DNA of 64,000 bases from Kineococcus aurantiacus (lineage in GTDB: Bacteria; Actinomycetota; Actinomycetes; Actinomycetales; Kineococcaceae). Under the pieces are notes generated by a model that did no database searches, was not told the origin of the DNA, and saw nothing but the letters and a program-made list of their open reading frames with translations. The position numbers and the translations under genes are program-made. The first letter of the stretch is position 1. Each line of letters begins with the position of its first letter. Below are positions 1-64,000 of the stretch, in pieces. The DNA lies in contig NZ_JACCBB010000001.1 of assembly GCF_013409345.1 (NCBI RefSeq), positions 310,001 to 374,000 on the forward strand. Direction: 5' to 3'.

Positions 1-836
1 TCGTAGCCGTGCAGCGCGACCGAGGGGTCGTCGAGGAAGGCGTGGAAGATGCCGATGGCGTTGGAGCCGCCGCCCACGCACGCCGCGACGGCGTCGGGCA
101 GCCGGCCGGTCAGGTCCAGGACCTGCTGGCGCGCCTCGATCCCGACGATGCGCTGCAGGTCGCGCACGAGGACGGGGAACGGGTGCGGGCCCGCGACGGT
201 GCCGAAGGCGTAGTGCGTGGTGTCCACCGAGGCCACCCAGTCGCGGAACGCCTCGTTGACGGCGTCCTTCAGCGTGCGGCTGCCCGCGGTGACGGGGACG
301 ACCTGCGCGCCGAGCAGGCGCATCCGGGCGACGTTGAGCGCCTGCCGGCGGGTGTCCTCCTCGCCCATGTAGATCGTGCACTCCAGCCCCATGAGAGCCG
401 CGGCCGTGGCCGTCGCGACGCCGTGCTGACCGGCGCCGGTCTCGGCGATGATGCGTTCCTTGCCCATCCGGCGGGTCAGCAGCGCCTGCCCGAGGACGTT
501 GTTGATCTTGTGCGAACCGGTGTGGTTGAGGTCCTCGCGCTTCAGGATCACCCGGGCGCCGCCGGCGTGGGCGGCGAAGCGCGGGACCTCGGTGAGGATG
601 CTGGGCCGGCCCGTGTAGGTGCGGTGCAGCTCGGCCAGCTCGGCCAGGTACCCGGGGTCGGACATCGCCGCGGTGTGCGCGGCCTCGATCTCGTCCAGGG
701 CGGCCACGAGTGCCTCGGGGACGAACCGGCCGCCGAAGGCGCCGAAGTAGGGCCCGCGCTCCTGGGAGAAGGTGCGGTCCGAGGTGGTCTGCGAGGTGGT
801 CTGCGAGGTGCTCACGGGGGTCTCCGAGGTGGTCAC
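1..836 (-). CDS. trpB: Tryptophan synthase beta chain (3' end beyond the window)
   Basis: PLP enzyme that condenses indole with L-serine to give tryptophan, acting with TrpA in the cytoplasm. The visible part is the N-terminal ~278 residues. It has [16 protein letters not shown] near the start, the PLP-lysine motif HTGSHKINN, then [10 protein letters not shown], and the phosphate-binding run [10 protein letters not shown], all collinear with the family. The GTG start at 836 overlaps the trpC stop (GTGA); a second in-frame GTG at 815 would remove seven Ser/Thr-rich residues. The C-terminal part and presumably trpA lie left of the window. Identity is secure; only the start is uncertain. Confidence 0.97.
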
Positions 837-1657
837 GGGCGCACCGCCTGCACGGCCGGGTGCGCTCCGGCGGCGACGAGGTCGGCCACGGCCCGGCGCG
901 GGTCGTCGCCCTTGACCAGCGTCTCGCCGACCAGCACCGCGTCGGCGCCGGCGCGGGCGAACTCCACGACGTCGCGCGGCCCGGAGACGCCGGACTCGGC
1001 GACCTTGACCTTGCCGTCGGGGATCAGCGGGGCGAGGTCGGCGAAGGTGCCGTTGTCGACCTCGAGCGTCTTGAGGTTGCGGTTGTTGACCCCGATGACG
1101 CGGGCGTCGGCGTCGAGGGCGCGGGCGACCTCCTCGGCCGTGTGCACCTCCACCAGCGCGGTCATGCCCAGGGAGTGGGTGCGTTCGATGAGGGACACGA
1201 GGGCTTCCTGCTCCAGGGCGGCCACGATGAGGAGCACGACGTCGGCTCCCCAGGCGCGGGCCTCCCACAACTGGTACGACTCCACGACGAAGTCCTTGCG
1301 CAGCACCGGGACGTCCACCGCCAGGCGGACCGCCCGCAGGTCCTCGAGGCTGCCGCCGAAGCGGCGCTGCTCGGTCAGGACGCTGATGACGCTCGCGCCA
1401 CCGGCCTCGTACTGGGCGGCGAGGGCGGCCGGGTCCGGGATGCCGGCGAGCACGCCCTTGGAGGGGCTCTTGCGCTTGACCTCGGCGATGACCTTGACCC
1501 CGCGCTGCTCGGCGTCGCGCGGCTTCAGCAGGACGTGCGCGTCCTTGGCGGGGACCTGCCGCCGCGCGCGCTCCTTCAGCTCGTCGAGGGAGGTGAGCGC
1601 CTTGCGCGCCGCCAAGTCCTCGCGGACGCCGGCCAGGATGTCGTCGAGGACTGTCAC
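833..1657 (-). CDS. trpC: Indole-3-glycerol phosphate synthase
   Basis: Converts CdRP (carboxyphenylamino-deoxyribulose phosphate) to indole-3-glycerol phosphate in tryptophan synthesis. The 274-residue protein has the usual length of a monofunctional TrpC. It shows [10 protein letters not shown] at the first TIM-barrel strand (catalytic Lys), [21 protein letters not shown] and the phosphate-binding [11 protein letters not shown] near the end. It sits directly before trpB with a GTGA overlap, so the two are translationally coupled. A 64-base gap separates it from the upstream HGxxPAAW gene. No attenuator-like leader is evident. Confidence 0.97.
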
Positions 1658-1721
1658 GCGACGAGGGTATCCCCGCGCGGGGGCGCCCCGGTCCCGGGCC
1701 GGGCCGGTCCGGGCGCCGGGC

Positions 1722-2000
1722 TCAGCGCTTGGGGCGGCCGACGCCGACGGGCTTGCCGTCGGGGCCCTTGACGCCGTACCCGGCCTTGGCCAGGACGGCG
1801 GCGACGACGAGCGAGGCCACGATGACGACCCCGCCGACGATCCCCCACACCAGGCTGGGGAAGACCACGGCCAGCGACAGGATGAGGAACCCGACGAGGC
1901 AGACGGCGACGCCGGCCCAGGCGGCGATGCTGTGCCCGTGGCCGTGCTCGTCGGCGATGTCGACGTCCGCGGGGGAGGACGGGTTGTGCTGGGTGCTCAC
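1722..2000 (-). CDS. HGxxPAAW-type small membrane protein of the trp operon
   Basis: A 92-residue protein of unknown function. It has an acidic/His-rich start containing [11 protein letters not shown], two hydrophobic segments (about residues 28-48 and 51-70) and a basic tail ending GVGRPKR. Actinobacterial trp operons commonly carry such an HGxxPAAW-family protein between the Trp membrane protein and trpC; here the motif reads HGHSIAAW, with Ile instead of Pro. The GTG start at 2000 is chosen because GAGGAG lies about 7 bases upstream. A longer reading would pass through the tandem repeat at 2039-2065 and add an implausible Arg-Ser-Thr repeat. Confidence 0.75.
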
Positions 2001-2038
2001 GCTGGGCTCCTCGGGGGGCGGTGGGGTGCTGCGCACGC

Positions 2039-2065
2039 GGGTGCTGCGGGTGCTGCGGGTGCTGC
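2039..2065. repeat. Three tandem copies of a 9-bp unit upstream of the HGxxPAAW gene
   Basis: The unit gggtgctgc occurs three times head to tail and is followed by a partial, diverged copy. It lies in the leader between the Trp membrane protein gene and the HGxxPAAW gene. Slippage could change the leader length. No function is evident. Confidence 0.7.
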
Positions 2066-2114
2066 GGCTACTACGCACACCGTACCGACCCGGGGGCGCA
2101 GGTGGCGCGGGGGC

Positions 2115-2720
2115 TCAGCGCGTGGGGTCGTCCCCGTGGGACAGGGAGTCCCACGCCGCGGCCGGGTCCTCGGCCGGGCTGGCCACGGCCCGCGTGGCGT
2201 CCCGCTCGTGCCGCGCCGGCCCGGCCGGGGCGCCGGCCCCGCGGGAGGCCACGAGCGCGCCGGCACCGGCGAGGGCCACGAGCGCCCCGGCCGCCGCGGA
2301 GACCACCGGCCACGGCCGCAGCGCCGCGTCGCCCTCCAGCTGGGCCTGCGTCGTCCCGCTCGCCGCGCGCGCCGGGGCGGTCAGCGCGGCCGCGGGGCCG
2401 GTGAGCACGGCGGCGCTGGCCGCGACGACGCCCGCGCCGGCGAGCACGAGCACCAGCGCGGCCACGACCCGGGCGAGCCGGCGCCCCAGGGTCGAGGCCA
2501 CGACGGCGGCCAGCGCCACCAGGGCCAGCGCCGTGGCCACCGGCGCCGCGTCCCGGCCACCGGCCAGGACCGCCGCCGTGCCCGTGGCCGTGCGGGCCGT
2601 CCCCGTCACCCACGTCGGGGCGCCGGCGCCCAGCGCGAGGGCGGCCCCGGCCGCGGCCAGGGCGAGCCAGCGCCCCCGGCGGGCCGGGGGGCGGGGACGG
2701 GAGGGGGCGGCGGTGCTCAC
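2115..2720 (-). CDS. Trp biosynthesis-associated membrane protein (Trp_oprn_chp type)
   Basis: A 201-residue Ala-rich integral membrane protein of unknown function. It has about four predicted membrane segments (near residues 17-33, 45-65, 68-92 and 120-140) and a polar tail ending in [11 protein letters not shown]. The family (TIGR02234/Trp_oprn_chp) sits in actinobacterial trp operons between trpE or hisI and trpC, as here. The GTG start overlaps the hisI stop as GTGA, which decides the start. A transport or anchoring role in aromatic amino acid metabolism has been guessed from context but is not visible in the sequence. Confidence 0.82.
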
Positions 2721-3097
2721 GCGGTCCGGGCGACGGGCAGGGTCGTCGCGTCGAAGCAGGTGCGGTCCCCGGTGTGGCAGGCCGCGCCCACCTGGTCGAC
2801 CTCCAGCAGCAGGGCGTCGCCGTCGCAGTCGAGGGAGACCTTCTTGACCCACTGGACGTGCCCGGAGGTGTCCCCCTTGCGCCACAGCTGCTGGCGGCTG
2901 CGGGAGAAGTAGGTGGCGCGGCCCGTGGTGAGGGTCTGCGCCAGGGCCTCGTCGTCCATCCACGCGACCATGAGGACCTCGCGGGTGTCGTGCTGCTGCA
3001 CGACGGCGCAGACCAGACCCGCTCCGTCGCGCTTGAGCCGGGCGGCGACGTCGGGGTCGAGGGACGGTGCGGGGTTCAGGGACGACACGCCCGTCAT
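2717..3097 (-). CDS. hisI: Phosphoribosyl-AMP cyclohydrolase
   Basis: Opens the purine ring of phosphoribosyl-AMP, the third step of histidine synthesis. The 126-residue single-domain form lacks the HisE pyrophosphatase domain, which is encoded separately at 7796-8065. Signature runs are [26 protein letters not shown], and the metal-binding [13 protein letters not shown] with [10 protein letters not shown] near the C-terminus, where Asp and Cys ligands are intact. The ATG at 3097 begins about 20 residues before the conserved core and is 53 bases from the divergent gene at 3151. The gene is coupled downstream to the Trp membrane protein by GTGA. Confidence 0.96.
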
Positions 3098-3150
3098 GGT
3101 CTCACCGCCCCGCCGCCCGCCCGCGCCGGCCGGGTGGCACGATCGGGGCC

Positions 3151-3792
3151 ATGACCTCCGCGACCCGGCACCCCAGCGACGCGCGTCGTGAGCGGGAGGC
3201 CCTGTGCGACAGCGCGTTGCGCATCGGCCCGGACGCCCCCACGCTGTGCGCCGGGTGGGACGTGCGCGACCTCGTGGTGCACCTGGCGGTCCGGGACAAC
3301 CGGCCCGACGTGGTCCTGGGCGAGGCCCTGCCGCCGCTGCGGGGCCGGCGCGAGCGGGTGCTGGCCGAGCTGGGCGCCGCACCGTTCGCCGACCTCGTGG
3401 AGCGCGTGCGCAACGGCCCGCACGGACCGTTGAGGGTCCCCGCGCTGGACTCCCTGACCAACAGCGCCGAGTTCTTCGTCCACCACGAGGACGTCCTGCG
3501 GGCCCAGGAGGGCTGGCGCCCCCGGGAGCTGCCGCGGGCCCAGCAGGCCGCGCTGTGGCGCACCGTGAAGGTCCTGGGGCGGGTGGCCTACCGGCGCGCG
3601 GGCGTGGGCGTGGTCCTGGTGACCCCGCAGGGCCCGCGGGCCGTGGTCAAGCAGGCCGCCGACTCCGTCGCCCTCACCGGGGACCCCGCCGAGCTGCTGC
3701 TGCACGCCTTCGGCCGCCGCAGCCGCGCCGAGGTCCGCGTCGAGGGCGCCCCGGACGCGGTCCAGCGGTTCACGGAGGCCTTCCCGGCCTGA
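3151..3792 (+). CDS. TIGR03085-type metal-binding / mycothiol-DinB superfamily protein
   Basis: A 213-residue protein resembling the actinobacterial TIGR03085 family, which has the N-terminal fold of mycothiol-dependent maleylpyruvate isomerase. The helical core contains [19 protein letters not shown] (first metal His) and [16 protein letters not shown] (further His), consistent with a DinB-like metal site. The substrate is unknown. It is read divergently from hisI and convergently with hisF, so it is transcribed against the his genes that surround it. The ATG at 3151 gives a start typical of the family. Confidence 0.78.
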
Positions 3793-3824
3793 CCGGCCAG
3801 CGCACCGGGGCCGGCGCACCGGGG

Positions 3825-4622
3825 CTAGCGCACCGGGGCGCCGGCGGCGCGCAGCGCGTCCTTGACCTGCCCGATCGTCAGCTGCCCGAAGTGGAAGACG
3901 CTCGCCGCCAGGACGGCGTCGGCCCCGGCGGCCACGGCCGGCGGGAAGTGCTCCACGGCCCCCGCGCCGCCGCTGGCCACCAGCGGCACGGTCACCCGGG
4001 CCCGGACCTCGGCCAGCATCTGCAGGTCGAAGCCGGCCTTGGTGCCGTCGGCGTCCATGGAGTTCAGCAGGATCTCCCCCGCGCCCAGCTCCGCGGCGCG
4101 CGCGGCCCACTCCACGGCGTCCAGGCCGGTCCCGCGGCGCCCGCCGTGGGTGGTGACCTCGAACCCGGAGGCGGTGGTCGGCTCCCCCGGCAGGGTGCGG
4201 CGGGCGTCGACGGACAGGACGAGGACCTGGGCGCCGAAGCGCTCGGCGATCTCGGTGATCAGCTCGGGCCGGGCGATGGCGGCGGTGTTGACGCCGACCT
4301 TGTCGGCCCCGGCGCGCAGCAGCTTCTCGACGTCGGCCACGGAGCGGACCCCGCCGCCGACGGTGAGGGGGATGAAGACCTGCTCGGCCGTGCGGCGCAC
4401 CACGTCGTAGGTGGTCTCCCGCGACCCCGAGGAGGCGGTCACGTCGAGGAACGTCAGCTCGTCGGCGCCCTCGGCGTCGTAGCGGCGCGCGAGCTCGACG
4501 GGGTCCCCGGCGTCGCGCAGGTCGGTGAAGTTGACGCCCTTGACGACGCGGCCGGCGTCGACGTCGAGGCACGGGATGACGCGGACCGCGACGGTCGCGG
4601 GAGTCACGGGGGAAGCAGTCAC
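3825..4622 (-). CDS. hisF: Imidazole glycerol phosphate synthase cyclase subunit
   Basis: Works with HisH to make imidazole glycerol phosphate and AICAR from PRFAR, linking histidine and purine synthesis. The 265-residue TIM barrel has the N-terminal catalytic Asp in [16 protein letters not shown], the phosphate-binding TVGGGVRS and [15 protein letters not shown] (second catalytic Asp), and [12 protein letters not shown]. The GTG at 4622 gives the longest form. A GTG at 4607 would start five residues later, closer to the usual N-terminus; neither has a clear ribosome-binding site. HisH is not in the window. Confidence 0.96.
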
Positions 4623-4645
4623 GGGGGAAAGGTACCGTCGCAGGT

Positions 4646-5920
4646 GTGGGCACCCAGCTACGCGTGACGCAGGTCGACCCCCGGGACCGCGACGCCCTGC
4701 GGGCCTGGTACGTCCCCAGCCGGGCGGCCTTCCTGGAGGCGGCCCCCACCGAGGAGGACCTGCGGGAGCGGGGGCGCGAGCTCGCGGACCACCGGCTGAG
4801 CGCCGTGCACGACACGGTCGCCGGGGAGGACCGCGTCGTGGCGACCCTGCGGACCTTCGACTCGGAGCTGACCGTGCCGGGGTCGGGCCCGGTGAGCGTG
4901 GACGCCGTCTCCACCGCGACCGTGCTGCCCACCCACCGCCGGCGGGGCCTGCTGACCCGGCTCCTGACCGCCGACCTCGACCGCGCCCGGCACGCCGGGC
5001 ACGCCTTCGCCGCGCTCGTCGCGGCCGAGGCCCCCATCTACGGCCGCTTCGGGTTCGGGGCCGCGACGCGGGCGACGAGCCTGGTCGTCGACAACTCCCG
5101 GGTGCGGTTCCGGCCCGACGCCCCGGCGGCGACGGGCTCGCTGGAGTTCGTGCCCGCCGGTCGCACGGCGGAGCTGGCCGCGGTGCACGACCGGACGCGC
5201 CGGCACCGGCCCGGTGGCCTGCTGCGCGACGAGGTGTGGTGGGAGGCCGCCGGCCGCCGCGGCGAGGGCCGCTGGCTGGGCCCGCGCGGGCACGTCGTGC
5301 TGCACCGGGACGAGCACGGGGTCGCCGACGGCTACGTCGCCTACGACGTGACCGACGACGCCGTGGGCCGGGTCCCCGGCGGGACCGCCCACGTGCGCGA
5401 CCTCGCCGCGACGGGGCCCGCGGCGTACCGGTCGCTGTGGGAGTTCCTCACCTCCATCGACCTGGTCCGCACGACCCGCGCCGGCAACCGGCCCGTCGAC
5501 GAGCTGCTCCCCCACCTGCTGCAGGACCCCCGCGCGGTCCAGACCGGCCCGGTCGACGACCTGCTGTGGCTGCGGGCCCTCGACGTCCCCGGGGCGCTCG
5601 CGGCCCGCCGGTACCTGGGGTGCGGCACGCTGGTGCTGAAGGTCGTGGACCCGCTCGGGCTGGCCGACGCGACCGTGCGGCTGCACGTGGCCGCGCAGCG
5701 CTGCGGCGCCGACGGCTGGGTGTGCGCCGAGGTCACCACGACCGACGCCGAGCCCGACGTGGTGCTGCCCGTGGGGGAGCTGTCGTCGCTGCTGCTGGGC
5801 GGGACGTCGGCGGTGGCGCTGCACGCCGCGGGCCGGCTGGACTGCACGGCCTCGGCCGCGTTCGCGCTGGCGACGCTCGTGGTGACCCCCGAGCAGCCCT
5901 GGTGCCCCACGTGGTTCTGA
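4646..5920 (+). CDS. Eis-like GNAT N-acetyltransferase
   Basis: A 424-residue protein with the three-part Eis architecture: an N-terminal GNAT domain with the acetyl-CoA loop [12 protein letters not shown], a second GNAT-like fold, and a C-terminal SCP2-like lobe. The general-acid tyrosine of Eis corresponds to Tyr in [10 protein letters not shown]. The chain ends exactly in a Phe (…CPTWF), as in Eis proteins whose C-terminal carboxylate serves as catalytic base. Eis enzymes acetylate amines such as aminoglycosides or lysine side chains; the substrate here cannot be read from sequence. The GTG start at 4646 is 23 bases from the divergent hisF start. Confidence 0.88.
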
Positions 5921-5941
5921 GCGCCGACGGGTGCTGACGGG

Positions 5942-6502
5942 GTGCTGACGGGGGCCGTCGCCCGGGAGGTCCTGGCGCTGCTGGCCGCCGTACCGGCCCC
6001 GGCGGCCGGTCCGGCGGTGCTGGCCGTCGACGGCCGGTCGGGGTCGGGCAAGACGGACCTGGCCGCCGCGCTGGCCGGGCGCACCGGCGCGGCCGTGGTG
6101 CACATGGACGACCTGTACCCCGGCTGGTCGGGGCTGGCCGCGGGGGTGGACGTCCTGGCCGGGCTCCTGGCGACCCTGCGCACGGGTGCGGTCGCCGTGC
6201 AGCCGGTCTGGGACTGGGCGCGGGGCGCCTACACCCGCAGCGTCGAGCTGCCCACGAGCGGGCTCGTCGTGGTGGAGGGCGTCGGCGCGGGCGTGGCCGG
6301 TCCGGTGGAGCTGGTCGTGGAGCTGGTGGCCGACCCGGCGGTGCGGCGCGAGCGGGCCCTGCGGCGCGACGGGGCGACGTTCGCCGCGCACTGGGACCGG
6401 TGGGCCGCCGCCGAGGCGGACCTGTTCGCCCGCAGGCCGTTGCGCCCGGACGTGACGTTCGCCTCGGGGACCGGCGCGGGGGCCGTGCCGAGCTGGGCCT
6501 AG
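5942..6502 (+). CDS. P-loop kinase of the uridine-kinase-like family
   Basis: A 186-residue P-loop NTPase with Walker A DGRSGSGKT (about residues 30-38), followed by VVHMDDLYPGW, the kinase-type acidic motif of uridine/pantothenate-kinase-like proteins, and VVVEGVGAG as the Walker B strand. It may phosphorylate a nucleoside or small alcohol, but no substrate motif is decisive. It follows the Eis-like gene by 21 bases on the same strand, so the two may be co-transcribed. Its stop codon overlaps the stop of the convergent PH-domain gene. Several GTG codons near 5931-5942 make the start uncertain. Confidence 0.78.
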   Translation: MLTGAVAREVLALLAAVPAPAAGPAVLAVDGRSGSGKTDLAAALAGRTGAAVVHMDDLYPGWSGLAAGVDVLAGLLATLRTGAVAVQPVWDWARGAYTRSVELPTSGLVVVEGVGAGVAGPVELVVELVADPAVRRERALRRDGATFAAHWDRWAAAEADLFARRPLRPDVTFASGTGAGAVPSWA

Positions 6503-6939
6503 CGGTGGGACCGCTCCTCGACCAGCCGCGCCAGCCGCAGCGCCTCGGCCTTGGCGTGCTCGCCGTCGGCGCGCTGGACGGCCATGACGGCGAGGTTCTC
6601 CCCGTCGTCGGTGTCCAGCGTCAGCCACGGGTCGGCGCCGCCGAAGCGCACGGCCACGACGGCGTCCCACTCGACGCGGCGGGTGAAGACGACGTTGCGC
6701 ACGACGAGGGCGTCGTCGGTGACGCGGGCGCGGACGGTCACCAGCCGCAGCAGGATCCCGGCGCACAGGGCCGCGAAGACGACGGCCGACAGGGTGTCCT
6801 GGCCCGTCCACCCCGAGCCCGGGGAGTTCGTCAGCGCGATGGACATGCCGACCATGACGACGACGAGGCCGAGGGCGAACGCGAACCCGACGACCCGGGC
6901 GCGCCGGGGGCGGAAGTCGCGTTCGGGCGGGCGGGTCAC
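6499..6939 (-). CDS. PH-domain membrane protein linked to hisG
   Basis: A 146-residue protein with two hydrophobic segments (about residues 17-35 and 48-66) followed by a small beta-rich bacterial PH domain (VRARVTDDALVVRNVVFTRRVEWDAV split over the C-terminal half). It matches the actinobacterial PH-domain proteins (bPH_6 type) encoded next to hisG. The function is unknown and it probably acts at the membrane. The GTG start overlaps the hisG stop (GTGA), indicating translational coupling. The gene ends by overlapping the stop of the plus-strand kinase gene. Confidence 0.8.
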   Translation of the reverse strand: MTRPPERDFRPRRARVVGFAFALGLVVVMVGMSIALTNSPGSGWTGQDTLSAVVFAALCAGILLRLVTVRARVTDDALVVRNVVFTRRVEWDAVVAVRFGGADPWLTLDTDDGENLAVMAVQRADGEHAKAEALRLARLVEERSHR

Positions 6940-7799
6940 AGCCGGCAGGCGTGGATGCTGGTGACGAGGATGCCGCGGGCGCCGAGGTCGTACAGCTCGT
7001 CCATGACGCGGTTGGTCTCCCGGCTGCGGACCATGGCGCGCACGGCGACCCAGTCGTCGTTGGCCAGCGGCGAGACCGTGGGCGACTCCAGGCCGGGGGT
7101 GATGGCGAAGGCCCGGTCGACGAGGCTCTTGGGGCAGTCGTAGTCGACGATGACGTACTGGCGGGCCACGAGGACGCCCTGCAGCCGGCGCACGAGGACC
7201 TCGACGGCCGGGTCGGCCGGGGCGCCGGAGCGGCGGACCAGGGTCGCCTCCGACGTCATGATCGGCTCGCCGAAGATCTCCAGACCGGCGGCGCGCAGGG
7301 TGGTGCCGGTCTCGACGACGTCGGCGATCACGTCGGCGATGCCGAGCGCGACGGCCGTCTCCACGGCCCCGTCGAGGTGGACGATGTCGGCGGTGACGCC
7401 GTGGTCGGCCAGGTGCTTGGCCAGCAGCCCGGAGTAGCTGGTCGCGATGCGCCGGCCCTCCAGGTCCGCCACGCCGGAGGCGACGCCGGGGCGGCCGGCG
7501 AAGCGGAAGGTGCTGCGGGCGAAGCCGAGCGGGAGGACCTCGTCGGCCGGGGCGCGGGAGTCCAGCAGCAGGTCGCGGCCCGTGATGCCCGCGTCCAGGG
7601 TTCCCGAACCCACGTAGAGGGCGATGTCGCGCGGGCGCAGGAAGACGAACTGGGCGTTGTTCTCCGGGTCGTCCAGGAGGAGTTCCTTGGTCTCCCGGCG
7701 CTGGTTGTACCCGGCCTCGCGCAGCATGGCGGAGGCGGCTTCGGACAGCGAGCCCTTGTTGGGGACGGCGATGCGGATCACGGGGCGCTCCGGGGTCAC
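6936..7799 (-). CDS. hisG: ATP phosphoribosyltransferase (long form)
   Basis: First and rate-limiting enzyme of histidine synthesis, joining ATP and PRPP. At 287 residues it is the long, HisZ-independent form. It has [13 protein letters not shown], the [10 protein letters not shown] loop, [19 protein letters not shown] (PRPP loop) and a C-terminal ACT-like regulatory domain, where feedback inhibition by histidine is expected from the family. The start is the GTG at 7799, which overlaps the hisE stop (GTGA); the next in-frame GTG at 7781 would trim six residues. Confidence 0.96.
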
Positions 7800-8065
7800 A
7801 GGTGGGCGTACACGTCGTCGAGGGTCAGACCGCGGGCGATCATCAGGACCTGCAGGTGGTACAGCAGCTGCGAGATCTCCTCGGCGGTGCGCTCCCCCGA
7901 CTCGTGCTCCGCGGCCATCCACACCTCGGCCGCCTCCTCGACGACCTTCTTGCCGATGGCGTGGACGCCGGCGTCCAGTTCCAGCACCGTCCCCGAGCCC
8001 GCGGGCCGGGTCAGCGCCTTGTCGCTCAGCTCGGCGAACAGGGCGTCGAAGGTCTTCACGTGCAC
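7796..8065 (-). CDS. hisE: Phosphoribosyl-ATP pyrophosphatase
   Basis: Hydrolyses phosphoribosyl-ATP to phosphoribosyl-AMP, the second step of histidine synthesis. The 89-residue MazG-like all-alpha protein has [18 protein letters not shown] and [12 protein letters not shown]; the EExxE acidic metal site is intact. It is a separate protein, with HisI encoded about 5 kb away. The GTG at 8065 is used, with GTG at 8059 as an alternative. It heads the hisE-hisG-PH unit and is separated from the riboflavin genes by a terminator hairpin. Confidence 0.95.
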
Positions 8066-8080
8066 GGAGTCTAGGCCGTC

Positions 8081-8120
8081 GGGCCGGGCCCCCCGACCAC
8101 GCGGTCCGGGGGCCCGGCCC
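8081..8120 (-). terminator. Terminator-like hairpin after ribH
   Basis: Two 18-base arms (8081-8098 and 8103-8120) pair with one mismatch around a four-base loop; the stem is almost entirely G/C. It sits between the ribH stop and the hisE start, so it most likely ends the riboflavin operon. No U-tract is present, as is common in high-GC actinomycetes. Confidence 0.7.
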
Positions 8121-8126
8121 GGCCCG

Positions 8127-8612
8127 TCAGCCGAGCGGCAGGGGCGCGACGTCGCGCAGGGCCACCACGGTCTCCAGCGCCGCCTCCACGGCCTCGGCGC
8201 CCTTGTCCTCGCGCGAGCCCCGCAGCCCGGCGCGGTGCAGCGCCTGGGCCTCGTTGTCGACGGTGAGGACGCCGAAGCCGACGGGGACGCCGGTGCTGAC
8301 CGCGACCTGGGTCAGGCCCGCGGTGGCGGCGTCGCAGACGTACTCGAAGTGCGGGGTGCCGCCGCGGATGACGACGCCGAGCGCCACGACGGCGTCGAAG
8401 CCTTGCCGGGCCAGCCGGGACGCGGCGACGGGCAGCTCGAAGGCGCCCGGGACGCGCACCTCCGTGACGTCGGTGACCCCCGAGGCGGTCAGCGCGCGCC
8501 GGGCCCCCTCCAGCAGTCCGTCCATGACCTCGGCGTGCCAGCGCGCGGCGACCAGCGCCACCCGCAGCCCGCTGCCGTCGACGGTGATCTCCGGGCTTCC
8601 GTCCCCGCTCAC
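8127..8612 (-). CDS. ribH: 6,7-dimethyl-8-ribityllumazine synthase
   Basis: Condenses the ribityl-aminopyrimidine with dihydroxybutanone phosphate, the penultimate step of riboflavin synthesis. The 161-residue protein shows [41 protein letters not shown] (with the active-site His) and [14 protein letters not shown], as in icosahedral lumazine synthases. The GTG start overlaps the ribB stop (GTGA). It is the last gene of ribE-ribB-ribH. Confidence 0.96.
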
Positions 8613-9244
8613 TGGTGCTCTCCTCCGGTCGGTGCGGACAGGTGCGCCCGCAGGTCGGCGATCGTCAGGACGGGCAGCCCGTGCTGCTCACCCAGCGCGA
8701 CGATCTGGTTCCAGCCTGACATCGATCCGTCGTCCTCGACGAGCTCGGCGATGATCCCGACGGGGGCCAGCCCCGCCAGCCGGCACAGGTCGACGGCCGC
8801 CTCGGTGTGCCCGGGCCGTTCCAGGACCCCGCCGGGCCGGGCCCGCAGCGGGAAGACGTGCCCGGGACGGATCAGGTCGGCGGGCACGGAGGCCGGGTCG
8901 GCCAGGACGCGGGCGGTGCGGGCGCGGTCGGCCGCGGAGATGCCCGTCGTGACGCCCGTGGCCGCGTCGCAGCTGACGGTGTAGTCGGTGCGCAGCGAGT
9001 CCTCGTTGCGCTCGACCATCCGCGGCAGGGCCAGGGCGTCGGCGCGCTCGGCGCTCATCGGGGCGCAGAGCATCCCGGAGGTGTGCCGCACGGTCCAGCC
9101 GATCCACTCCGGCGTCGCGAGCTCGGCGGCCAGGACCACGTCCCCCTCGTTCTCGCGGTCGGCGTCGTCGGTGACGAGGACGGGCTTGCCGGCGCGCAGG
9201 GCGACGAGCGCCTCGTCGACGGCGCGGGTGGTGGTCACGCTCAC
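8609..9244 (-). CDS. ribB: 3,4-dihydroxy-2-butanone 4-phosphate synthase (monofunctional)
   Basis: Makes the four-carbon unit of riboflavin from ribulose 5-phosphate, which the nearby rpe could feed. The 211-residue protein has [16 protein letters not shown] (metal and catalytic acidic residues), [11 protein letters not shown] and [10 protein letters not shown] followed by HTEAAVDL. The C-terminal GTP cyclohydrolase II domain found in most actinobacterial RibBA proteins is absent: the chain ends about ten residues after the RibB domain. RibA and RibD are therefore encoded elsewhere. The start is GTG at 9244, overlapping the ribE stop (GTGA). Confidence 0.93.
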
Positions 9245-9867
9245 GCCCCCGCTCCGATCCGGTCGAACGCGCCCAGCCGCTCGACGTACTTCGCCAGGAC
9301 GTCCACCTCGAGGTTGACCTGCGCGCCGGGCTGCTTGGTGCCCAGCACGGTCAGCTCGAGGGTCGCGGGGATGAGCGAGACCTCCAGCCACGGGTCGGGC
9401 TCCCCCGCGGCGCTGACGGCCGAGACGGTCAGCGAGGTGCCGTCGATCGTGATGGACCCCTTCTCCACGACGTAGCGGGCCAGGTCGGCGGGGATCGCGA
9501 ACCGCACGACCTCCCACGCCTCCCCCGGGGTGCGCGCGAGGAGGGTGCCGGTGCCGTCGACGTGGCCCTGCACGATGTGGCCGCCGAGGCGGCCGTGCGC
9601 GGCCATGGCGCGTTCGAGGTTGACCCGGCGCCCGGGGGCGACGTCGTGCAACGAGCTGCGCCGCAACGACTCCTGCATGACGTCGACGGTGAAGGTGCCC
9701 GGTTCGGGCTGGTCGACGACGGTGAGGCAGACGCCGTCGACGGCGATGGACGCGCCGTGCACGGCGTCGGAGACCACGACGGGTCCGCGCACGGTCAGCC
9801 GCGCCGACTCCGACCCGAACTCCACGGCGACGACCTCGCCGATCTCTTCCACGATTCCGGTGAACAC
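9241..9867 (-). CDS. ribE: Riboflavin synthase alpha chain
   Basis: Dismutates two lumazine molecules into riboflavin. The 208-residue protein has the usual two-fold repeated barrel: the first repeat begins VFTGIVEEIGEV with VDGVCLTVV, the second has GHIVQGHVDGTG and IDGTSLTV. The GTG start at 9867 has GGAGG about nine bases upstream. It is the first gene after the FMN riboswitch, with a leader of about 200 bases between them. The leader contains a GC-rich hairpin at 9947-9962 that may be part of the expression platform. Confidence 0.95.
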   Translation of the reverse strand: MFTGIVEEIGEVVAVEFGSESARLTVRGPVVVSDAVHGASIAVDGVCLTVVDQPEPGTFTVDVMQESLRRSSLHDVAPGRRVNLERAMAAHGRLGGHIVQGHVDGTGTLLARTPGEAWEVVRFAIPADLARYVVEKGSITIDGTSLTVSAVSAAGEPDPWLEVSLIPATLELTVLGTKQPGAQVNLEVDVLAKYVERLGAFDRIGAGA

Positions 9868-10068
9868 GGGAACTGCCTCCTGGACGGTGCTGCGAGCTGG
9901 TGGTCCAGCGAGCTCCGCGGGGCACGGGGAGGCGACGACGGGTGCGCCGAGGGAGCCCTCGGGCGAGGGCGGACCAGGGCGGACCGTCGACCCGGGCGCC
10001 GGCGTCGGTGGCCGGCACGACCCGCGGGCAGGGGTCGGGCAGGCGCACGACGACGACGCCGCGCGCTG

Positions 10069-10185
10069 CCTCCCATCCGGACTTTCACCGTCGGCCCCGG
10101 AGTTCCACCGGATCAACCGCCCACCGAGGTGGGGGCTCGCGGACTGTCACCGCCGGTTCGGGTTTCCACCGACCCCGGAGCACGC
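10069..10185 (-). promoter_or_regulatory. FMN riboswitch (RFN element)
   Basis: Read on the minus strand, this leader contains the conserved RFN blocks in order: gggtcggtggaaacccg, aaccggcggtgacagtccgcga, a variable P3 region, ggtggaactccggggccgacgg, and tgaaagtccggatggga. These match the FMN aptamer consensus, including the terminal GUCCGGAUGGGAG. It lies between rpe and ribE and should lower ribE-ribB-ribH expression when FMN is plentiful. In actinobacteria this is often at the translational level, but no clear SD-sequestering pairing could be resolved by eye. Confidence 0.95.
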
Positions 10186-10229
10186 GTGTCGTGCGGTCTT
10201 GCTGCGGCTCAGTGTGCCACGCAGCGGGG

Positions 10230-10907
10230 TCAGTGCCGGCAGCCGGCGGCCGCGAGCCGGCGCAGCTCACCGATGGCGGCGGCGGCGTCGGCCGCCCCGT
10301 AGACGGCCGAACCGGCCACGAACACGTCGGCCCCGGCCTCGGCGGCGCGCTCGATCGTGCTCGCCGAGACCCCGCCGTCGACCTGCAGCCGGACGTCGAA
10401 GCCGGAGTCGCCGATGGCGGCGCGGGCGCGGCGGATCTTCGGCAGCGTGACGTCCAGGAAGCTCTGGCCGCCGAACCCGGGCTCGACGGTCATGACGAGG
10501 ACCATGTCGAACTCGCCGAGCAGGTCCACGTACGGCTCCAGCGGGGTCGCCGGCCGCAGCGCGATCCCGGCCCGGCCCCCCGCCTTCCGGATCTCGCGCG
10601 CCAGCTTCACGGGGGCGGTGGCGGCCTCGGCGTGGAACGTGACCCCGGCGGCCCCGGCCTCGGCGTAGGCCGGCGCCCAGCGGTCGGGGTCCTCGATCAT
10701 GAGGTGGCAGTCCAGCGGGACCGGCGAGACCCGTTGCAGCGCCTCGACGATCGGCAGGCCCAGGGTGAGGTTCGGCACGAAGTGCCCGTCCATGACGTCG
10801 ACGTGGGCGGCGTCGGCGGTGGAGATCCGCGCCAGTTCCGCCTGGAGGTTGGCGAAGTCGGCGGACAGGATGGACGGGTTGATGCGCGGTTCGCGGTCCT
10901 GGGGCAC
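10230..10907 (-). CDS. rpe: Ribulose-phosphate 3-epimerase
   Basis: Interconverts ribulose 5-phosphate and xylulose 5-phosphate in the pentose phosphate pathway. The 225-residue TIM barrel contains [26 protein letters not shown] (metal Asp/His), [22 protein letters not shown] and [10 protein letters not shown]. The start is GTG at 10907. It is immediately upstream of the FMN riboswitch, and its substrate ribulose 5-phosphate is also the RibB substrate. The gene boundary with the toxin-antitoxin pair is divergent. Confidence 0.95.
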
Positions 10908-10940
10908 GGCGAGACAGTACCGCCCGACCCCCGGCGGCCC

Positions 10941-10977
10941 TGACGTCACCACGCACCACTGGTGTACCGTGACGTCA
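10941..10977. promoter_or_regulatory. Candidate autoregulatory operator of the toxin-antitoxin pair
   Basis: Two copies of the perfect 8-bp palindrome TGACGTCA (10941-10948 and 10970-10977) flank an 11-bp palindrome caccactggtg at 10954-10964. The right copy ends on the A of the antitoxin ATG. Such nested palindromes over the start region are typical of operators bound by small dimeric antitoxins. This is inference from position and symmetry only. Confidence 0.55.
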
Positions 10978-11219
10978 TGTCCGAGACGACCGCGTTCACG
11001 CTCCGCCTCGACGCCGCGCACCGGTCGATGCTCGAACGCCTCCAGTCCCGCCACCCCGGCCTCTCGCGCCAGCGGCTGTTCGAGGGTCTGCTGGAGAAGG
11101 CCGACGACGCCGACCGCACCGACGTCCAGGACGTCGCCCGCGCCATCTACGCCGAGAACCGCGACCTGTTCGACGCCCTGACCAGCGGTTTCGAGGACGC
11201 GGTGGCCCGCGGCGCGTGA
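10977..11219 (+). CDS. Small antitoxin-like protein (ribbon-helix-helix type N-terminus)
   Basis: An 80-residue protein whose first part, [19 protein letters not shown], fits a beta strand followed by a helix as in ribbon-helix-helix antitoxins. Its charged C-terminal half ([20 protein letters not shown]) would be the toxin-binding segment. It overlaps the Doc-like gene as GTGA, the usual antitoxin-first layout. In this arrangement it would neutralise the toxin and bind the palindromes upstream. The ATG at 10977 is preferred over GTG at 10962. Family assignment is by pattern only. Confidence 0.7.
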
Positions 11220-11614
11220 TCCACCCCACCCGCTACCTGACGGTCGGCGACGTCGTCCGCTTCACCCGCATCTTCCCCGACGGCCCCTACGACGTGCGCG
11301 ACGCCGGGCTGCTCGCCCTGGCCGTCGAGCGCCCGCGGCTGCAGGTCCTGGGCCAGGACGCCTACCCCGACCTGACCCGCAAGGCCGCGGCCCTGCTGCA
11401 CTCCATCGTGCGCACCCGCCCCCTGGTCGACGGCAACGAGCGCACGGCCCTGCTGGCGGCCCTGGCGATGCTGCACCTCAACGGCACGGGCGTCGGCGCG
11501 ACGTCCCCCCGGGCCGGCCTGGCGCTGACCCGCGACGTCGCCGAGGGGGCCCTCGACGACGTCCCGGAGATCGCCGCGCGCCTGGAGGCGCTGGTGAACC
11601 GCCTCAGCGACTGA
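11216..11614 (+). CDS. Doc/Fic-family toxin-like protein with altered active site
   Basis: A 132-residue all-alpha protein with the size and motif position of Doc toxins, which phosphorylate EF-Tu. The Fic-type motif is at residues 68-77: [10 protein letters not shown]. Compared with Doc (HxFxDANKRT), the catalytic His is replaced by Arg68 and the Lys by Glu75, while Asp72, Asn74 and Arg76 remain. The N-terminal [10 protein letters not shown] and the helix around [10 protein letters not shown] are also Doc-like. It overlaps the antitoxin gene and runs 11 bases into the convergent oxidase gene. It may be inactive or act by different chemistry. Confidence 0.75.
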
Positions 11615-12662
11615 CGCGCGTCACGACGTCGGCCGGGCGCAGGTCCTTGACCGACCCGATCCCCATCTGCCGCAGCGTCGTCACCAGCTCGGCCTGGTAG
11701 GTCGCCAGCACGTCGGCGACCCCGTCGGCGCCGTCGGCGGCCAGCCCCCACATGACGGGGCGGCCCACGTGCACGGCCTTGGCCCCCAGCGCGAGCGCCG
11801 CCGCGGCCTGCGCGCCGCCGCGCACGCCGGAGTCGACGTGGACCTCCACCTCGCCGCCGACCTCGGCGAGGATCTCCGGCAGCGCGTACGCCGACGTCAC
11901 CGACGTGCCCAGGCGGCGGCCGCCGTGGGTGGACACGATGATGCCCTCGGCCCCGGCGTCGACGCAGCGGCGGGCGTCGCGGGCGGTCAGCACGCCCTTG
12001 CACACCACCGGCAGCCCCGACACCTCGGCCAGCCAGCCGATGGTGTCCGGCGTCAGGTCCAGCGCCATGTCGGTGTCCTTGCCGAACCGCTCCAGCTCCT
12101 CGGCGGTGAGGTTGGCGGTGCGGTTCTTGCGCGGGCCCTCGGGCCAGTTGCGCGGGTCGATGGCGGGGACCTCGCGCCCCAGCGGGGTGGTGTCGACGGT
12201 GAGGATGAGCGCGCGGGCCCGCGCCGCGGCGGCGCGCTCGACGAGCAGGCGGGTCGCGTCCCGGTTGCGGGCGACGTAGACCTGGTACCACCAGGGGGCG
12301 CCCTGGGCGGCGATGTCCTCGAAGCGGGCCCCGGTGTTCGTCGAGACGCCGAGCAGGGTGCCGGCCTTGGCGGCGCCCTGGGCGGTGAGCACCTCGCCCT
12401 CGGGGCGGGCCCCGACCTGCTGGGCCATGGGCGCCACGAGGATCGGCGCGGCGACGGGGGTGCCGAGGACCTCGCTGGTCAGGTCCTGGGCGGAGGCGTC
12501 GCGCAGCACGGTCGGGCGCAGGCGGAAGGCGTTCCAGTCGGCGATGCCCTCCCGGTCGCAGGAACCGTCACCGGCGTGGGAGTGGTAGTAGGCCGACACG
12601 TAGTCCGGCAGCACGGCGTCGGCGCGGCGGGCGAGGTCCTCGATCCAGGTCACGGACCTCAT
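11604..12662 (-). CDS. FMN-dependent alpha-hydroxy-acid oxidase/dehydrogenase (LldD / lactate monooxygenase type)
   Basis: A 352-residue TIM-barrel flavoenzyme oxidising an L-2-hydroxy acid such as lactate. It has APILVAPMAQQ, TNTGARFEDI, QVYVARNRD (Tyr), LTVDTTPLGRE, VCKGVLTARDA (FMN Lys), STHGGRRLGTS (catalytic His-Gly-Gly-Arg) and HVDSGVRGGAQ. The catalytic His and the Arg pair are in place. Whether it acts as oxidase, monooxygenase or quinone-linked dehydrogenase cannot be told. It stands alone and converges with the toxin gene, overlapping it by 11 bases. Confidence 0.88.
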   Translation of the reverse strand: MRSVTWIEDLARRADAVLPDYVSAYYHSHAGDGSCDREGIADWNAFRLRPTVLRDASAQDLTSEVLGTPVAAPILVAPMAQQVGARPEGEVLTAQGAAKAGTLLGVSTNTGARFEDIAAQGAPWWYQVYVARNRDATRLLVERAAAARARALILTVDTTPLGREVPAIDPRNWPEGPRKNRTANLTAEELERFGKDTDMALDLTPDTIGWLAEVSGLPVVCKGVLTARDARRCVDAGAEGIIVSTHGGRRLGTSVTSAYALPEILAEVGGEVEVHVDSGVRGGAQAAAALALGAKAVHVGRPVMWGLAADGADGVADVLATYQAELVTTLRQMGIGSVKDLRPADVVTRVSR

Positions 12663-12731
12663 CCTCGCCCACCGGCCGGGCCCGCCGTGCCCCTCGGTCC
12701 CCCGAGGGGACCAAGGTCACGGGGTGGTCCG

Positions 12732-13508
12732 TCAGTTCAGCGGACGGGTGCCCTCGGGGATGCCGCCACCGGCGTAGATCGCGCGGGCCGCGTCCTGCAG
12801 CGCCGTCAGGGCGACGCGCTGGGTCAGCGGGCCGTAGGTGATGCGGGCGACGCCGAGCTCGGCCAGGCGCGCCTGGTCGGGCACGCCGGGGAAACCGATG
12901 ACCGACAGCTTCTGCGGGCCGAACGCCGCGACGAGCTCGGTGACGGCGGCCTCGTCGAGGGGACCGGGGACGAAGACGGTGGTGGCGCCGGCGTCGAGGT
13001 AGGCCTTGCCGCGCTCGATCGCGTCGGGCAGCCAGACGTCGCGGCCGCGGTCGCCGCCACGGGCCAGGGCGTCGGTGCGGGCGTTGAGGACGAACGGGAC
13101 GCCCTCGGCCTCCCCGGCCGCCACGATGGCCTCCACGCGGGCGACGGACTCGGCCAGCGGGCGCAGCCGGTCCTCGACGTTGGCGCCGACGACGCCGACG
13201 CCGATGGCCTTGCGGACGGTCTCGCCGGCGTCGCCGAAGCCGCCGTCGAGGTCGGCCGAGACGGGCAGGTCCCCGGCCGCCACGACGATGCGCTCCACGA
13301 GGAACAGCGCGAGGTCGAGCGGGATCTGCTCGCCGTCGCCGTAGCCGAAGGTGGCGGCGATGGAGTGCCCGGCGGTGGCCAGGGCCTTCGTCTGCGGCTC
13401 CCCCGCCACGACGGTCGCCGACACGGCGTCCCAGACGTTGACGAGGACGAGCAGCTCGGGGTCTTCGTGCAGTTGCCGCAGGCGGGCGGCCTTCTCAGCG
13501 GAGTTCAC
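12732..13508 (-). CDS. Isocitrate lyase / PEP mutase family protein
   Basis: A 258-residue protein of the PEP mutase/ICL superfamily. It shows LVLVNVWDAVSAT near the N-terminus, ATFGYGDGEQIP, SADLDGGFGDAGETVRKAI with the Mg-binding Asp, GANVEDR (ExR metal motif) and FVLNARTDALARGG. The lyase catalytic Cys motif (KKCGH) of isocitrate lyase is absent, so a carboxyphosphonoenolpyruvate- or oxaloacetate-hydrolase-like function is as likely as any other. A short inverted repeat (around 12694-12713) follows it. The gene appears monocistronic. Confidence 0.82.
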   Translation of the reverse strand: MNSAEKAARLRQLHEDPELLVLVNVWDAVSATVVAGEPQTKALATAGHSIAATFGYGDGEQIPLDLALFLVERIVVAAGDLPVSADLDGGFGDAGETVRKAIGVGVVGANVEDRLRPLAESVARVEAIVAAGEAEGVPFVLNARTDALARGGDRGRDVWLPDAIERGKAYLDAGATTVFVPGPLDEAAVTELVAAFGPQKLSVIGFPGVPDQARLAELGVARITYGPLTQRVALTALQDAARAIYAGGGIPEGTRPLN

Positions 13509-13575
13509 GCCGCGAACCTACTGGGTCGGTGCCGGGAGTGCTTGATCACCGAAGTGCTCGATCACGAAGGTGGTC

Positions 13576-13607
13576 GACCCCGGGAGGGGTGGAGGGTTCC
13601 CGGGGTC
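13576..13607 (-). terminator. Terminator hairpin after rsmB
   Basis: A perfect 10-bp inverted repeat, gaccccggga paired with tcccggggtc, around a 12-base loop lies just past the rsmB stop. It should end the def-fmt-rsmB transcript. The 60 bases beyond it hold two near-identical copies of agtgctYgatcac at about 13540-13565, of no clear function. Confidence 0.75.
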
Positions 13608-13622
13608 GGGCACCGCCGCGGG

Positions 13623-15074
13623 TCAGCCGACGCGGCGCAGCAGCGCCACGTGCATGGCGTCGGTCCCGTGCGTGTGCGGCCACAGCTGCACCGCTGGACC
13701 GGCCGCGGCCGCGGGCATCCCCGGCACGACGCGGTCCAGGACGGCCGGGGTGTCGAGGCGTTCGACGACGACGCCGCGCTTGGCCGCGGCCTTCACGGCG
13801 TCGTCCACGACGAGCCGGGTCTCGCTCAGGACGGGCGAGCACGTGGCGTAGGCGACGACCCCGCCGGGGCGCACGGCGTCCAGCGCCGAGGCGAGCAGCT
13901 CGCGCTGCAGCGGGGCGAGCGAGCCGAGGTCGGCGGGGGTGCGCCGCCAGCGGGCCTCGGGACGGCGGCGCAGGGCACCCAGGCCCGTGCAGGGGGCGTC
14001 GACGAGCACGCGGTCGTACTCCCCCGGCTCGTCGGCGCCGACCTCGCGGCCGTCGCCGACGCGGACGTCGGCCAGGCCCGGGACGGCGCTCAGCGCCTGG
14101 CGCACGAGCTCGGCGCGGTGGGCGGCGACCTCGACGGCGGTCAGGGTCGCGCCGCGGCCGGCCGCGGTGGCGGCCAGCAGCGCGGCCTTGCCGCCAGGAC
14201 CGGCGCACAGGTCGAGCCAGCGCTCGTCGCGGCCCTCGACGTCGGCGGCGGCCAGCACGAGGGCGACGAGCTGCGACCCCTCGTCCTGCACGCGGGCGCG
14301 ACCGGTGCGGACGGCGGCGAGCTTGCCCGGGTCGCCGTGCACGACGTGCGCCGCGGTGGGGGCCCAGCGGCCCGTGCCGATCTCCAGGTGCGCGTCGCGC
14401 CCCACGAGGTCCCCGGGGGTCGACAGGCCCGGCAGGGCGGTGAGCGCCACGTGCGCGGGGGTGTTGTCGGCGCGCAGCAGGTCCGCCAGCTCGGCCGGGT
14501 CGTGGCCGTGGGCGCGCAGGGCCTCGCGCAGGCTGCGCAGCACCCACTCGGGGTGGGAGTACCGGACGGCGAGGTCGGCGTCGGAGTCCGTGGGGGCCAC
14601 CTCGGCGACCCAGGCGTCCAGGTCGCGGCCGGAGGCCTTGCGCAGCACGGCGTTGACCAGGCCCGACGGCCCGCCGCCGAGGACGTTGCGGGCCAGGGCG
14701 ACGCTGGTGGCGACGGCGGCGTGGTCGGGCACGCGCATGGCCAGGAGCTGGTGCAGGCCCATCCGCAGGACGTCGACGACGCCGGCGTCGAGGTCGGCCA
14801 GCGGCCGGTCGACGAGGGTGGCCAGGAGGGCGTCGTAGGTGCCCCGCCCGCGCAGCACGCCGTAGGCCAGTTCGGTCGCGAAGGCGGCGTCACGGCCGTT
14901 CAACCGCTTGGCGCGCAGCAGCTTCGGCAGCACCAGGTTGGCGTAGGCGTCCTCGGCGGACACCGCGCGCAGCACCTCGTAGGCGACCTTGCGGCTCTCG
15001 TCGACGCGCGTGAAGCGGTCCTGCTTGACGCCGCGGCGCGCGGTGCTCTGCCCCGGGATGCTCCGGCCGGTCAC
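13623..15074 (-). CDS. rsmB: 16S rRNA (cytosine(967)-C(5))-methyltransferase
   Basis: Methylates C967 of 16S rRNA. The 483-residue protein has an N-terminal NusB-like RNA-binding domain (about residues 20-150) and a C-terminal Rossmann methyltransferase with [14 protein letters not shown] (SAM site), [16 protein letters not shown] (motif IV Cys) and [12 protein letters not shown] (catalytic Cys). Both catalytic cysteines of the m5C family are present. The GTG start overlaps the fmt stop (GTGA). About 30 polar residues precede the NusB domain. Confidence 0.95.
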
Positions 15075-15988
15075 GCGAACTCCTCCCCCGGCTGCAGCCG
15101 GGTCCCGCGCGCCCAGTCGGTCGCGCCCATCAGCTTCTTGCCCGCGGGCTGGACCGGGCCGAGCTCGACCGAGCCCGCCCCGGTGCCCACGAGGACCCGC
15201 TTCCTCTCGACCAGGACGCGGCCCGCGGGCAGGTCCTCGGGCGTCGGCGTCACGGGGGCGAGCTTGAACCGCTCGCCGCGGAACGTGGTCCACGCGCCGG
15301 GGTCGGGGGTGCACCCGCGCACGTGCCGGTCGACCTCGGCGGCGGTGCGCGTCCAGTCGACGCGGGCCTCCTCGACGGTGATCTTCGGGGCCAGGCTCAC
15401 GTCACCGGTCTGCGGCACCTTCACGGCCGTGCCGTCCTCCAGGGCGTCGAGGACGTCCACGAGGGTCCGGGCGCCGGTCACGGCGAGCCGGCCCAGCAGG
15501 TCCCCGGAGGTGTCCCGCGCCCCGACGGGCTCGGTGAACCGCGCGTAGACGGGCCCGGTGTCCAGCCCCTCCTCCAGCTCGAAGACGCAGGCGCCGGTGA
15601 CGTCGTCGCCGTGCATGACGGCGCGCTGGACGGGGGCGGCCCCGCGCCAGGCCGGCAGCAGCGAGAAGTGCAGGTTCAGCCAGCCGAACCGGGGCACGTC
15701 GAGGGCCTCGCGCGGCACGAGCGCGCCGTAGGCGACGACGGGGCACGCGTCCGGGGCCAGGTCCCGCAGCTGGGCGAGGAACTCCTCCCCGCGGGGCCTG
15801 GCCGGTTGCAGGACGGGCAGCCCGGCCTCGCGGGCGCGCTGGGCGACCGGCGAGGCGACGTGCTTGCGGCCCCGTCCCGCAGGGGCGTCGGGACGGGTCA
15901 GGACGGCCACGACCTCGTGCCGGCTGGCCAGCAGCGCGTCGAGCGCGGGGACGGCGACGTCGGGTGTTCCGGCGACGACGAGGCGCAC
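15071..15988 (-). CDS. fmt: Methionyl-tRNA formyltransferase
   Basis: Formylates initiator Met-tRNA using 10-formyltetrahydrofolate. The 305-residue protein starts [16 protein letters not shown] and has [20 protein letters not shown] with catalytic Asn and His, LDTGPVY, and the C-terminal tRNA-binding domain with [14 protein letters not shown]. The GTG at 15988 shares one base with the TAG stop of def (TAGTG), so the deformylase and transformylase are coupled, the usual def-fmt pairing. Confidence 0.96.
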
Positions 15989-16533
15989 TACCTCGCCTGA
16001 CCGAACGTGGCGTGCGGGGACACCTTGACCTGCGGGGTCTCCAGACCCAGCCACTCGGCCTCGCGGACGGCCTTGAGCGCGAGCTTGCGCTGGGCCTTGT
16101 CGAGGCGGTCGATGAACAGGATCCCGTCGAGGTGGTCGGTCTCGTGCTGGATGGCGCGGGCCTTGTACTCCGAGCCGGTGACGGTGATCGGCTCGCCGTG
16201 CACGTCGAAGCCCCTGGCCACGACGTGCAGCGAGCGCCGGGTGTCGGCGACGATCCCGGGGAACGACAGGCAGCCCTCGTCGCCCTCCTGGCACTCCTCG
16301 CTCAGCTCCAGGACGGGGTTGACCAGGTGCCCCAGCTCACCGTCGGCGTGGTAGGTGAACACGCGCAGCGACACCCCCAGCTGGGGGGCGGCCAGCCCCG
16401 CGCCGGGCGCGGCGAGCATGGTCTCCTCGAGGTCCTTGACGAGCTGGCGCAGCTCCTTGTCGAAGGTCGTGACCTCCTGCGCGCGCTGGCGCAGGACGGG
16501 GTCCCCGAAGAGTCGGATGGGCTGGATCGCCAC
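15988..16533 (-). CDS. def: Peptide deformylase
   Basis: Removes the formyl group from nascent proteins. The 181-residue metalloenzyme has motif 1 [11 protein letters not shown], motif 2 EGCLSFPG (metal Cys) and motif 3 QHETDHLDG (HExxH-type ligands), all intact. The GTG start at 16533 has AGGGAG five bases upstream. A TAGACT hexamer on the minus strand at 16570-16575 may be its -10 box, though no good -35 was seen. It heads def-fmt-rsmB. Confidence 0.96.
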
Positions 16534-16908
16534 GAGGCTCCCTGGTGTCGGCGGCGGGGTGCGCCGAAGAGTCTACGTCCGGGCCGCGGGGCTCCCCGCG
16601 GTCGCGCGCCCGGCGCCGGGGACCGCCCGCGCGCCCGGACGGGTGAACGTGGGCGGTCCCCGGACCGGGCACGCACCGTCCGCAGTGGTCGACGCTGAGC
16701 GACTGCGCGACGACACCCCGTCGCGGTGGGGCTCCGTCCGGGCGCGGTGGACGCCCTGTGGGGACGGGCTGGGCCCCGACGGCGGTCCCGGGCGCCCGGG
16801 AGCGCGGCTCCGGGGGGTCCCCGGGAACCGGCCGGGGGAGGTGTGCACTCGCGCATACTTCCTGCGACCCGCGCCCTCCAGGGCGCCGCGGACCCCTTGG
16901 AGCCCTCC
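16534..16908. other. Divergent intergenic region between def and the pectinesterase gene
   Basis: 375 bases without a supported gene. On the minus strand there is a possible def -10 box (TAGACT, 16570-16575). On the plus strand CATACT at 16854-16859 is a plausible -10 for the pectinesterase gene, placing its transcript start about 45 bases before the GTG. The rest is very GC-rich, with no convincing palindrome or RNA element. Confidence 0.4.
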
Positions 16909-19900
16909 GTGCACCCACCCGTCCCCGCCCCCGGACGCCGCCAGCGGCGGCGCACCCTGCTGGCCGGCGGCACCACCGCCCTGGCCATGGCCGGACTCCT
17001 CGTCACCGCCCCGGCCGCGCAGGCCGCCGACACCACCGCCCCCGGCGTCCCCTCCTCGGTGAAGGTGGCCTACTACGGCGGCGTCGGCGCGCAGGTCGCG
17101 TGGGGCAAGGTGTCGGCCGGCGACCTGGACCACTACGCGGTGTACCGCAGCACCTCCTCGACCGTGGACCCGCGGACCGCGACCCTCGTGGCGAGCACGC
17201 GCGAGCTGTCCGCCGTGGACGCCGCGATCGCCGCCGGCGGCAAGGCGTACTACGCGGTCAGCGCCGTCGACACCAGCGGCAACGCCTCCCGGCCCTCCTC
17301 GGCCGTGTCGGTGACCGCCACCGACACCACCGCCCCCGCCGCCCCGAGCGGTCTGACGACGGCCACCACCGCGGGCGCGACCACCCTGACCTGGACGGCG
17401 ACCCCCGCCCCGGACAGCACCGCGTTCCGCGTCTACCGCGCCGCGACCTCCACCCGGCCGGCCACCCCGCTGGTCACCGTGGACGCCGCGGGCGGCACCG
17501 GCCGGTTCGCGGACACCACCGCCCCCGCCGGGAAGTCCACCTACTGGGTCGTCGCCGTGGACCGCACCGGCAACGCCTCCTCGGCCGCCTCCACGAGCGT
17601 CACCCGCAGCGCCGCGGCCACGCCCGCGCCCGGCCCCACGCCCACCACCCCGGCGCCCACGCCGACGCCCACGCCGACCCCGACCGCCGTGCCCGCCACG
17701 CCGTCCTCGGGCAAGGCCGTCATCACCGGTGGGGTCGCGACGATCTCCTGGAGCCCCGTCAAGGGAGCGGCCGGGTACGTCGTGTGCAAGCGCATCGGCG
17801 GGCAGGACGACGCCCGCACCTACCAGGTGTGGAGCCCGGTGACCGGGAAGGTCACCGGCACCGGGGAGTGCACCAAGACGCTCGTGCCCGCGGCCGGCGA
17901 CCTGTTCACCGGTACCTCGTTCACCGACCGCGACGCGAGCGAGGGCACCACCAGCTACTACCGGGTGTACGCCTGGAACGCCAAGGGCCTGTCCGGCTAC
18001 GCCGGCATCACGGCGAACAACCCGATGGTGGCCCCGGCGCAGGTCACCGGCCTCAAGGTCGCGCAGGCCGGCGGCACCGCCCCGCACGGGCTCGTGCTGA
18101 CCTGGGCGGCGGGCAAGGACACCGACCTCGCCGGGTACACCGTCTCGCGGGCCTCGACCTCCAGCGGGACCTACGCCGTCCTGGGGACCGTCGCCGCCGG
18201 GAGCACCACGTTCGCCGACACCAGCGCCCCCCGGGGCGTGGCGAGCTACTACCGCGTCACGGCCAGCGACGTCCTCGGCAACGTCTCGAAGGTGTCGGCG
18301 ACCGTGTCGGCCACCTCGACCACCACCCCGGTACCCCTGGTCGTGACCTACCGCGAACTCGTCGTCGACCCCGCCGCGCCCGCCGACGCCACGCACTTCC
18401 GCACCGTCACCGACGCCGTCGCCGCGGTCCCGAGCAGCAACGTCACCCCGACGCGCATCACGATCGCCGCCGGCACGTACCACGAGAGCTTCCGCGTCAC
18501 CTCGCCGTACCTCACGCTCGTGGGCGCCACCGGGGACCCGGCCGACGTCGTGATCGACGACGACAAGGCCTCCGGCCAGATCGACCCCGCCGACGGGGAG
18601 CCCTACGGCACGGCCGGCAGCTGGACGGTGTTCGTCGACGCCCCCGAGGTGACGTTCGAGGACCTCACCGTCCGGAACTCCTTCGACGAGAAGTCGCAGG
18701 ACCTGGCCAAGGAGCAGGCCGTCGCGCTGCGCGTCGAGGGCAACCACTTCGTCGCCGACCACGTGCGGCTCATCGGCAACCAGGACACCCTGCTGGCCGA
18801 CACCCCCAAACCCACCACCCGGGTGCGGCAGTACTACGTGAACTCCTACGTCGAAGGGGACGTCGACTACGTGTTCGGCGCCGCGACGGCGGTGTTCGAC
18901 AACACGGTGTTCCGCTCCCTGGACCGCGGCAAGGCCGACAACGGTGCCATCACCGCGGCCAGCACCGACACCGGCAGCAAGTACGGGTTCCTCGTCCAGA
19001 ACTCCAAGGTCGTCAGCGACGCCGCCCCCGGGACCGTCCACCTCGGCCGCCCCTGGCACCCGAGCGCCGACCCCGACGCGATCGCCCAGGTCACCTTCAA
19101 GAACACCTGGCTGCCGGCCGCCATCGACACCGCCCAGCCGTGGGAGGACATGTCCTCCACGAACTCCTCGGGCACCAAGGTCGACTTCAGCTGGACCGAC
19201 GCGCGGTTCGCCGAGTACGGCAGCACCGGCCCCGGGGCGGGCGTCAACGCCAACCGCCCCCAGCTGACCGCCAGCGCCGCGGCCGCCGCGACCCCGGCGA
19301 AGTACCTCGCCGGCTCCGACGGCTGGGACCCCACGACCGCGCACCCCGCCGTCGTGCCCGCCGTCCCCGCCGCCCCGCTCGGGCTCGTCGCCGCGGGCGG
19401 GGACCGCACCGTCCAGCTCTCCTGGGACGGCACCACCGCCGCCGACGTCGTCGCCTGGCGCACCACCCGCACCGCCGCCGACGGCACCGTCACCGACCTG
19501 GGCACCACCCAGAGCCCGGTCTTCTCCGACGGCACGGTGACCCCCGGCGCGGAGTACCGCTACAGCGTGAGCGCCGTCAACCGCGCCGGGGTCGCCTCGG
19601 CGCCCAGCGCGCCCGTCACCGTCACCGCGGTCGCCGCGCCGCTCGTGCCGAGCCTGTTCGTCGACCCGGCCGCCACCCCTGACGCCACGCACTTCCGGAC
19701 CGTCGCCGCGGCGCTGGCCGCCGCCCCGGCGGGGACCGCCGCGCGGCCCACCGTCATCGGCGTCGCCGCCGGGCGCTACCCGGAGTACCTCAACGTCACC
19801 ACCCCCGGCGTCGTGCTCGTCGGCGCCACGGGCGACGCCTCCGACGTCGTCATCACCGGCAACCGCGCCGCGGGCACCCCGCTGCCCGACGGCTCGGGCA

Positions 19901-22900
19901 CGTACGGCACCGCCGGCAGCGCGACCGTCGTCGTCACCGCCTCCGACGTGCAGTTCCGGCACCTGACGGTGGAGAACGCCTACGTCGAGGGCACCTACGC
20001 CAACGGCCAGGCCGTGGCCCTGCGCACCGTCGGGGACCGGCTCGTCTTCGACGACGTCCGGCTCCTCGGCGACCAGGACACCCTGTACGCGAACTCGGCG
20101 AGCACCACCGCCGCGGCCCGCTCGTACTTCGTGAACTCCTACGTGGAGGGCGACGTCGACTTCGTCTTCGGCCGCGGGACCGTCGTGTTCGACCGCAGCA
20201 CCCTGTTCGCCAACGACCACGGCACCAACCCCAACGGGGCCGTCACCGCGGCCAGCACCGACCAGGGCAACGGGTTCGGGGTCCTCGTCACGGGCAGCCG
20301 CATCACGGGCAACGCCCCCGACGGGTCGCAGAACCTGGGCCGCCCCTGGCAGCCCGGGATCACCAACCCCGACGGCACCACCGGCCGCAACACGGCCGCC
20401 AGCGCGCAGGTCGTCGTGCGCGACTCCTGGCTGGGCCCGGTCGTGCGCACGGGCGAGCCGTGGACGTCGATGGTGAACTCCGGCTACACCACCTCCCCGC
20501 AGGAGGCCCGGTTCGCCGAGTTCGGCAACACCGGCCCCGGCGCCACCCGCCCCGGCGCCACCTACGCCCCGCAGCTGAGCGCCGCCGACGCGGCCCGCTA
20601 CACCGCGGAGACGTACCTGGCCGGCACCGACGGCTGGAACCCCGTGCGCCCGGCCGCGGCCGACGAGGCCCCGGCCGCCCCCGCCGGCCTGCAGGTCGCC
20701 GGTGACGACGACCGGGCCGCGCTGACGTGGACGGAGTCGGCCGAGCCCGACGTCGTCGGCTACCGCGTCTACCGCGCCACCGGCCAGATCGCCCCCGACC
20801 TCACCGACGCGAACCTGGTCGGCACCGTGGCCAAGGCCGCGTTCACCGACACCGGCGTGCGCAACGGCACGGCGTACACCTACGCCGTGGTCACCCTCGA
20901 CGCCGGCGGCCACGCCTCCGCGCCGGTCACCGCGACCGTCACCCCGGCCCCGGCCCCCCTCGTCGTCGACGCGACCGTCGCCGCCGACGGCAGCGGGGAC
21001 TACCGGACCCTGGGCGCCGCGCTCGCCGCGCTGCCCGACGGCACCGCGACCGACCCCACCGTGGTCTCGATCGCGGCCGGCACCTACCGCGAGGTCGTCT
21101 CCTCGGCGCGCAAGAACCTCGTCCTGGTGGGCGCCACGGGGAACCCGGCCGACGTCGTCATCAGCTACGACAACGCCAACGGGACGGCCAAGGGCGCCAC
21201 CACCTGCCCGGCCGTGACCGCCGCCACCTGCGGCACCGCCGGCAGCGCCGTCCTCACCCTGTCCGGGTCGAACGTCCGGGTGCGGGACCTGACCGTCGCC
21301 AACACCTTCGACGCCACCGCCCACCCCGAGGTCGGCCCGTACAACACGCAGGCCGTGGCGCTGCGGGCCCTCGGTGACCGGCAGGTCTACTCCCACGTCC
21401 GGCTGCTGGGCGCCCAGGACACCCTGAACGCCGACGCCGCCGGGAACATCAGCGCCGACGGCAGCGGCTACCCGCGCCAGTACTACGTCGACAGCGTCGT
21501 GCAGGGCAACGTCGACTACGTCTTCGGCCGGGCCACCGCGGTGTTCGAGCGCACGACGTTCGTCTCCACCGCCAAGAACGGCGGGACGGTGTTCGCGCCC
21601 AGCACGGCCTCGAAGGCCAAGGGCTACCTGGTCCTCGACAGCCGGTTCACCAGCGCGAACACCGGGTCGTTCTTCCTGGGCCGCCCGTGGCGCTCCTGGT
21701 CCGACGGCGCCTACGCCGACGACTCGCGCGGGCAGACCTGGATCCTCGACTCGTGGATGGCCGCCGGGTTCACCACGACCCAGCCGTGGGCGGACTTCGC
21801 GCCCAACGCCTGGACCGACGGCCGCTTCGCCGAGCACGGCACCACCGGCCCCGGCGCGGCGCTCACCGCGGGCCGTCCGCAGCTGACCGACGAGGTCGCC
21901 GCGGCGACCACCGCGGCGGGCTGGCTGGCCGGCACCGACGGCTGGAACCCGGTCGTGGCGGCCCCGGCCACCGACGCCGCCCCCGCGGCCCCGGCCGTGA
22001 CCGCGGCGGCCGGCGACGCCAGCGTCGCCCTGACCTGGGCCGAGTCGCCGGAGTCCGACGTCGTCGGCTACCGGGTGTACCGCCTCGGCGCGGGCGACCC
22101 CGTGCGGGTCACCACGGCCGACCTGACCGCCGCCGGGTACACCGTGCGCGGGCTGGTCAACGGCACCGCGGCCGCCTTCGCGGTCACCGCGGTCGACGCG
22201 GCCGGGCACGAGTCGGCGCTGTCCGCGCCGGCGGGCGCCACGCCGCAGCTGCGGGTGGACGCCGTCGTGGCCGCCGACGGCAGCGGGGGGTTCACGACCC
22301 TGCAGGCGGCGGTGGACGCGGCCCCGGCCGGGCGGCCGTGGACGGTCTCGGTGCGCCCGGGCACCTACGCCGGCACCACCACCATCGCCAAGGACGGGGT
22401 GACCGTCCTGGGTGCGACGGGGAACCCGGCCGACGTCGTGCTGACCAGCGAGGTCACCGGCAACGCCGCGACCCTGCGCGTCAGCGCGTCCTCGGTCACC
22501 CTGCGCGGGGTGACGGTGGCCAACGCGGCGGCCGTGCCGGCCGGGACCGCGCCGTCGAACCTCGTCGCCCCGGCGGTGTGGACCAGCGGTGACCGGATCG
22601 TCCTGCGGGACACCGTCGTGACCAGCGGCGGCGCCCGCGCGCTGTGGGCCGACGTGCCGACGGCGGGGGCCACGACGCACCAGCTGGTGGAGTCCTCCAC
22701 GGTGCGGGGCGCCTCGGACCTGCTGTTCGGGCGGGCCTCCCTAGTGGTGCGCGGCTCGACGCTGGTGCCCACGACGCCCTCGGCGTTCCTGGCCACCCCG
22801 GCCACGACCGCCGACGGCGGCCACGGGTTCCTCGTGACGGGGTCGACGGTCGCTCCCGCGGCGGGGGTCTCCGACGTCCGCTTCGCGCGGCCGTACGCCC

Positions 22901-23157
22901 AGTCCCCGCTGACCGGGCGCAACAACCCCGAGCTGGTCATCCGCGACACCGTCCTCAACGCCGGGATCAAGTCCAGCCCCTGGCAGAACAACGGGACGAC
23001 GCTGTGGACCGACGCCCGGTTCGCGGAGTACGCGAACACCGGCGCCGGGTCGGTGCCGGCGGCCACGGCCACCCGCCCGCAGCTGAGCCCGGAGGCGGCG
23101 GCCGGGTACACGGTGCAGGCGTGGCTGGGCGACGGGGACTGGTACCCCCGGTCCTGA
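16909..23157 (+). CDS. Secreted multidomain pectin methylesterase, FN3(x4)-[CE8-FN3](x3)-CE8
   Basis: A 2082-residue extracellular protein that should de-esterify pectin. A Sec signal peptide (RR-rich start, hydrophobic 17-34, cleavage near AQA at 39) precedes four FN3-like domains (about 45-475, with a Pro/Thr linker near 240-265). Four pectinesterase beta-helix modules follow at about 478-805, 919-1245, 1351-1680 and 1782-2082, separated by single FN3 domains. Catalytic residues are intact in modules 1-3: QD at 625-626, 1056-1057, 1503-1504; Asp at 653, 1084, 1536; Arg/Trp at 714/716, 1145/1147, 1592/1594. Module 4 has Ala1909 and Arg1910 in place of Gln-Asp, and Tyr for Trp, but keeps Asp1937 and Arg1994. 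There is no wall anchor motif. The GTG at 16909 follows a GGAG and directly begins the signal peptide. Confidence 0.93.
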   Translation: MHPPVPAPGRRQRRRTLLAGGTTALAMAGLLVTAPAAQAADTTAPGVPSSVKVAYYGGVGAQVAWGKVSAGDLDHYAVYRSTSSTVDPRTATLVASTRELSAVDAAIAAGGKAYYAVSAVDTSGNASRPSSAVSVTATDTTAPAAPSGLTTATTAGATTLTWTATPAPDSTAFRVYRAATSTRPATPLVTVDAAGGTGRFADTTAPAGKSTYWVVAVDRTGNASSAASTSVTRSAAATPAPGPTPTTPAPTPTPTPTPTAVPATPSSGKAVITGGVATISWSPVKGAAGYVVCKRIGGQDDARTYQVWSPVTGKVTGTGECTKTLVPAAGDLFTGTSFTDRDASEGTTSYYRVYAWNAKGLSGYAGITANNPMVAPAQVTGLKVAQAGGTAPHGLVLTWAAGKDTDLAGYTVSRASTSSGTYAVLGTVAAGSTTFADTSAPRGVASYYRVTASDVLGNVSKVSATVSATSTTTPVPLVVTYRELVVDPAAPADATHFRTVTDAVAAVPSSNVTPTRITIAAGTYHESFRVTSPYLTLVGATGDPADVVIDDDKASGQIDPADGEPYGTAGSWTVFVDAPEVTFEDLTVRNSFDEKSQDLAKEQAVALRVEGNHFVADHVRLIGNQDTLLADTPKPTTRVRQYYVNSYVEGDVDYVFGAATAVFDNTVFRSLDRGKADNGAITAASTDTGSKYGFLVQNSKVVSDAAPGTVHLGRPWHPSADPDAIAQVTFKNTWLPAAIDTAQPWEDMSSTNSSGTKVDFSWTDARFAEYGSTGPGAGVNANRPQLTASAAAAATPAKYLAGSDGWDPTTAHPAVVPAVPAAPLGLVAAGGDRTVQLSWDGTTAADVVAWRTTRTAADGTVTDLGTTQSPVFSDGTVTPGAEYRYSVSAVNRAGVASAPSAPVTVTAVAAPLVPSLFVDPAATPDATHFRTVAAALAAAPAGTAARPTVIGVAAGRYPEYLNVTTPGVVLVGATGDASDVVITGNRAAGTPLPDGSGTYGTAGSATVVVTASDVQFRHLTVENAYVEGTYANGQAVALRTVGDRLVFDDVRLLGDQDTLYANSASTTAAARSYFVNSYVEGDVDFVFGRGTVVFDRSTLFANDHGTNPNGAVTAASTDQGNGFGVLVTGSRITGNAPDGSQNLGRPWQPGITNPDGTTGRNTAASAQVVVRDSWLGPVVRTGEPWTSMVNSGYTTSPQEARFAEFGNTGPGATRPGATYAPQLSAADAARYTAETYLAGTDGWNPVRPAAADEAPAAPAGLQVAGDDDRAALTWTESAEPDVVGYRVYRATGQIAPDLTDANLVGTVAKAAFTDTGVRNGTAYTYAVVTLDAGGHASAPVTATVTPAPAPLVVDATVAADGSGDYRTLGAALAALPDGTATDPTVVSIAAGTYREVVSSARKNLVLVGATGNPADVVISYDNANGTAKGATTCPAVTAATCGTAGSAVLTLSGSNVRVRDLTVANTFDATAHPEVGPYNTQAVALRALGDRQVYSHVRLLGAQDTLNADAAGNISADGSGYPRQYYVDSVVQGNVDYVFGRATAVFERTTFVSTAKNGGTVFAPSTASKAKGYLVLDSRFTSANTGSFFLGRPWRSWSDGAYADDSRGQTWILDSWMAAGFTTTQPWADFAPNAWTDGRFAEHGTTGPGAALTAGRPQLTDEVAAATTAAGWLAGTDGWNPVVAAPATDAAPAAPAVTAAAGDASVALTWAESPESDVVGYRVYRLGAGDPVRVTTADLTAAGYTVRGLVNGTAAAFAVTAVDAAGHESALSAPAGATPQLRVDAVVAADGSGGFTTLQAAVDAAPAGRPWTVSVRPGTYAGTTTIAKDGVTVLGATGNPADVVLTSEVTGNAATLRVSASSVTLRGVTVANAAAVPAGTAPSNLVAPAVWTSGDRIVLRDTVVTSGGARALWADVPTAGATTHQLVESSTVRGASDLLFGRASLVVRGSTLVPTTPSAFLATPATTADGGHGFLVTGSTVAPAAGVSDVRFARPYAQSPLTGRNNPELVIRDTVLNAGIKSSPWQNNGTTLWTDARFAEYANTGAGSVPAATATRPQLSPEAAAGYTVQAWLGDGDWYPRS

Positions 23158-23176
23158 GCCCCGCTGAGCCCTGACC

Positions 23177-23211
23177 GCAGAGCCACCACCCGTCGCGGGT
23201 GGTGGCTCTGC
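23177..23211 (+). terminator. Strong terminator after the pectinesterase gene
   Basis: A perfect 15-bp inverted repeat, gcagagccaccaccc paired with gggtggtggctctgc around a five-base loop (gtcgc), starts 19 bases past the stop and is followed by gtgtct. It is a convincing intrinsic terminator. Confidence 0.9.
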
Positions 23212-23302
23212 GTGTCTGCGGTGGGCCCGGCGGGGGACCCGGCTGCGACGGGCGGGTGAGCACGGCGGGCCCCGCCGGGCCGCGCCGGGCGAGGGTGGGT
23301 CC

Positions 23303-23593
23303 GTGCGATTCGGGAACCACCTCCGCCTGTTCACCCTCGGTGCCGTGCTGGCCTTCGCGGTCCACGTCGACCTCGACGTCGTGGAGGTGGCCACGGTGGG
23401 CCGCATCCTCATGGTCGCCGCCGTGGCCGGGGCGCTCGCCGAGGCCGTCCTGCTGCGGCGCGCCCGCGCGGCGCGGACCGCGTCCGCCCCGGCGCCCGCG
23501 CGCCCCGTCGTGCGCACGACGGCCGCCCCCGCGTGGAGCGCCGAGCGGACCCGGCCCTTCACCCCGCACCGGCTGCCCCACCAGGAGTCCTGA
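23303..23593 (+). CDS. Small membrane protein (DUF6458-like)
   Basis: A 96-residue protein beginning VRFGNHLRLFTLGAVLAF. It has two hydrophobic segments (about residues 7-22 and 29-50) split by HVDLDVVEVATVG, then a basic, Pro/Ala-rich cytoplasmic-type tail. The hydrophobic hairpin with a central acidic/valine-rich turn resembles the small actinobacterial DUF6458 membrane proteins. The function is unknown. The GTG at 23303 is chosen because the hydrophobic segment starts right after it. It converges with the aldo/keto reductase gene. Confidence 0.6.
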   Translation: MRFGNHLRLFTLGAVLAFAVHVDLDVVEVATVGRILMVAAVAGALAEAVLLRRARAARTASAPAPARPVVRTTAAPAWSAERTRPFTPHRLPHQES

Positions 23594-23620
23594 CCCGCCG
23601 GGACCGGGGGGACCGGCGGC

Positions 23621-24631
23621 TCAGACCTCGCGCTGCTTGGGCGAGCTCTCGTGGGTCCTCGCCGGGTCGCGCTCGACGACGTCGCCGAGCACCGCGTCGA
23701 TGCGCTCCAGCGCCTCGGCGGGGATCTTCACCCCGGCCGCAGCGGCGTTGTCGTGCACCTGCTCGGGCCGGGAGGCCCCGATGATCGCGGTGGCGACGTT
23801 GTCGTTCTGCAGCACCCAGGCCACGGCGAGCTGGGCCATCGACAGGCCCAGGTCGGCGGCGACGGGCTTGAGCTCCTGGACGCGGGACAGGACGTCGTCG
23901 CGCATCCAGCGCTTGATCATGTCGGCGCCGCCCTTGGTGTCGGTGGCGCGCGAGCCCTCCGGCGGCTGCCCGCCGGGGACGTACTTGCCGGTCAGGACGC
24001 CCTGGGCGATGGGCGACCACACGACCTGGGAGATGCCCAGGTCGCGGGAGGTGGGGACGACCTCGCCCTCGATGACCCGCCACAGCATCGAGTACTGCGG
24101 CTGGTTGGAGATGAGCTGGAAGCCCAGCTGCCGCGCCAGCTCCGCCCCGGCCCGCAGCTGCTCAGCGGTCCACTCGCTGACCCCGACGTACAGGACCTTG
24201 CCCTGCCGCACGAGGTCGGCGAAGGCCTGCATCGTCTCCTCCAGCGGCGTCGCGTAGTCGTAGCGGTGCGCCTGGTAGAGGTCGATGTGGTCGGTGCCCA
24301 GCCGGCGCAGCGACCCCTCGCACGCCTCCAGGACGTGCTTGCGGGACAGGCCGGTGTCGTTGTGCTGCTTGGGGCCGATGGGGCCGAAGACCTTGGTGAG
24401 GATCTCCAGCGACTCCCGGCGCTGCCCCTTCAGGGCGGTGCCCAGGACCGTCTCGGCGACGGTGTTGGCGTAGACGTCGGCGGTGTCGAACGTGGTGATG
24501 CCCGCGTCGAGGGCGGCGTGCACGCAGGCGACGGCGGCGTCGTTCTCGACCTGCGAACCGTGGGTGAGCCAGTTGCCGTAGGTGATCTCGGAGATCTTCA
24601 GGCCGGAGCGGCCGAGGTGTCGGAAGTCCAC
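23621..24631 (-). CDS. Aldo/keto reductase
   Basis: A 336-residue NADP(H)-dependent TIM-barrel reductase of the YghZ/KCNAB2-like group. It has ITTFDTADVYANT (Asp/Tyr of the catalytic tetrad), LEILTKVFGP (Lys), DHIDLYQAHRYD (His), YSMLWR, VVWSPIAQGVLTGKY and the cofactor run AIIGASRPEQV. The physiological substrate is unknown. It is monocistronic, reading away from the divergent DinB gene. Confidence 0.9.
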   Translation of the reverse strand: MDFRHLGRSGLKISEITYGNWLTHGSQVENDAAVACVHAALDAGITTFDTADVYANTVAETVLGTALKGQRRESLEILTKVFGPIGPKQHNDTGLSRKHVLEACEGSLRRLGTDHIDLYQAHRYDYATPLEETMQAFADLVRQGKVLYVGVSEWTAEQLRAGAELARQLGFQLISNQPQYSMLWRVIEGEVVPTSRDLGISQVVWSPIAQGVLTGKYVPGGQPPEGSRATDTKGGADMIKRWMRDDVLSRVQELKPVAADLGLSMAQLAVAWVLQNDNVATAIIGASRPEQVHDNAAAAGVKIPAEALERIDAVLGDVVERDPARTHESSPKQREV

Positions 24632-24716
24632 GTGCCCGATCCTCGACCCGCTCCCCCGCGAGCGCGAGCGCGAGCGGCCTCCACCGCTCAGTCCCGGCCG
24701 CGGCCGGGGTCCAGGG

Positions 24717-25286
24717 GTGGACGGTGCAGCGGCGGCGGGAGACGACGTGGACGGTGGAGCGGGCGGTGCGGCGGACGGTGCGGCGGGCGGTGGGCGCGCC
24801 GAGGTGGAGCGGCTGCACGCGGTGCTGCGCGGGCAGCGCGAGCACGTGCTGGGGATCGTGGAGGGCCTGGACGAGCGGGCGTGGCGGCGCCCGGTGCTGC
24901 CCTCGGGGTGGAGCTGCCTGGGGCTGCTGAACCACCTGGCCCTGGACGACGAGCGGTTCTGGTTCCGGCTCGTGGTGGCGGGCGAGCCGGCCGCGGTGGC
25001 CGCGTTCGACCCCGCCGTGGACGCCTGGACCGTGGACGACGACGTGCCCGCCGCGCGGGTGGTGGAGCGCTACCGCGCGGAGTGCGCGCACGCCGACGCG
25101 GTCGTGGCCGCCACGGCCGCGGACGCGGCCCCGCGGTGGTGGCCCGGGGACCTGTTCGGCGCCTTCCGGCTCGCGGACCTGCGGGCGGTGCTGCTGCACG
25201 TGGTGGTCGAGACGGCGACGCACGCCGGTCACCTCGACGCGGCGCGGGAGCTGCTGGACGGCCGGCAGTGGCTGGTCCTGGACTGA
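24717..25286 (+). CDS. DinB superfamily protein (DUF664 type)
   Basis: A four-helix DinB-fold protein of the DUF664 group, whose members are often mycothiol-dependent. The conserved part runs from VERLHAVLRGQREHVLGI to the end. It contains LGLLNHLALDDERFWFRLV (first His) and LLHVVVETATHAGHLDAAR (HxxxTxxHxGH-like second and third His), forming a metal site. The N-terminus is uncertain: in-frame GTGs at 24717, 24750 and later precede the conserved core, and the first 30 residues are Gly/Ala/Asp-rich low complexity. The catalysed reaction is unknown. Confidence 0.8.
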   Translation: MDGAAAAGDDVDGGAGGAADGAAGGGRAEVERLHAVLRGQREHVLGIVEGLDERAWRRPVLPSGWSCLGLLNHLALDDERFWFRLVVAGEPAAVAAFDPAVDAWTVDDDVPAARVVERYRAECAHADAVVAATAADAAPRWWPGDLFGAFRLADLRAVLLHVVVETATHAGHLDAARELLDGRQWLVLD

Positions 25287-25310
25287 GGGCGCGGCGGGCC
25301 GGGCGGCGCG

Positions 25311-27371
25311 TCAGCCGATCTGCAGGGGGTCCACCCGCACCCGCACCAGCGGCAGCTTGCGGACGCTGCGGCCGGCGGTGACGTTCTTGACCGCCAGCGC
25401 CAGGGCGGCGGACTCCCCGCGGGGCACGCGCACGACGCTGCGGACCATCGGCGCCCGTCCCGGCTGGTCGGGCAGGGGCAGCGGGCCCAGGACGCGCACC
25501 CCGGGCAGCGGCGGCAGCGCGGTGACGAACTCCTCGACGTCGGCGGCGGCGCCGATGAGCCCGGCGAAGCGGGCGGCCGGGGGCAGGTCCAGCTCGCGGC
25601 GCTGGGCCAGTTCCCGCTCGGCGAACCCCGCGGGGTCCCAGCGCACGAGGGCCTGGGCGGGCGCGGCCTGGGGGTCGGCGACGAGGACGACCGCTCCCCC
25701 GGCCGAGGCGGGCCGGACGAGGGCGGCGGCCGCGGTCCAGCGCCGGTACGCCTCCTCGGCCGCCCGCAGGTCCGGGCGGGCCAGTAGGGCCCAGCCGTCC
25801 AGCAGCAGCGCCGCGGCGTACCCCTGCGGCGCGACGGGTTCGGCCCCCGGGGTCGAGATGACCAGCGACGGGTGGTCGGGGACGGTGTCCAGCACGTGCG
25901 ACCCGCCGGAGGTCCGGACGTCGACGCCGGGGAACGCCCGCCCCAGCTCCTCGGCGGTGCGGCGGGCGCCGGTGACGACGGCCCGGAAGCGGCCGTCGCC
26001 GCAGTTCGGGCACGTCCAGTCCGTCGCGGGGCGCCCGCACCAGCGGCAGGTGGCGCGTTCCCCGGCGCCCGGGACGGCCAGCGGCCCGTGGCAGGAGGAG
26101 CAGCGCGCCGGTTCGCGGCACGTCTGGCACGCCAGCGTCGGGACGTACCCGGTGCGGGGCACCTGCACGAGCACGGGACCGCGCTTGACGGCCTCGCGCA
26201 GCACGCGCCAGCCGTCGCTGGGCAGCCGGGCCGCGGCGGCCAGCGGGTCCTGCGCGTCCGGCCCGGACGTGCCGGCGATGGTGGTGCGCGGGGCGGTGGC
26301 CCGCACCGTGTCCCGGGTCGCCAGCACCGGCCGCGCCCACCCCGACTCCAGCAGCAGCTGCGTCTCGGCGGTACGGGTCCAGCCGGCGAACAGGGCCGCG
26401 GCGCCGGTCTGCTCCGCGCGCAGCACCGCGACCTCGCGCACGTGCGGGTACGGCGCGCGCTGGTCGGCGTGGGAGTCGTCGCCGTCCTCCAGGACCGCGA
26501 CGAGCCCCAGGTTGGGCAGCGGGGCGAAGACGGCCGCGCGGGTCCCGGCGACGACGCGGGCGCGGCCGGTGAGGGCCTGCAGGAACGCCCGGTAGCGCGG
26601 TGCGGGACCGAGCTCGGCCTCGAGGCGGACGTGGCCCTCGGGCACGAGCCGGTCCAGCGCGGCCGACAGCCGGTCCAGGTCGCGGTGGTCGGGGACCACC
26701 AGCAGCGCGGTGCGCCCCGAGGCCAGGGTGGCGCGCGCGGCGAGCGCCAGCAGCGCGCACGGGTCGCTGCCGGGGGCGAAGGTCGCCACGGCCCGCGGGC
26801 TGGACCCCTCGCGCAGGTGGGCCAGGAAGGCCGGGCCGGCGCTGTGCCGCTCCCAGCCGTGCAGGTCCGGGCCGAGCGCGACCGGGTCGTGCCGGACGGG
26901 CTCGGCGCCCAGCACCTGCTCCTCGGCGCCGGCGTGGCGGCCGGGGACGGCGAGGCGGACGACGTCGGACAGCGTCCCGCCGTACTCGGCGGCGACCCGC
27001 CGGCACAGCTCCAGCGTGGAGGGGGTGAGCACCGGCAGGCCCGAGACGACGCGGCGCAGCCGCGCGAGCCGGCCGGGGTGGTCGCTGGCGGCCACCCGCT
27101 CCAGGACGTACCCCTCGGCGTCGGTGCCGGCGAAGGGGACGCGCACGAGCCGCCCGGGTTCGGCGGTGTGCTCCATGGAGGCCGGCACGAGGTAGTCGAA
27201 GGGCCGGTCCAGGTGCGGCAGCTGGGAGCTGACCAGCACCCGGGCGACCGGGTCGGTGCCGGTGACGTCCTCGAGGGCCTTCTTGGGCCGCGCCGGCTTC
27301 TTCGGCCGCGCGGGCGCCGGGGCCGGGGCCAGCCCCTCGAGGGCGGGCTGGGCCTCCGGCGGCGTGTTCAG
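25311..27371 (-). CDS. priA: Primosomal protein N' PriA, helicase-inactive actinobacterial form
   Basis: Replication-restart scaffold. It has the PriA 3'-DNA-binding domain (PVARVLVSSQLPHLDRPFDYL), a degenerate helicase core and four Cys pairs for two zinc ions (CQTC, CSSC, CRWC, CPNC). Walker A (GSGKT in active PriA) is replaced by GSDPCAL and the DEEH box by EDGD, so it cannot be an ATP-driven helicase, as is usual in actinobacteria. The first standard start, GTG at 27239, would cut into the first beta strand. The frame stays open to a TAG at 27372-27374, immediately followed by CTG at 27371, so CTG is the proposed start (686 residues). The N-terminal extension is Pro/Lys-rich. It lies 11 bases after metK. 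Confidence 0.85.
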   Translation of the reverse strand: MNTPPEAQPALEGLAPAPAPARPKKPARPKKALEDVTGTDPVARVLVSSQLPHLDRPFDYLVPASMEHTAEPGRLVRVPFAGTDAEGYVLERVAASDHPGRLARLRRVVSGLPVLTPSTLELCRRVAAEYGGTLSDVVRLAVPGRHAGAEEQVLGAEPVRHDPVALGPDLHGWERHSAGPAFLAHLREGSSPRAVATFAPGSDPCALLALAARATLASGRTALLVVPDHRDLDRLSAALDRLVPEGHVRLEAELGPAPRYRAFLQALTGRARVVAGTRAAVFAPLPNLGLVAVLEDGDDSHADQRAPYPHVREVAVLRAEQTGAAALFAGWTRTAETQLLLESGWARPVLATRDTVRATAPRTTIAGTSGPDAQDPLAAAARLPSDGWRVLREAVKRGPVLVQVPRTGYVPTLACQTCREPARCSSCHGPLAVPGAGERATCRWCGRPATDWTCPNCGDGRFRAVVTGARRTAEELGRAFPGVDVRTSGGSHVLDTVPDHPSLVISTPGAEPVAPQGYAAALLLDGWALLARPDLRAAEEAYRRWTAAAALVRPASAGGAVVLVADPQAAPAQALVRWDPAGFAERELAQRRELDLPPAARFAGLIGAAADVEEFVTALPPLPGVRVLGPLPLPDQPGRAPMVRSVVRVPRGESAALALAVKNVTAGRSVRKLPLVRVRVDPLQIG

Positions 27372-27382
27372 CTACCCCCGCC

Positions 27383-28575
<1,193 letters not shown>

Positions 28576-28579
<4 letters not shown>

Positions 28580-29844
28580 AGGGCTCCAGTCGTCGGAACA
28601 GCAGGTGGGGGAAGCATAGGCACCACGGCGTCCCAGACCGCATCGGCCACCACGTCCTTGCTGGCCTCGGGCACCTCCCGCTCGGTGCCGTCGCGGCCCA
28701 GGATGGTCACGGCGTTGGTCGCGGTGGCGAAGCCCTTGGTCTCGCCGACCTCGTTGAGCACGAGCAGGTCGCAGCCCTTGCGGGCCAGCTTGGCGCGGCC
28801 GTGCTCCAGGACGGAGCCGGTCTCGTCGCCGGTCTCGGCGGCGAAGCCCACGATCACCGGCGACGCCCCGGCCCGGGCCGCGACGAGGCCGGCGAGGACG
28901 TCGGGGTTGCGCTCCAGGACGACGACGGGGTCGCGCGCGGGGTCGTCGGACTTCTTGATCTTGACGTCGGCGCGCGCGGCGGGCCGGAAGTCGGCGACGG
29001 CGGCGGCCATGACGACGACGTCGGCCGCGGCGGCGGCGGCCTGCACGGCCTCGGCAAGCTGCGCGGCGGTCTGCACCTCGACGACGTCCACCGCCGCCGG
29101 GGCGGGCACCTCGACGTGGGCGGTGACGAGGGTGACGTGCGCGCCGCGGGCGGCCGCGGCGGCGGCGACGGCCACCCCCTGCCGGCCCGAGGAGCGGTTG
29201 CCGAGGAAGCGCACGGGGTCCAGCGGTTCGCGGGTGCCGCCGGCGGAGACGACGACGCGGCGGCCGGCGAGGTCGTACCCGCGCGCGCCCGAGCCGAGCA
29301 GCCGGCGGCAGGCCGCGGCGACGTCGGCGGGTTCGGGCAGCCGGCCCGGCCCGCTGTCGGCGCCGGTCAGCCGCCCCGAGGCGGGCTCCAGGACGGTGAC
29401 CCCGCGCGAGCGCAGCAGGGCGACGTTGGCCTGCACGGCGGGGTTGAGCCACATCTCGGTGTGCATGGCCGGGGCCAGCAGCACGGGGCAGGTGGCCGTC
29501 AGCAGGACGTTGGTCAGCAGGTCGTCGGCCAGGCCGTGCGCGGCGCGGGCCAGCAGGTCGGCGGTGGCGGGGGCGACGACGACGAGGTCGGCGTGCCGGC
29601 CCAGCCGCACGTGCGGGACCTGGTCGGCGTGGCTCCACACGTCGGTGGCCACGGGCTTGCCCGACAGGGCCTCCCACGTGGCGCGGCCGACGAAGCGCTC
29701 GGAGGCCGCGGTGGGCACGACGGTCACGTCGTGCCCGGTCTCGGTGAGCTCCCGCAGGAGCAGCGCCGCCTTGTACGCGGCGATGCCGCCCGCGACCCCC
29801 AGGACGACCCGCGGGGTGTGCTGGGGATCGCGGGGGGTGCTCAC
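28576..29844 (-). CDS. coaBC: Bifunctional phosphopantothenoylcysteine decarboxylase / phosphopantothenate-cysteine ligase
   Basis: Two consecutive steps of coenzyme A synthesis. The N-terminal flavoprotein CoaC domain (about residues 1-190) has [18 protein letters not shown], catalytic His in [21 protein letters not shown] and [11 protein letters not shown]. The C-terminal CoaB domain has [23 protein letters not shown] split over its nucleotide site and AAAVADFRP. At 422 residues it is full length. The GTG start overlaps the rpoZ stop (GTGA). Confidence 0.96.
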
Positions 29845-30104
29845 TGCTCGAGCGGCTCGGAGGTCAGCAGACCCTCGTTGATCTCGCGCATGGCCACCGA
29901 CAGGGACTTCTCCTGCACGTGGGTCTCGACGAGCGGGCCGACGTACTCCAGCAGGCCCTCGCCCAGCTGCGAGTAGTACGCGTTGATCTGGCGGGCGCGC
30001 TTGGCCGCGTAGATCACCAGGGCGTACTTGGAGTCGGCGACCGTCAGCAGATCGTCGATGGGCGGGTTGGTGATGCCCTCGGGCGCCGCGACGGTTCCAG
30101 CCAC
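29841..30104 (-). CDS. rpoZ: RNA polymerase omega subunit
   Basis: Small RNA polymerase subunit that helps assemble and stabilise beta-prime. The 87-residue protein has [20 protein letters not shown] and [16 protein letters not shown], the conserved omega core binding beta-prime, then a C-terminal extension with [12 protein letters not shown]. The GTG start at 30104 is used. It lies 30 bases downstream of gmk, the classic gmk-rpoZ arrangement. Confidence 0.96.
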
Positions 30105-30134
30105 GATGGTTCTCCTCGGTTCGAAAGCAGCCCG

Positions 30135-30725
30135 TCAGCTGACGGGCAGACCCATCCATCTTACGAGTTCGTCGGTCGCGCGCTGCACGTCGTCGTTGTA
30201 GATGGTCACGTCGAACTCCGGCTCGGCGGCCAGCTCCACCTTCGCCGTGGCCAGCCGGCGCTCGCGCTCCTCCTCGGTCTCGGTGCCGCGCCCGACGAGG
30301 CGGCGCACGAGCTCGTCCCAGCTGGGCGGGGCGAGGAAGACGAACCCGGCCCGCAGGTCGGTCCCCCGCGTCGCCTGGCGCACCTGCCGCGCGCCGGCGA
30401 GGTCGATCTCCAGCAGCGCCGGCCGGCCCGAGGCCAGGACCTCCTCGACGGGGCGGCGCGGGGTGCCGTAGCGGTGCCGGCCGTGCACGCGCGCCCACTC
30501 CAGCAGCTCGCCGTCGCGCACGTAGGAGTCGAACGTCTCCTCGGAGACGAAGTGGTAGTGCACGCCGTCGACCTCCCCGGGGCGCTGGGCCCGGGTGGTG
30601 CAGGAGACGGAGATCCAGATCTGCGGGTACCGGGCGCGCAGGTCGGCCGAGACGGTGCCCTTGCCCACGGCGGTCGGGCCGGCGAGGACGGTGAGGCGGT
30701 TGGTGCGGGACTGCTCGGTGTTCAG
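30135..30725 (-). CDS. gmk: Guanylate kinase, apparently initiating at CTG
   Basis: Phosphorylates GMP to GDP. The 196-residue kinase has the P-loop [29 protein letters not shown] (GMP binding), [16 protein letters not shown] and [12 protein letters not shown]. The first standard start codon, GTG at 30668, falls inside the P-loop and would destroy it. Going upstream in frame there is no ATG, GTG or TTG near, but CTG at 30725 overlaps the mIHF stop as CTGA, with GGGAG six bases before it. This imitates the GTGA/ATGA junctions of the rest of the window. The proposed N-terminus is therefore (M)[15 protein letters not shown]. Confidence 0.93.
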
Positions 30726-31051
30726 GACTCGCTCCCGGCACCGCCGAAGCGCTCGACGAGCGCGGCGATCTGGTGGGCCCCCAGGCCGCGCACGCGGCGC
30801 GACTCCGAGATCCCGATCTCCTCCATGATCTGCTTGGCGCGGACCTTGCCCACGTTGGGCAGGGACTCCAGCAGGGCCGAGACCTTCATCTTGCCGAGGA
30901 CCTCGTTCTCCTGGCCCTCCTTGATGACCTGCTCGAGGCTGCCGCCGGTGTACTTCAGGCGGTGCTTCACCTCGGCTCGCTCGCGACGCGCCGCGGCCGC
31001 CTTCTCCAGAGCAGCAGCGCGCTGTTCGGCGGTCAGGGGAGGCAGGGCCAC
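30722..31051 (-). CDS. mihF: Actinobacterial integration host factor (mIHF)
   Basis: A 109-residue nucleoid-associated protein that bends DNA without sequence specificity; it is essential in mycobacteria. It has a long basic N-terminal helix ([20 protein letters not shown]), [12 protein letters not shown], and the helix-two-turn-helix core [20 protein letters not shown] followed by RVRGLGAHQ. It heads the mihF-gmk-rpoZ-coaBC-metK-priA operon. The GTG start at 31051 lies about 50 bases downstream of a candidate promoter. Confidence 0.95.
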
Positions 31052-31100
31052 GTCATCACCTCAGGGTCGTGGGGCCGGGGGGGGGCGGGAAGTCCCCGCG

Positions 31101-31130
31101 AACCTATCCACCCAGGTCACGGGGCGGCAA
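31101..31130 (-). promoter_or_regulatory. Candidate promoter of the mihF operon
   Basis: On the minus strand, TTGCCG (31125-31130) is followed after 18 bases by TAGGTT (31101-31106), fitting a housekeeping -35/-10 pair. A transcript would start near 31094, giving a leader of about 43 bases before the GTG of mihF. Confidence 0.5.
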
Positions 31131-31149
31131 CGGGGGTCGGTCCAGGTGC

Positions 31150-32220
31150 TCAGGCGACCTGCTCGGCCGCGGGCCGCAGGCGCCCGGACTCGACGTCCTC
31201 GGCGTAGTGGCAGGCCACCCGCTGGGTGGGCGGGTGCCCCTCCACGACCCGCAGCAGGGGTCGCTCGTCGTGGCAGCGGGTCGGCTGCACCCACGGGCAG
31301 CGGGTGCGGAACCGGCAGCCGCTGGGAGGGTCGGCGGGGCTGGGCAGGTCCCCCGTGAGCAGGATCCGCTCCCGCCCGGCCTCGGCCACGGGGTCGGGCA
31401 CGGGCGCCGCGGACAGCAGCGCGCGCGTGTAGGGGTGCAGCGGCCGGGCGTACAGCGGCCCGCTGGGGCCCTCCTCGACCAGCCCGCCGAGGTACATGAC
31501 CCCCACGGTGGTCGAGACGTGCTTGACGACGGCCAGGTCGTGGGCGATGACGAGGTACGTCAGCCCCAGGTCGCGCTGCAGCTCCTCCAGCAGCACCAGG
31601 ACCTGGGCCTGCACGGACACGTCCAGCGCCGAGACGGGCTCGTCGGCCACCAGCAGGTCGGGGTCCAGGACGAGGGCGCGGGCGATGCCCACGCGCTGGC
31701 GCTGGCCGCCGGAGAACTCGTGCGGGTACTTCCCGGCCGCGTTGGCCGGCAGCCCGACGCGGTCCAGCAGGCCGCGCACCCGCGTCCGCCAGGCCGACGG
31801 GCCGCCCTCGACGCCGTGCACGGCCAGCGGCTCGACGAGGGCGCTCTCCACCGTCTGGCGCGGGTCCAGGCTGGCCAGGGGGTCCTGGAACACCATCTGC
31901 ATGCGCCGGCGCGCGCGCCGCAGCGGCTCCGGCGCCAGGGCCAGCACGTCCTGCCCGTCCAGGTGGACCGACCCGGCGGTCGGCTCGGACAGGCGCAGCA
32001 CGGCCCGGCCCAGCGTCGACTTGCCGCAGCCGGACTCCCCCACGAGCCCGTAGGTCGACCCGCGCGGGACGTCGAAGGAGACGCCGTCGACGGCCTTGAC
32101 CGACCCGACGGTGCGCTGCAGGATCCCCGACCTGATCGGGTAGTGCACGGCCAGGTCGCGCACGGACAGCAACGGCTGGGAGGCCGGTTGAGGATCCGGC
32201 TGGGGGCTGGGCTGCGTCAT
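31150..32220 (-). CDS. dppF: Peptide ABC transporter ATP-binding protein (DppF/OppF type)
   Basis: The second ATPase of a peptide importer, acting on the inner membrane face. The 356-residue protein has Walker [16 protein letters not shown]-loop [15 protein letters not shown] signature [15 protein letters not shown], Walker [14 protein letters not shown], switch His in [10 protein letters not shown], and the C-terminal oligopeptide-transporter extension with CRFRTRCPW and Cys residues. The ATG overlaps the dppD stop (ATGA). It is the last gene of the operon. Peptide versus nickel or sugar specificity cannot be settled from sequence. Confidence 0.92.
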
Positions 32221-33194
32221 CGGGACACCTCCAGGGCGGCGGGGTGGACGCAGCGGGCGGCGTGCTCGCCGGCCGGCAGCGGGAGGTCACCGGTGCGGCA
32301 GTCGCCGTCGGCGTAGGCGCAGCGCGGTGCGAACGCGCACCCCTGCGCCCAGGGCAGCAGGTCCCGCACCGACCCGGGGACCGGCTGCAGCGCCGTGCCC
32401 TCGGGGGCGTCGACGCGCGGGACGGCGCCCAGCAGGCCCGTCGTGTACCGGTGGCGGGGTTCGGCGAACAGCTCCCCGCGCGGGGCGCGCTCGACGACGC
32501 GGCCGGCGTACAGGACGTTCACGCGGTCGCAGGTGCCGGCCACGACGCCGAGGTCGTGGGTGATGAGCACCATGGCGGTGCCGGACTCCCGCACCAGCCC
32601 CGTGAGCAGGTCCAGGACCTGCGCCTGGATCGTCACGTCGAGGGCCGTGGTGGGCTCGTCGGCGATGATCAGGCGCGGGGAGCAGGCCAGGGCGATCGCG
32701 ATGAGGACGCGCTGGCGCATCCCGCCGGACAGCTGGTGCGGGTACTCCGAGAACCGGCGCCGGGGGTCGGGGATCCCCACCCGGCCCAGCAGGTCGACGG
32801 CCTGCGCCCTGGCCTGCGCGCGGCCGGCGCCGGTGTGCGTGCGCAGCACCTCGGTGAGCTGCCGGCCCAGGGTCAGCACGGGGTTCAGCGACGTCATGGG
32901 GTCCTGGAACACCATCGCCAGGTCCTTGCCCCGCCGCTGGGCGACCTCCTGCGGGGAGGAGGTGAGCAGGTCGGTCCCGTCGAAGCGGACCGACCCGGTG
33001 ACGGTCGTCCCCCGGGTGGGGAGCAGGCCCATGACGGCCAGCGACGTGACCGACTTCCCGCAGCCGGACTCCCCCACCAGCCCGACGACCTCGCCGGCGT
33101 CGACGTCGAAGGAGACGCCGTCCACCGCGGTCGTGGCCAGTGAGCCCTTGCGGGAGAACGTCACCCGCAGGTCCTCCACCTCCAGCAGCGTCAT
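32217..33194 (-). CDS. dppD: Peptide ABC transporter ATP-binding protein (DppD/OppD type)
   Basis: Partner ATPase of DppF. The 325-residue protein shows [70 protein letters not shown] and the C-terminal [11 protein letters not shown] extension. All nucleotide-binding motifs are intact. The ATG start at 33194 overlaps the dppC stop (ATGA). Confidence 0.93.
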
Positions 33195-34096
33195 CGCGAA
33201 CTCCGGGGGTCCAGGGCCTCGCGCAGCGCCTCGCCGAGCAGGGTGAAACCCAGCGCGGTGAGGGCGATCGCGAGACCGGGGTACAGCGCCAGCTGCGGCG
33301 CCTGGTCGAGCCGGGCCTGGGCGGTGACGAGCATCCGTCCCCACTCGGCCACGGCGGGGTTCGGGTCGCCCAGGCCCAGGAAGCTCAGGGCCGCGACCTC
33401 GATGACGGCCGTCGCCAGCGTCAGCGTCGCCTGGACCAGGACCGGCCCCAGGGAGTTGGGCAGCATGTGACCCACGACGATCCGCCGCTGCCGCAGCCCC
33501 AGCGAGCGCAGCGCGACGACGTAGTCCTGCCCGCGCTGGGCCAGCAGCGAGGCGCGCAGCAGGCGCGCGAAGATCGGCACCTGGGCCGCGGCGACGGCCA
33601 GCATGATCGCCAGCGCGCCCCGGTCGAGGACGGCGGCGACCGAGACCGCCAGCAGCAGCGCCGGGATGGACAGCAGCACATCGACGACGCGCATGACGAC
33701 GGTGTCGACCTTCCCGCCCAGACCACCCGCGAGGACCCCCAGGACCGCACCGGCGGCCAGGCCGACGGCCGTGGAGACCACCCCGATGACCAGGGAGGAC
33801 CGCGCCCCGTACAGCAGCTGGGTCAGCAGGTCCGAGCCGAAGGAGTCCAGCCCCAGCGGGTGGTCGGCGCTGGGCCCGGGGACCGTCGTGGGCGTGACCT
33901 CGCCGAACCACTCCGACGTCGCGGGCCGGTACGGCGCCAGCAGCGGCGCCGCGAGGGCGACGAGCACGAACAGCAGCACCAGCACCGCACCGACGATCCC
34001 GGCGGGGTTGCGCCGCAAGCGGCGCCACGCCGCGTGCCAGGGCCCCACCCCGTCAGCGCCGGTCGCCTCGACGACCGGGGCGTCCAACGCCGTCAC
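33191..34096 (-). CDS. dppC: Peptide ABC transporter permease (DppC type)
   Basis: A 301-residue inner-membrane permease with an N-terminal transmembrane segment (about 33-53), the OppC-type extracytoplasmic insertion with HPLGLDSFGSDLL, and a five-helix core. It carries the EAA-type coupling loop VALRSLGLRQRRIVVGHMLP. The GTG start overlaps the dppB stop (GTGA). It forms the pore with DppB. Confidence 0.92.
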   Translation of the reverse strand: MTALDAPVVEATGADGVGPWHAAWRRLRRNPAGIVGAVLVLLFVLVALAAPLLAPYRPATSEWFGEVTPTTVPGPSADHPLGLDSFGSDLLTQLLYGARSSLVIGVVSTAVGLAAGAVLGVLAGGLGGKVDTVVMRVVDVLLSIPALLLAVSVAAVLDRGALAIMLAVAAAQVPIFARLLRASLLAQRGQDYVVALRSLGLRQRRIVVGHMLPNSLGPVLVQATLTLATAVIEVAALSFLGLGDPNPAVAEWGRMLVTAQARLDQAPQLALYPGLAIALTALGFTLLGEALREALDPRSSR

Positions 34097-35097
34097 GACA
34101 CCCTCACCCTCGGATCGATGAACCCGTAGCTGACGTCGACCACGAGGTTGACGAGCGCGTAGACCACGGCGATGAACAGGATGAACCCCTGCAGCACCGG
34201 GTAGTCCAGCTGCGTCACGGCGTCGAACAGGTAGCTGCCGATGCCGTTGATGGAGAACACCGTCTCGGTGAGCACCGCCCCGGACAGCAGCGCCCCGGCC
34301 TGCAGGCCCAGCGTCGTCGAGACCGGCAGCAGCGCGTTGCGCAGCACGTGCCGGCGGCTGATGACGCTGCGCGGCAGGCCCTTGGCCTGCGCGGTGCGGA
34401 CATGGTCGTCACCCAGGACGTCCAGCACGGAGGCGCGGGTGATGCGGACGATGATGGCCAGCGGGATCGAGCCCAGCGCCAGGGCGGGCAGCACCAGGTG
34501 CACCAGGGCGTCCCAGCTGGCGTCCCACTCACGGGTCAGCAACCCGTCCAGGACGTAGAAGTTCGTCACGTGGGTGGCGTCGATGCGCGCGTTCTGCCGG
34601 CCCGACGTGGGGAACCAGTGCAGCTGGATCGCCAGGACGTACTTGAGCAGGACGGCCAGGAAGAACACGGGGACGACCACCCCGAGCAGCGACCCGCCCA
34701 CGACGGCGTTGTCCAGCCACCCGCCGCGGCGGCGGGCGGCCAGGTACCCCAGCGGGATCCCGACGACGACGGCCAGCAGCAGCGCCGCGACCGCCAGCTC
34801 GATCGTGGCCGGGAACCGCTCGGTGAAGGTCCGCACCACGGGTTCACCGGTGTTGATGGAGGCCCCGAAGTCGCCGTGCAGGATCCGGCCCAGGTAGGTC
34901 AGGTACTGCTGCCACACGGGCTGGTCGAACCCGTACCGCCTGGTGACCTCCGCGATGCCGGCCGGGGTCGCCTTCTCGCCCAGCAGGGCGCGCGCCGGGT
35001 CCCCCGGCAGCGCCCTCACCCAGGCGAACAGCAGCACCGACAACCCGAAGAGCACGACGACGAGGAGGCCGAGGCGGCGCACGACGAGCGTCAGCAC
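34093..35097 (-). CDS. dppB: Peptide ABC transporter permease (DppB type)
   Basis: A 334-residue permease with six membrane segments. It begins with the OppB-type LGLLVVVLFGLSVLLFAWVR and LPGDPARALLGEKATP, continues with a periplasmic loop containing HWFPTSGR, and has the EAA loop VRTAQAKGLPRSVISRRHVL. It pairs with DppC. The GTG at 35097 lies 28 bases downstream of dppA. Confidence 0.92.
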   Translation of the reverse strand: MLTLVVRRLGLLVVVLFGLSVLLFAWVRALPGDPARALLGEKATPAGIAEVTRRYGFDQPVWQQYLTYLGRILHGDFGASINTGEPVVRTFTERFPATIELAVAALLLAVVVGIPLGYLAARRRGGWLDNAVVGGSLLGVVVPVFFLAVLLKYVLAIQLHWFPTSGRQNARIDATHVTNFYVLDGLLTREWDASWDALVHLVLPALALGSIPLAIIVRITRASVLDVLGDDHVRTAQAKGLPRSVISRRHVLRNALLPVSTTLGLQAGALLSGAVLTETVFSINGIGSYLFDAVTQLDYPVLQGFILFIAVVYALVNLVVDVSYGFIDPRVRVS

Positions 35098-35125
35098 GCC
35101 GCCTCCCCCGACGTTGCCGGGACCA

Positions 35126-36832
35126 TCAGGAGTCGGCGACCGTGACGGTGTTCCAGACCTCGTCCTGCACCGGGCTGGCCGTGTACCCCTCCACGCCCTC
35201 GGCGAACGCCAGGGACGGCACGGGGCTGGCGATCGGGATGCCGGGCAGCAACGTCATGATCTGCTCGTTGATGTCCTGGTAGGCGGACTCCTGCTCGTCC
35301 TCGCTCGTCACGGTGCGCGCGGCGGCCAGGGCCTCGAACAACCCGGGGTCGTTGAACCCCCACTCGTTCGTCGCCGCGCCGAAGAACACGCCGATGAAGT
35401 TGTCGGGGTCGTTGTAGTCGCCGGTCCAGCCCAGCAGGTGCAGACCGTGGTTGCTGCCGCCCTGCACGGTGCCGAGGTAGTTCGGCGTCCACTGCTCGGC
35501 GACCGGGGTCGTCGTGATGCCGGCTGCGCTCAGCTGCTGGTTGATGGCGTTGTAGATGGTCTCCGGGTTCGGCATGTACGGCCGGGAGACACCCGTGGGG
35601 TAGTTGAACGGGATGTTGATGTTCGTCTGGCCCGCCTCGGCCAGCAGCTGCTTGGCCCTGTCGACGTCGTACTCGTACGTCGTGACCGACTCGTTCCACC
35701 CGATGACGTTCTCGGGCATGAACTGCGTCGCGGCCTTCGTCCCCTCGGGCAGCGCGTTCTTGATGACGGCGTCCTTGTCGATGGCGTGCGCGATGGCCTG
35801 CCGGACCTTCAGGTCGCCCAGCGGGGCCAGGGCCTGGTTGATGCCGAGGTAGAGGATGTTGAACGCCGGCCGGTTCTGGATCTGGAACCCGGCGGACTCC
35901 AGCGTCGCGACGTCGGCGGGCGCGACGAGGTCGTAGCCGTCGATGTCGCCGTTCTGCAGCGCCTGCTTGCGGGCCGTGCCGTCGCCGATGACGCGGATGA
36001 CGGCCGAGGCGACCTTGGCCTTCTCGCCCCAGTAGTCGTCGTTGCGCTTGAGGGTGACCTGCTGGCCGCGTTCCCAGCCGGCGAAGACGAAGGGGCCGGT
36101 GCCGATGGGGCCGGAGGTGGCGTACTCGCTCTGGCGGGGGTCGGCGCCGTCGAGGCCGTTGCCGCCCGCGGCCTCCACGGCCCCGGTCTCCTGCATGGCG
36201 AAGGCGGGCAGCGTCAGGGAGGCGAGGAACCCGGCGAACGGCGAGGTGAGGTTCACCGTGACGGTGCCGTCGGGGTTGGCCGTCGACCCGGCGTACAGGG
36301 AGGTGCCCAGGGCCGGGTCGTCGTTGGTCTTGAACCCGCGGAAGACGGACCGGTAGTAGTAGGCCAGGTCCTCGCCCTGCGCGATGCCGCGCAGGTTGTA
36401 CCAGCGCTCGAAGTTCGCGACGACCGCGGCGGCGTCGAACGGCTTGCCGTTGGAGAACTTCACGCCCTCCTGGAGGGTGAACGTGTAGCTCAGCCCGTCC
36501 TCGGAGGTCGTCCACTCCGTGGCCAGCGAGGGGGCCAGGTCGGTCGTGCCGGGCTTGGTGGAGACCAGGCCCTCGAAGATCTGGCGGGTGACGCGGAAGG
36601 TCTCGCCGTCGGAGGCGAAGACCGGGTCGAGGGAGTCGGGGTCGGCCGAACCGCCGAACACGAAGGTGTCCCGGCCGCTGCCGGAGCTCTCGCCGGACCC
36701 TCCGCCCTCGTCGCGCTGGCTCTCGGCGCAGGCCGACAGCGTCGCCAGGCCCGCCGTCGCCACGGCGGCGAGGGTGAAGGCGCGACGGGTGGGGTGGTGC
36801 TCGGGTCCTTCGGACTGCAACTGCGCTGGCAT
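35126..36832 (-). CDS. dppA: Peptide-binding lipoprotein of the ABC importer (DppA type, SBP family 5)
   Basis: A 568-residue extracellular solute-binding lipoprotein. The N-terminus has a twin-arginine-like TRRAFTL motif (residues 15-21), a hydrophobic stretch and the lipobox LSAC with Cys35, so Tat-dependent export followed by lipidation is plausible. A Gly/Ser linker follows, then the family-5 fold with SADPDSLDPVFASDGET, TEWTTSEDGLSYTFTLQEGV, GTGPFVFAGWERGQQV and NRPAFNILYLGINQ. The ATG at 36832 places the signal at residue 1. It heads the dppABCDF operon and has a promoter about 57 bases upstream. Confidence 0.92.
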   Translation of the reverse strand: MPAQLQSEGPEHHPTRRAFTLAAVATAGLATLSACAESQRDEGGGSGESSGSGRDTFVFGGSADPDSLDPVFASDGETFRVTRQIFEGLVSTKPGTTDLAPSLATEWTTSEDGLSYTFTLQEGVKFSNGKPFDAAAVVANFERWYNLRGIAQGEDLAYYYRSVFRGFKTNDDPALGTSLYAGSTANPDGTVTVNLTSPFAGFLASLTLPAFAMQETGAVEAAGGNGLDGADPRQSEYATSGPIGTGPFVFAGWERGQQVTLKRNDDYWGEKAKVASAVIRVIGDGTARKQALQNGDIDGYDLVAPADVATLESAGFQIQNRPAFNILYLGINQALAPLGDLKVRQAIAHAIDKDAVIKNALPEGTKAATQFMPENVIGWNESVTTYEYDVDRAKQLLAEAGQTNINIPFNYPTGVSRPYMPNPETIYNAINQQLSAAGITTTPVAEQWTPNYLGTVQGGSNHGLHLLGWTGDYNDPDNFIGVFFGAATNEWGFNDPGLFEALAAARTVTSEDEQESAYQDINEQIMTLLPGIPIASPVPSLAFAEGVEGYTASPVQDEVWNTVTVADS

Positions 36833-36888
36833 CGACGTCCTCGTTCCGGCGTGGTCCTGACGGGTCCTGCTCGGTCGTGCGGAGGCAG

Positions 36889-36917
36889 ACGCTAGGGGAA
36901 CACCGTTGCTCACTCAA
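36889..36917 (-). promoter_or_regulatory. Promoter of the dpp operon
   Basis: On the minus strand TTGAGT (36912-36917) is followed by exactly 17 bases and TAGCGT (36889-36894), a good -35/-10 pair. Just upstream (36932-36947) lies gtaacaactgtgtgac, an inverted repeat with one mismatch (GTAACA/TGTGAC) that could be an operator. Confidence 0.6.
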
Positions 36918-37096
36918 CTCGCCATGCCTACGTCACACAGTTGTTACACCACGGGCGACGGGGAGAGGACTGCTCCGTTCCCACCTCGCGAACTGGGCAA
37001 TCTGCCCAGTGACCCCCGGTAGGCCCCGGTCAGGCCCCGTCGCCCGACCCCACCATCCTGGGGCCGGGGGGCACCGGCGGCCACCCGGGGACGGCG

Positions 37097-37130
37097 CAGG
37101 GCCCCGCGCGAGGGTGCTCGCGGGGCCCTG
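37097..37130 (-). terminator. Terminator-like hairpin downstream of the pyr operon
   Basis: cagggccccgcg pairs with cgcggggccctg, extended by an inner gag/ctc with a two-base bulge, in the gap between the small unknown gene and the dpp operon. It probably ends the pyrimidine transcript. The remaining bases of the 36918-37212 gap hold only GC-rich sequence and short direct repeats. Confidence 0.7.
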
Positions 37131-37190
37131 GGGCGGCGGTGCGGTGGCGGTGCGGCGGCGGTGCGGCGCTCCCCGGCGACAGCGCGGGGG

Positions 37191-37223
37191 CTGGTGCGGG
37201 GCTGGTGCGGGGCTAGTGCGGGG
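37191..37223. repeat. Three tandem 11-bp repeats spanning the end of the small unknown gene
   Basis: The unit ctggtgcgggg occurs at 37191 and 37202 and, with one change (ctagtgcgggg), at 37213. The change in the third copy creates the TAG stop of the unknown gene, so the repeat straddles its 3' end. Slippage or that single base would change the C-terminus. Confidence 0.7.
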
Positions 37224-37533
37224 GCCACAGCGGCCGGCCGGCCGCCACGTCGCCCTCCATGCGTTCCAGCCACTCCCGCGCCTCCAGGGCGGCGAGGAGC
37301 TGGTCCTCGACGCCGGGGCCCTCGGCGGGGTCCACCGTCTCGGCCGGGGCCAGGCCCGGCACCCCGGCCACGGCGGCGTGCAGCACCGCGGCCGGGTCCA
37401 GCCGCAGCCCGCGCAGGAACCCGGCGACCTGCCGGCGCGCCTCCAGCTCGCCGTGCCCGACCTCGACGGCCGTCACGACGAGCGCGGCGATCCCGCTGCC
37501 GAGTTCGGCGCTCGACTGCTGCCTGCTGGTCAC
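37213..37533 (-). CDS. Unknown small protein at the end of the pyr operon
   Basis: A 106-residue protein that is not recognised. It has no membrane segment. The composition is Ala/Glu/Leu-rich and probably helical, with VGHGELEARRQVAGFLRGLR and a C-terminal EAREWLERMEGDVAAG before a Pro-rich end (RPLWPPH). It follows pyrF by about 40 bases on the same strand and is probably co-transcribed. The GTG at 37533 is preferred because a GGGAGA lies nine bases upstream; a GTG at 37542 would add three residues. The last codons fall in the tandem repeat at 37191-37223. Confidence 0.5.
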   Translation of the reverse strand: MTSRQQSSAELGSGIAALVVTAVEVGHGELEARRQVAGFLRGLRLDPAAVLHAAVAGVPGLAPAETVDPAEGPGVEDQLLAALEAREWLERMEGDVAAGRPLWPPH

Positions 37534-37572
37534 GGCTCCCACTCTCCCAGGTGCGCCCGGGTGCGGCCCGTC

Positions 37573-38411
37573 CTAGAGGGCCAGGGCCGCCCGGACGGCG
37601 TCGGCCGTGCGGTGCGCGGCGTCGCGCAGCCCCGTCGCGGTCGGACCGGCGGCCAGCACCTCGCGGGAGCTGGAGGCCAGCACCAGGCGCCGCGCGCGGC
37701 CGAAGACCTGCTGCAGGTCCGCAGCCGTCGCGCCCTGGGCGCCGACGCCGGGGGCCAGCAGCGGGCCGTTGACGGCCTCGAGGTCGAGGCCGAGGTCGGT
37801 GACGGCCGCCCCGACCGTCGCGCCCACGACGAGCCCGACGTCGCCGAAGGGGGTGGCGCCGGCGTTCTCGGCGGCCGCGGCCTCGGCGACGGCGCGGGCC
37901 ACCGCGCGGCCGTCGGGACCGACGGCGTGCTGCACCGAGGCCCCCTCGGGGTTGGAGGTCAGGGCCAGGACGAACACGCCCCGGCCGTGGGCGGCGGCCA
38001 GGTCCAGCACCGGGCGCAGCGACCCGAAGCCGAGGTAGGGCGAGACGGTGACGGCGTCCCCGGCCAGCGGGGAGTCGCCGACGAAGGCGTCGGCGTACCC
38101 GCCCATGGTCGAGCCGATGTCGCCGCGCTTGGCGTCCACGACCGTCAGCAGCCCGGCGTCGCGGGCGTCGGCGATCACCCGCTCCAGCGCCGCGACGCCG
38201 CGCGAGCCGTGCCGCTCGAAGAACGCGGCCTGCGGTTTGACGCAGGCCACGTGCCCGGCGAGGGCCTCGACGACCGTGCGGCCGAACCGCTCGACGCCGG
38301 CGGCGTCGTCGGCCAGCCCCCACGCCGCCAGCAGCCCGGCGTGGGGGTCGATGCCCGCGCACAGGGGACCGTGCGCGGCCACCTCCCCCGCGAGGCGGGC
38401 CCCGAAGCGGG

Positions 38412-38415
<4 letters not shown>
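37573..38415 (-). CDS. pyrF: Orotidine 5'-phosphate decarboxylase (type 2)
   Basis: Final step of UMP synthesis. The 280-residue protein belongs to the type 2 (mycobacterial-like) branch. It has [16 protein letters not shown], the catalytic [13 protein letters not shown] (Lys/Asp), [24 protein letters not shown] and [12 protein letters not shown]. The ATG overlaps the carB stop (ATGA). It is the last enzyme gene of the pyr operon; pyrD and pyrE are not in the window. Confidence 0.96.
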
Positions 38416-41728
<3,313 letters not shown>

Positions 41729-41729
<1 letters not shown>

Positions 41730-42922
41730 CAGGCGTCCTTCTCGGTGGTGTCGGTCTCACCCTGGTCGTCGACGAGCTGGGCGGCGGGGGTGCCGTCCAT
41801 CAGGTCGACGAACCGGTCGAACAGGTAGGAGGCGTCGTGCGGGCCGGCGGCGGCCTCGGGGTGGTACTGCACCGAGAACGCCGGCGCGTCGAGGCAGCGC
41901 AGACCCTCCACGACGCCGTCGTTGAGGCCGACGTGGCTGACCTCGGCCCGCCCGTACGGGGTGTCGCGGACCTCCCCGGCGGTGCCCTCGACGGCGAACC
42001 CGTGGTTGTGGGCGGTGACCTCGACCTTGCGGGTGGCCAGGTCCATGACGGGCTGGTTGATGCCGCGGTGGCCGTACTTCAGCTTGTACGTCCCGTACCC
42101 CAGGGCGCGGCCCAGGAGCTGGTTGCCGTAGCAGATCCCGAAGAACGGGATCCTGCGCTCCAGGACGCCCTGCAGGACCTCGATCTCGTGGGTCGCCGCG
42201 GCGGGGTCGCCGGGGCCGTTGGAGAAGAACACCCCGTCGGGGGCGCCGCCGTCGGGCCCGGAGGTGAGGACCTGCTCCAGCGTCACCGTCGAGGGGACGA
42301 CCGTGACCTCGATGCCGCGCTCGGCGAGCCGGTGCGGCGTCATCGACTTGATGCCGAGGTCGACGGCGGTGACGGAGAACCTGCGCTCCCCCACCGCGGG
42401 CACGACGTAGCTCTCGTCGGTGCTCACCAGGGAGGCGAGGTCGGTGCCGACCATGTCGGGCGCACCGGTGACGGCCGCCAGGAGGTCGGCGGCCGGCTGG
42501 TCGGCGGCCGGGCCGGAGAAGATCCCGACCTTCATGGCGCCGCGCTCGCGCAGGTGCCGGGTCAGCGCGCGGGTGTCGACGCCGGAGATCCCGACGACGC
42601 CCTGCGCGTCGAGCTCCTCGGCCAGGCTGCGCCGCGAGCGCCAGTTCGACGGGACGCGCGCGGGGTCGCGCACGACGTAGCCGGCGACCCAGATCCGGGC
42701 CGACTCCTGGTCCTCGTCGTTGTACCCGGTGTTGCCCACGTGCGGGGCCGTCATGACGACGACCTGCCGGTGGTAGCTGGGGTCGGTGAGGGTCTCCTGG
42801 TAGCCGGTCATGCCGGTGGAGAACACCGCCTCGCCGACGGTCTGCCCGACGTGGCCGTAGGCCTCGCCGTGGAACGTGCGGCCGTCCTGCAGGACGAGGA
42901 CCGCGGGAACGCGCCGGCTCAC
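41729..42922 (-). CDS. carA: Carbamoyl phosphate synthase small (glutaminase) subunit
   Basis: Releases ammonia from glutamine and channels it to CarB. The 397-residue protein has an N-terminal CPSase_sm domain ([32 protein letters not shown]) and a class I glutamine amidotransferase with [16 protein letters not shown] (catalytic Cys), TAHNHGFAV and [14 protein letters not shown] (His/Glu). The GTG start overlaps the stop of the PH-domain gene (GTGA). Confidence 0.97.
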
Positions 42923-43437
42923 TGCGCACCTCCAGGTTGCTGCTGACCGTTCTTGCGCACGAGTTCCTCCACCTGCTCCGCGAACCTGGCGCCCTCGGCG
43001 GGGTGCCGCGGTTTGATCCCTGTGTCCACCACGCGCTCCCCCAGCTTCCACCGGAGGACCACGAGGCCCTTCTCCTTGCCCATCCACTTGCCGACCATGC
43101 CCGGGCCGTGCCCGACCCCGACGATGTCGGCGGTGGGGATGACGAACGACCGGGCGCCCTCGCGCAGCAGCCCGACGCCCTCGGGGACGAACCCCAGCGC
43201 GACGGCGCTGCGGGTCCCCAGGCCGTGGGCGGCGATGCGGTCGAGGGCGTTCTCGGCGTCCGTCGTCGAGACGTAGACCCCCTCCAGGGAGTCCGTCAGG
43301 TCCTTCCAGTCCCGTGCGCCGACCGGGCGCGGGAACTCCTGCCGCTGGCGCAGGGCCCGGCCGCGGTAGCCCATGAAGGCCATGCGCCACAGCAGCAGCA
43401 GGGCCAGGACCAGGACGACGACGGCGAGCCACCTCAC
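42919..43437 (-). CDS. PH-like membrane protein of the pyrimidine operon
   Basis: A 172-residue protein with one N-terminal membrane anchor ([19 protein letters not shown]) and a soluble part containing [22 protein letters not shown] split across a beta-rich domain, then [19 protein letters not shown] and [16 protein letters not shown]. Actinobacterial pyr operons regularly carry such a protein between pyrC and carA (annotated as PH domain or transporter). The function is unknown; the conserved position suggests a membrane-linked role in pyrimidine metabolism. It is coupled on both sides by GTGA overlaps. Confidence 0.8.
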
Positions 43438-44726
43438 GGCTGCACCAGCTCCGCGTCCAGCACCGTCGGGCGTCCGCGCAGGAACGTGGCGACGACCCGG
43501 CCCGGCAGCTCCATCCCCCGGAACGGGGAGTTGCGGCCCGCCGTGGCCATCGCCTCGGGCACGACGGTCCAGCGCGCGGCCGGGTCGACGAGCACGAGGT
43601 TCGCGGCCGAGCCGACCGCCAGCGGCTGCCCGTGCCCGGCCAGGCGCCCGATGCGCGCCGGGGCGTGCGACATGCGCTCCGCCAGGGTGTCCCAGCCGAT
43701 GAGGCCGGTGTCGACCATGGTGTGCTGCACGACGCTGAGGGCGGTCTCCAGCCCCGTCATGCCCATGGCCGCGGCCGACCACTCGCAATCCTTGGCCTCC
43801 ACCGGGTGCGGGGCGTGGTCGGTGGCGACGACGTCGATGGTGCCGTCGGCCAGGCCCTCGCGGACGGCCTCGACGTCGGCCTGCGTGCGCAGCGGCGGGT
43901 TGACCTTGTAGACGGGGTCGTAGCCGCGGACGAGCTCGTCGGTCAGCAGCAGGTGGTGCGGGGTGACCTCGGCGGTGACCTGGACCCCGCGCTGCTTGGC
44001 CCAGCGGACGATCTCGACCGACCCCTTGGTCGACAGGTGGCACACGTGCAGCCGGGACCCGACGTGGTCGGCGAGCAGCACGTCGCGGGCGATGATCGCC
44101 TCCTCGGCCACGCTGGGCCAGCCGCGCAGCCCCAGGACCGCGCTGACGGTGCCCTCGTTCATCTGCGCGTCCTCGGTCAGGCGCGGTTCCTGGGCGTGCT
44201 GGGCGATGACGCCGTCGAAGGCCTTGACGTACTCCAGGGCACGGCGCATGAGGACGGCGTCGGAGACGCAGTGCCCGTCGTCGGAGAAGACCCGCACACC
44301 GGCGCGGGAGTCGGCCATCGCGCCCAGCTCGGCCAGCTGCCGGCCGGCCAGGCCCACCGTGACGGCGCCGACGGGGCGGACGTCGGCCCAGCCGGCCTCC
44401 TCGCCCAGGCGCTGGACCTGCTCGACGACGCCGGCGGTGTCGGCGACGGGGAAGGTGTTGGCCATGGCGAACACGGACGTGTAGCCGCCGCGGGCGGCCG
44501 AGCGGGTGCCGGACTCGACGGTCTCGGCGTCCTCGCGGCCCGGTTCGCGCAGGTGGGTGTGCAGGTCGACCAGGCCCGGCAGGGCGAGCAGGCCCGTGCC
44601 GTCGACGACGGCGGCGCCCTCGGCGGACAGGCCGGGGCCGACCTCGGCGACGACGCCGTCGCGCAGCAGCAGGTCGGTGGGCTCACCGCCCAGCGGTCGG
44701 ACGTTCTGGACGAGGGTGGTGTTCAC
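43434..44726 (-). CDS. pyrC: Dihydroorotase (class I)
   Basis: Cyclises carbamoyl aspartate to dihydroorotate. The 430-residue amidohydrolase has the metal motif [52 protein letters not shown] (His ligands), [12 protein letters not shown] and [14 protein letters not shown] (catalytic Asp). Length and motifs fit the class I, PyrB-associated form. The GTG start overlaps the pyrB stop (GTGA). Confidence 0.97.
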
Positions 44727-45682
44727 GCGTCCCCTCCCGGGAGCTCGCCGGCCAGCAACAGGTAGAGGACCGCCATCCGGACGGCGACGCCGTTGCCGAC
44801 CTGCTCGACGATGGTGGAGCGGGCCGAGTCGGCGGCGTCGGCGGAGATCTCCAGGCCGCGGTTCATCGGGCCGGGGTGCATGACGATCGTGTGGTCGGGC
44901 AGGACCGCCAGCCGCTCGCGGCCCAGGCCGTAGCGGCGGCTGTACTCGCGCGCGGAGGGGAAGAAGGACCCCTTCGCGGCGTCCATCCGCTCGGCCTGCA
45001 CCCGCAGCATCATCACCGCGTCGGGTTCGGTGCGCAGGAGCGTGGCGTCGAGGTCGTGGGAGGTGGCGCACGGCCACTGCTCGACCCCGACGGGCAGCAG
45101 CGTCGGCGGGGCCACGAGCGTGACGTGGGCACCCAGGGTGTGCAGCAGCAGGACGTTCGAGCGCGCCACCCGGGAGTGCAGGACGTCGCCGACGACGACG
45201 ACCCGGGCCCCGGCCAGGTCGCCGCGGCCCTGCTTGAGGTGCCGGCGCATCGTGTAGGCGTCGAGCAGGGCCTGGGTGGGGTGCTCGTGGGTGCCGTCGC
45301 CGGCGTTGACCACGGCCCCCCGCGTCCAGCCGGCGTGCGCGAGGCGGTGCGGGGCGCCGGAGGAGCCGTGCCGGACGACGACGGCGTCGGCGCCCATGGC
45401 CTCCAGGGTCAGCGCGGTGTCCTTCAGGCTCTCGCCCTTGGAGACGCTGGAGCCCTTGGCCGAGAAGTTGATGACGTCGGCGGACAGCCGCTTGGCGGCG
45501 GCCTCGAAGGAGGTCCGGGTCCGCGTGGAGTCCTCGAAGAAGAGGTTGACGACGGTGCGCCCGCGCAGGGTGGGCAGCTTCTTGATCTCCCGGCGCTGGG
45601 TGGCGGCCATCTCCTCGGCGACGTCGAGGACGTGGACGGCGCCGTCGCGGTCGAGGTCGGCGGCCGACAGCAGGTGGCGCAT
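44723..45682 (-). CDS. pyrB: Aspartate carbamoyltransferase catalytic subunit
   Basis: Condenses carbamoyl phosphate with aspartate. The 319-residue protein has [19 protein letters not shown] (carbamoyl phosphate loop), [45 protein letters not shown] and [13 protein letters not shown]. No pyrI is present, so it is the PyrC-associated, unregulated type. The ATG shares one base with the pyrR stop (TGATG). Confidence 0.97.
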
Positions 45683-46251
45683 CAGCCCACCCCCCCGGTC
45701 AGGACCACGGCGTCGCGGCCGTCGAGCTCGTCGAGGAGCACGCCCACGCGCTCGGCCGAGGAGGTCGGCAGGTTCTTGCCGACGTGGTCGGCGCGGATGG
45801 GCAGCTCGCGGTGGCCGCGGTCGACGAGGACGGCCAGCCGCACCGCGCGCGGGCGGCCGAGGTCGTTGAGGGCGTCCAGGGCCGCGCGGATGGTGCGGCC
45901 GGAGTACAGCACGTCGTCGACGAGGACCACGACCTTGTCGTCGATGCCGCCGGCGGGCAGCTCGGTCGGCAGCAGGGTCCGCGTGGGGTGCCGGCGCAGG
46001 TCGTCGCGGTACATGGTCACGTCGAGCGAGCCGGTCGGCACGACGGTGCCCTCGACGTCGGCGAGCCGGGCCGCGAGCCGGCGGGCCAGCGGGACGCCGC
46101 GGGTGGGGATGCCGAGCAGGACGAGGTCGTCCGCTCCCTTGTTCGTCTCCAGCAGCTCGTGCGCGATGCGCGTCACGGCCCGGGAGATGTCGGCGCTCTC
46201 GAGGAGCACCCTGGCCGGGTGGCCACCGTGCTGGTCCGGGGCAGCGTTCAC
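45682..46251 (-). CDS. pyrR: PyrR regulator / uracil phosphoribosyltransferase
   Basis: UMP-sensing RNA-binding regulator of the operon with side activity as a uracil phosphoribosyltransferase. The 189-residue protein has [30 protein letters not shown], and the PRPP motif [20 protein letters not shown]. The C-terminal end has [12 protein letters not shown], as in PyrR proteins. Two adjacent GTG codons exist; the one at 46251 has AGGAGG six bases upstream and is preferred over 46254. It heads the pyr operon and should repress it by binding the leader hairpin at 46267-46283. Confidence 0.95.
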
Positions 46252-46254
46252 CAC

Positions 46255-46300
46255 CGACCTCCTTCCCCGCCTCACGGGACGGATCTTTAAAGGACGTCTC
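46255..46300 (-). promoter_or_regulatory. PyrR-binding RNA element overlapping the pyrR ribosome-binding site
   Basis: The minus-strand leader contains ccgtcccgtgaggcgg (loop sequence UCCCGUGAGGC, fitting the PyrR-binding loop pattern UCCNGNGAGGY) closed by a short stem, followed at once by ggaaggagg, the pyrR Shine-Dalgarno. UMP-bound PyrR holding this hairpin would block ribosome access, as described for mycobacterial PyrR translational repression. Assignment is by motif match and position. Confidence 0.75.
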
Positions 46301-46422
46301 CACCCGACCCTCACCTGACGGTGACGGGACGTGGTGGGCACCCGCGACCCTACAGGAGCACAGTGGTCCCGGTGCCCGGGGGCCGGACACCGGCACAGCG
46401 CTGTCATTGTGAGATCAAACGC

Positions 46423-46435
46423 TCACACGGAGTAA
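46423..46435. promoter_or_regulatory. Candidate BldD-binding box between pyrR and bldD
   Basis: tcacacggagtaa fits the recalled BldD pseudo-palindrome TNACNC(A/T)GNGTNA at every fixed position except the central A/T, which is G. It lies 98 bases upstream of the bldD ATG, consistent with autoregulation. It overlaps a second inverted repeat, tgtgag (46409-46414) and ctcaca (46422-46427), eight-base spaced. Confidence 0.55.
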
Positions 46436-46496
46436 CGGTTTTGGTGCCGAGAGGGTGGTAGATCCTGGGAAACCGGGGGCAGGACGGCAGGTCAGC

Positions 46497-46526
46497 TTGA
46501 CGAAGACGTTCACGCTCCGTGACGAT
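46497..46526 (+). promoter_or_regulatory. Candidate bldD promoter
   Basis: TTGACG (46497-46502) is followed after 18 bases by GACGAT (46521-46526). Transcription would begin about at the A of the bldD ATG (46533), and no ribosome-binding site is visible in between, suggesting a leaderless mRNA. The -10 is weak. Confidence 0.45.
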
Positions 46527-46532
46527 TCTCGT

Positions 46533-47027
46533 ATGGCATCGGACTACTCCCGCGCACTCGGATCGCGCCTTCGCGCCATCCGTACCCAACAGGGGCTGTC
46601 CCTGCACGGCGTCGAAGAGAAGTCCGAGGGACGGTGGAAGGCCGTCGTCGTGGGCTCCTACGAACGCGGCGACCGTGCGGTGACCGTCCAGCGACTGGCT
46701 GAACTGGCGGACTTCTACGGGGTCCCCGTCTCCGCACTGCTCCCCGAAGGCGCCCCGCAGGGCAGCTCCGAGCCGCCGCCGCGGCTCGTGCTCGACCTCG
46801 AGCGCCTCCAGGAGGTCCCCGCCGAGAAGGCCGGCCCCCTGGACCGCTACGCCAAGACCATCCAGTCCCAGCGCGGCGACTACAACGGCCGGGTCCTGTC
46901 GATCCGCGCCGACGACCTGCGCACCCTCGCCGTCATCTACGACGTCCCCGCGACGACGCTGTGCGACGAGTTCATCGCCTGGGGCGTGCTCAACGCCGAC
47001 GCCCGCCGCGCCGTCGAGCACGGCTGA
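46533..47027 (+). CDS. bldD: Developmental regulator BldD (c-di-GMP-dependent repressor)
   Basis: A 164-residue transcription regulator with an N-terminal XRE-type helix-turn-helix (residues 5-75: SRLRAIRTQQGLSLHGVEEK) and a C-terminal c-di-GMP-binding domain. The BldD signature RGD-X8-RXXD is present exactly as RGD at 114-116 and RADD at 125-128, so it should dimerise on tetrameric c-di-GMP. In Streptomyces BldD represses sporulation genes; in a Kineococcus-like host it may govern motility or cell-state switching. It is read divergently from the pyr operon, and a BldD box lies in the shared region. Confidence 0.95.
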   Translation: MASDYSRALGSRLRAIRTQQGLSLHGVEEKSEGRWKAVVVGSYERGDRAVTVQRLAELADFYGVPVSALLPEGAPQGSSEPPPRLVLDLERLQEVPAEKAGPLDRYAKTIQSQRGDYNGRVLSIRADDLRTLAVIYDVPATTLCDEFIAWGVLNADARRAVEHG

Positions 47028-47040
47028 CGGTCACGCACCG

Positions 47041-47072
47041 ACGGCCCGGTCCCCCCGCGGGGGCCGGGCCGT
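47041..47072 (+). terminator. Terminator after bldD
   Basis: acggcccgg and ccgggccgt form a 9-bp stem extended by ccccc/ggggg around a cgc loop, with one bulged T, starting 14 bases past the bldD stop and followed by tct. It is a strong intrinsic terminator. Confidence 0.85.
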
Positions 47073-47106
47073 TCTGCGTCCCGGCCTCGCCCGCGCGGCG
47101 GCGCGG

Positions 47107-47165
47107 GGACGGATCGTTGTGACAGCGCTCGCAGTCATCGCGAGCGTTGTCACAACGATCCGTCC
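47107..47165. repeat. Large hairpin repeat A, left of the DUF559 gene
   Basis: Two 26-base arms (47107-47132 and 47140-47165) are inverted repeats with a single mismatch (a G-T wobble) around a seven-base loop. Each arm contains ggatcgttgtgacARcgct, whose inner cgttgtgacaacg (in one arm) is itself a 13-base palindrome. It is not the bldD terminator, which lies separately at 47041-47072. Immediately right is a 14-bp direct repeat cgtccacagcgcct at 47161 and 47176. Confidence 0.85.
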
Positions 47166-47292
47166 ACAGCGCCTGCGTCCACAGCGCCTCGTTGCGCGGC
47201 TCCGGGGTGCACAGGGCCCGCCGCGAGCGCGTCGTCCACACACCGCCCGCACGACGCTCCACGTCGCAGACGGGCACGACGAGCATGACCGC

Positions 47293-48231
47293 GTGCCACG
47301 CCCCAGAACCTTCGACCCGGCCGACGTCGATGCGCTCCTGCGCCGCCAGGACGGCATCGCGACCCACGCCCAGCTGGTCCAGACGGGAATGACCGTGTCG
47401 ACCATCGCGCGCTGGGCCAACCGGGGCCCCTGGCAGCGGGTCCTGCCGGGGGTCGTGGCCGGCCACCGGGGCACGCTCACGCAACGCCAGCGACGGCTCG
47501 GGGCCCTCGCGTACGCCGGCGTGGACGCGGTCCTCAGCGGTGAGCACGCCATGGACCTGCACGGCACGACCACCGACCGGATCCGGGTCCTCCCGCAGGT
47601 CCTGGTCCTCGTCCCCTGGACGAGGACCAGGCTCTCGTCCGGTTTCGTCACCGTCGAGCGGACCGAACGCCCACCGCGGGTCCAGCTCTGCGCCGGTCTG
47701 CCCACGGCGCCGCCGGCGCGGGCCGCAGCGGATGCCGCACGGCACGGAGCCGACGTCGACCGCGTCCGCGAACTGTTCGGCGCCACGTTGCACCGGGGCC
47801 GCTGCACGCTGGCTGAACTCGTCACCGAGGTGCTGGAAGGACCGACGCAGCGCTCGGCTGCCGCCCGCGCCGTCCTGACCGAGGCGTCGGCGGGAACGCG
47901 CAGCGCGGCGGAGGGCCGGGTCCACCGCGTCGTCGCGAGGTCCTCGCTGCCTCAACCGCTGTGGAACGAGGACGTCGTCGTCGGTGGGCTGTTCGTCGGC
48001 ACGGCGGACGCCTGGTGGCCCGACCTCGGTGTCGCCTTGGAGGTGGACAGCATCCGGTGGCACTCGACCCCGGGCGACCTGCGACGCACCCAGGCGAAGC
48101 AACGCCGGTACGCCGCTGCGGGGGTCCTGCTCCTGACCGTCGCTCCGAGTGACGTCACCCGGGACCCGGCGGGGTTCCTGCGGCAACTGGCCACCACGCT
48201 CGAGGCGGGGGCCAGGCGCCGGAGTGGCTGA
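47293..48231 (+). CDS. AbiEi-type winged-helix / DUF559 endonuclease-like protein
   Basis: A 312-residue protein. The N-terminal part (RRQDGIATHAQLVQTGMTVS, then WANRGPWQRVLPGVV) is the winged-helix domain found in AbiEi-type antitoxin and related actinobacterial proteins. The C-terminal ~90 residues (DLGVALEVDSIRWHSTPGDL, KQRRYAAAGVLLLTV) match the DUF559/Vsr-like endonuclease fold, with the acidic residues (Asp, Glu-x-Asp) and WH motif in place. No AbiEii toxin gene adjoins. It is bracketed by hairpin repeats A and B. Upstream codons are possible, but the GTG at 47293 starts at the domain edge. Cellular role unknown; defence or mobile-element linkage is inference. Confidence 0.75.
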   Translation: MPRPRTFDPADVDALLRRQDGIATHAQLVQTGMTVSTIARWANRGPWQRVLPGVVAGHRGTLTQRQRRLGALAYAGVDAVLSGEHAMDLHGTTTDRIRVLPQVLVLVPWTRTRLSSGFVTVERTERPPRVQLCAGLPTAPPARAAADAARHGADVDRVRELFGATLHRGRCTLAELVTEVLEGPTQRSAAARAVLTEASAGTRSAAEGRVHRVVARSSLPQPLWNEDVVVGGLFVGTADAWWPDLGVALEVDSIRWHSTPGDLRRTQAKQRRYAAAGVLLLTVAPSDVTRDPAGFLRQLATTLEAGARRRSG

Positions 48232-48245
48232 GGAGCGGCTGAGGA

Positions 48246-48300
48246 GCGGATCGTTGTGACAACGCTGCCGATGATCGACAGCGTTGTCACAACGATCCAG
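48246..48300. repeat. Large hairpin repeat B, right of the DUF559 gene
   Basis: Two perfect 20-base arms, ggatcgttgtgacaacgctg (48248-48267) and its complement (48279-48298), surround an 11-base loop; outer bases extend the stem with one bulge. The arm shares ggatcgttgtgacaacgct with repeat A. It lies 15 bases past the DUF559 stop and 22 before the convergent nusB stop, so it could also act as a bidirectional terminator. Confidence 0.85.
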
Positions 48301-48321
48301 CTCCCCGGCGCACCACGCGCC

Positions 48322-48732
48322 TCAGGCGGAAAGCGTCTCCTTCAGGTCCACGATCCGCGCGAGCAGCCCGTTGACGAACTTGGGCGACTCGTCGGTCGAC
48401 AGCTCCTGGGTGATCTCCACGGCCTCGCTGACGGCCACGTGATCGGGCACGTCGGGGGCGTGCAGGACCTCCCAGACGCCGATCCGCAGCACGGCGCGGT
48501 CGACGGCCGGCATCCGGTCGACCGTCCAGCCCATCGAGTACGTCGTGAGGATCTCGTCGATGCGCTCGCGGTGCGCCACCACCCCCTCGACGAGGGTGAC
48601 GGCGTACTCACCGACGGGCGGGTCGGCGCGCTGGATCTTGTCGCGCAGGACGTCCAGCGGGTCGAGCTTGCGCTGGTCGGCCTCGAAGAGGACCTCCAGC
48701 GCGCGCTTGCGCGCCTTGCGGCGGGCCGCCAT
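48322..48732 (-). CDS. nusB: Transcription antitermination factor NusB
   Basis: RNA-binding factor for rRNA antitermination with NusE. The 136-residue all-helical protein has RRKARKRALEVLFEAD at the Arg-rich N-terminus, VEGVVAHRERID, and AVDRAVLRIGVWEVLHA with VSEAVEITQELSTDESPKFV, the NusB signature. The ATG shares one base with the efp stop (TGATG). It is the usual actinobacterial efp-nusB pair. Confidence 0.96.
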   Translation of the reverse strand: MAARRKARKRALEVLFEADQRKLDPLDVLRDKIQRADPPVGEYAVTLVEGVVAHRERIDEILTTYSMGWTVDRMPAVDRAVLRIGVWEVLHAPDVPDHVAVSEAVEITQELSTDESPKFVNGLLARIVDLKETLSA

Positions 48733-49295
48733 CAGTCGTTGACGCGGCCGAGGTAGTCGCCCGTGCGGGTGTCGACCTTGACCTTCGTGCCGGTCTCGAG
48801 GAACAGCGGGACCTGGATCTCGTAGCCGGTCTCGACCGTCGCGGGCTTGGTGCCGCCGGTGGAGCGGTCACCCTGCAGGCCGGGCTCGGTGTAGGTGATC
48901 TCCAGGACGACCGACGTCGGCAGCTCGACGTACAGCGGGGTGCCCTCGTGCGTGGCGACGATCGCCTCGGCGCTCTCGAGCAGGTAGTTGGCCGCGTCAC
49001 CGACGGTCGCCGCGCTGATGTGCAGCTGGTCGTAGGTGGCGGAGTCCATGAAGACGAAGTCCTCGCCGTCCTTGTACAGGTACTGCATGTCGCGCTTGTC
49101 GACCGTCGCGGTCTCGACCTTCGCGCCCGCGTTGAAGGTGCGGTCGACGACCTTGCCGGACAGGACGTTCTTCAGCTTCGTCCGGACGAAGGCACCGCCC
49201 TTGCCGGGCTTCACGTGCTGGAACTCGACCACCGACCAGAGGTTGCCGTCGAGGTTCAGCACGGTGCCGTTCTTCAGGTCGTTCGTCGATGCCAC
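48732..49295 (-). CDS. efp: Translation elongation factor P
   Basis: Rescues ribosomes stalled at polyproline, which is relevant for the Pro-rich proteins encoded here. The 187-residue protein has three beta-barrel domains, the tip loop [15 protein letters not shown] with the lysine that is modified in other bacteria, and the C-terminal [20 protein letters not shown]. The GTG at 49295 starts ASTNDLKNG. No modification genes are nearby. Confidence 0.96.
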
Positions 49296-49607
49296 GTCGT
49301 CTCTCAGTCCGTCTCTAGTGCGTACTCACTCCCGCCGACCGGGACCGGACGCGGGTTGGGGCGAGAGCATCCTACCGAGGCCCCGCGCGCGGGCCCGCCC
49401 GCAGGCGTGGCGACCGGGTGAGCACCCCCCGTGGCGCGATCACCGTGCGCAGACCGCGCGACGGGGCCCGTTGCGCCGGACGGTGGAGGTGCGCGCGCAC
49501 ACGGGTGGCCCCCGCCCCGCGCCCTCCAGCCGGTCCCCTCCTCGACCCGATCACCTCGTGGTCCGGGGCACCCGGGCGTCCAGGAGTCCTCGAGGAAGGG
49601 GTCGCGG
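49296..49607. other. Divergent intergenic region between efp and the first pilin-like gene
   Basis: About 310 bases with no supported gene. It must hold the efp promoter and that of the pilin-like cluster. tagaga on the minus strand near 49316 is a weak -10 candidate for efp. No clear hairpin or RNA element was seen. Confidence 0.4.
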
Positions 49608-49976
49608 GTGAACGCACCCGGTCGGCACGACGCCGTGCGCCGGCCCCGTCGTGCCCGGGGCACCCTCGTGGGCGCCGCGGTCACCCTCGCCGTCGTGGCC
49701 GCCCTCACCACGGTCCTGGACGACCGGAGCGCCAGCGCCACGGAGGACCTGCGCGGCGACCTGCGCGAGGTGGCGGCGGCCCAGACCCGCTGGAGGGCCG
49801 GCCACGGCAGCTACTCCACGTCCCTGGAGGAGCTGGGGGTCACCCCCGGCCGCGGCGACCTGGCCATCGTCAGCGCCGGCGCGGACGGCTTCTGCGCCGG
49901 GGCGTACGACCGCAGGAGCAGGACGGCGCTGTTCTACGCCCCCGCCACGGGTCTCACCGACCGGGCGTGCTCCTGA
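49608..49976 (+). CDS. Pilin-like membrane protein 1 with C-terminal Cys loop
   Basis: A 122-residue protein with a basic N-terminus, one hydrophobic helix (about residues 19-35, LVGAAVTLAVVAALTTVL) and an extracellular domain. That domain starts DLRGDLREVAAAQTRWRAGHGSYSTSLEELG, written here in two pieces around AAAQ, and ends with DGFCAGAYDRRSR, a beta-strand and a terminal Cys. The layout is that of a small type IV pilin (helix, alpha-1C, beta sheet, disulfide D-region) but without a G|FxxxE prepilin cleavage site. The GTG at 49608 has GAGGAAGGGG upstream. First of three paralogous genes in tandem. Confidence 0.65.
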   Translation: MNAPGRHDAVRRPRRARGTLVGAAVTLAVVAALTTVLDDRSASATEDLRGDLREVAAAQTRWRAGHGSYSTSLEELGVTPGRGDLAIVSAGADGFCAGAYDRRSRTALFYAPATGLTDRACS

Positions 49977-50061
49977 CCGCCGGTGATCCACCCGGGTGAC
50001 ACCCCCTGCACCCCCAGCCCGACCTCGCCGATGAGCGATCCGAGACCACCAGGAGGACAGC

Positions 50062-50790
50062 GTGACCGAACCCCTCACCGACGACCGGCGCACCCCGCTG
50101 CGCGCGGGCGGCGGGTACCTGGAGTCGGCGGTCCCGCGGGGCAGGCACCGCGCGGAGGACCCGGCACCCGAACCGGCCGAGTACGCCGTCCGCGACGTCC
50201 CGGTCCCCGGGCTGGCTCCCGCGCCGCCCCCGCGGGCCGCCGCACCCGTTCGTGAGCCTGTGGCCCAGGCTCCCCGGCCCGAGCCGCCGGCCCCGCCCCG
50301 GCCGACGGCTCCGCGGCGTCCGGCACCCGCCGCGGCGAGCGCCCCGGACTTCTACGGCCCCAGCAGCGGGCGGCCCGTCTTCAGCCCGGGCAACGCCTCC
50401 CCCTTCCACGTCGCCCGCACCGAGGCCGCTCCCCGGCGGGTCGGGCGGAACCCCGTGAGGACGGTGCTGACGTGGGCCGCGGTGCTGGTCGCCGTCGCGA
50501 TCGGCGCGGAGTACGGGTACCCGGTCGTCATGGACCAGGTGCACGCGAAGGAGATCGCGGCGGTTTCCGCCGACCTGCAGGAGGCTGCGGCAGGGCAGGA
50601 CGCGTACCACCGGTTCAACGGCGTGTACGGCGGCGACATCGCTTCCCTCAACCTGCCCGGGACGATCAGCAAGCTGACGGTCGTCACCGCGACGATCGAC
50701 GGCTACTGCCTCAAGGGGCAGAGCCGCACCGGCGGCGTGGTCCGGTACTACTCCCCGGCCCGGGGAGTGACGACGACCCCCTGCGGCTGA
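50062..50790 (+). CDS. Pilin-like membrane protein 2 with long Pro-rich cytoplasmic region
   Basis: A 242-residue protein. Residues 1-125 are a disordered Pro/Ala/Arg-rich stretch, then comes one membrane helix (VLTWAAVLVAVAIGAEYGY, about 136-154). The outside domain resembles its neighbours: VSADLQEAAAGQDAYHRF, a GVYGGDIASL turn, DGYCLKGQSRTGG, VRYYSPARGV and a C-terminal TPCG. The two Cys likely form the same loop as in the partners. The N-terminal region contains short Pro runs (such as APPPR), making EF-P dependence plausible. No prepilin cleavage motif. Confidence 0.65.
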   Translation: MTEPLTDDRRTPLRAGGGYLESAVPRGRHRAEDPAPEPAEYAVRDVPVPGLAPAPPPRAAAPVREPVAQAPRPEPPAPPRPTAPRRPAPAAASAPDFYGPSSGRPVFSPGNASPFHVARTEAAPRRVGRNPVRTVLTWAAVLVAVAIGAEYGYPVVMDQVHAKEIAAVSADLQEAAAGQDAYHRFNGVYGGDIASLNLPGTISKLTVVTATIDGYCLKGQSRTGGVVRYYSPARGVTTTPCG

Positions 50791-50844
50791 CCCCGCAGGA
50801 CCGGCCCCGGCACCCTGGGGCCGCAGCGACGACAGGAGATCCCC

Positions 50845-51354
50845 GTGTCCCCGTTCGACCCGAACGCCGACTTCTACTCCGGGTCCCGGCCGCCGGCCGC
50901 CCCGGAGCCGTTCCGGCCGCCGTTCGGCAGCCCGGGCGTCCCGGCCGCGCCGGTCGCGCACGCCGTCCCGCCCGCCGTCCCGCCCGCGCCCCGCGTGCCG
51001 ACCTGGGGCAAGGTCCTCATCGGTCTGGGCATCGGGTTCGCCGCGCTGACCGTGCTCGGGATCGTCGCCGCCGTCGCGATCCCCGTGTTCCTGAGCCAGC
51101 ACGCGAAGGCCGCCGACAGCGTGGTGAAGCAGGACCTGCGGGCCGTGGCGCAGGCCGAGGAGAACGTCTGGATGGCGACGGGCTCGTACACGGGCGACCC
51201 GGCGGCCCTCGACGTCGCCGAGCCGGCCAGCCAGGTCGCGATCCTCGCCGCCGACCCGCAGGGCTACTGCCTCGCGGGCCGCGACGCGCAGGGCCACGGG
51301 CGCGTCTGGTACTACTCCTCGGCGGCCGGTCTGAGCCGGACCGCCTGCGCCTGA
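50845..51354 (+). CDS. Pilin-like membrane protein 3
   Basis: A 169-residue protein with a Pro-rich cytoplasmic start (residues 1-55). Its transmembrane segment strongly resembles type IV pilins: VLGIVAAVAIPVFLSQHAKA (about residues 71-90), followed by VVKQDLRAVAQAEENVWMA. The C-terminus has QGYCLAGRDAQGHG, VWYYSSAAGLS and a final Cys near the end, like the other two. The pilin leader cut site and Glu5 are lacking, so the Pro-rich domain probably stays attached inside the cell. It ends one base before the convergent aroB stop. Confidence 0.68.
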   Translation: MSPFDPNADFYSGSRPPAAPEPFRPPFGSPGVPAAPVAHAVPPAVPPAPRVPTWGKVLIGLGIGFAALTVLGIVAAVAIPVFLSQHAKAADSVVKQDLRAVAQAEENVWMATGSYTGDPAALDVAEPASQVAILAADPQGYCLAGRDAQGHGRVWYYSSAAGLSRTACA

Positions 51355-51355
51355 G

Positions 51356-52441
51356 TCAGCTCGCGCTGATCTCCGCGTACGCCGCCTGGAGCATGGCCGG
51401 GTCGGGACCCTCCAGCCGGGAGGGCTTCCCGACGGCGTCCAGGACGACGAAGCGCAGCAGGGCCCCGCGGGACTTCTTGTCCCGCTTCATGGCGTCGAGC
51501 AGCTGGGGCCACCGGTCACCGCGGTAGGTCGTCGGCAGGCCCAGGGACTGCAGGACGGTGCGGTGCCGGTCGGCGTCGGCGTCGGAGAGCCGGCCCGCCA
51601 TCCGGGCCAGTTCGGCGACGTACACGAGCCCGACGCTGACCGCCGCGCCGTGCCGCCACTGGTAGCGCTCGACGAGCTCCACGGCGTGCGCGAACGTGTG
51701 CCCGTAGTTGAGGATCTCCCGCAGGTCGGACTCCTTGAGGTCCTCCCCCACGACGCGGGCCTTGACCCGGACGGCCCGCTCGACCAGCTCGGCCAGCACC
51801 GGCGAGTGCGGGTCCGTGGCGGCCTCGACGTCGGCCTCGACGAGCTCGAGGATGCGCTCGTCGGCGATGAACCCGCACTTCACGACCTCGGCGAGCCCGG
51901 CCCGCAGGTCGTGCGGCGGCAGCGTGTCGAGGGCGTCGAGGTCGCACAGGACCCCGGCCGGCGGGTGGAAGGACCCGACGAGGTTCTTGCCCTCGGCGGT
52001 GTTGATGCCGGTCTTGCCGCCGACGGCCGCGTCGACCATGGCCAGCAGGGTCGTGGGGACCTGGACGACCCGCACGCCGCGCAGCCACGTCGCGGCGACG
52101 AAACCGGCGAGGTCGGTGACCGCTCCCCCGCCGACGCCGACGACGGCGTCGGAGCGCGTGAAGTCGGACTGGCCCAGCACCGTCCAGCAGAACGCCGCGA
52201 CCTCGGCGGACTTGGCCTCCTCGCCGTCGGGGACCTCGGCCAGGATCGCTTCCAGGCCCTGCGCGACGAGGTCGTCGCGCACGGCCTCACCCGTGGACCG
52301 CAGGGCGCGGGGGTGCACGACGAGCACCTTGGCGACCTTCGGCCCCAGCAGACCGCGCAGCTCACCCAGCAGCCCGCGGCCGATGAGGACGTCGTAGGCG
52401 GTCTCGCCCTCGACGGTGATGCGAACGGGTTCGGTGGTCAT
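51356..52441 (-). CDS. aroB: 3-dehydroquinate synthase
   Basis: Second step of the shikimate pathway. The 361-residue NAD- and metal-dependent enzyme has [20 protein letters not shown] (NAD site), [33 protein letters not shown] (metal Glu, Lys), and [16 protein letters not shown] with HGAAVSVG (metal His pair). All catalytic residues are in place, so this is the genuine DHQ synthase. The ATG overlaps the stop of the aroK fusion gene (ATGA). It follows a second, divergent DHQS-like domain encoded by that gene. Confidence 0.96.
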
Positions 52442-53967
52442 CTGTCCTCCGCGAGGTCGTCGAGCGCACCGGCCAGTGCGTCGTCGGTGGCGGGCACGCC
52501 CGCCTCCGGACGGCCCGGGGCGTGCAGCAGCACGAACCGGACGCCGTCCTTGAACTTCTTGTCCCGCAACCAGAAGGGTTGCAGTTCCGACAGGGTGGAA
52601 CGGTGTGCGGTCGGCAACCCGAACGCGCGCAGCGACCGGCGGTGCAGGTCGACGCCGGCGTCGTCGAGGAACCCGAGCCGGCGGGCCAGGTGCGCGGCCG
52701 CCATCAGCCCCAGCGGCAGCGCGGCAGCGTCGTCGGCCAGCACCTGCTCGAGGGCGTGCGAGAACGTGTGCCCGTAGTTCAGGTGCAACCGGCCCGCGGC
52801 CTCGCGCTCGTCGGCGGTGACGATGCGCGCCTTGGTGGCCACCGCGCGGCGGACGACGGCCGTGACCGCGTCGAGGTCCCCGGCCAGCACCGCGGGGGCG
52901 TTCCCCACGAGCAGGTCCAGGTCGGCCGGGTCCCCCACCAGGGTGGTCTTGACGGCCTCGGCGAGCCCGGCGCCGAACCGCGGGTCGGTCGCCGGCGAGA
53001 CCCCCTCGGGATCGCTGACGACGGCCACCGGCTGGTGGACCGCGCCCAGCAGGTTCCGGGCGTGCGGCAGGTCCAGGGCGACCTTGCCGCCGACGGAGGA
53101 GTCGACGAGCGTCTCCAGCGAGCGGGGCACCACCGCCCAGCGGGTCCCCCGGTTGTAGGTGGCGGCCAGGAAGCCCGCCACGTCGACGACGGGCTCGTCA
53201 CCGACCGCGAGGACGAGGTCGTCCGGGTGCAGGGCCACCTCGGCCGCGCGCGCGGCCAGCCGCCCGTAGACGTCCAGGGTCTTCACCGGCCCCTCGGGCA
53301 GCTCGGCGACGTGCACGGTGCCGGCCAGGCCCTCGCGCACACGCGCCAGCGCCGGGTCCGAGGCACGGCCCACCACCAGCACCGCCCCGGCCGCCGGGAG
53401 CAGGCTGCCCACGCTCGCCAGCGCCCCGGCCCGCACGTGGACCCGGTAGCTGCCGCCGGGCGGCGCCACGAGGACCCCGTCCTGCCCGGTGACCCCGTCG
53501 AGCACCTCCAGGGCGATGGCCTCCGCCCGCCGCCCGTCGGTCCGCACGCTGAGGTCCGCGAGTTCCTCGAAGACGACCCGCCGGGAGGCGTGCAGCTGCG
53601 CCAGGTCCGGCCGCTGCAGCATCGGCCGGTAGGTGTCCCCCGCGGTGCGGGCCTTCGCCTGCTCGAAGGAGACGTCGAGGTGGACGACCGTGTGGGCGCG
53701 CAGCACCGCGCGCGTGGCCTCCCGCCCGCAGGCCCCGCCTCCCAGGGACACGACCGCCTCGGGGCCGGCCACGACGTCGGCGACGACCTCCTGCTCCAGG
53801 TCCCGGAAGGCCTGCTCGCCGTCGGTGGCGAAGATCTCGGGGATGGAGCGGCGCTCGCGGTCCTCGACGACGAGGTCGGTGTCCACGAACGGCAGGCCGA
53901 GGCGGTCGGCGAGGAGACGCCCGACGGTGGACTTGCCCGCGCCCATGAAGCCGACGAGGACGATCAC
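52438..53967 (-). CDS. aroK: Shikimate kinase fused to a divergent 3-dehydroquinate-synthase-like domain
   Basis: A 509-residue fusion. Residues 1-165 are a complete shikimate kinase: Walker [26 protein letters not shown] (shikimate Asp/Arg), SLGGGA and the lid Arg in DTYRPML. Residues 175-500 resemble AroB. They retain Asp in [16 protein letters not shown], the Lys of [31 protein letters not shown] and RDKKFKDG, but the NAD-binding [10 protein letters not shown] is replaced by AVGDEPVVD and GGKTGIN by GGKVALD. A normal aroB follows, so the fused domain may be redundant, regulatory or differently specific. Similar kinase-synthase fusions exist in bifidobacteria. Confidence 0.92.
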
Positions 53968-54107
53968 GGGTGGGCTCCTGCGGTCGGGGACGGCTGCCCG
54001 CGCATCCTAGGCCGAGGACGGTGCGGAGATCGCACTCGTCGGGCGACGGCCGTGCAGGGGCTCCCCACCGCACGCGCCGGCCCACCTCCGGGCCCTGAGA
54101 ACCACAC

Positions 54108-54145
54108 GATCCCCGCAACCCCAGGTCGAAGGGGTTGCGGGGATC
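54108..54145 (-). terminator. Terminator of the pilus operon
   Basis: A perfect 15-bp inverted repeat, gatccccgcaacccc paired with ggggttgcggggatc, around an eight-base loop. It lies 44 bases past the stop of the cell-wall-binding gene, closing the minus-strand pilus unit; the other side is the aroK promoter region. The rest of 53968-54188 shows no gene. Confidence 0.88.
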
Positions 54146-54188
54146 GATGAGTCCACCGAGGCGGGCGGCCGCTGCTGTCGCTGGTGCT

Positions 54189-55634
54189 TCAGCTGACGGC
54201 TGCGTCCCCGAAGTACACGAGGTTCGCGTTCTGCGCGGCCGGCGTGAGCGACGCGTTCGGCGAGGTCGTGACGATCTTGAGGTTGTCGACACCGCGCACG
54301 TCCACGTCGAAGGCGATGGGCGCTCCCTTGGCGACGTTCCCCGAGGCCAGCAGCTTCTCGTCGCCGTAGACGGCGACGGTGGACGCCAAGGCACTGGGGT
54401 TGTCGTCGGCGATGCCGGCGACCATGGTGAAGCGGGACCGCTTGGTGCCCAGGGACCAGGTGCCGTAGTCGGAGTTGCGCGGGTCGGCGTCGAAGGCCGT
54501 CGAGCGGGGGTAGAACCGTCCCGAGATCGTGGCGTGGTCGTAGCGGTCGCGGACGCTGCCCTGGACGTGGACGAGGTCGTCCAGGTAGGTCTTCGGCGCG
54601 GTGCCCACCGGCTGGCAGTTGGTGCGCTTGGCGGCTTCCTCGGTGATGCGGGTCGGCCCACCGATGGAGTCCAGGTCGGCACGCTCACCGTGGGTGGCCT
54701 GCAGTCGCTCGATCTCCAGGTTGGTCTGCTCAGTGAGGCAGCGACTGGCCGTGAGGAGGAGAGGGCCGCCGTGGCGGCCCGCCCTCGCCCCTGCGGCGAG
54801 GGCGTCGGCGAACGTCTCACCCGAGGCGATCGTGACGTCCTCGGCGTCATCGAAGAAAGCGGCGCTGACACGATCAGCGGTGTCGTAGCGGTCGGTTCCC
54901 GCGATGCGGGTGACCGGGCCGGTGGTGAAGGTGCGCAACTGCTCCAGGACGCTGTCAGTGACCCGGCTCGTACCACCCACGACGGTGATGGCCTGGGGGC
55001 GCAGCCTCTGGAGCTCGGCCACCACGGAGGCCGGGACGGCGTCGGGGCGCACCAGCAACAGCGGCGAGTCCACGTGCGCGGCCGCAGCGCTGCCGGACAG
55101 CGCGTCGGGGTAGTCGTAACCGGTGGCGATCACGACGTTCTCGACACCGCGTGCACCGGCTGCGGGAGTGGCGTAGGAGGCCGCCGACAGCGCGGCGGCG
55201 GTGTCGAAGCGGTCCGGGCCGCTGACACGGCTCAAGGTTGCGCGGGTGTTCTGCTGCAACCACGTCATGACGTCCGGCCCGACCGAGGACTCACCCCCGA
55301 CCACGACGATCTTGGACGCGTACACGATGCGCTGCCGGACCTCCGCCGGCAGCACGTCGCGCTGGGTGAGGTAGACGTTGCCCAGCACCGCTTCCCGGCC
55401 GGCCACCGCGCCGGCCGCCAGGCCGTCGGGGAAGTCGACACCGGACACGACGTACGCGGTCGACGTCGGGTCGCCGTCGACGAGGGAGGAGGTGATGTAG
55501 CGGTCGGCGCCGTAGACGCGGTGGAAGCGGATGGGCGAGGCGTCGGCCGCCGCGGCCGCCGCTCCACCGACGAGGCCGGCGAGGACGACCGCGGCCGCGG
55601 CGCGCCTGACGGCGGTTCGGGGCTTCCGGATCAT
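54189..55634 (-). CDS. Secreted cell-wall-binding protein (three CWB2 repeats plus C-terminal NPCBM-like domain)
   Basis: A 481-residue exported protein. It has a signal peptide (basic RKPRTAVRRAAAAVVLAGLV, cleaved near ADA at about 32), then three cell-wall-binding repeat 2 domains each starting with a [RV]xG[AP]DRY-like motif: RVYGADRYITSS (38), RVSGPDRFDTAA and RIAGTDRYDTAD. CWB2 repeats anchor proteins non-covalently to wall polymers. The last ~130 residues form a beta-rich domain like NPCBM (YGTWSLGTKRSRFTM, VAVYGDEKLLASG, FDVDVRGVDNLKIV) that may bind carbohydrate. It follows the PilP-position gene by 45 bases and precedes the terminator, so it is probably part of the pilus operon. Confidence 0.85.
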   Translation of the reverse strand: MIRKPRTAVRRAAAAVVLAGLVGGAAAAAADASPIRFHRVYGADRYITSSLVDGDPTSTAYVVSGVDFPDGLAAGAVAGREAVLGNVYLTQRDVLPAEVRQRIVYASKIVVVGGESSVGPDVMTWLQQNTRATLSRVSGPDRFDTAAALSAASYATPAAGARGVENVVIATGYDYPDALSGSAAAAHVDSPLLLVRPDAVPASVVAELQRLRPQAITVVGGTSRVTDSVLEQLRTFTTGPVTRIAGTDRYDTADRVSAAFFDDAEDVTIASGETFADALAAGARAGRHGGPLLLTASRCLTEQTNLEIERLQATHGERADLDSIGGPTRITEEAAKRTNCQPVGTAPKTYLDDLVHVQGSVRDRYDHATISGRFYPRSTAFDADPRNSDYGTWSLGTKRSRFTMVAGIADDNPSALASTVAVYGDEKLLASGNVAKGAPIAFDVDVRGVDNLKIVTTSPNASLTPAAQNANLVYFGDAAVS

Positions 55635-55679
55635 GGTGGTCTCCGAGGTGGTGGGTGGTGGGCTGGACGGGGCGTCGCG

Positions 55680-56864
55680 TCAGAAGGTGATGCCGGCGGC
55701 CTCGCCGCCACCGAGGACGGTGAAGTACTGGGCGCCGTCAGCGCTGAAGACGGCGACGTCACCTCGAGCGATGCTGTCCAGGCCGATGCCCTCGAAGTTC
55801 AAGGGAGTTCCGGGAACCGCGTCGCCCTCCCCGACCCAGATGCCCGGCTGGTCGTCCACCTGCAGGAGGTACTTCTCCCCCCGCTGCCCGAGCCAGCGGA
55901 CGGTGCCGGTGACCTTGCCCATCGCGGCACCGGGCAGCTTCGTGTCGGCCGCGACGAGCCAGCCGGAGCGCTCGGTGTTGGTCACCGCGAGCTGCGCCTG
56001 GCTGCTGGGCACGAAGACGGCCTGCCAGACGTAGTCGTCGGTGACCGTGCAGTCCTTCGTCTGGCGGCTGATCTTGGCTGCGTCCTCCGAGGTGGCCGCG
56101 TTCTTGATCAGTGTCTGGCACGCCGCCTGCTCTGCGTCCGTCATGGCCCGCTCCGTCGTGATGCCCCAGGGGCGGTAGACGGTCGAGGTGGACGGCACGA
56201 ACGAGCCGGCCGCCAGGGACCCGGTCACGGGGTTGGTGCCGTCCGCGTCGAGCACGAAGCTGGCCGTTCCGGTCGTGCTGCCCACGGGGATCGAGTCGAA
56301 GGTGACGACGCCCTGCTGCCACGGGGGCGCCGTGGACCGGCTGACGGTGGGGGTGGTCGGCGTCTTGGCCGGTGAGGTGGTGGGGGCCTTGGCACCGGTC
56401 CCCGTCGGAGCCTTCGCACCGGTCCCCGTCGGAGCCTTGGTAGCGGTTCCCGTCGGAGTTCCGGTGACCGTCGACGCGCTGGTGCCCGTGGTGGTCGCAC
56501 CGACCGCTGCGACGGTGGCCGCCGACGTGGAAGTCGCGGTGGCGTCGCCGGCGGTGGTGGGCGTCACCAGCTGGTCGAAGACGTCGCGACCGCTGCCGGC
56601 GAAGGCGACGGCCGTCCGGCTGCCGGTGCTCCCCGGGTCCGTCGGCGACGTGACGACGGTTCCGGCGCCCAGGGCGGACGCGTCGGCCGAGGGGGTGCTG
56701 CCCAGCCACAGGAAGGCTCCCGCTCCACCGGCGATGACCGCGACGGCAGCGACGCCACCGATGAGCGCGCGCACGGGTCTGCGGGGGCTGGGCTCCTCGT
56801 CGAAGAAGCCGGGAAGTTCGGGGTCGGGCAACCCGACCGGCTCGTCAGCGGACTGACCCCACAT
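55680..56864 (-). CDS. Thr/Pro-rich membrane protein in the PilP position of the pilus operon
   Basis: A 394-residue protein with a short acidic cytoplasmic start, one membrane helix (about residues 33-54), the short motif SGRDVFDQLV just outside, and then a Thr/Ala/Pro/Gly-rich segment with a repeated TGTGAKAP unit. The C-terminal ~200 residues include two Cys and end in a beta-rich domain (VTGTVRWLGQRGEKYLLQVD, VAVFSADGAQYFTVLGG). It takes the place after PilM-N-O where Gram-negative operons have PilP, and GRDVF recalls the RDPF motif of PilP; homology is unproven. The ATG shares one base with the pilO stop (TGATG). Confidence 0.65.
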   Translation of the reverse strand: MWGQSADEPVGLPDPELPGFFDEEPSPRRPVRALIGGVAAVAVIAGGAGAFLWLGSTPSADASALGAGTVVTSPTDPGSTGSRTAVAFAGSGRDVFDQLVTPTTAGDATATSTSAATVAAVGATTTGTSASTVTGTPTGTATKAPTGTGAKAPTGTGAKAPTTSPAKTPTTPTVSRSTAPPWQQGVVTFDSIPVGSTTGTASFVLDADGTNPVTGSLAAGSFVPSTSTVYRPWGITTERAMTDAEQAACQTLIKNAATSEDAAKISRQTKDCTVTDDYVWQAVFVPSSQAQLAVTNTERSGWLVAADTKLPGAAMGKVTGTVRWLGQRGEKYLLQVDDQPGIWVGEGDAVPGTPLNFEGIGLDSIARGDVAVFSADGAQYFTVLGGGEAAGITF

Positions 56865-57511
56865 CAGCTCTCACTCCCGTTCGTCGCGGCCGCACCGGCG
56901 GTCCCGCTCTGGTCCTCGGTGGTCTGCGCGTCGCGCAGGACGAACACGCGGCCGGTGACGGTCGCCGTCACACCGTCGTCGTCGGAAGCCGTGCCGGCGG
57001 TCAGGGAGAGGTCGCTCACCGACAGGAAGCGCCCCATGTCGGCCTGCACCTGCTTGACGAACAGCTCGGTACCGCTGAAGCTCCCCGCCGTGGTCAAGGT
57101 GATGGGCACGTCCACGACGAGCGGCCCGGACGTCTCGGCCGCGGCGCCGGTCCCGTCCACGCCGTGCAGGACGGGCGAACCGGGCGTCACGGACAGCAGC
57201 GTGACACCGCTCGTGGTGGCGTAGGTCTCGACCTGGCGCAGCAGCTGCTGCACGTCGGCCTTGGCCGGCAAGGTGCGGGTGATCTCCGCGAGTTCCGCGC
57301 GGCGGTCCCCGAGCGTGGCGAACTGGGACTGGAGCAGGGCGATCTGCTGCTGCAGCGTCTCGTTGCCCTGGCGGGTCTGGAGGGTCTGCGTCGCGATGTC
57401 GGCGGCCTCGGCACGCTTGGGCGCGATCAGCAGGAAGTACGTCGCCACCAGGACGAGCACCGCGAGAACGGCGGTTCCGGCGATCCAGACGGTGTTCTTG
57501 TCACGAGTCAT
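56864..57511 (-). CDS. pilO: Type IV pilus inner-membrane alignment protein PilO-like
   Basis: A 215-residue protein with a short cytoplasmic tail, one membrane helix (about 10-29, AVLAVLVLVATYFLLIAPKR), a coiled coil (about 33-80, with QTRQGNETLQQQIALLQSQF) and a ferredoxin-like PilO core with ATTSGVTLLSVTPG and DVPITLTTAGSFSGTELFVKQ. It pairs with PilN to link cytoplasmic PilM to the outer parts of the machine. The ATG at 57511 is 27 bases downstream of pilN. Confidence 0.85.
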   Translation of the reverse strand: MTRDKNTVWIAGTAVLAVLVLVATYFLLIAPKRAEAADIATQTLQTRQGNETLQQQIALLQSQFATLGDRRAELAEITRTLPAKADVQQLLRQVETYATTSGVTLLSVTPGSPVLHGVDGTGAAAETSGPLVVDVPITLTTAGSFSGTELFVKQVQADMGRFLSVSDLSLTAGTASDDDGVTATVTGRVFVLRDAQTTEDQSGTAGAAATNGSES

Positions 57512-57538
57512 CTCGTCGAGCCTCCTGTCGTCTCTCGG

Positions 57539-58219
57539 TCAGCCTGCGGACGACGTGGCGTCGTCGGTCAGGGTGGCGGTGGTGGTGAAGGTGATGAGCC
57601 CGGTGGCGGGGTCCAGGGTGGATCCGGTCAGGCGAGGGTCGGCCAAGCCGTCGAGAGCGGCTACCGCGTCCATGAAGGAGGCGACCTGCCCTTGGCTGTG
57701 GGTCTGCCCGGTGACGCTGACCGTTCCGATGCCGGTGACAGCCAGCGGGTCGGAAGCCGGCGTGGCGGCGCTCGAAGCGGTGCTGGAGGCGGTGCTCGAG
57801 GTGCTGGCGCCGGCCACCGTGATGTTGACGGCCGTCAGAGCGAGGTCTGCCGGGGACCGGCTGGCCAGCTGGTCCAGGAGCAGGTAGGTCGGGACGTCAC
57901 CGGAGGTGACCTCCTTCTGGACGTCACGAGCGGTCTGCAGCTGCGCCATCACCTTCGGGACGTCCGCGTAGCGCCGTTGTTCCTGTTGCAGCTGCGAGGT
58001 GCGCTGCTGCTCAGTCGTCAGGGCGTCGGTCGCGGTGGACACGTGGCCGGCGGTGACCGCGTAGGCTGCGCAAGCGACCCCCACGACAGCCACGAGGCCC
58101 GCGCCCAGCCCGGCGCGGAGGAGCCGCCCCCCGCGGGCCGCGGCGACTTCCTGCGGGAGCAGGTCGACGCGGACCACGGACCGTCGGGTGGCGACCGCTT
58201 CGAGGGTCTGGAAGCTCAT
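57539..58219 (-). CDS. pilN: Type IV pilus assembly protein PilN-like
   Basis: A 226-residue protein. Its N-terminus RVDLLPQEVAAARG corresponds to the INLLPxR motif by which PilN docks into PilM. Then come a membrane helix (about residues 36-59), a coiled coil (QLQQEQRRYADVPKVMAQLQ) and a ferredoxin-like domain with LTAVNITVAG and VSVTGQTHSQGQVASFMDAV. A Ser/Thr/Ala-rich insertion lies at about 140-155. The ATG overlaps the pilM stop (ATGA). Confidence 0.87.
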   Translation of the reverse strand: MSFQTLEAVATRRSVVRVDLLPQEVAAARGGRLLRAGLGAGLVAVVGVACAAYAVTAGHVSTATDALTTEQQRTSQLQQEQRRYADVPKVMAQLQTARDVQKEVTSGDVPTYLLLDQLASRSPADLALTAVNITVAGASTSSTASSTASSAATPASDPLAVTGIGTVSVTGQTHSQGQVASFMDAVAALDGLADPRLTGSTLDPATGLITFTTTATLTDDATSSAG

Positions 58220-59262
58220 GAGACGACTCCGAGGGCGAGGCCGACGGGCACCGCCGCCAGCGGGTGGATGGCCGCAAGCTGGTGCTCGTCCAGGCCGGTG
58301 CGACCCAGACGCACGCCAGACAGGACGTCAGCGGGGGCCACCTGCTTGTGGGTGACTTGCTGCAGCTTCTGCGACACACCGGCCAACAGGGATCCACCGC
58401 CGGACACCAGGATCCGCTCGACGGGGAACTGGGGATTCGACACCCCGTAGTAGTCCAGCGAGCTGCGGACCTCGTCGACGAACACTTCGACCATGAGCTC
58501 CACCGCAGACGTCGCGAGCTGCACCTCGTCGGCGGTCAACTCCTCGAAGTTGCCCCGCTTGACGGCCTCGGCCACCGTGGCAGGCAGCCCCAAGCGCTCG
58601 GCGATGGCGTCGGTGACGTCTTGCCCTCCCATGAGGAGGATGCGGACGAAGCGGGGCGAACCAGCCGAGTGGACGACGAGGTTGGAGATGCGCGCGCCCA
58701 CGTCGAGCAGCGCCTCGGTCGCAACCTCGCTGTGCTCACGGCCGGCGGCGCGCAGCACTGCGAACGACGTGAGGTCGACCGACACCGGCTGCAGCCCGGC
58801 GGCCTGCACCGCGTGGACGTTGGAGAGCACCGCGTCGCGGGCCGCCGCGACGAGGAGGCCCCGCAGACGGCGGCCGTTCTCGTCGTGCAGTTCCTCGGTG
58901 ACGTGGAAGTCGAGGACGGAGTCCTCCACCGCCATCGGCAGGTACTCCTGGGCCTGCAGGGGCAGTGCGACCTTGAGCTCGCTGCGCGGCAGCCACGGCA
59001 GCTCCACCTGGCGCACGACGACGCGCTGGCTGGCGACGCCGAGCGCCACGCGCTTGCCACGCAGACCGCTGGCCTTCCAGAGCGTCTTGAGGGCGTCCAC
59101 GACCGCGGGGCGGTCGAGGACCTCCCCGTCGCGGACAGCGCCCTCGGGCAGCGCGACCTGGCCGAACTTCTCCAGGGTGATGCCGTCACGCCCGTAGGAC
59201 AGCTCGGCGGCGCGGACGCCCGAAGTGCCGATGTCGAGACCGACGGCGGTTCGTCCGGGCAC
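58216..59262 (-). CDS. pilM: Type IV pilus assembly ATPase-like protein PilM
   Basis: A 348-residue cytoplasmic protein of the actin/FtsA fold that binds PilN. It has the phosphate-1 loop VGLDIGTSGVRAAEL, RVALGVASQRVVVRQVELPW, phosphate-2 loop ALLDVGARISNLVVH, and the adenosine motif RILVSGGGSLLAG. The GTG start at 59262 is the first gene after pilD, separated by about 109 bases with no visible gene. Confidence 0.93.
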   Translation of the reverse strand: MPGRTAVGLDIGTSGVRAAELSYGRDGITLEKFGQVALPEGAVRDGEVLDRPAVVDALKTLWKASGLRGKRVALGVASQRVVVRQVELPWLPRSELKVALPLQAQEYLPMAVEDSVLDFHVTEELHDENGRRLRGLLVAAARDAVLSNVHAVQAAGLQPVSVDLTSFAVLRAAGREHSEVATEALLDVGARISNLVVHSAGSPRFVRILLMGGQDVTDAIAERLGLPATVAEAVKRGNFEELTADEVQLATSAVELMVEVFVDEVRSSLDYYGVSNPQFPVERILVSGGGSLLAGVSQKLQQVTHKQVAPADVLSGVRLGRTGLDEHQLAAIHPLAAVPVGLALGVVS

Positions 59263-59371
59263 GTCGCCTCCTCCGTGTCAGTGGGTGGTGGGCCCAGCGC
59301 GGACCCGAGATGATGATCGGAACCACCAGCGGGGCACTTGAGCACCTCGTGGTGTTGTCACCCGGTGGGAG

Positions 59372-60157
59372 CTAGGTGCTGAGCCCCGTGAGCCCGAGGT
59401 ACCAGTCGCCGACGGGCGCAGCCACGATGAGAGCCAGGAAGGCTCCGGCCAGCATGGCCGGCCCGAAGGGCATCTTGGAGCGCCGGCCGGCGCTCGTGAA
59501 CAGGATGAGCCCGACGGCGATCAGGCCACCGATCAGGAAGGCCAGGAAACCTCCGACCGCGAGGGCGTCCCAGCCCCACCAGGCCAGGTACAGCCCCAGG
59601 ACTCCGGCCAGTTTGACGTCTCCCAGACCCATCCCACCGGGCTTGACCACGAAGATCAGCGCGTACAGCGCGAACAACGAGACGCCACCGACGAGCGCAC
59701 GCAGCAGCGCCGCCCAGTCGCCCGTCCCTGCGCTGGCCACCGTCAGGAGGACGAGAGCCACCGCGTAGGAGGGCAGGACGATCTGGTCCGGCAGCCGGCG
59801 GACCTGCAGGTCGATCAACGCGAGGGGCACCGCGATGCCCGCCAGGTAGAGGTACGCAGGGAGAGCCCACGTCAGCCCGACCAGCGCTGCGATGCCGGCG
59901 AACAGCAGCGCGGTCGCGAGCTCGACCAAGGGATACCGCACGCTGATGGGGGAGCTGCAGACGCGGCAACGGCCGCGCAACAGCACCCAGGACAACACGG
60001 GGATGTTGTCCCGCCGCCGGATCTCGGTCCGGCAACCCGGGCAGCGGCTCGCCGGTCGGACCACCGACTCCCCCAGTGGAACGCGGTGGGCGACGACGTT
60101 GAGGAAGGAGCCCACGAGCAAGCCGAGGATCCCGGCTCCCACGACTTCAGGAGACAT
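59372..60157 (-). CDS. pilD: Prepilin peptidase / N-methyltransferase
   Basis: Cleaves and N-methylates prepilins. The 261-residue A24 peptidase has the N-terminal methylase domain with two zinc-binding CxxC pairs (CPGC and CRVC), then a multi-helix membrane domain. The two catalytic aspartates are visible in ALIDLQVRRLPDQIV and GGMGLGDVKLAGVLG (GxGD). The ATG at 60157 lies within the last codons of the upstream lectin gene (11-base overlap). Its substrates are presumably the three prepilins encoded just upstream. Confidence 0.95.
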   Translation of the reverse strand: MSPEVVGAGILGLLVGSFLNVVAHRVPLGESVVRPASRCPGCRTEIRRRDNIPVLSWVLLRGRCRVCSSPISVRYPLVELATALLFAGIAALVGLTWALPAYLYLAGIAVPLALIDLQVRRLPDQIVLPSYAVALVLLTVASAGTGDWAALLRALVGGVSLFALYALIFVVKPGGMGLGDVKLAGVLGLYLAWWGWDALAVGGFLAFLIGGLIAVGLILFTSAGRRSKMPFGPAMLAGAFLALIVAAPVGDWYLGLTGLST

Positions 60158-61694
60158 CGTGCTGGACCTCGCGGACGCCGCTGACACCGGGGTCGCTGAT
60201 GAGCTGCGGCGCGTTCCACTTCTGGGCGGATCCACCGTTGCACTTGGCGGACACCAGGCGGGAGAAGTTCCCGTTGTTCCACTTGGGGCCCACGCTCAGG
60301 CAGCGGTCGGTGAAGTCGACGAACGTGTAGCTGTCGGCGTAGTCAGGCATCTTGTAGTAGCGGGTGAACTGCTGCTCGACCCGGCCGTCGCAGGTGCGGA
60401 AGACCAGGTTCGCGTTGTCGTCGGCGACGGAGGCCGCGGACGCCGTGAGGCAGTACTTCTTCGAGGCGTCGTTGTTCTGCAGCACGTAGATGTTCTGCTT
60501 CCCCGCGACGTTCTCGGTGTAGAACCACTTGTGGTTCCACTTCAGCTTCGTGCCGCCCGACGGGTCCTGCTTGCAGGGGTAGATGATCATCAGCGAGTAG
60601 TTGATGTCCTCGTTGGTGACGTCCATGCAGCGGCCGAACTCGAAGTAGTTCACAATCTGGTGCGTCTGGTACGACGCCGCGCCGGCGCCGACGCTGGGGT
60701 CGGGCGCGAAGGAGCCCCACTCCGCGTTGCTGGCGCAGGACCCGTTACGCAGGGGCTTCCCGGCGATCGCGTCGTCCGCCACGTTGGACCCGGTGCCGAG
60801 GCAGCGGCTGCCGTAGTCGGTGTTGGAGCTGTTCTGCCCCTTGAAGCGGGCGCCACCCTCGTAGCTCCACAGCTGCGCCGGCTTCTTGGGGTCGCAGGCC
60901 GCGAGGACGACGTCGGCGTCAGCGGTGGTGTTCCCCTGCAGGCACAGGCGCGCACCCTTCCAGGTGCTCGCCAGCACGATGGTGTAGTCGGTGTGGTAGA
61001 CCCACATCTGCTTGACGTTGTTGAACGCGCAGGACGCCGAGGCCACGTACTTGACGGCGGCGCCGACCGTGGCCGAGTCGGCCTGCAGGCAGTACTTCGT
61101 CCCGGGGCCGCTCCACATGATGCCCCCGGCGATGTTGCCGTTGTCGAGCTCGAAGGAGTAGAGCGCCTTGACCTTGCGGTTGCCGACGTCGGCGGCCTGC
61201 CCCTTGACCGCCGGGGCCAGGCCCTCGGAGGTGATGACCGCGTGGGAGGGCACGTATTGGGTGCCGCTGCCGGCGGTGCACGTGACCTCGCGGATCTTCT
61301 GCTCGGCTGCCGACAGCTCCGTGGGGTCGGTGTCGTAGTACGTGATCGACACCTTGTAGCTCTGCGTGCCGACCGTGCCGGTCAGGGAGCAGGGCAGCTT
61401 GGCCTTGCCGCCGAAGGGGACGTTGTCGGAGTTGTAGGAACCGATCGCCGCCCGCATCTGCGAGGTGGCCGCGTCGACGCCCGCCTGCGCGACCGCGAGG
61501 GTCTCGGTGCGCTTGGCCTGCACGCGGGTCGGCAGCATCTCGCTGAGGACGAGCCCGAGGACGAGGACGCTGAGGGCCGCGGTGACCAGCACGCTGGTCA
61601 TGACGAGCAGCAGCGCGGCGCCCTCGTCCTGCACGCCGCGATGGGCGTCGAGACGGGCCCTGAGGATTCGTGCGATTCCGGTCATGGTCCTCAC
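60147..61694 (-). CDS. PilX-like pilus protein with ricin-type lectin domain
   Basis: A 515-residue protein. The N-terminus (DEGAALLLVMTSVLVTAALS, about 23-42, then VAQAGVDAATSQMRAAIGSY) is that of PilX/minor pilins with an atypical cleavage region. The long C-terminal part (about 195-505) looks like a ricin B-type beta-trefoil: repeated Cys-Leu and QxW-like units such as RLCLQGNTTADADVVLAAC then QLWSYEGG, KYCLTASAASVADDNANLVF then CDGRVEQQF, and RCLSVGPKWNNGN then GGSAQKWN. Such domains bind sugars. The GTG start overlaps the stop of the PilW-like gene (GTGA); ATG at 61685 is an alternative. Confidence 0.82.
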   Translation of the reverse strand: MRTMTGIARILRARLDAHRGVQDEGAALLLVMTSVLVTAALSVLVLGLVLSEMLPTRVQAKRTETLAVAQAGVDAATSQMRAAIGSYNSDNVPFGGKAKLPCSLTGTVGTQSYKVSITYYDTDPTELSAAEQKIREVTCTAGSGTQYVPSHAVITSEGLAPAVKGQAADVGNRKVKALYSFELDNGNIAGGIMWSGPGTKYCLQADSATVGAAVKYVASASCAFNNVKQMWVYHTDYTIVLASTWKGARLCLQGNTTADADVVLAACDPKKPAQLWSYEGGARFKGQNSSNTDYGSRCLGTGSNVADDAIAGKPLRNGSCASNAEWGSFAPDPSVGAGAASYQTHQIVNYFEFGRCMDVTNEDINYSLMIIYPCKQDPSGGTKLKWNHKWFYTENVAGKQNIYVLQNNDASKKYCLTASAASVADDNANLVFRTCDGRVEQQFTRYYKMPDYADSYTFVDFTDRCLSVGPKWNNGNFSRLVSAKCNGGSAQKWNAPQLISDPGVSGVREVQHDVS

Positions 61695-62341
61695 CGGGTC
61701 CGGTTGGTGGTCGGAGCGCAGACGGCGGACCCCAGGTTCGAGTCCGACTGCGAGCTGCTGTTCTGAGCCGTGAAGCTGGTCTGCAGCACGTCCACGGCCG
61801 AGCGGCTGCCGTCGGCCGCCTTGCGGGGGGACTCCAGGCGGACCGTGAGGGTCTGCCGCGTCATCTCGTCAGTCTTGCCGGCCGCCTGGGTCGCCAGGGC
61901 CCGGGTGAACGGCTGGCGCGCGGTGTCCGTGAGCAGCGCGGTGTCGGTGGACAGACCCGTGGCGAGGGTCGTCCACGTCGCGCCGGCGGCCTGGGTGGAG
62001 TCCCACGTTCGCGCCTCGAGCACGCCGGTGGAGACCGCGTAGCGCCACTGCGTGCACTGCGGGTTGCCGCCGTCGACGATGGGGTCGCGGAACTCCACCC
62101 ACCAGGCCCCGTCGACGACGGCCGGCGCGTTGACCGACTCGGCGTAGCGCGCTTCCAGGTCCATGGCCGTGAACGCCTTGCGCATCTGATCGGTGGCGTC
62201 GGTGACCTGCTGGGTGCGGGTGGTGTCCCGGACCATGAGCTGCAGGCCGGCCATGAAGACGGCGAAGCAGACGGTGAAGATCATCATCGCGAGGAGGGTC
62301 TCGACGAGGCTCACCCCGTCGTCGGAACGCTGCTCGTTCAC
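61691..62341 (-). CDS. PilW-like minor prepilin
   Basis: A 216-residue prepilin. A short leader ends in DG, followed by VSLVETLLAMMIFTVCFAVF, the class III signal with Glu at position 5 of the mature chain (cleavage after Gly9). A globular domain follows with KAFTAMDLEARYAESV and CTQWRYAVSTGVLEARTWD. Minor pilins of this kind prime pilus assembly at the tip. The GTG start overlaps the PilV-like gene (GTGA), and its stop overlaps the lectin gene. Confidence 0.87.
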   Translation of the reverse strand: MNEQRSDDGVSLVETLLAMMIFTVCFAVFMAGLQLMVRDTTRTQQVTDATDQMRKAFTAMDLEARYAESVNAPAVVDGAWWVEFRDPIVDGGNPQCTQWRYAVSTGVLEARTWDSTQAAGATWTTLATGLSTDTALLTDTARQPFTRALATQAAGKTDEMTRQTLTVRLESPRKAADGSRSAVDVLQTSFTAQNSSSQSDSNLGSAVCAPTTNRTR

Positions 62342-63555
62342 GCGATCACCTGGACCTGCAGGACGGTGGGGTCGGTCTTGAGGTAGCTGTCGCCACCGAC
62401 CCCGCGCAGGACGTAGGTCCACTTGCAGGTCTGCAGCGCGTTCTGCGTCGTCACCTTGAACTGGTTGCTCGTGCCGACGCGCGTCAGCGTGCAGTTGCCC
62501 GCGGTGCGGACCGGGTCCTCGACGTACACCGAGGGCCCCCCGTTCGGCTTGTCGTTGGTGAGGACGTCGACCGTCGTCGTGCTCGTCAGGAGCTTGGCGG
62601 TGAAGCTGTCCGCGGTGGCCACCGGAGCCACCGGCACGGTCATCGTGACGGTCTTCGACGACTGGCCGTCGTTGTTGCGCACGAACCAGCGCACTGAGTA
62701 GGTCCCCACGGTGTTCAGCGGCGGTGTGAAGGTGAGCTCCTTGCCGGAGAACCGGGTCGTCGCGTTGTAGGGCGTGCCGTCGAGGGAGAAGTAGCCGTTG
62801 CCGGCCTGGGTGGAGCTGACGAGGACCTTGGAGTACTGGTCGGTGTTGCCGGCGTCGACGAGGGTGCGCAGCGTCACGGCGGTGGAGCTGCCGGTCTGAG
62901 CCGTGGTCCCCTGGGTGCTCGGCTCGACGACCGGTGCCGGGGTGACGCTCCAGCGAAGCTCGGCCGACGGGTCCACGAGGGTGTCCGCGCGGTAGGTGCA
63001 GGTCCCCGCCTTGCACCGCGTGGAGCCACCGGTGGTCCAGCTAACCTCGACGACGACCCGGTACACCCGGACGTAGCCGGAGACGGTGCTGCGCGCGTTG
63101 CTCGCGCTGGCCTTGGTGCACTGCTCGTTGGCCACGTTGCCGGCGGGGCGGTAGCAGACGCCCACGAGGGTCGACACCGAGTACGTCTCGCCCTGCTGCT
63201 GCACCGTGGAGGCGAGGGGCAGCGCGGGGACGGAGGCTGGGCCGGCCGCGCTGTCCCAGTCGGGGAAGGTGCTCGTCTTGAGCGGAGCGGAGGAGGTATT
63301 CCACTGGTTGGTCACCGCGCTCTGCGAGCGACCCGCCAGCAGGTAGTCGGGGCGGACGGCGCGAGCGGCGTCCATGGCCTGAGACGCGAGCGCGGTGGCG
63401 GCCTGGTTGCGCTGCTGCTCACTGGCGGCGACGGAGCTGCGGAGGAAGAACGCCGCGGTCGAGGCGGCGATCGCGGCGAGCAGCATGAGGGCGACGACGA
63501 CCTCTACCAGCGAGAACCCGGCGTCGTGGCGGTCTTCCGGAGGCAGGCTGGTCAT
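62338..63555 (-). CDS. PilV-like minor prepilin with Ig/cadherin-like C-terminal part
   Basis: A 405-residue prepilin. The leader MTSLPPEDRHDAG is followed by FSLVEVVVALMLLAAIAAST: G|F cleavage site and Glu5. The pilin head (to about residue 200) contains several Cys pairs. The C-terminal ~200 residues appear to be one or two beta-sandwich domains (PPLNTVGTYSVRWFVRNNDG and APVATADSFTAKLL, VDVLTNDKP), typical of adhesive extensions. It is far longer than a normal PilV (~150-200). The ATG at 63555 decides the start. Confidence 0.86.
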   Translation of the reverse strand: MTSLPPEDRHDAGFSLVEVVVALMLLAAIAASTAAFFLRSSVAASEQQRNQAATALASQAMDAARAVRPDYLLAGRSQSAVTNQWNTSSAPLKTSTFPDWDSAAGPASVPALPLASTVQQQGETYSVSTLVGVCYRPAGNVANEQCTKASASNARSTVSGYVRVYRVVVEVSWTTGGSTRCKAGTCTYRADTLVDPSAELRWSVTPAPVVEPSTQGTTAQTGSSTAVTLRTLVDAGNTDQYSKVLVSSTQAGNGYFSLDGTPYNATTRFSGKELTFTPPLNTVGTYSVRWFVRNNDGQSSKTVTMTVPVAPVATADSFTAKLLTSTTTVDVLTNDKPNGGPSVYVEDPVRTAGNCTLTRVGTSNQFKVTTQNALQTCKWTYVLRGVGGDSYLKTDPTVLQVQVIA

Positions 63556-63695
63556 CCCCGGCCCTTCCTGAACGTCGTGCCCCCTCGGGCGGTCGGTGCG
63601 CCACGGACCTGCCGCGAAGCCTTCGTGTGGTGATCGGCCCCTGGGGATCGGTCCTTGAGCACGCCCAGGGGCTGACTTCGCGGACGGGCCGAGGT

Positions 63696-64000
63696 TCACC
63701 CGAGCGGACCCGCGCAGGCTTGGGGCTGGACCACCGCTCCGGACCGGCTGCTGACGATCACGACCCACGACCCGGAGCGGGACTGCACCGAGAGGCAGTA
63801 GTCGTCGCCGCTGTGCCGGTACACAAGGGACGACACGCCGGGGGCGACGTCCTTGGACCGCTTGACGGTGGCGGCGTTGGCCGGCACGGGGGAGGCGTCG
63901 GACCAGAGCACGGCGTCGGGGTAGGCCTGCGACCCGCTGAAGTAGGCCTCGACCTCGTTCTGGGCGGCCCGGACGTCCGCGCGCGCCTGGCTGTCGAAGG
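63696..64000 (-). CDS. Type IV pilin (5' end beyond the window)
   Basis: The last ~101 residues of a pilin-type protein whose start lies to the right. It has DSQARADVRAAQNEVEAYF (end of the pilin alpha-1 helix), then SLVYRHSGDDYCLSVQSRSG, VVIVSSRSG and QPQACAGPLG, a disulfide D-region with two Cys. The pattern helix-tail/YCL/strand/Cys matches the three pilin-like proteins at 49.6-51.4 kb. The prepilin leader is not visible. It precedes the PilV-like gene by about 140 bases in which no gene is seen. Confidence 0.75.
   Translation of the reverse strand, partial: FDSQARADVRAAQNEVEAYFSGSQAYPDAVLWSDASPVPANAATVKRSKDVAPGVSSLVYRHSGDDYCLSVQSRSGSWVVIVSSRSGAVVQPQACAGPLG

Follow-up and report, generated by a model that had tools for sequence, protein, structure and literature searches.

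A four-module CE8 pectin methylesterase gene from Kineococcus aurantiacus ending in a probable pseudoenzyme module

The gene and its modules

The window, that is, the whole stretch of 64,000 nucleotides analysed here, carries on its forward strand a gene for a putatively secreted CE8 pectin methylesterase of four modules (16909..23157, +; 2082 aa, GTG start). The reading frame is genuine, with a third-position GC of 0.98-1.00 in each 200-codon block, and the GTG at 16909 is preceded by GGAG with a six-base spacer. By eye, the translation begins with a signal-peptide-like N-terminus (16909..17025, +), comprising a basic stretch, a hydrophobic core and AQA|AD, followed by a region (17026..18348, +) in which roughly four repeats of FN3/Ig-like appearance and a Pro-Thr linker were likewise delimited by eye; when four segments of these repeats were searched singly, none gave a Pfam match above the cut-off. 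A promoter and terminator scan found neither.

Pfam places four Pectinesterase stretches within the single 2082-residue chain (E 2.4e-101), and a six-frame search of the genome with PF01095 gave 4 matches (104.7, 100.6, 97.7 and 50.8 bits), all in the frame 16909-23157, with no second CE8 gene found by that search. Module 1 (residues 484-809; 18358..19335, +), module 2 (residues 916-1246; 19654..20646, +) and module 3 (residues 1351-1682; 20959..21954, +) each have a complete catalytic set, while the C-terminal module 4 (residues 1781-2081; 22249..23151, +) is degenerate and accounts for the match of 50.8 bits. The three inter-module linkers are all FN3: the one between modules 1 and 2 (19372..19623, +; E 6.4e-05) scores 23.5 bits, just under the Pfam cut-off of 25, and those between modules 2 and 3 (20677..20934, +; E 4.3e-06) and modules 3 and 4 (21982..22230, +; E 1.8e-06) are above it, at 27.3 and 28.5 bits when the two scores are taken together. 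The arrangement proposed in the initial annotation, four CE8 modules with FN3 domains between them on one chain, is thus borne out by Pfam.

Modules 1-3 match PF01095 over its cut-off and keep Q603, Q625-D626, D653, R714 and W716 (module 1 numbering) or their equivalents, so that the residue alignment agrees with the earlier claim that they retain Gln-Asp, Asp and Arg/Trp. A model of module 1 (pLDDT 75) superposes on PemA with Z 35.8 over 310 aligned residues, at 2.7 A and 34% identity. Judged by sequence, modules 1-3 are catalytically complete CE8 pectin methylesterase modules.

No pectin gene cluster is apparent among the flanking ORFs selected around the window gene and around the loci L121, L123, L063 and L064: in 24 such ORFs (5, 4, 6, 5 and 4, respectively), Pfam named no pectin gene at E 1e-5 or 1e-3, and 2 of the 24 had no Pfam match at all. 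The CE8 profile had no match on five loci from a contig scan of named genomes. A plasmid search returned 17 records, every one below 60% identity.

The catalytic site of module 4

Module 4 belongs to the CE8 family by homology and by fold, matching PF01095 at 50.8 bits (cut-off 27) and giving a model (pLDDT 71) that superposes on PemA with Z 30.4 over 286 residues, at 3.0 A and 22% identity. Its catalytic site is another matter. Where PemA has the catalytic pair Q177-D178, module 4 has Ala1909-Arg1910 (22633..22638, +) in an alignment that is gap-free at the site, and Arg is found there in 7/7 module-4 types; the oxyanion Gln and the acid/base Asp are thereby replaced. Asp1937 (22717..22719, +) retains the nucleophile position (PemA D199), and in Arg1994-Pro-Tyr1996 (22888..22896, +) the Arg is retained (PemA R267) while Trp is replaced by Tyr (PemA W269). 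In all, module 4 has lost its acid/base Asp and its Trp, the two Gln and the Thr109 loop. A check of the module-4 type for new Asp, Glu, Gln or His residues shared by at least 6 of its 7 members brought up none, so there is no obvious replacement acid. The five residues reported earlier were confirmed from the translation under the same numbering, and the proposal that module 4 is a probable pseudoenzyme is well supported by the sequence comparison.

Related arrays and the degenerate clade

Multi-CE8 chains are unusual, as had been suggested: in the order sample CE8 occurs in 46 of 396 genomes, and 4 of the 46 carry at least two CE8 modules in one frame. Relatives were taken from the best 30 loci, at most, of each search, and among the matches listed there are at least nine further multi-CE8 proteins (G141, G905, G887, G841, G752, G781, G876, G008 and G309). 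Like the window protein, these carry CE8 arrays on one chain, and in 8 of the 9 there are degenerate modules, one or two per protein, that belong to the clade of the window's module 4; with that module included, they number 15 among the matches listed. The arrays nevertheless differ in plan. In the f19 family, 6 of 7 are planned as three active plus two degenerate modules, the G781 copy being interrupted, whereas the window protein has no module of the second degenerate type (module 5). The G008 array has two active modules and one degenerate; in G876 the degenerate module opens the array, and PA14 and GDSL domains are added. G309 has two active modules only: its frame is cut by the contig end on the N-terminal side, and its C-terminus is complete, with no degenerate module.

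The substitutions recur. In 15/15 degenerate modules Gln-Asp is absent, Trp has become Tyr and a basic residue occupies position 177 or 178, Asp having changed to Arg in 7/7 module-4 types; the nucleophile Asp and the Arg are each kept in 14/15, both having been lost in module 4 of G752. Pro stands at position 1888, at or near the old site, in 7/7 module-4 types. Module-5 types have an Asp directly before the old pair in 8/8, compared with 3/22 active modules, and another acid (Asp in 6/8, Glu in 1/8) where active modules show Ala or Phe. Among 99 surveyed modules, joint absence of the Trp and the Gln-Asp pair is seen in these 15 alone, and all of them lie in multi-CE8 proteins; the survey took background matches of at least 80 bits over at least 200 profile positions, so that weaker single-module CE8 matches fall mostly outside it.

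With the catalytic columns removed, the degenerate modules group together in a single clade (97/90), which contains sub-clades of the module-4 and module-5 types; six columns were removed, while the Glu-to-Gly column and the remnant of the Thr109 loop stayed in and may lend support. The tree used 17 of 50 background modules and omitted L103 and two short pieces of G781. For every one of the window modules 1-4 the tree has a starred clade of seven rows (100/100), to which six f19 genomes contribute the module of the same number. An origin of the modules by duplication within the genus, which the initial annotation had proposed to check, is therefore rejected, since each has its orthologue in another family. 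By AU test, a grouping of module 4 with module 3 is not rejected (p 0.17), and that of module 5 with module 3 is marginal (p 0.064); a single origin for the loss of catalysis is favoured. The losses of module 4 are not private to the window protein, and modules of the same kind are retained in related giant proteins.

Constraint and competing explanations

One explanation is ordinary decay, in which a duplicated module became inactive and is drifting. Mean identity is indeed lower for module 4 (56%) than for modules 1-3 (70-73%), and in two wider pairs compared by NG86, the method used for all four pairs, dN/dS is raised for one degenerate module each, to 0.79 (module 4, G905/G752) and 0.68 (module 5, G141/G841). 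The remaining degenerate module in these two pairs, however, stands at 0.31 and 0.42, no higher than most active modules (0.31-0.51), and the two closest pairs lie within or under the active-module range: 0.22 and 0.18 against 0.24-0.28 for G905/G887, and 0.23 and 0.22 against 0.16-0.32 for G905/G781, where two G781 modules are partial. Constraint on the degenerate modules in these closest pairs is about equal to that on the active ones. Moreover, frames remain open across deep divergence and the Arg and Tyr are invariant, which makes plain decay unlikely. Because the same kind of disarmed domain is kept in the giant proteins of other bacteria, module 4 is probably a retained non-enzymatic part, not a decayed copy.

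What is retained could be structure only, module 4 serving without a ligand as a rigid beta-helical end-piece for folding, protease resistance or spacing. This would suit a fold conserved without special conservation of the old site, whose neighbourhood scores 0.58 in module-4 types against 0.56 elsewhere (a value reached by 98 of 300 random draws), or 0.64 against 0.58 with G752 left out (38/300); module-5 types are weakly more conserved there (29/300), and modules 1-3 each gave 0/300, the sets holding six rows, or five without G752. The aromatic-poor module-4 types fit it too, as does G752, in which Asp and Arg disappeared together, as would be expected if they are mainly mutual partners. 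A CE8 fold of some 300 residues would, however, be an expensive spacer where FN3 already does that work, and the clade-specific residues at or near the old site (Arg 7/7, Pro1888 7/7, Tyr 15/15) speak against it, so that this explanation is possible and deserves serious weight, though it is not the one to be expected. A new catalytic activity built on the CE8 scaffold through the retained Asp and Arg would account for those residues in 14/15 modules, for the constant basic residue and for the new acids of module-5 types; the module-4 type has acquired none of Asp, Glu, Gln or His as a conserved residue, and conservation is not raised around its old site, which leaves such an activity improbable for module 4, slightly more so than decay. 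The least credible proposal, and a very improbable one, is that module 4 continues to work as a pectin methylesterase by means of a different acid in its site: Asp1937 and Arg1994 are kept, yet no such new residue appears in at least six of the seven orthologues, and the site's two Gln and its Trp have gone as well.

Module 4 as an accessory module

The preferred reading, to which we give about an even chance, is that module 4 is an old, selected, non-catalytic accessory CE8 module of a giant pectin methylesterase, most likely binding substrate or product. An ancestral module would have lost catalysis, probably in a single event, and what was left would have been retained in an accessory, non-catalytic capacity; module 4 would most likely tether the protein to pectin or pectate, in the manner of a carbohydrate-binding module, while modules 1-3 strip methyl groups. 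This reading suits a module that stands at the C-terminus and whose beta-helix model lies close to PemA, and the recurrent losses, the single clade and the low dN/dS in the closest pairs were counted in its favour. The closest analogue among solved structures, a deliberate D178A mutant of PemA, was, to judge from the title of the entry, crystallised with a hexasaccharide (PDB 2nsp), which suggests that losing the acid need not abolish binding. Net charge is 0 to -3 in the module-4 type, most active modules being more acidic (-2 to -19), so that repulsion of the polyanion would lessen; module-5 types (-2 to -15) are not clearly less acidic.

Several results count against an intact pectin groove in module 4. 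Module-4 types have 14-18 aromatics, and array-borne active modules of full length have 22-31, though aromatics are as few in four single modules with a complete catalytic set (G003, G005, G076 and G262). Contacts at subsites -1 and -2 (Thr109, Gln153, Phe202 and Trp269; published list in PMC10530356) are mostly altered. Also counted against accessory binding were the old site, which is not specially conserved, G309 with no degenerate module, and the fast module 4 of G752. The evidence for the binding or processivity role put forward in the initial annotation is thus mixed, and that role is putative. A narrower version, in which the lineage of pseudo-esterases exchanged Asp for Arg (or the pair for Lys-Gln), kept the partner Asp and Arg, and uses the once negative catalytic pocket to hold the de-esterified product, so that bacteria mostly without PL1 and GH28 would demethylate pectin with these arrays and stay bound to the resulting pectate instead of digesting it, is doubtful.

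The genomes concerned are poor in PL1 and GH28 pectin depolymerases. Eight of ten genomes with multi-CE8 arrays match neither PL1 nor GH28, and PL1 occurs in 1/10 of them as against 31/42 other CE8 genomes (Fisher p 0.00035, relatedness ignored, with six of the ten drawn from a different sample than the 42). The PL3 profile (PF03211) had no match in the window genome, but as the control matched nowhere either, this negative carries no information on PL3. Arrays in PL1/GH28-poor genomes would point to a demethylation of pectin that does not serve depolymerisation. A lone disarmed enzyme domain is hard to distinguish from a decaying copy; here the degenerate clade has orthologues in at least two families, its substitutions recur, and the chain itself supplies controls in its active paralogues, which makes the function of a retained dead esterase directly testable. 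If module 4 does bind pectate, an esterase would here have been turned into a pectin-binding module.

Comparison with known systems

YbhC of E. coli, which we take to be a divergent CE8 member, is presumably a free-standing protein outside any array. Its structure (PDB 3grh, molecule name acyl-CoA thioester hydrolase) has the CE8 fold, like module 4, and is a weaker match to it (Z 25.1, 260 aligned). PemA of Dickeya (Erwinia chrysanthemi; PDB 1qjv) has the same CE8 family and fold, and modules 1-3 share all its catalytic residues; unlike the window chain it is single-module, and module 4 is without its Q153, Q177, D178, W269 and Thr109 loop. PmeC5 (PDB 9mm2) and the other large pectinesterases of Butyrivibrio, of about 2000-2200 residues, are, as far as the consulted part of the report describes them, likewise large, secreted, multidomain and CE8-based; tandem or degenerate CE8 is not among the features described there, and in those proteins, unlike in the window chain, CE8 stands beside domains for wall binding and a PL9 lyase (PMC12109409).

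The gene and its fourth module

The frame at 16909-23157 (+) has high GC3 throughout and is a real gene. Four PF01095 stretches are found in it by Pfam, and a PF01095 search of the whole genome found no CE8 beyond this gene. The initial annotation had described a four-module chain with an altered module 4, and this is confirmed by the frame, by the PF01095 stretches and by the residue numbers, the residues it named being found at those numbers in the translation. An open frame of 2035 codons on the opposite strand, 16573-22680 (-), is antisense to most of the gene and is taken as a by-product of the very high GC3, not a gene. Directly past the stop codon, at 23176-23212, two perfectly matching 16-bp inverted arms enclose a loop of 5 bases, with no T-run behind them; this may be a T-less terminator, although no terminator was reported by the scan for such elements.

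Site residues were numbered on PemA, the single-module CE8 pectin methylesterase of Dickeya (Erwinia chrysanthemi; PDB 1qjv), by a phmmer alignment of module 1 counted from the chain start, which gives Q177-D178 as the catalytic pair and D199 as the nucleophile; lists of pectin-contact residues were taken from PMC10530356 and PMC3913658. Aligned with modules 1-3, module 4 (residues 1781-2081) has Ala-Arg in place of Gln-Asp, Val in place of the Gln of QAVAL and Tyr in place of Trp, lacks the loop that holds Thr109, and retains Asp1937 and Arg1994. Its PF01095 score of 50.8 bits is above the cut-off of 27. A fold predicted from a four-row alignment of the window's modules only (mean pLDDT 71) has PemA as its best structural match (Z 30.4, 286 residues, 3.0 Å, 22% identity), and the model of module 1 is closer to PemA (Z 35.8, 310 residues, 2.7 Å, 34% identity), the comparison being made at the level of the fold. 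Judged by the residues it has lost, module 4 is well supported as a pseudoenzyme, which the initial annotation had held probable.

Degenerate modules in related arrays

CE8 is present in 46 of the 396 genomes of the order sample, and at least two CE8 modules in one frame occur in four of these 46, namely the window's genome (four modules), G008 (three), G309 (two) and G141 (five). Of the 199 genomes in G141's family, seven carry arrays (G141, G905, G887, G841, G752, G876 and G781), that of G781 being interrupted by stops or frame breaks. Ten multi-CE8 proteins are thus known here; among the nine besides the window's, one is in the same genus, seven in family f19 and one in family f6, and eight carry degenerate modules. 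No degenerate module lies in the 795-residue frame of G309, whose N-terminal side is cut by the contig end. At locus L126 of G781, a five-module gene that is intact in G905, of the same genus, is split over several frames, either as a pseudogene or through sequencing error. The G876 frame (L125:6225-14708, 2828 aa) combines PA14 with four CE8 modules, of which the first is degenerate and the fourth carries Gln-Asn, and has a GDSL hydrolase domain at its C-terminus.

A survey of 99 CE8 modules found all six catalytic residues in 81 and classed 15 as degenerate; one module of G781 (M6) is complete as far as its sequence goes, the fourth of G876, besides having Gln-Asn, lacks the QAVAL Gln but keeps Trp, and one at locus L103 has lost the QAVAL Gln only. 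Seven of the degenerate modules are of the module-4 type and eight of the module-5 type, a second sub-clade absent from the window (e.g. L063:12203-13069). Gln-Asp is absent and Trp replaced by Tyr in all 15, whereas 14 of them still have both the nucleophile Asp and the Arg, module 4 of G752 having lost the two. Compared with 22 active array modules, PemA positions 109, 177, 178, 198, 202 and 269 are altered in nearly all degenerate modules, the exceptions being module 4 of the window (Phe at 202), module 1 of G876 (Thr at 109) and module 5 of G141 (Gln at 177). Position 178 is Arg in all seven module-4 types and Gln (6), Lys (1) or Arg (1) in module-5 types, six of which have Lys at 177. The QAVAL Gln is gone from every module-4 type and retained in four of the eight module-5 types. 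No new Asp, Glu, Gln or His conserved in at least six of the seven module-4 types was found. A new Asp immediately precedes the old Gln-Asp pair in all eight module-5 types, compared with 3 of 22 active modules, and a second new acid lies further downstream in seven of the eight, at a position that is Ala or Phe in the active modules. Because the first of these acids is invariant, the module-5 type may have a different story from module 4. In a literature search of partial coverage, no description of degenerate CE8 modules in arrays was found in the titles or abstract openings of the matches listed.

In a 66-row tree built with the six catalytic columns removed, all 15 degenerate modules form one clade (support 97/90), divided into module-4 (100/100) and module-5 (100/98) types. 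Two separate losses of catalysis instead of one may have occurred, as AU tests of alternatives to the single degenerate clade gave p 0.17 and 0.064. The window's modules 1, 2 and 3 each form their own clade with the same-numbered modules of six f19 genomes, so that the array is either older than the split of these lineages or was transferred between them as a whole.

Selection and possible role

Calculation of dN/dS on four genome pairs placed the degenerate modules inside or under the active range in the two closest, G905/G887 (0.22 and 0.18 vs 0.24-0.28) and G905/G781 (0.23 and 0.22 vs 0.16-0.32). One degenerate module is relaxed in each of the two wider pairs: module 4 in G905/G752 (0.79; module 5 0.31, active 0.31-0.42) and module 5 in G141/G841 (0.68; module 4 0.42, active 0.42-0.51). 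Mean identity is 56% for module 4 (six genomes), 64% for module 5 (five genomes) and 70-73% for modules 1-3.

Conservation around the old active site was compared between columns within three of seven site columns and the remainder, against 300 random draws. The site neighbourhood of modules 1-3 stands at 0.86-0.93 vs 0.68-0.71 elsewhere, with none of the 300 draws as high in any of them. It is not specially conserved in module-4 types (0.58 vs 0.56; 98/300 draws as high, or 38/300 without G752), and is weakly more conserved in module-5 types (0.66 vs 0.59; 29/300). Module-4 types are also less acidic (net charge 0 to -3) and poor in aromatic residues (14-18), although certain complete single modules have equally few aromatics. 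Since these conservation, charge and aromatic data are explained no less well by selection acting on the fold or a different surface than by reuse of the groove, the role in binding or processivity proposed for module 4 by the initial annotation is kept as a hypothesis.

Genomic setting

No pectin function is named among the 24 flanking genes scanned, and PL1 and GH28 have no match in the window's genome. G141 is the one multi-CE8 genome of the ten with a PL1 match, and G781 the one with a GH28 match. Removing methyl groups where these depolymerases are lacking would suggest that the methanol is used, or that pectate serves as a surface. PL1 is thus rare in multi-CE8 genomes, whereas 31 of the 42 remaining CE8-bearing genomes in the order sample carry it (Fisher p 0.00035, a value that ignores kinship and the different sampling).
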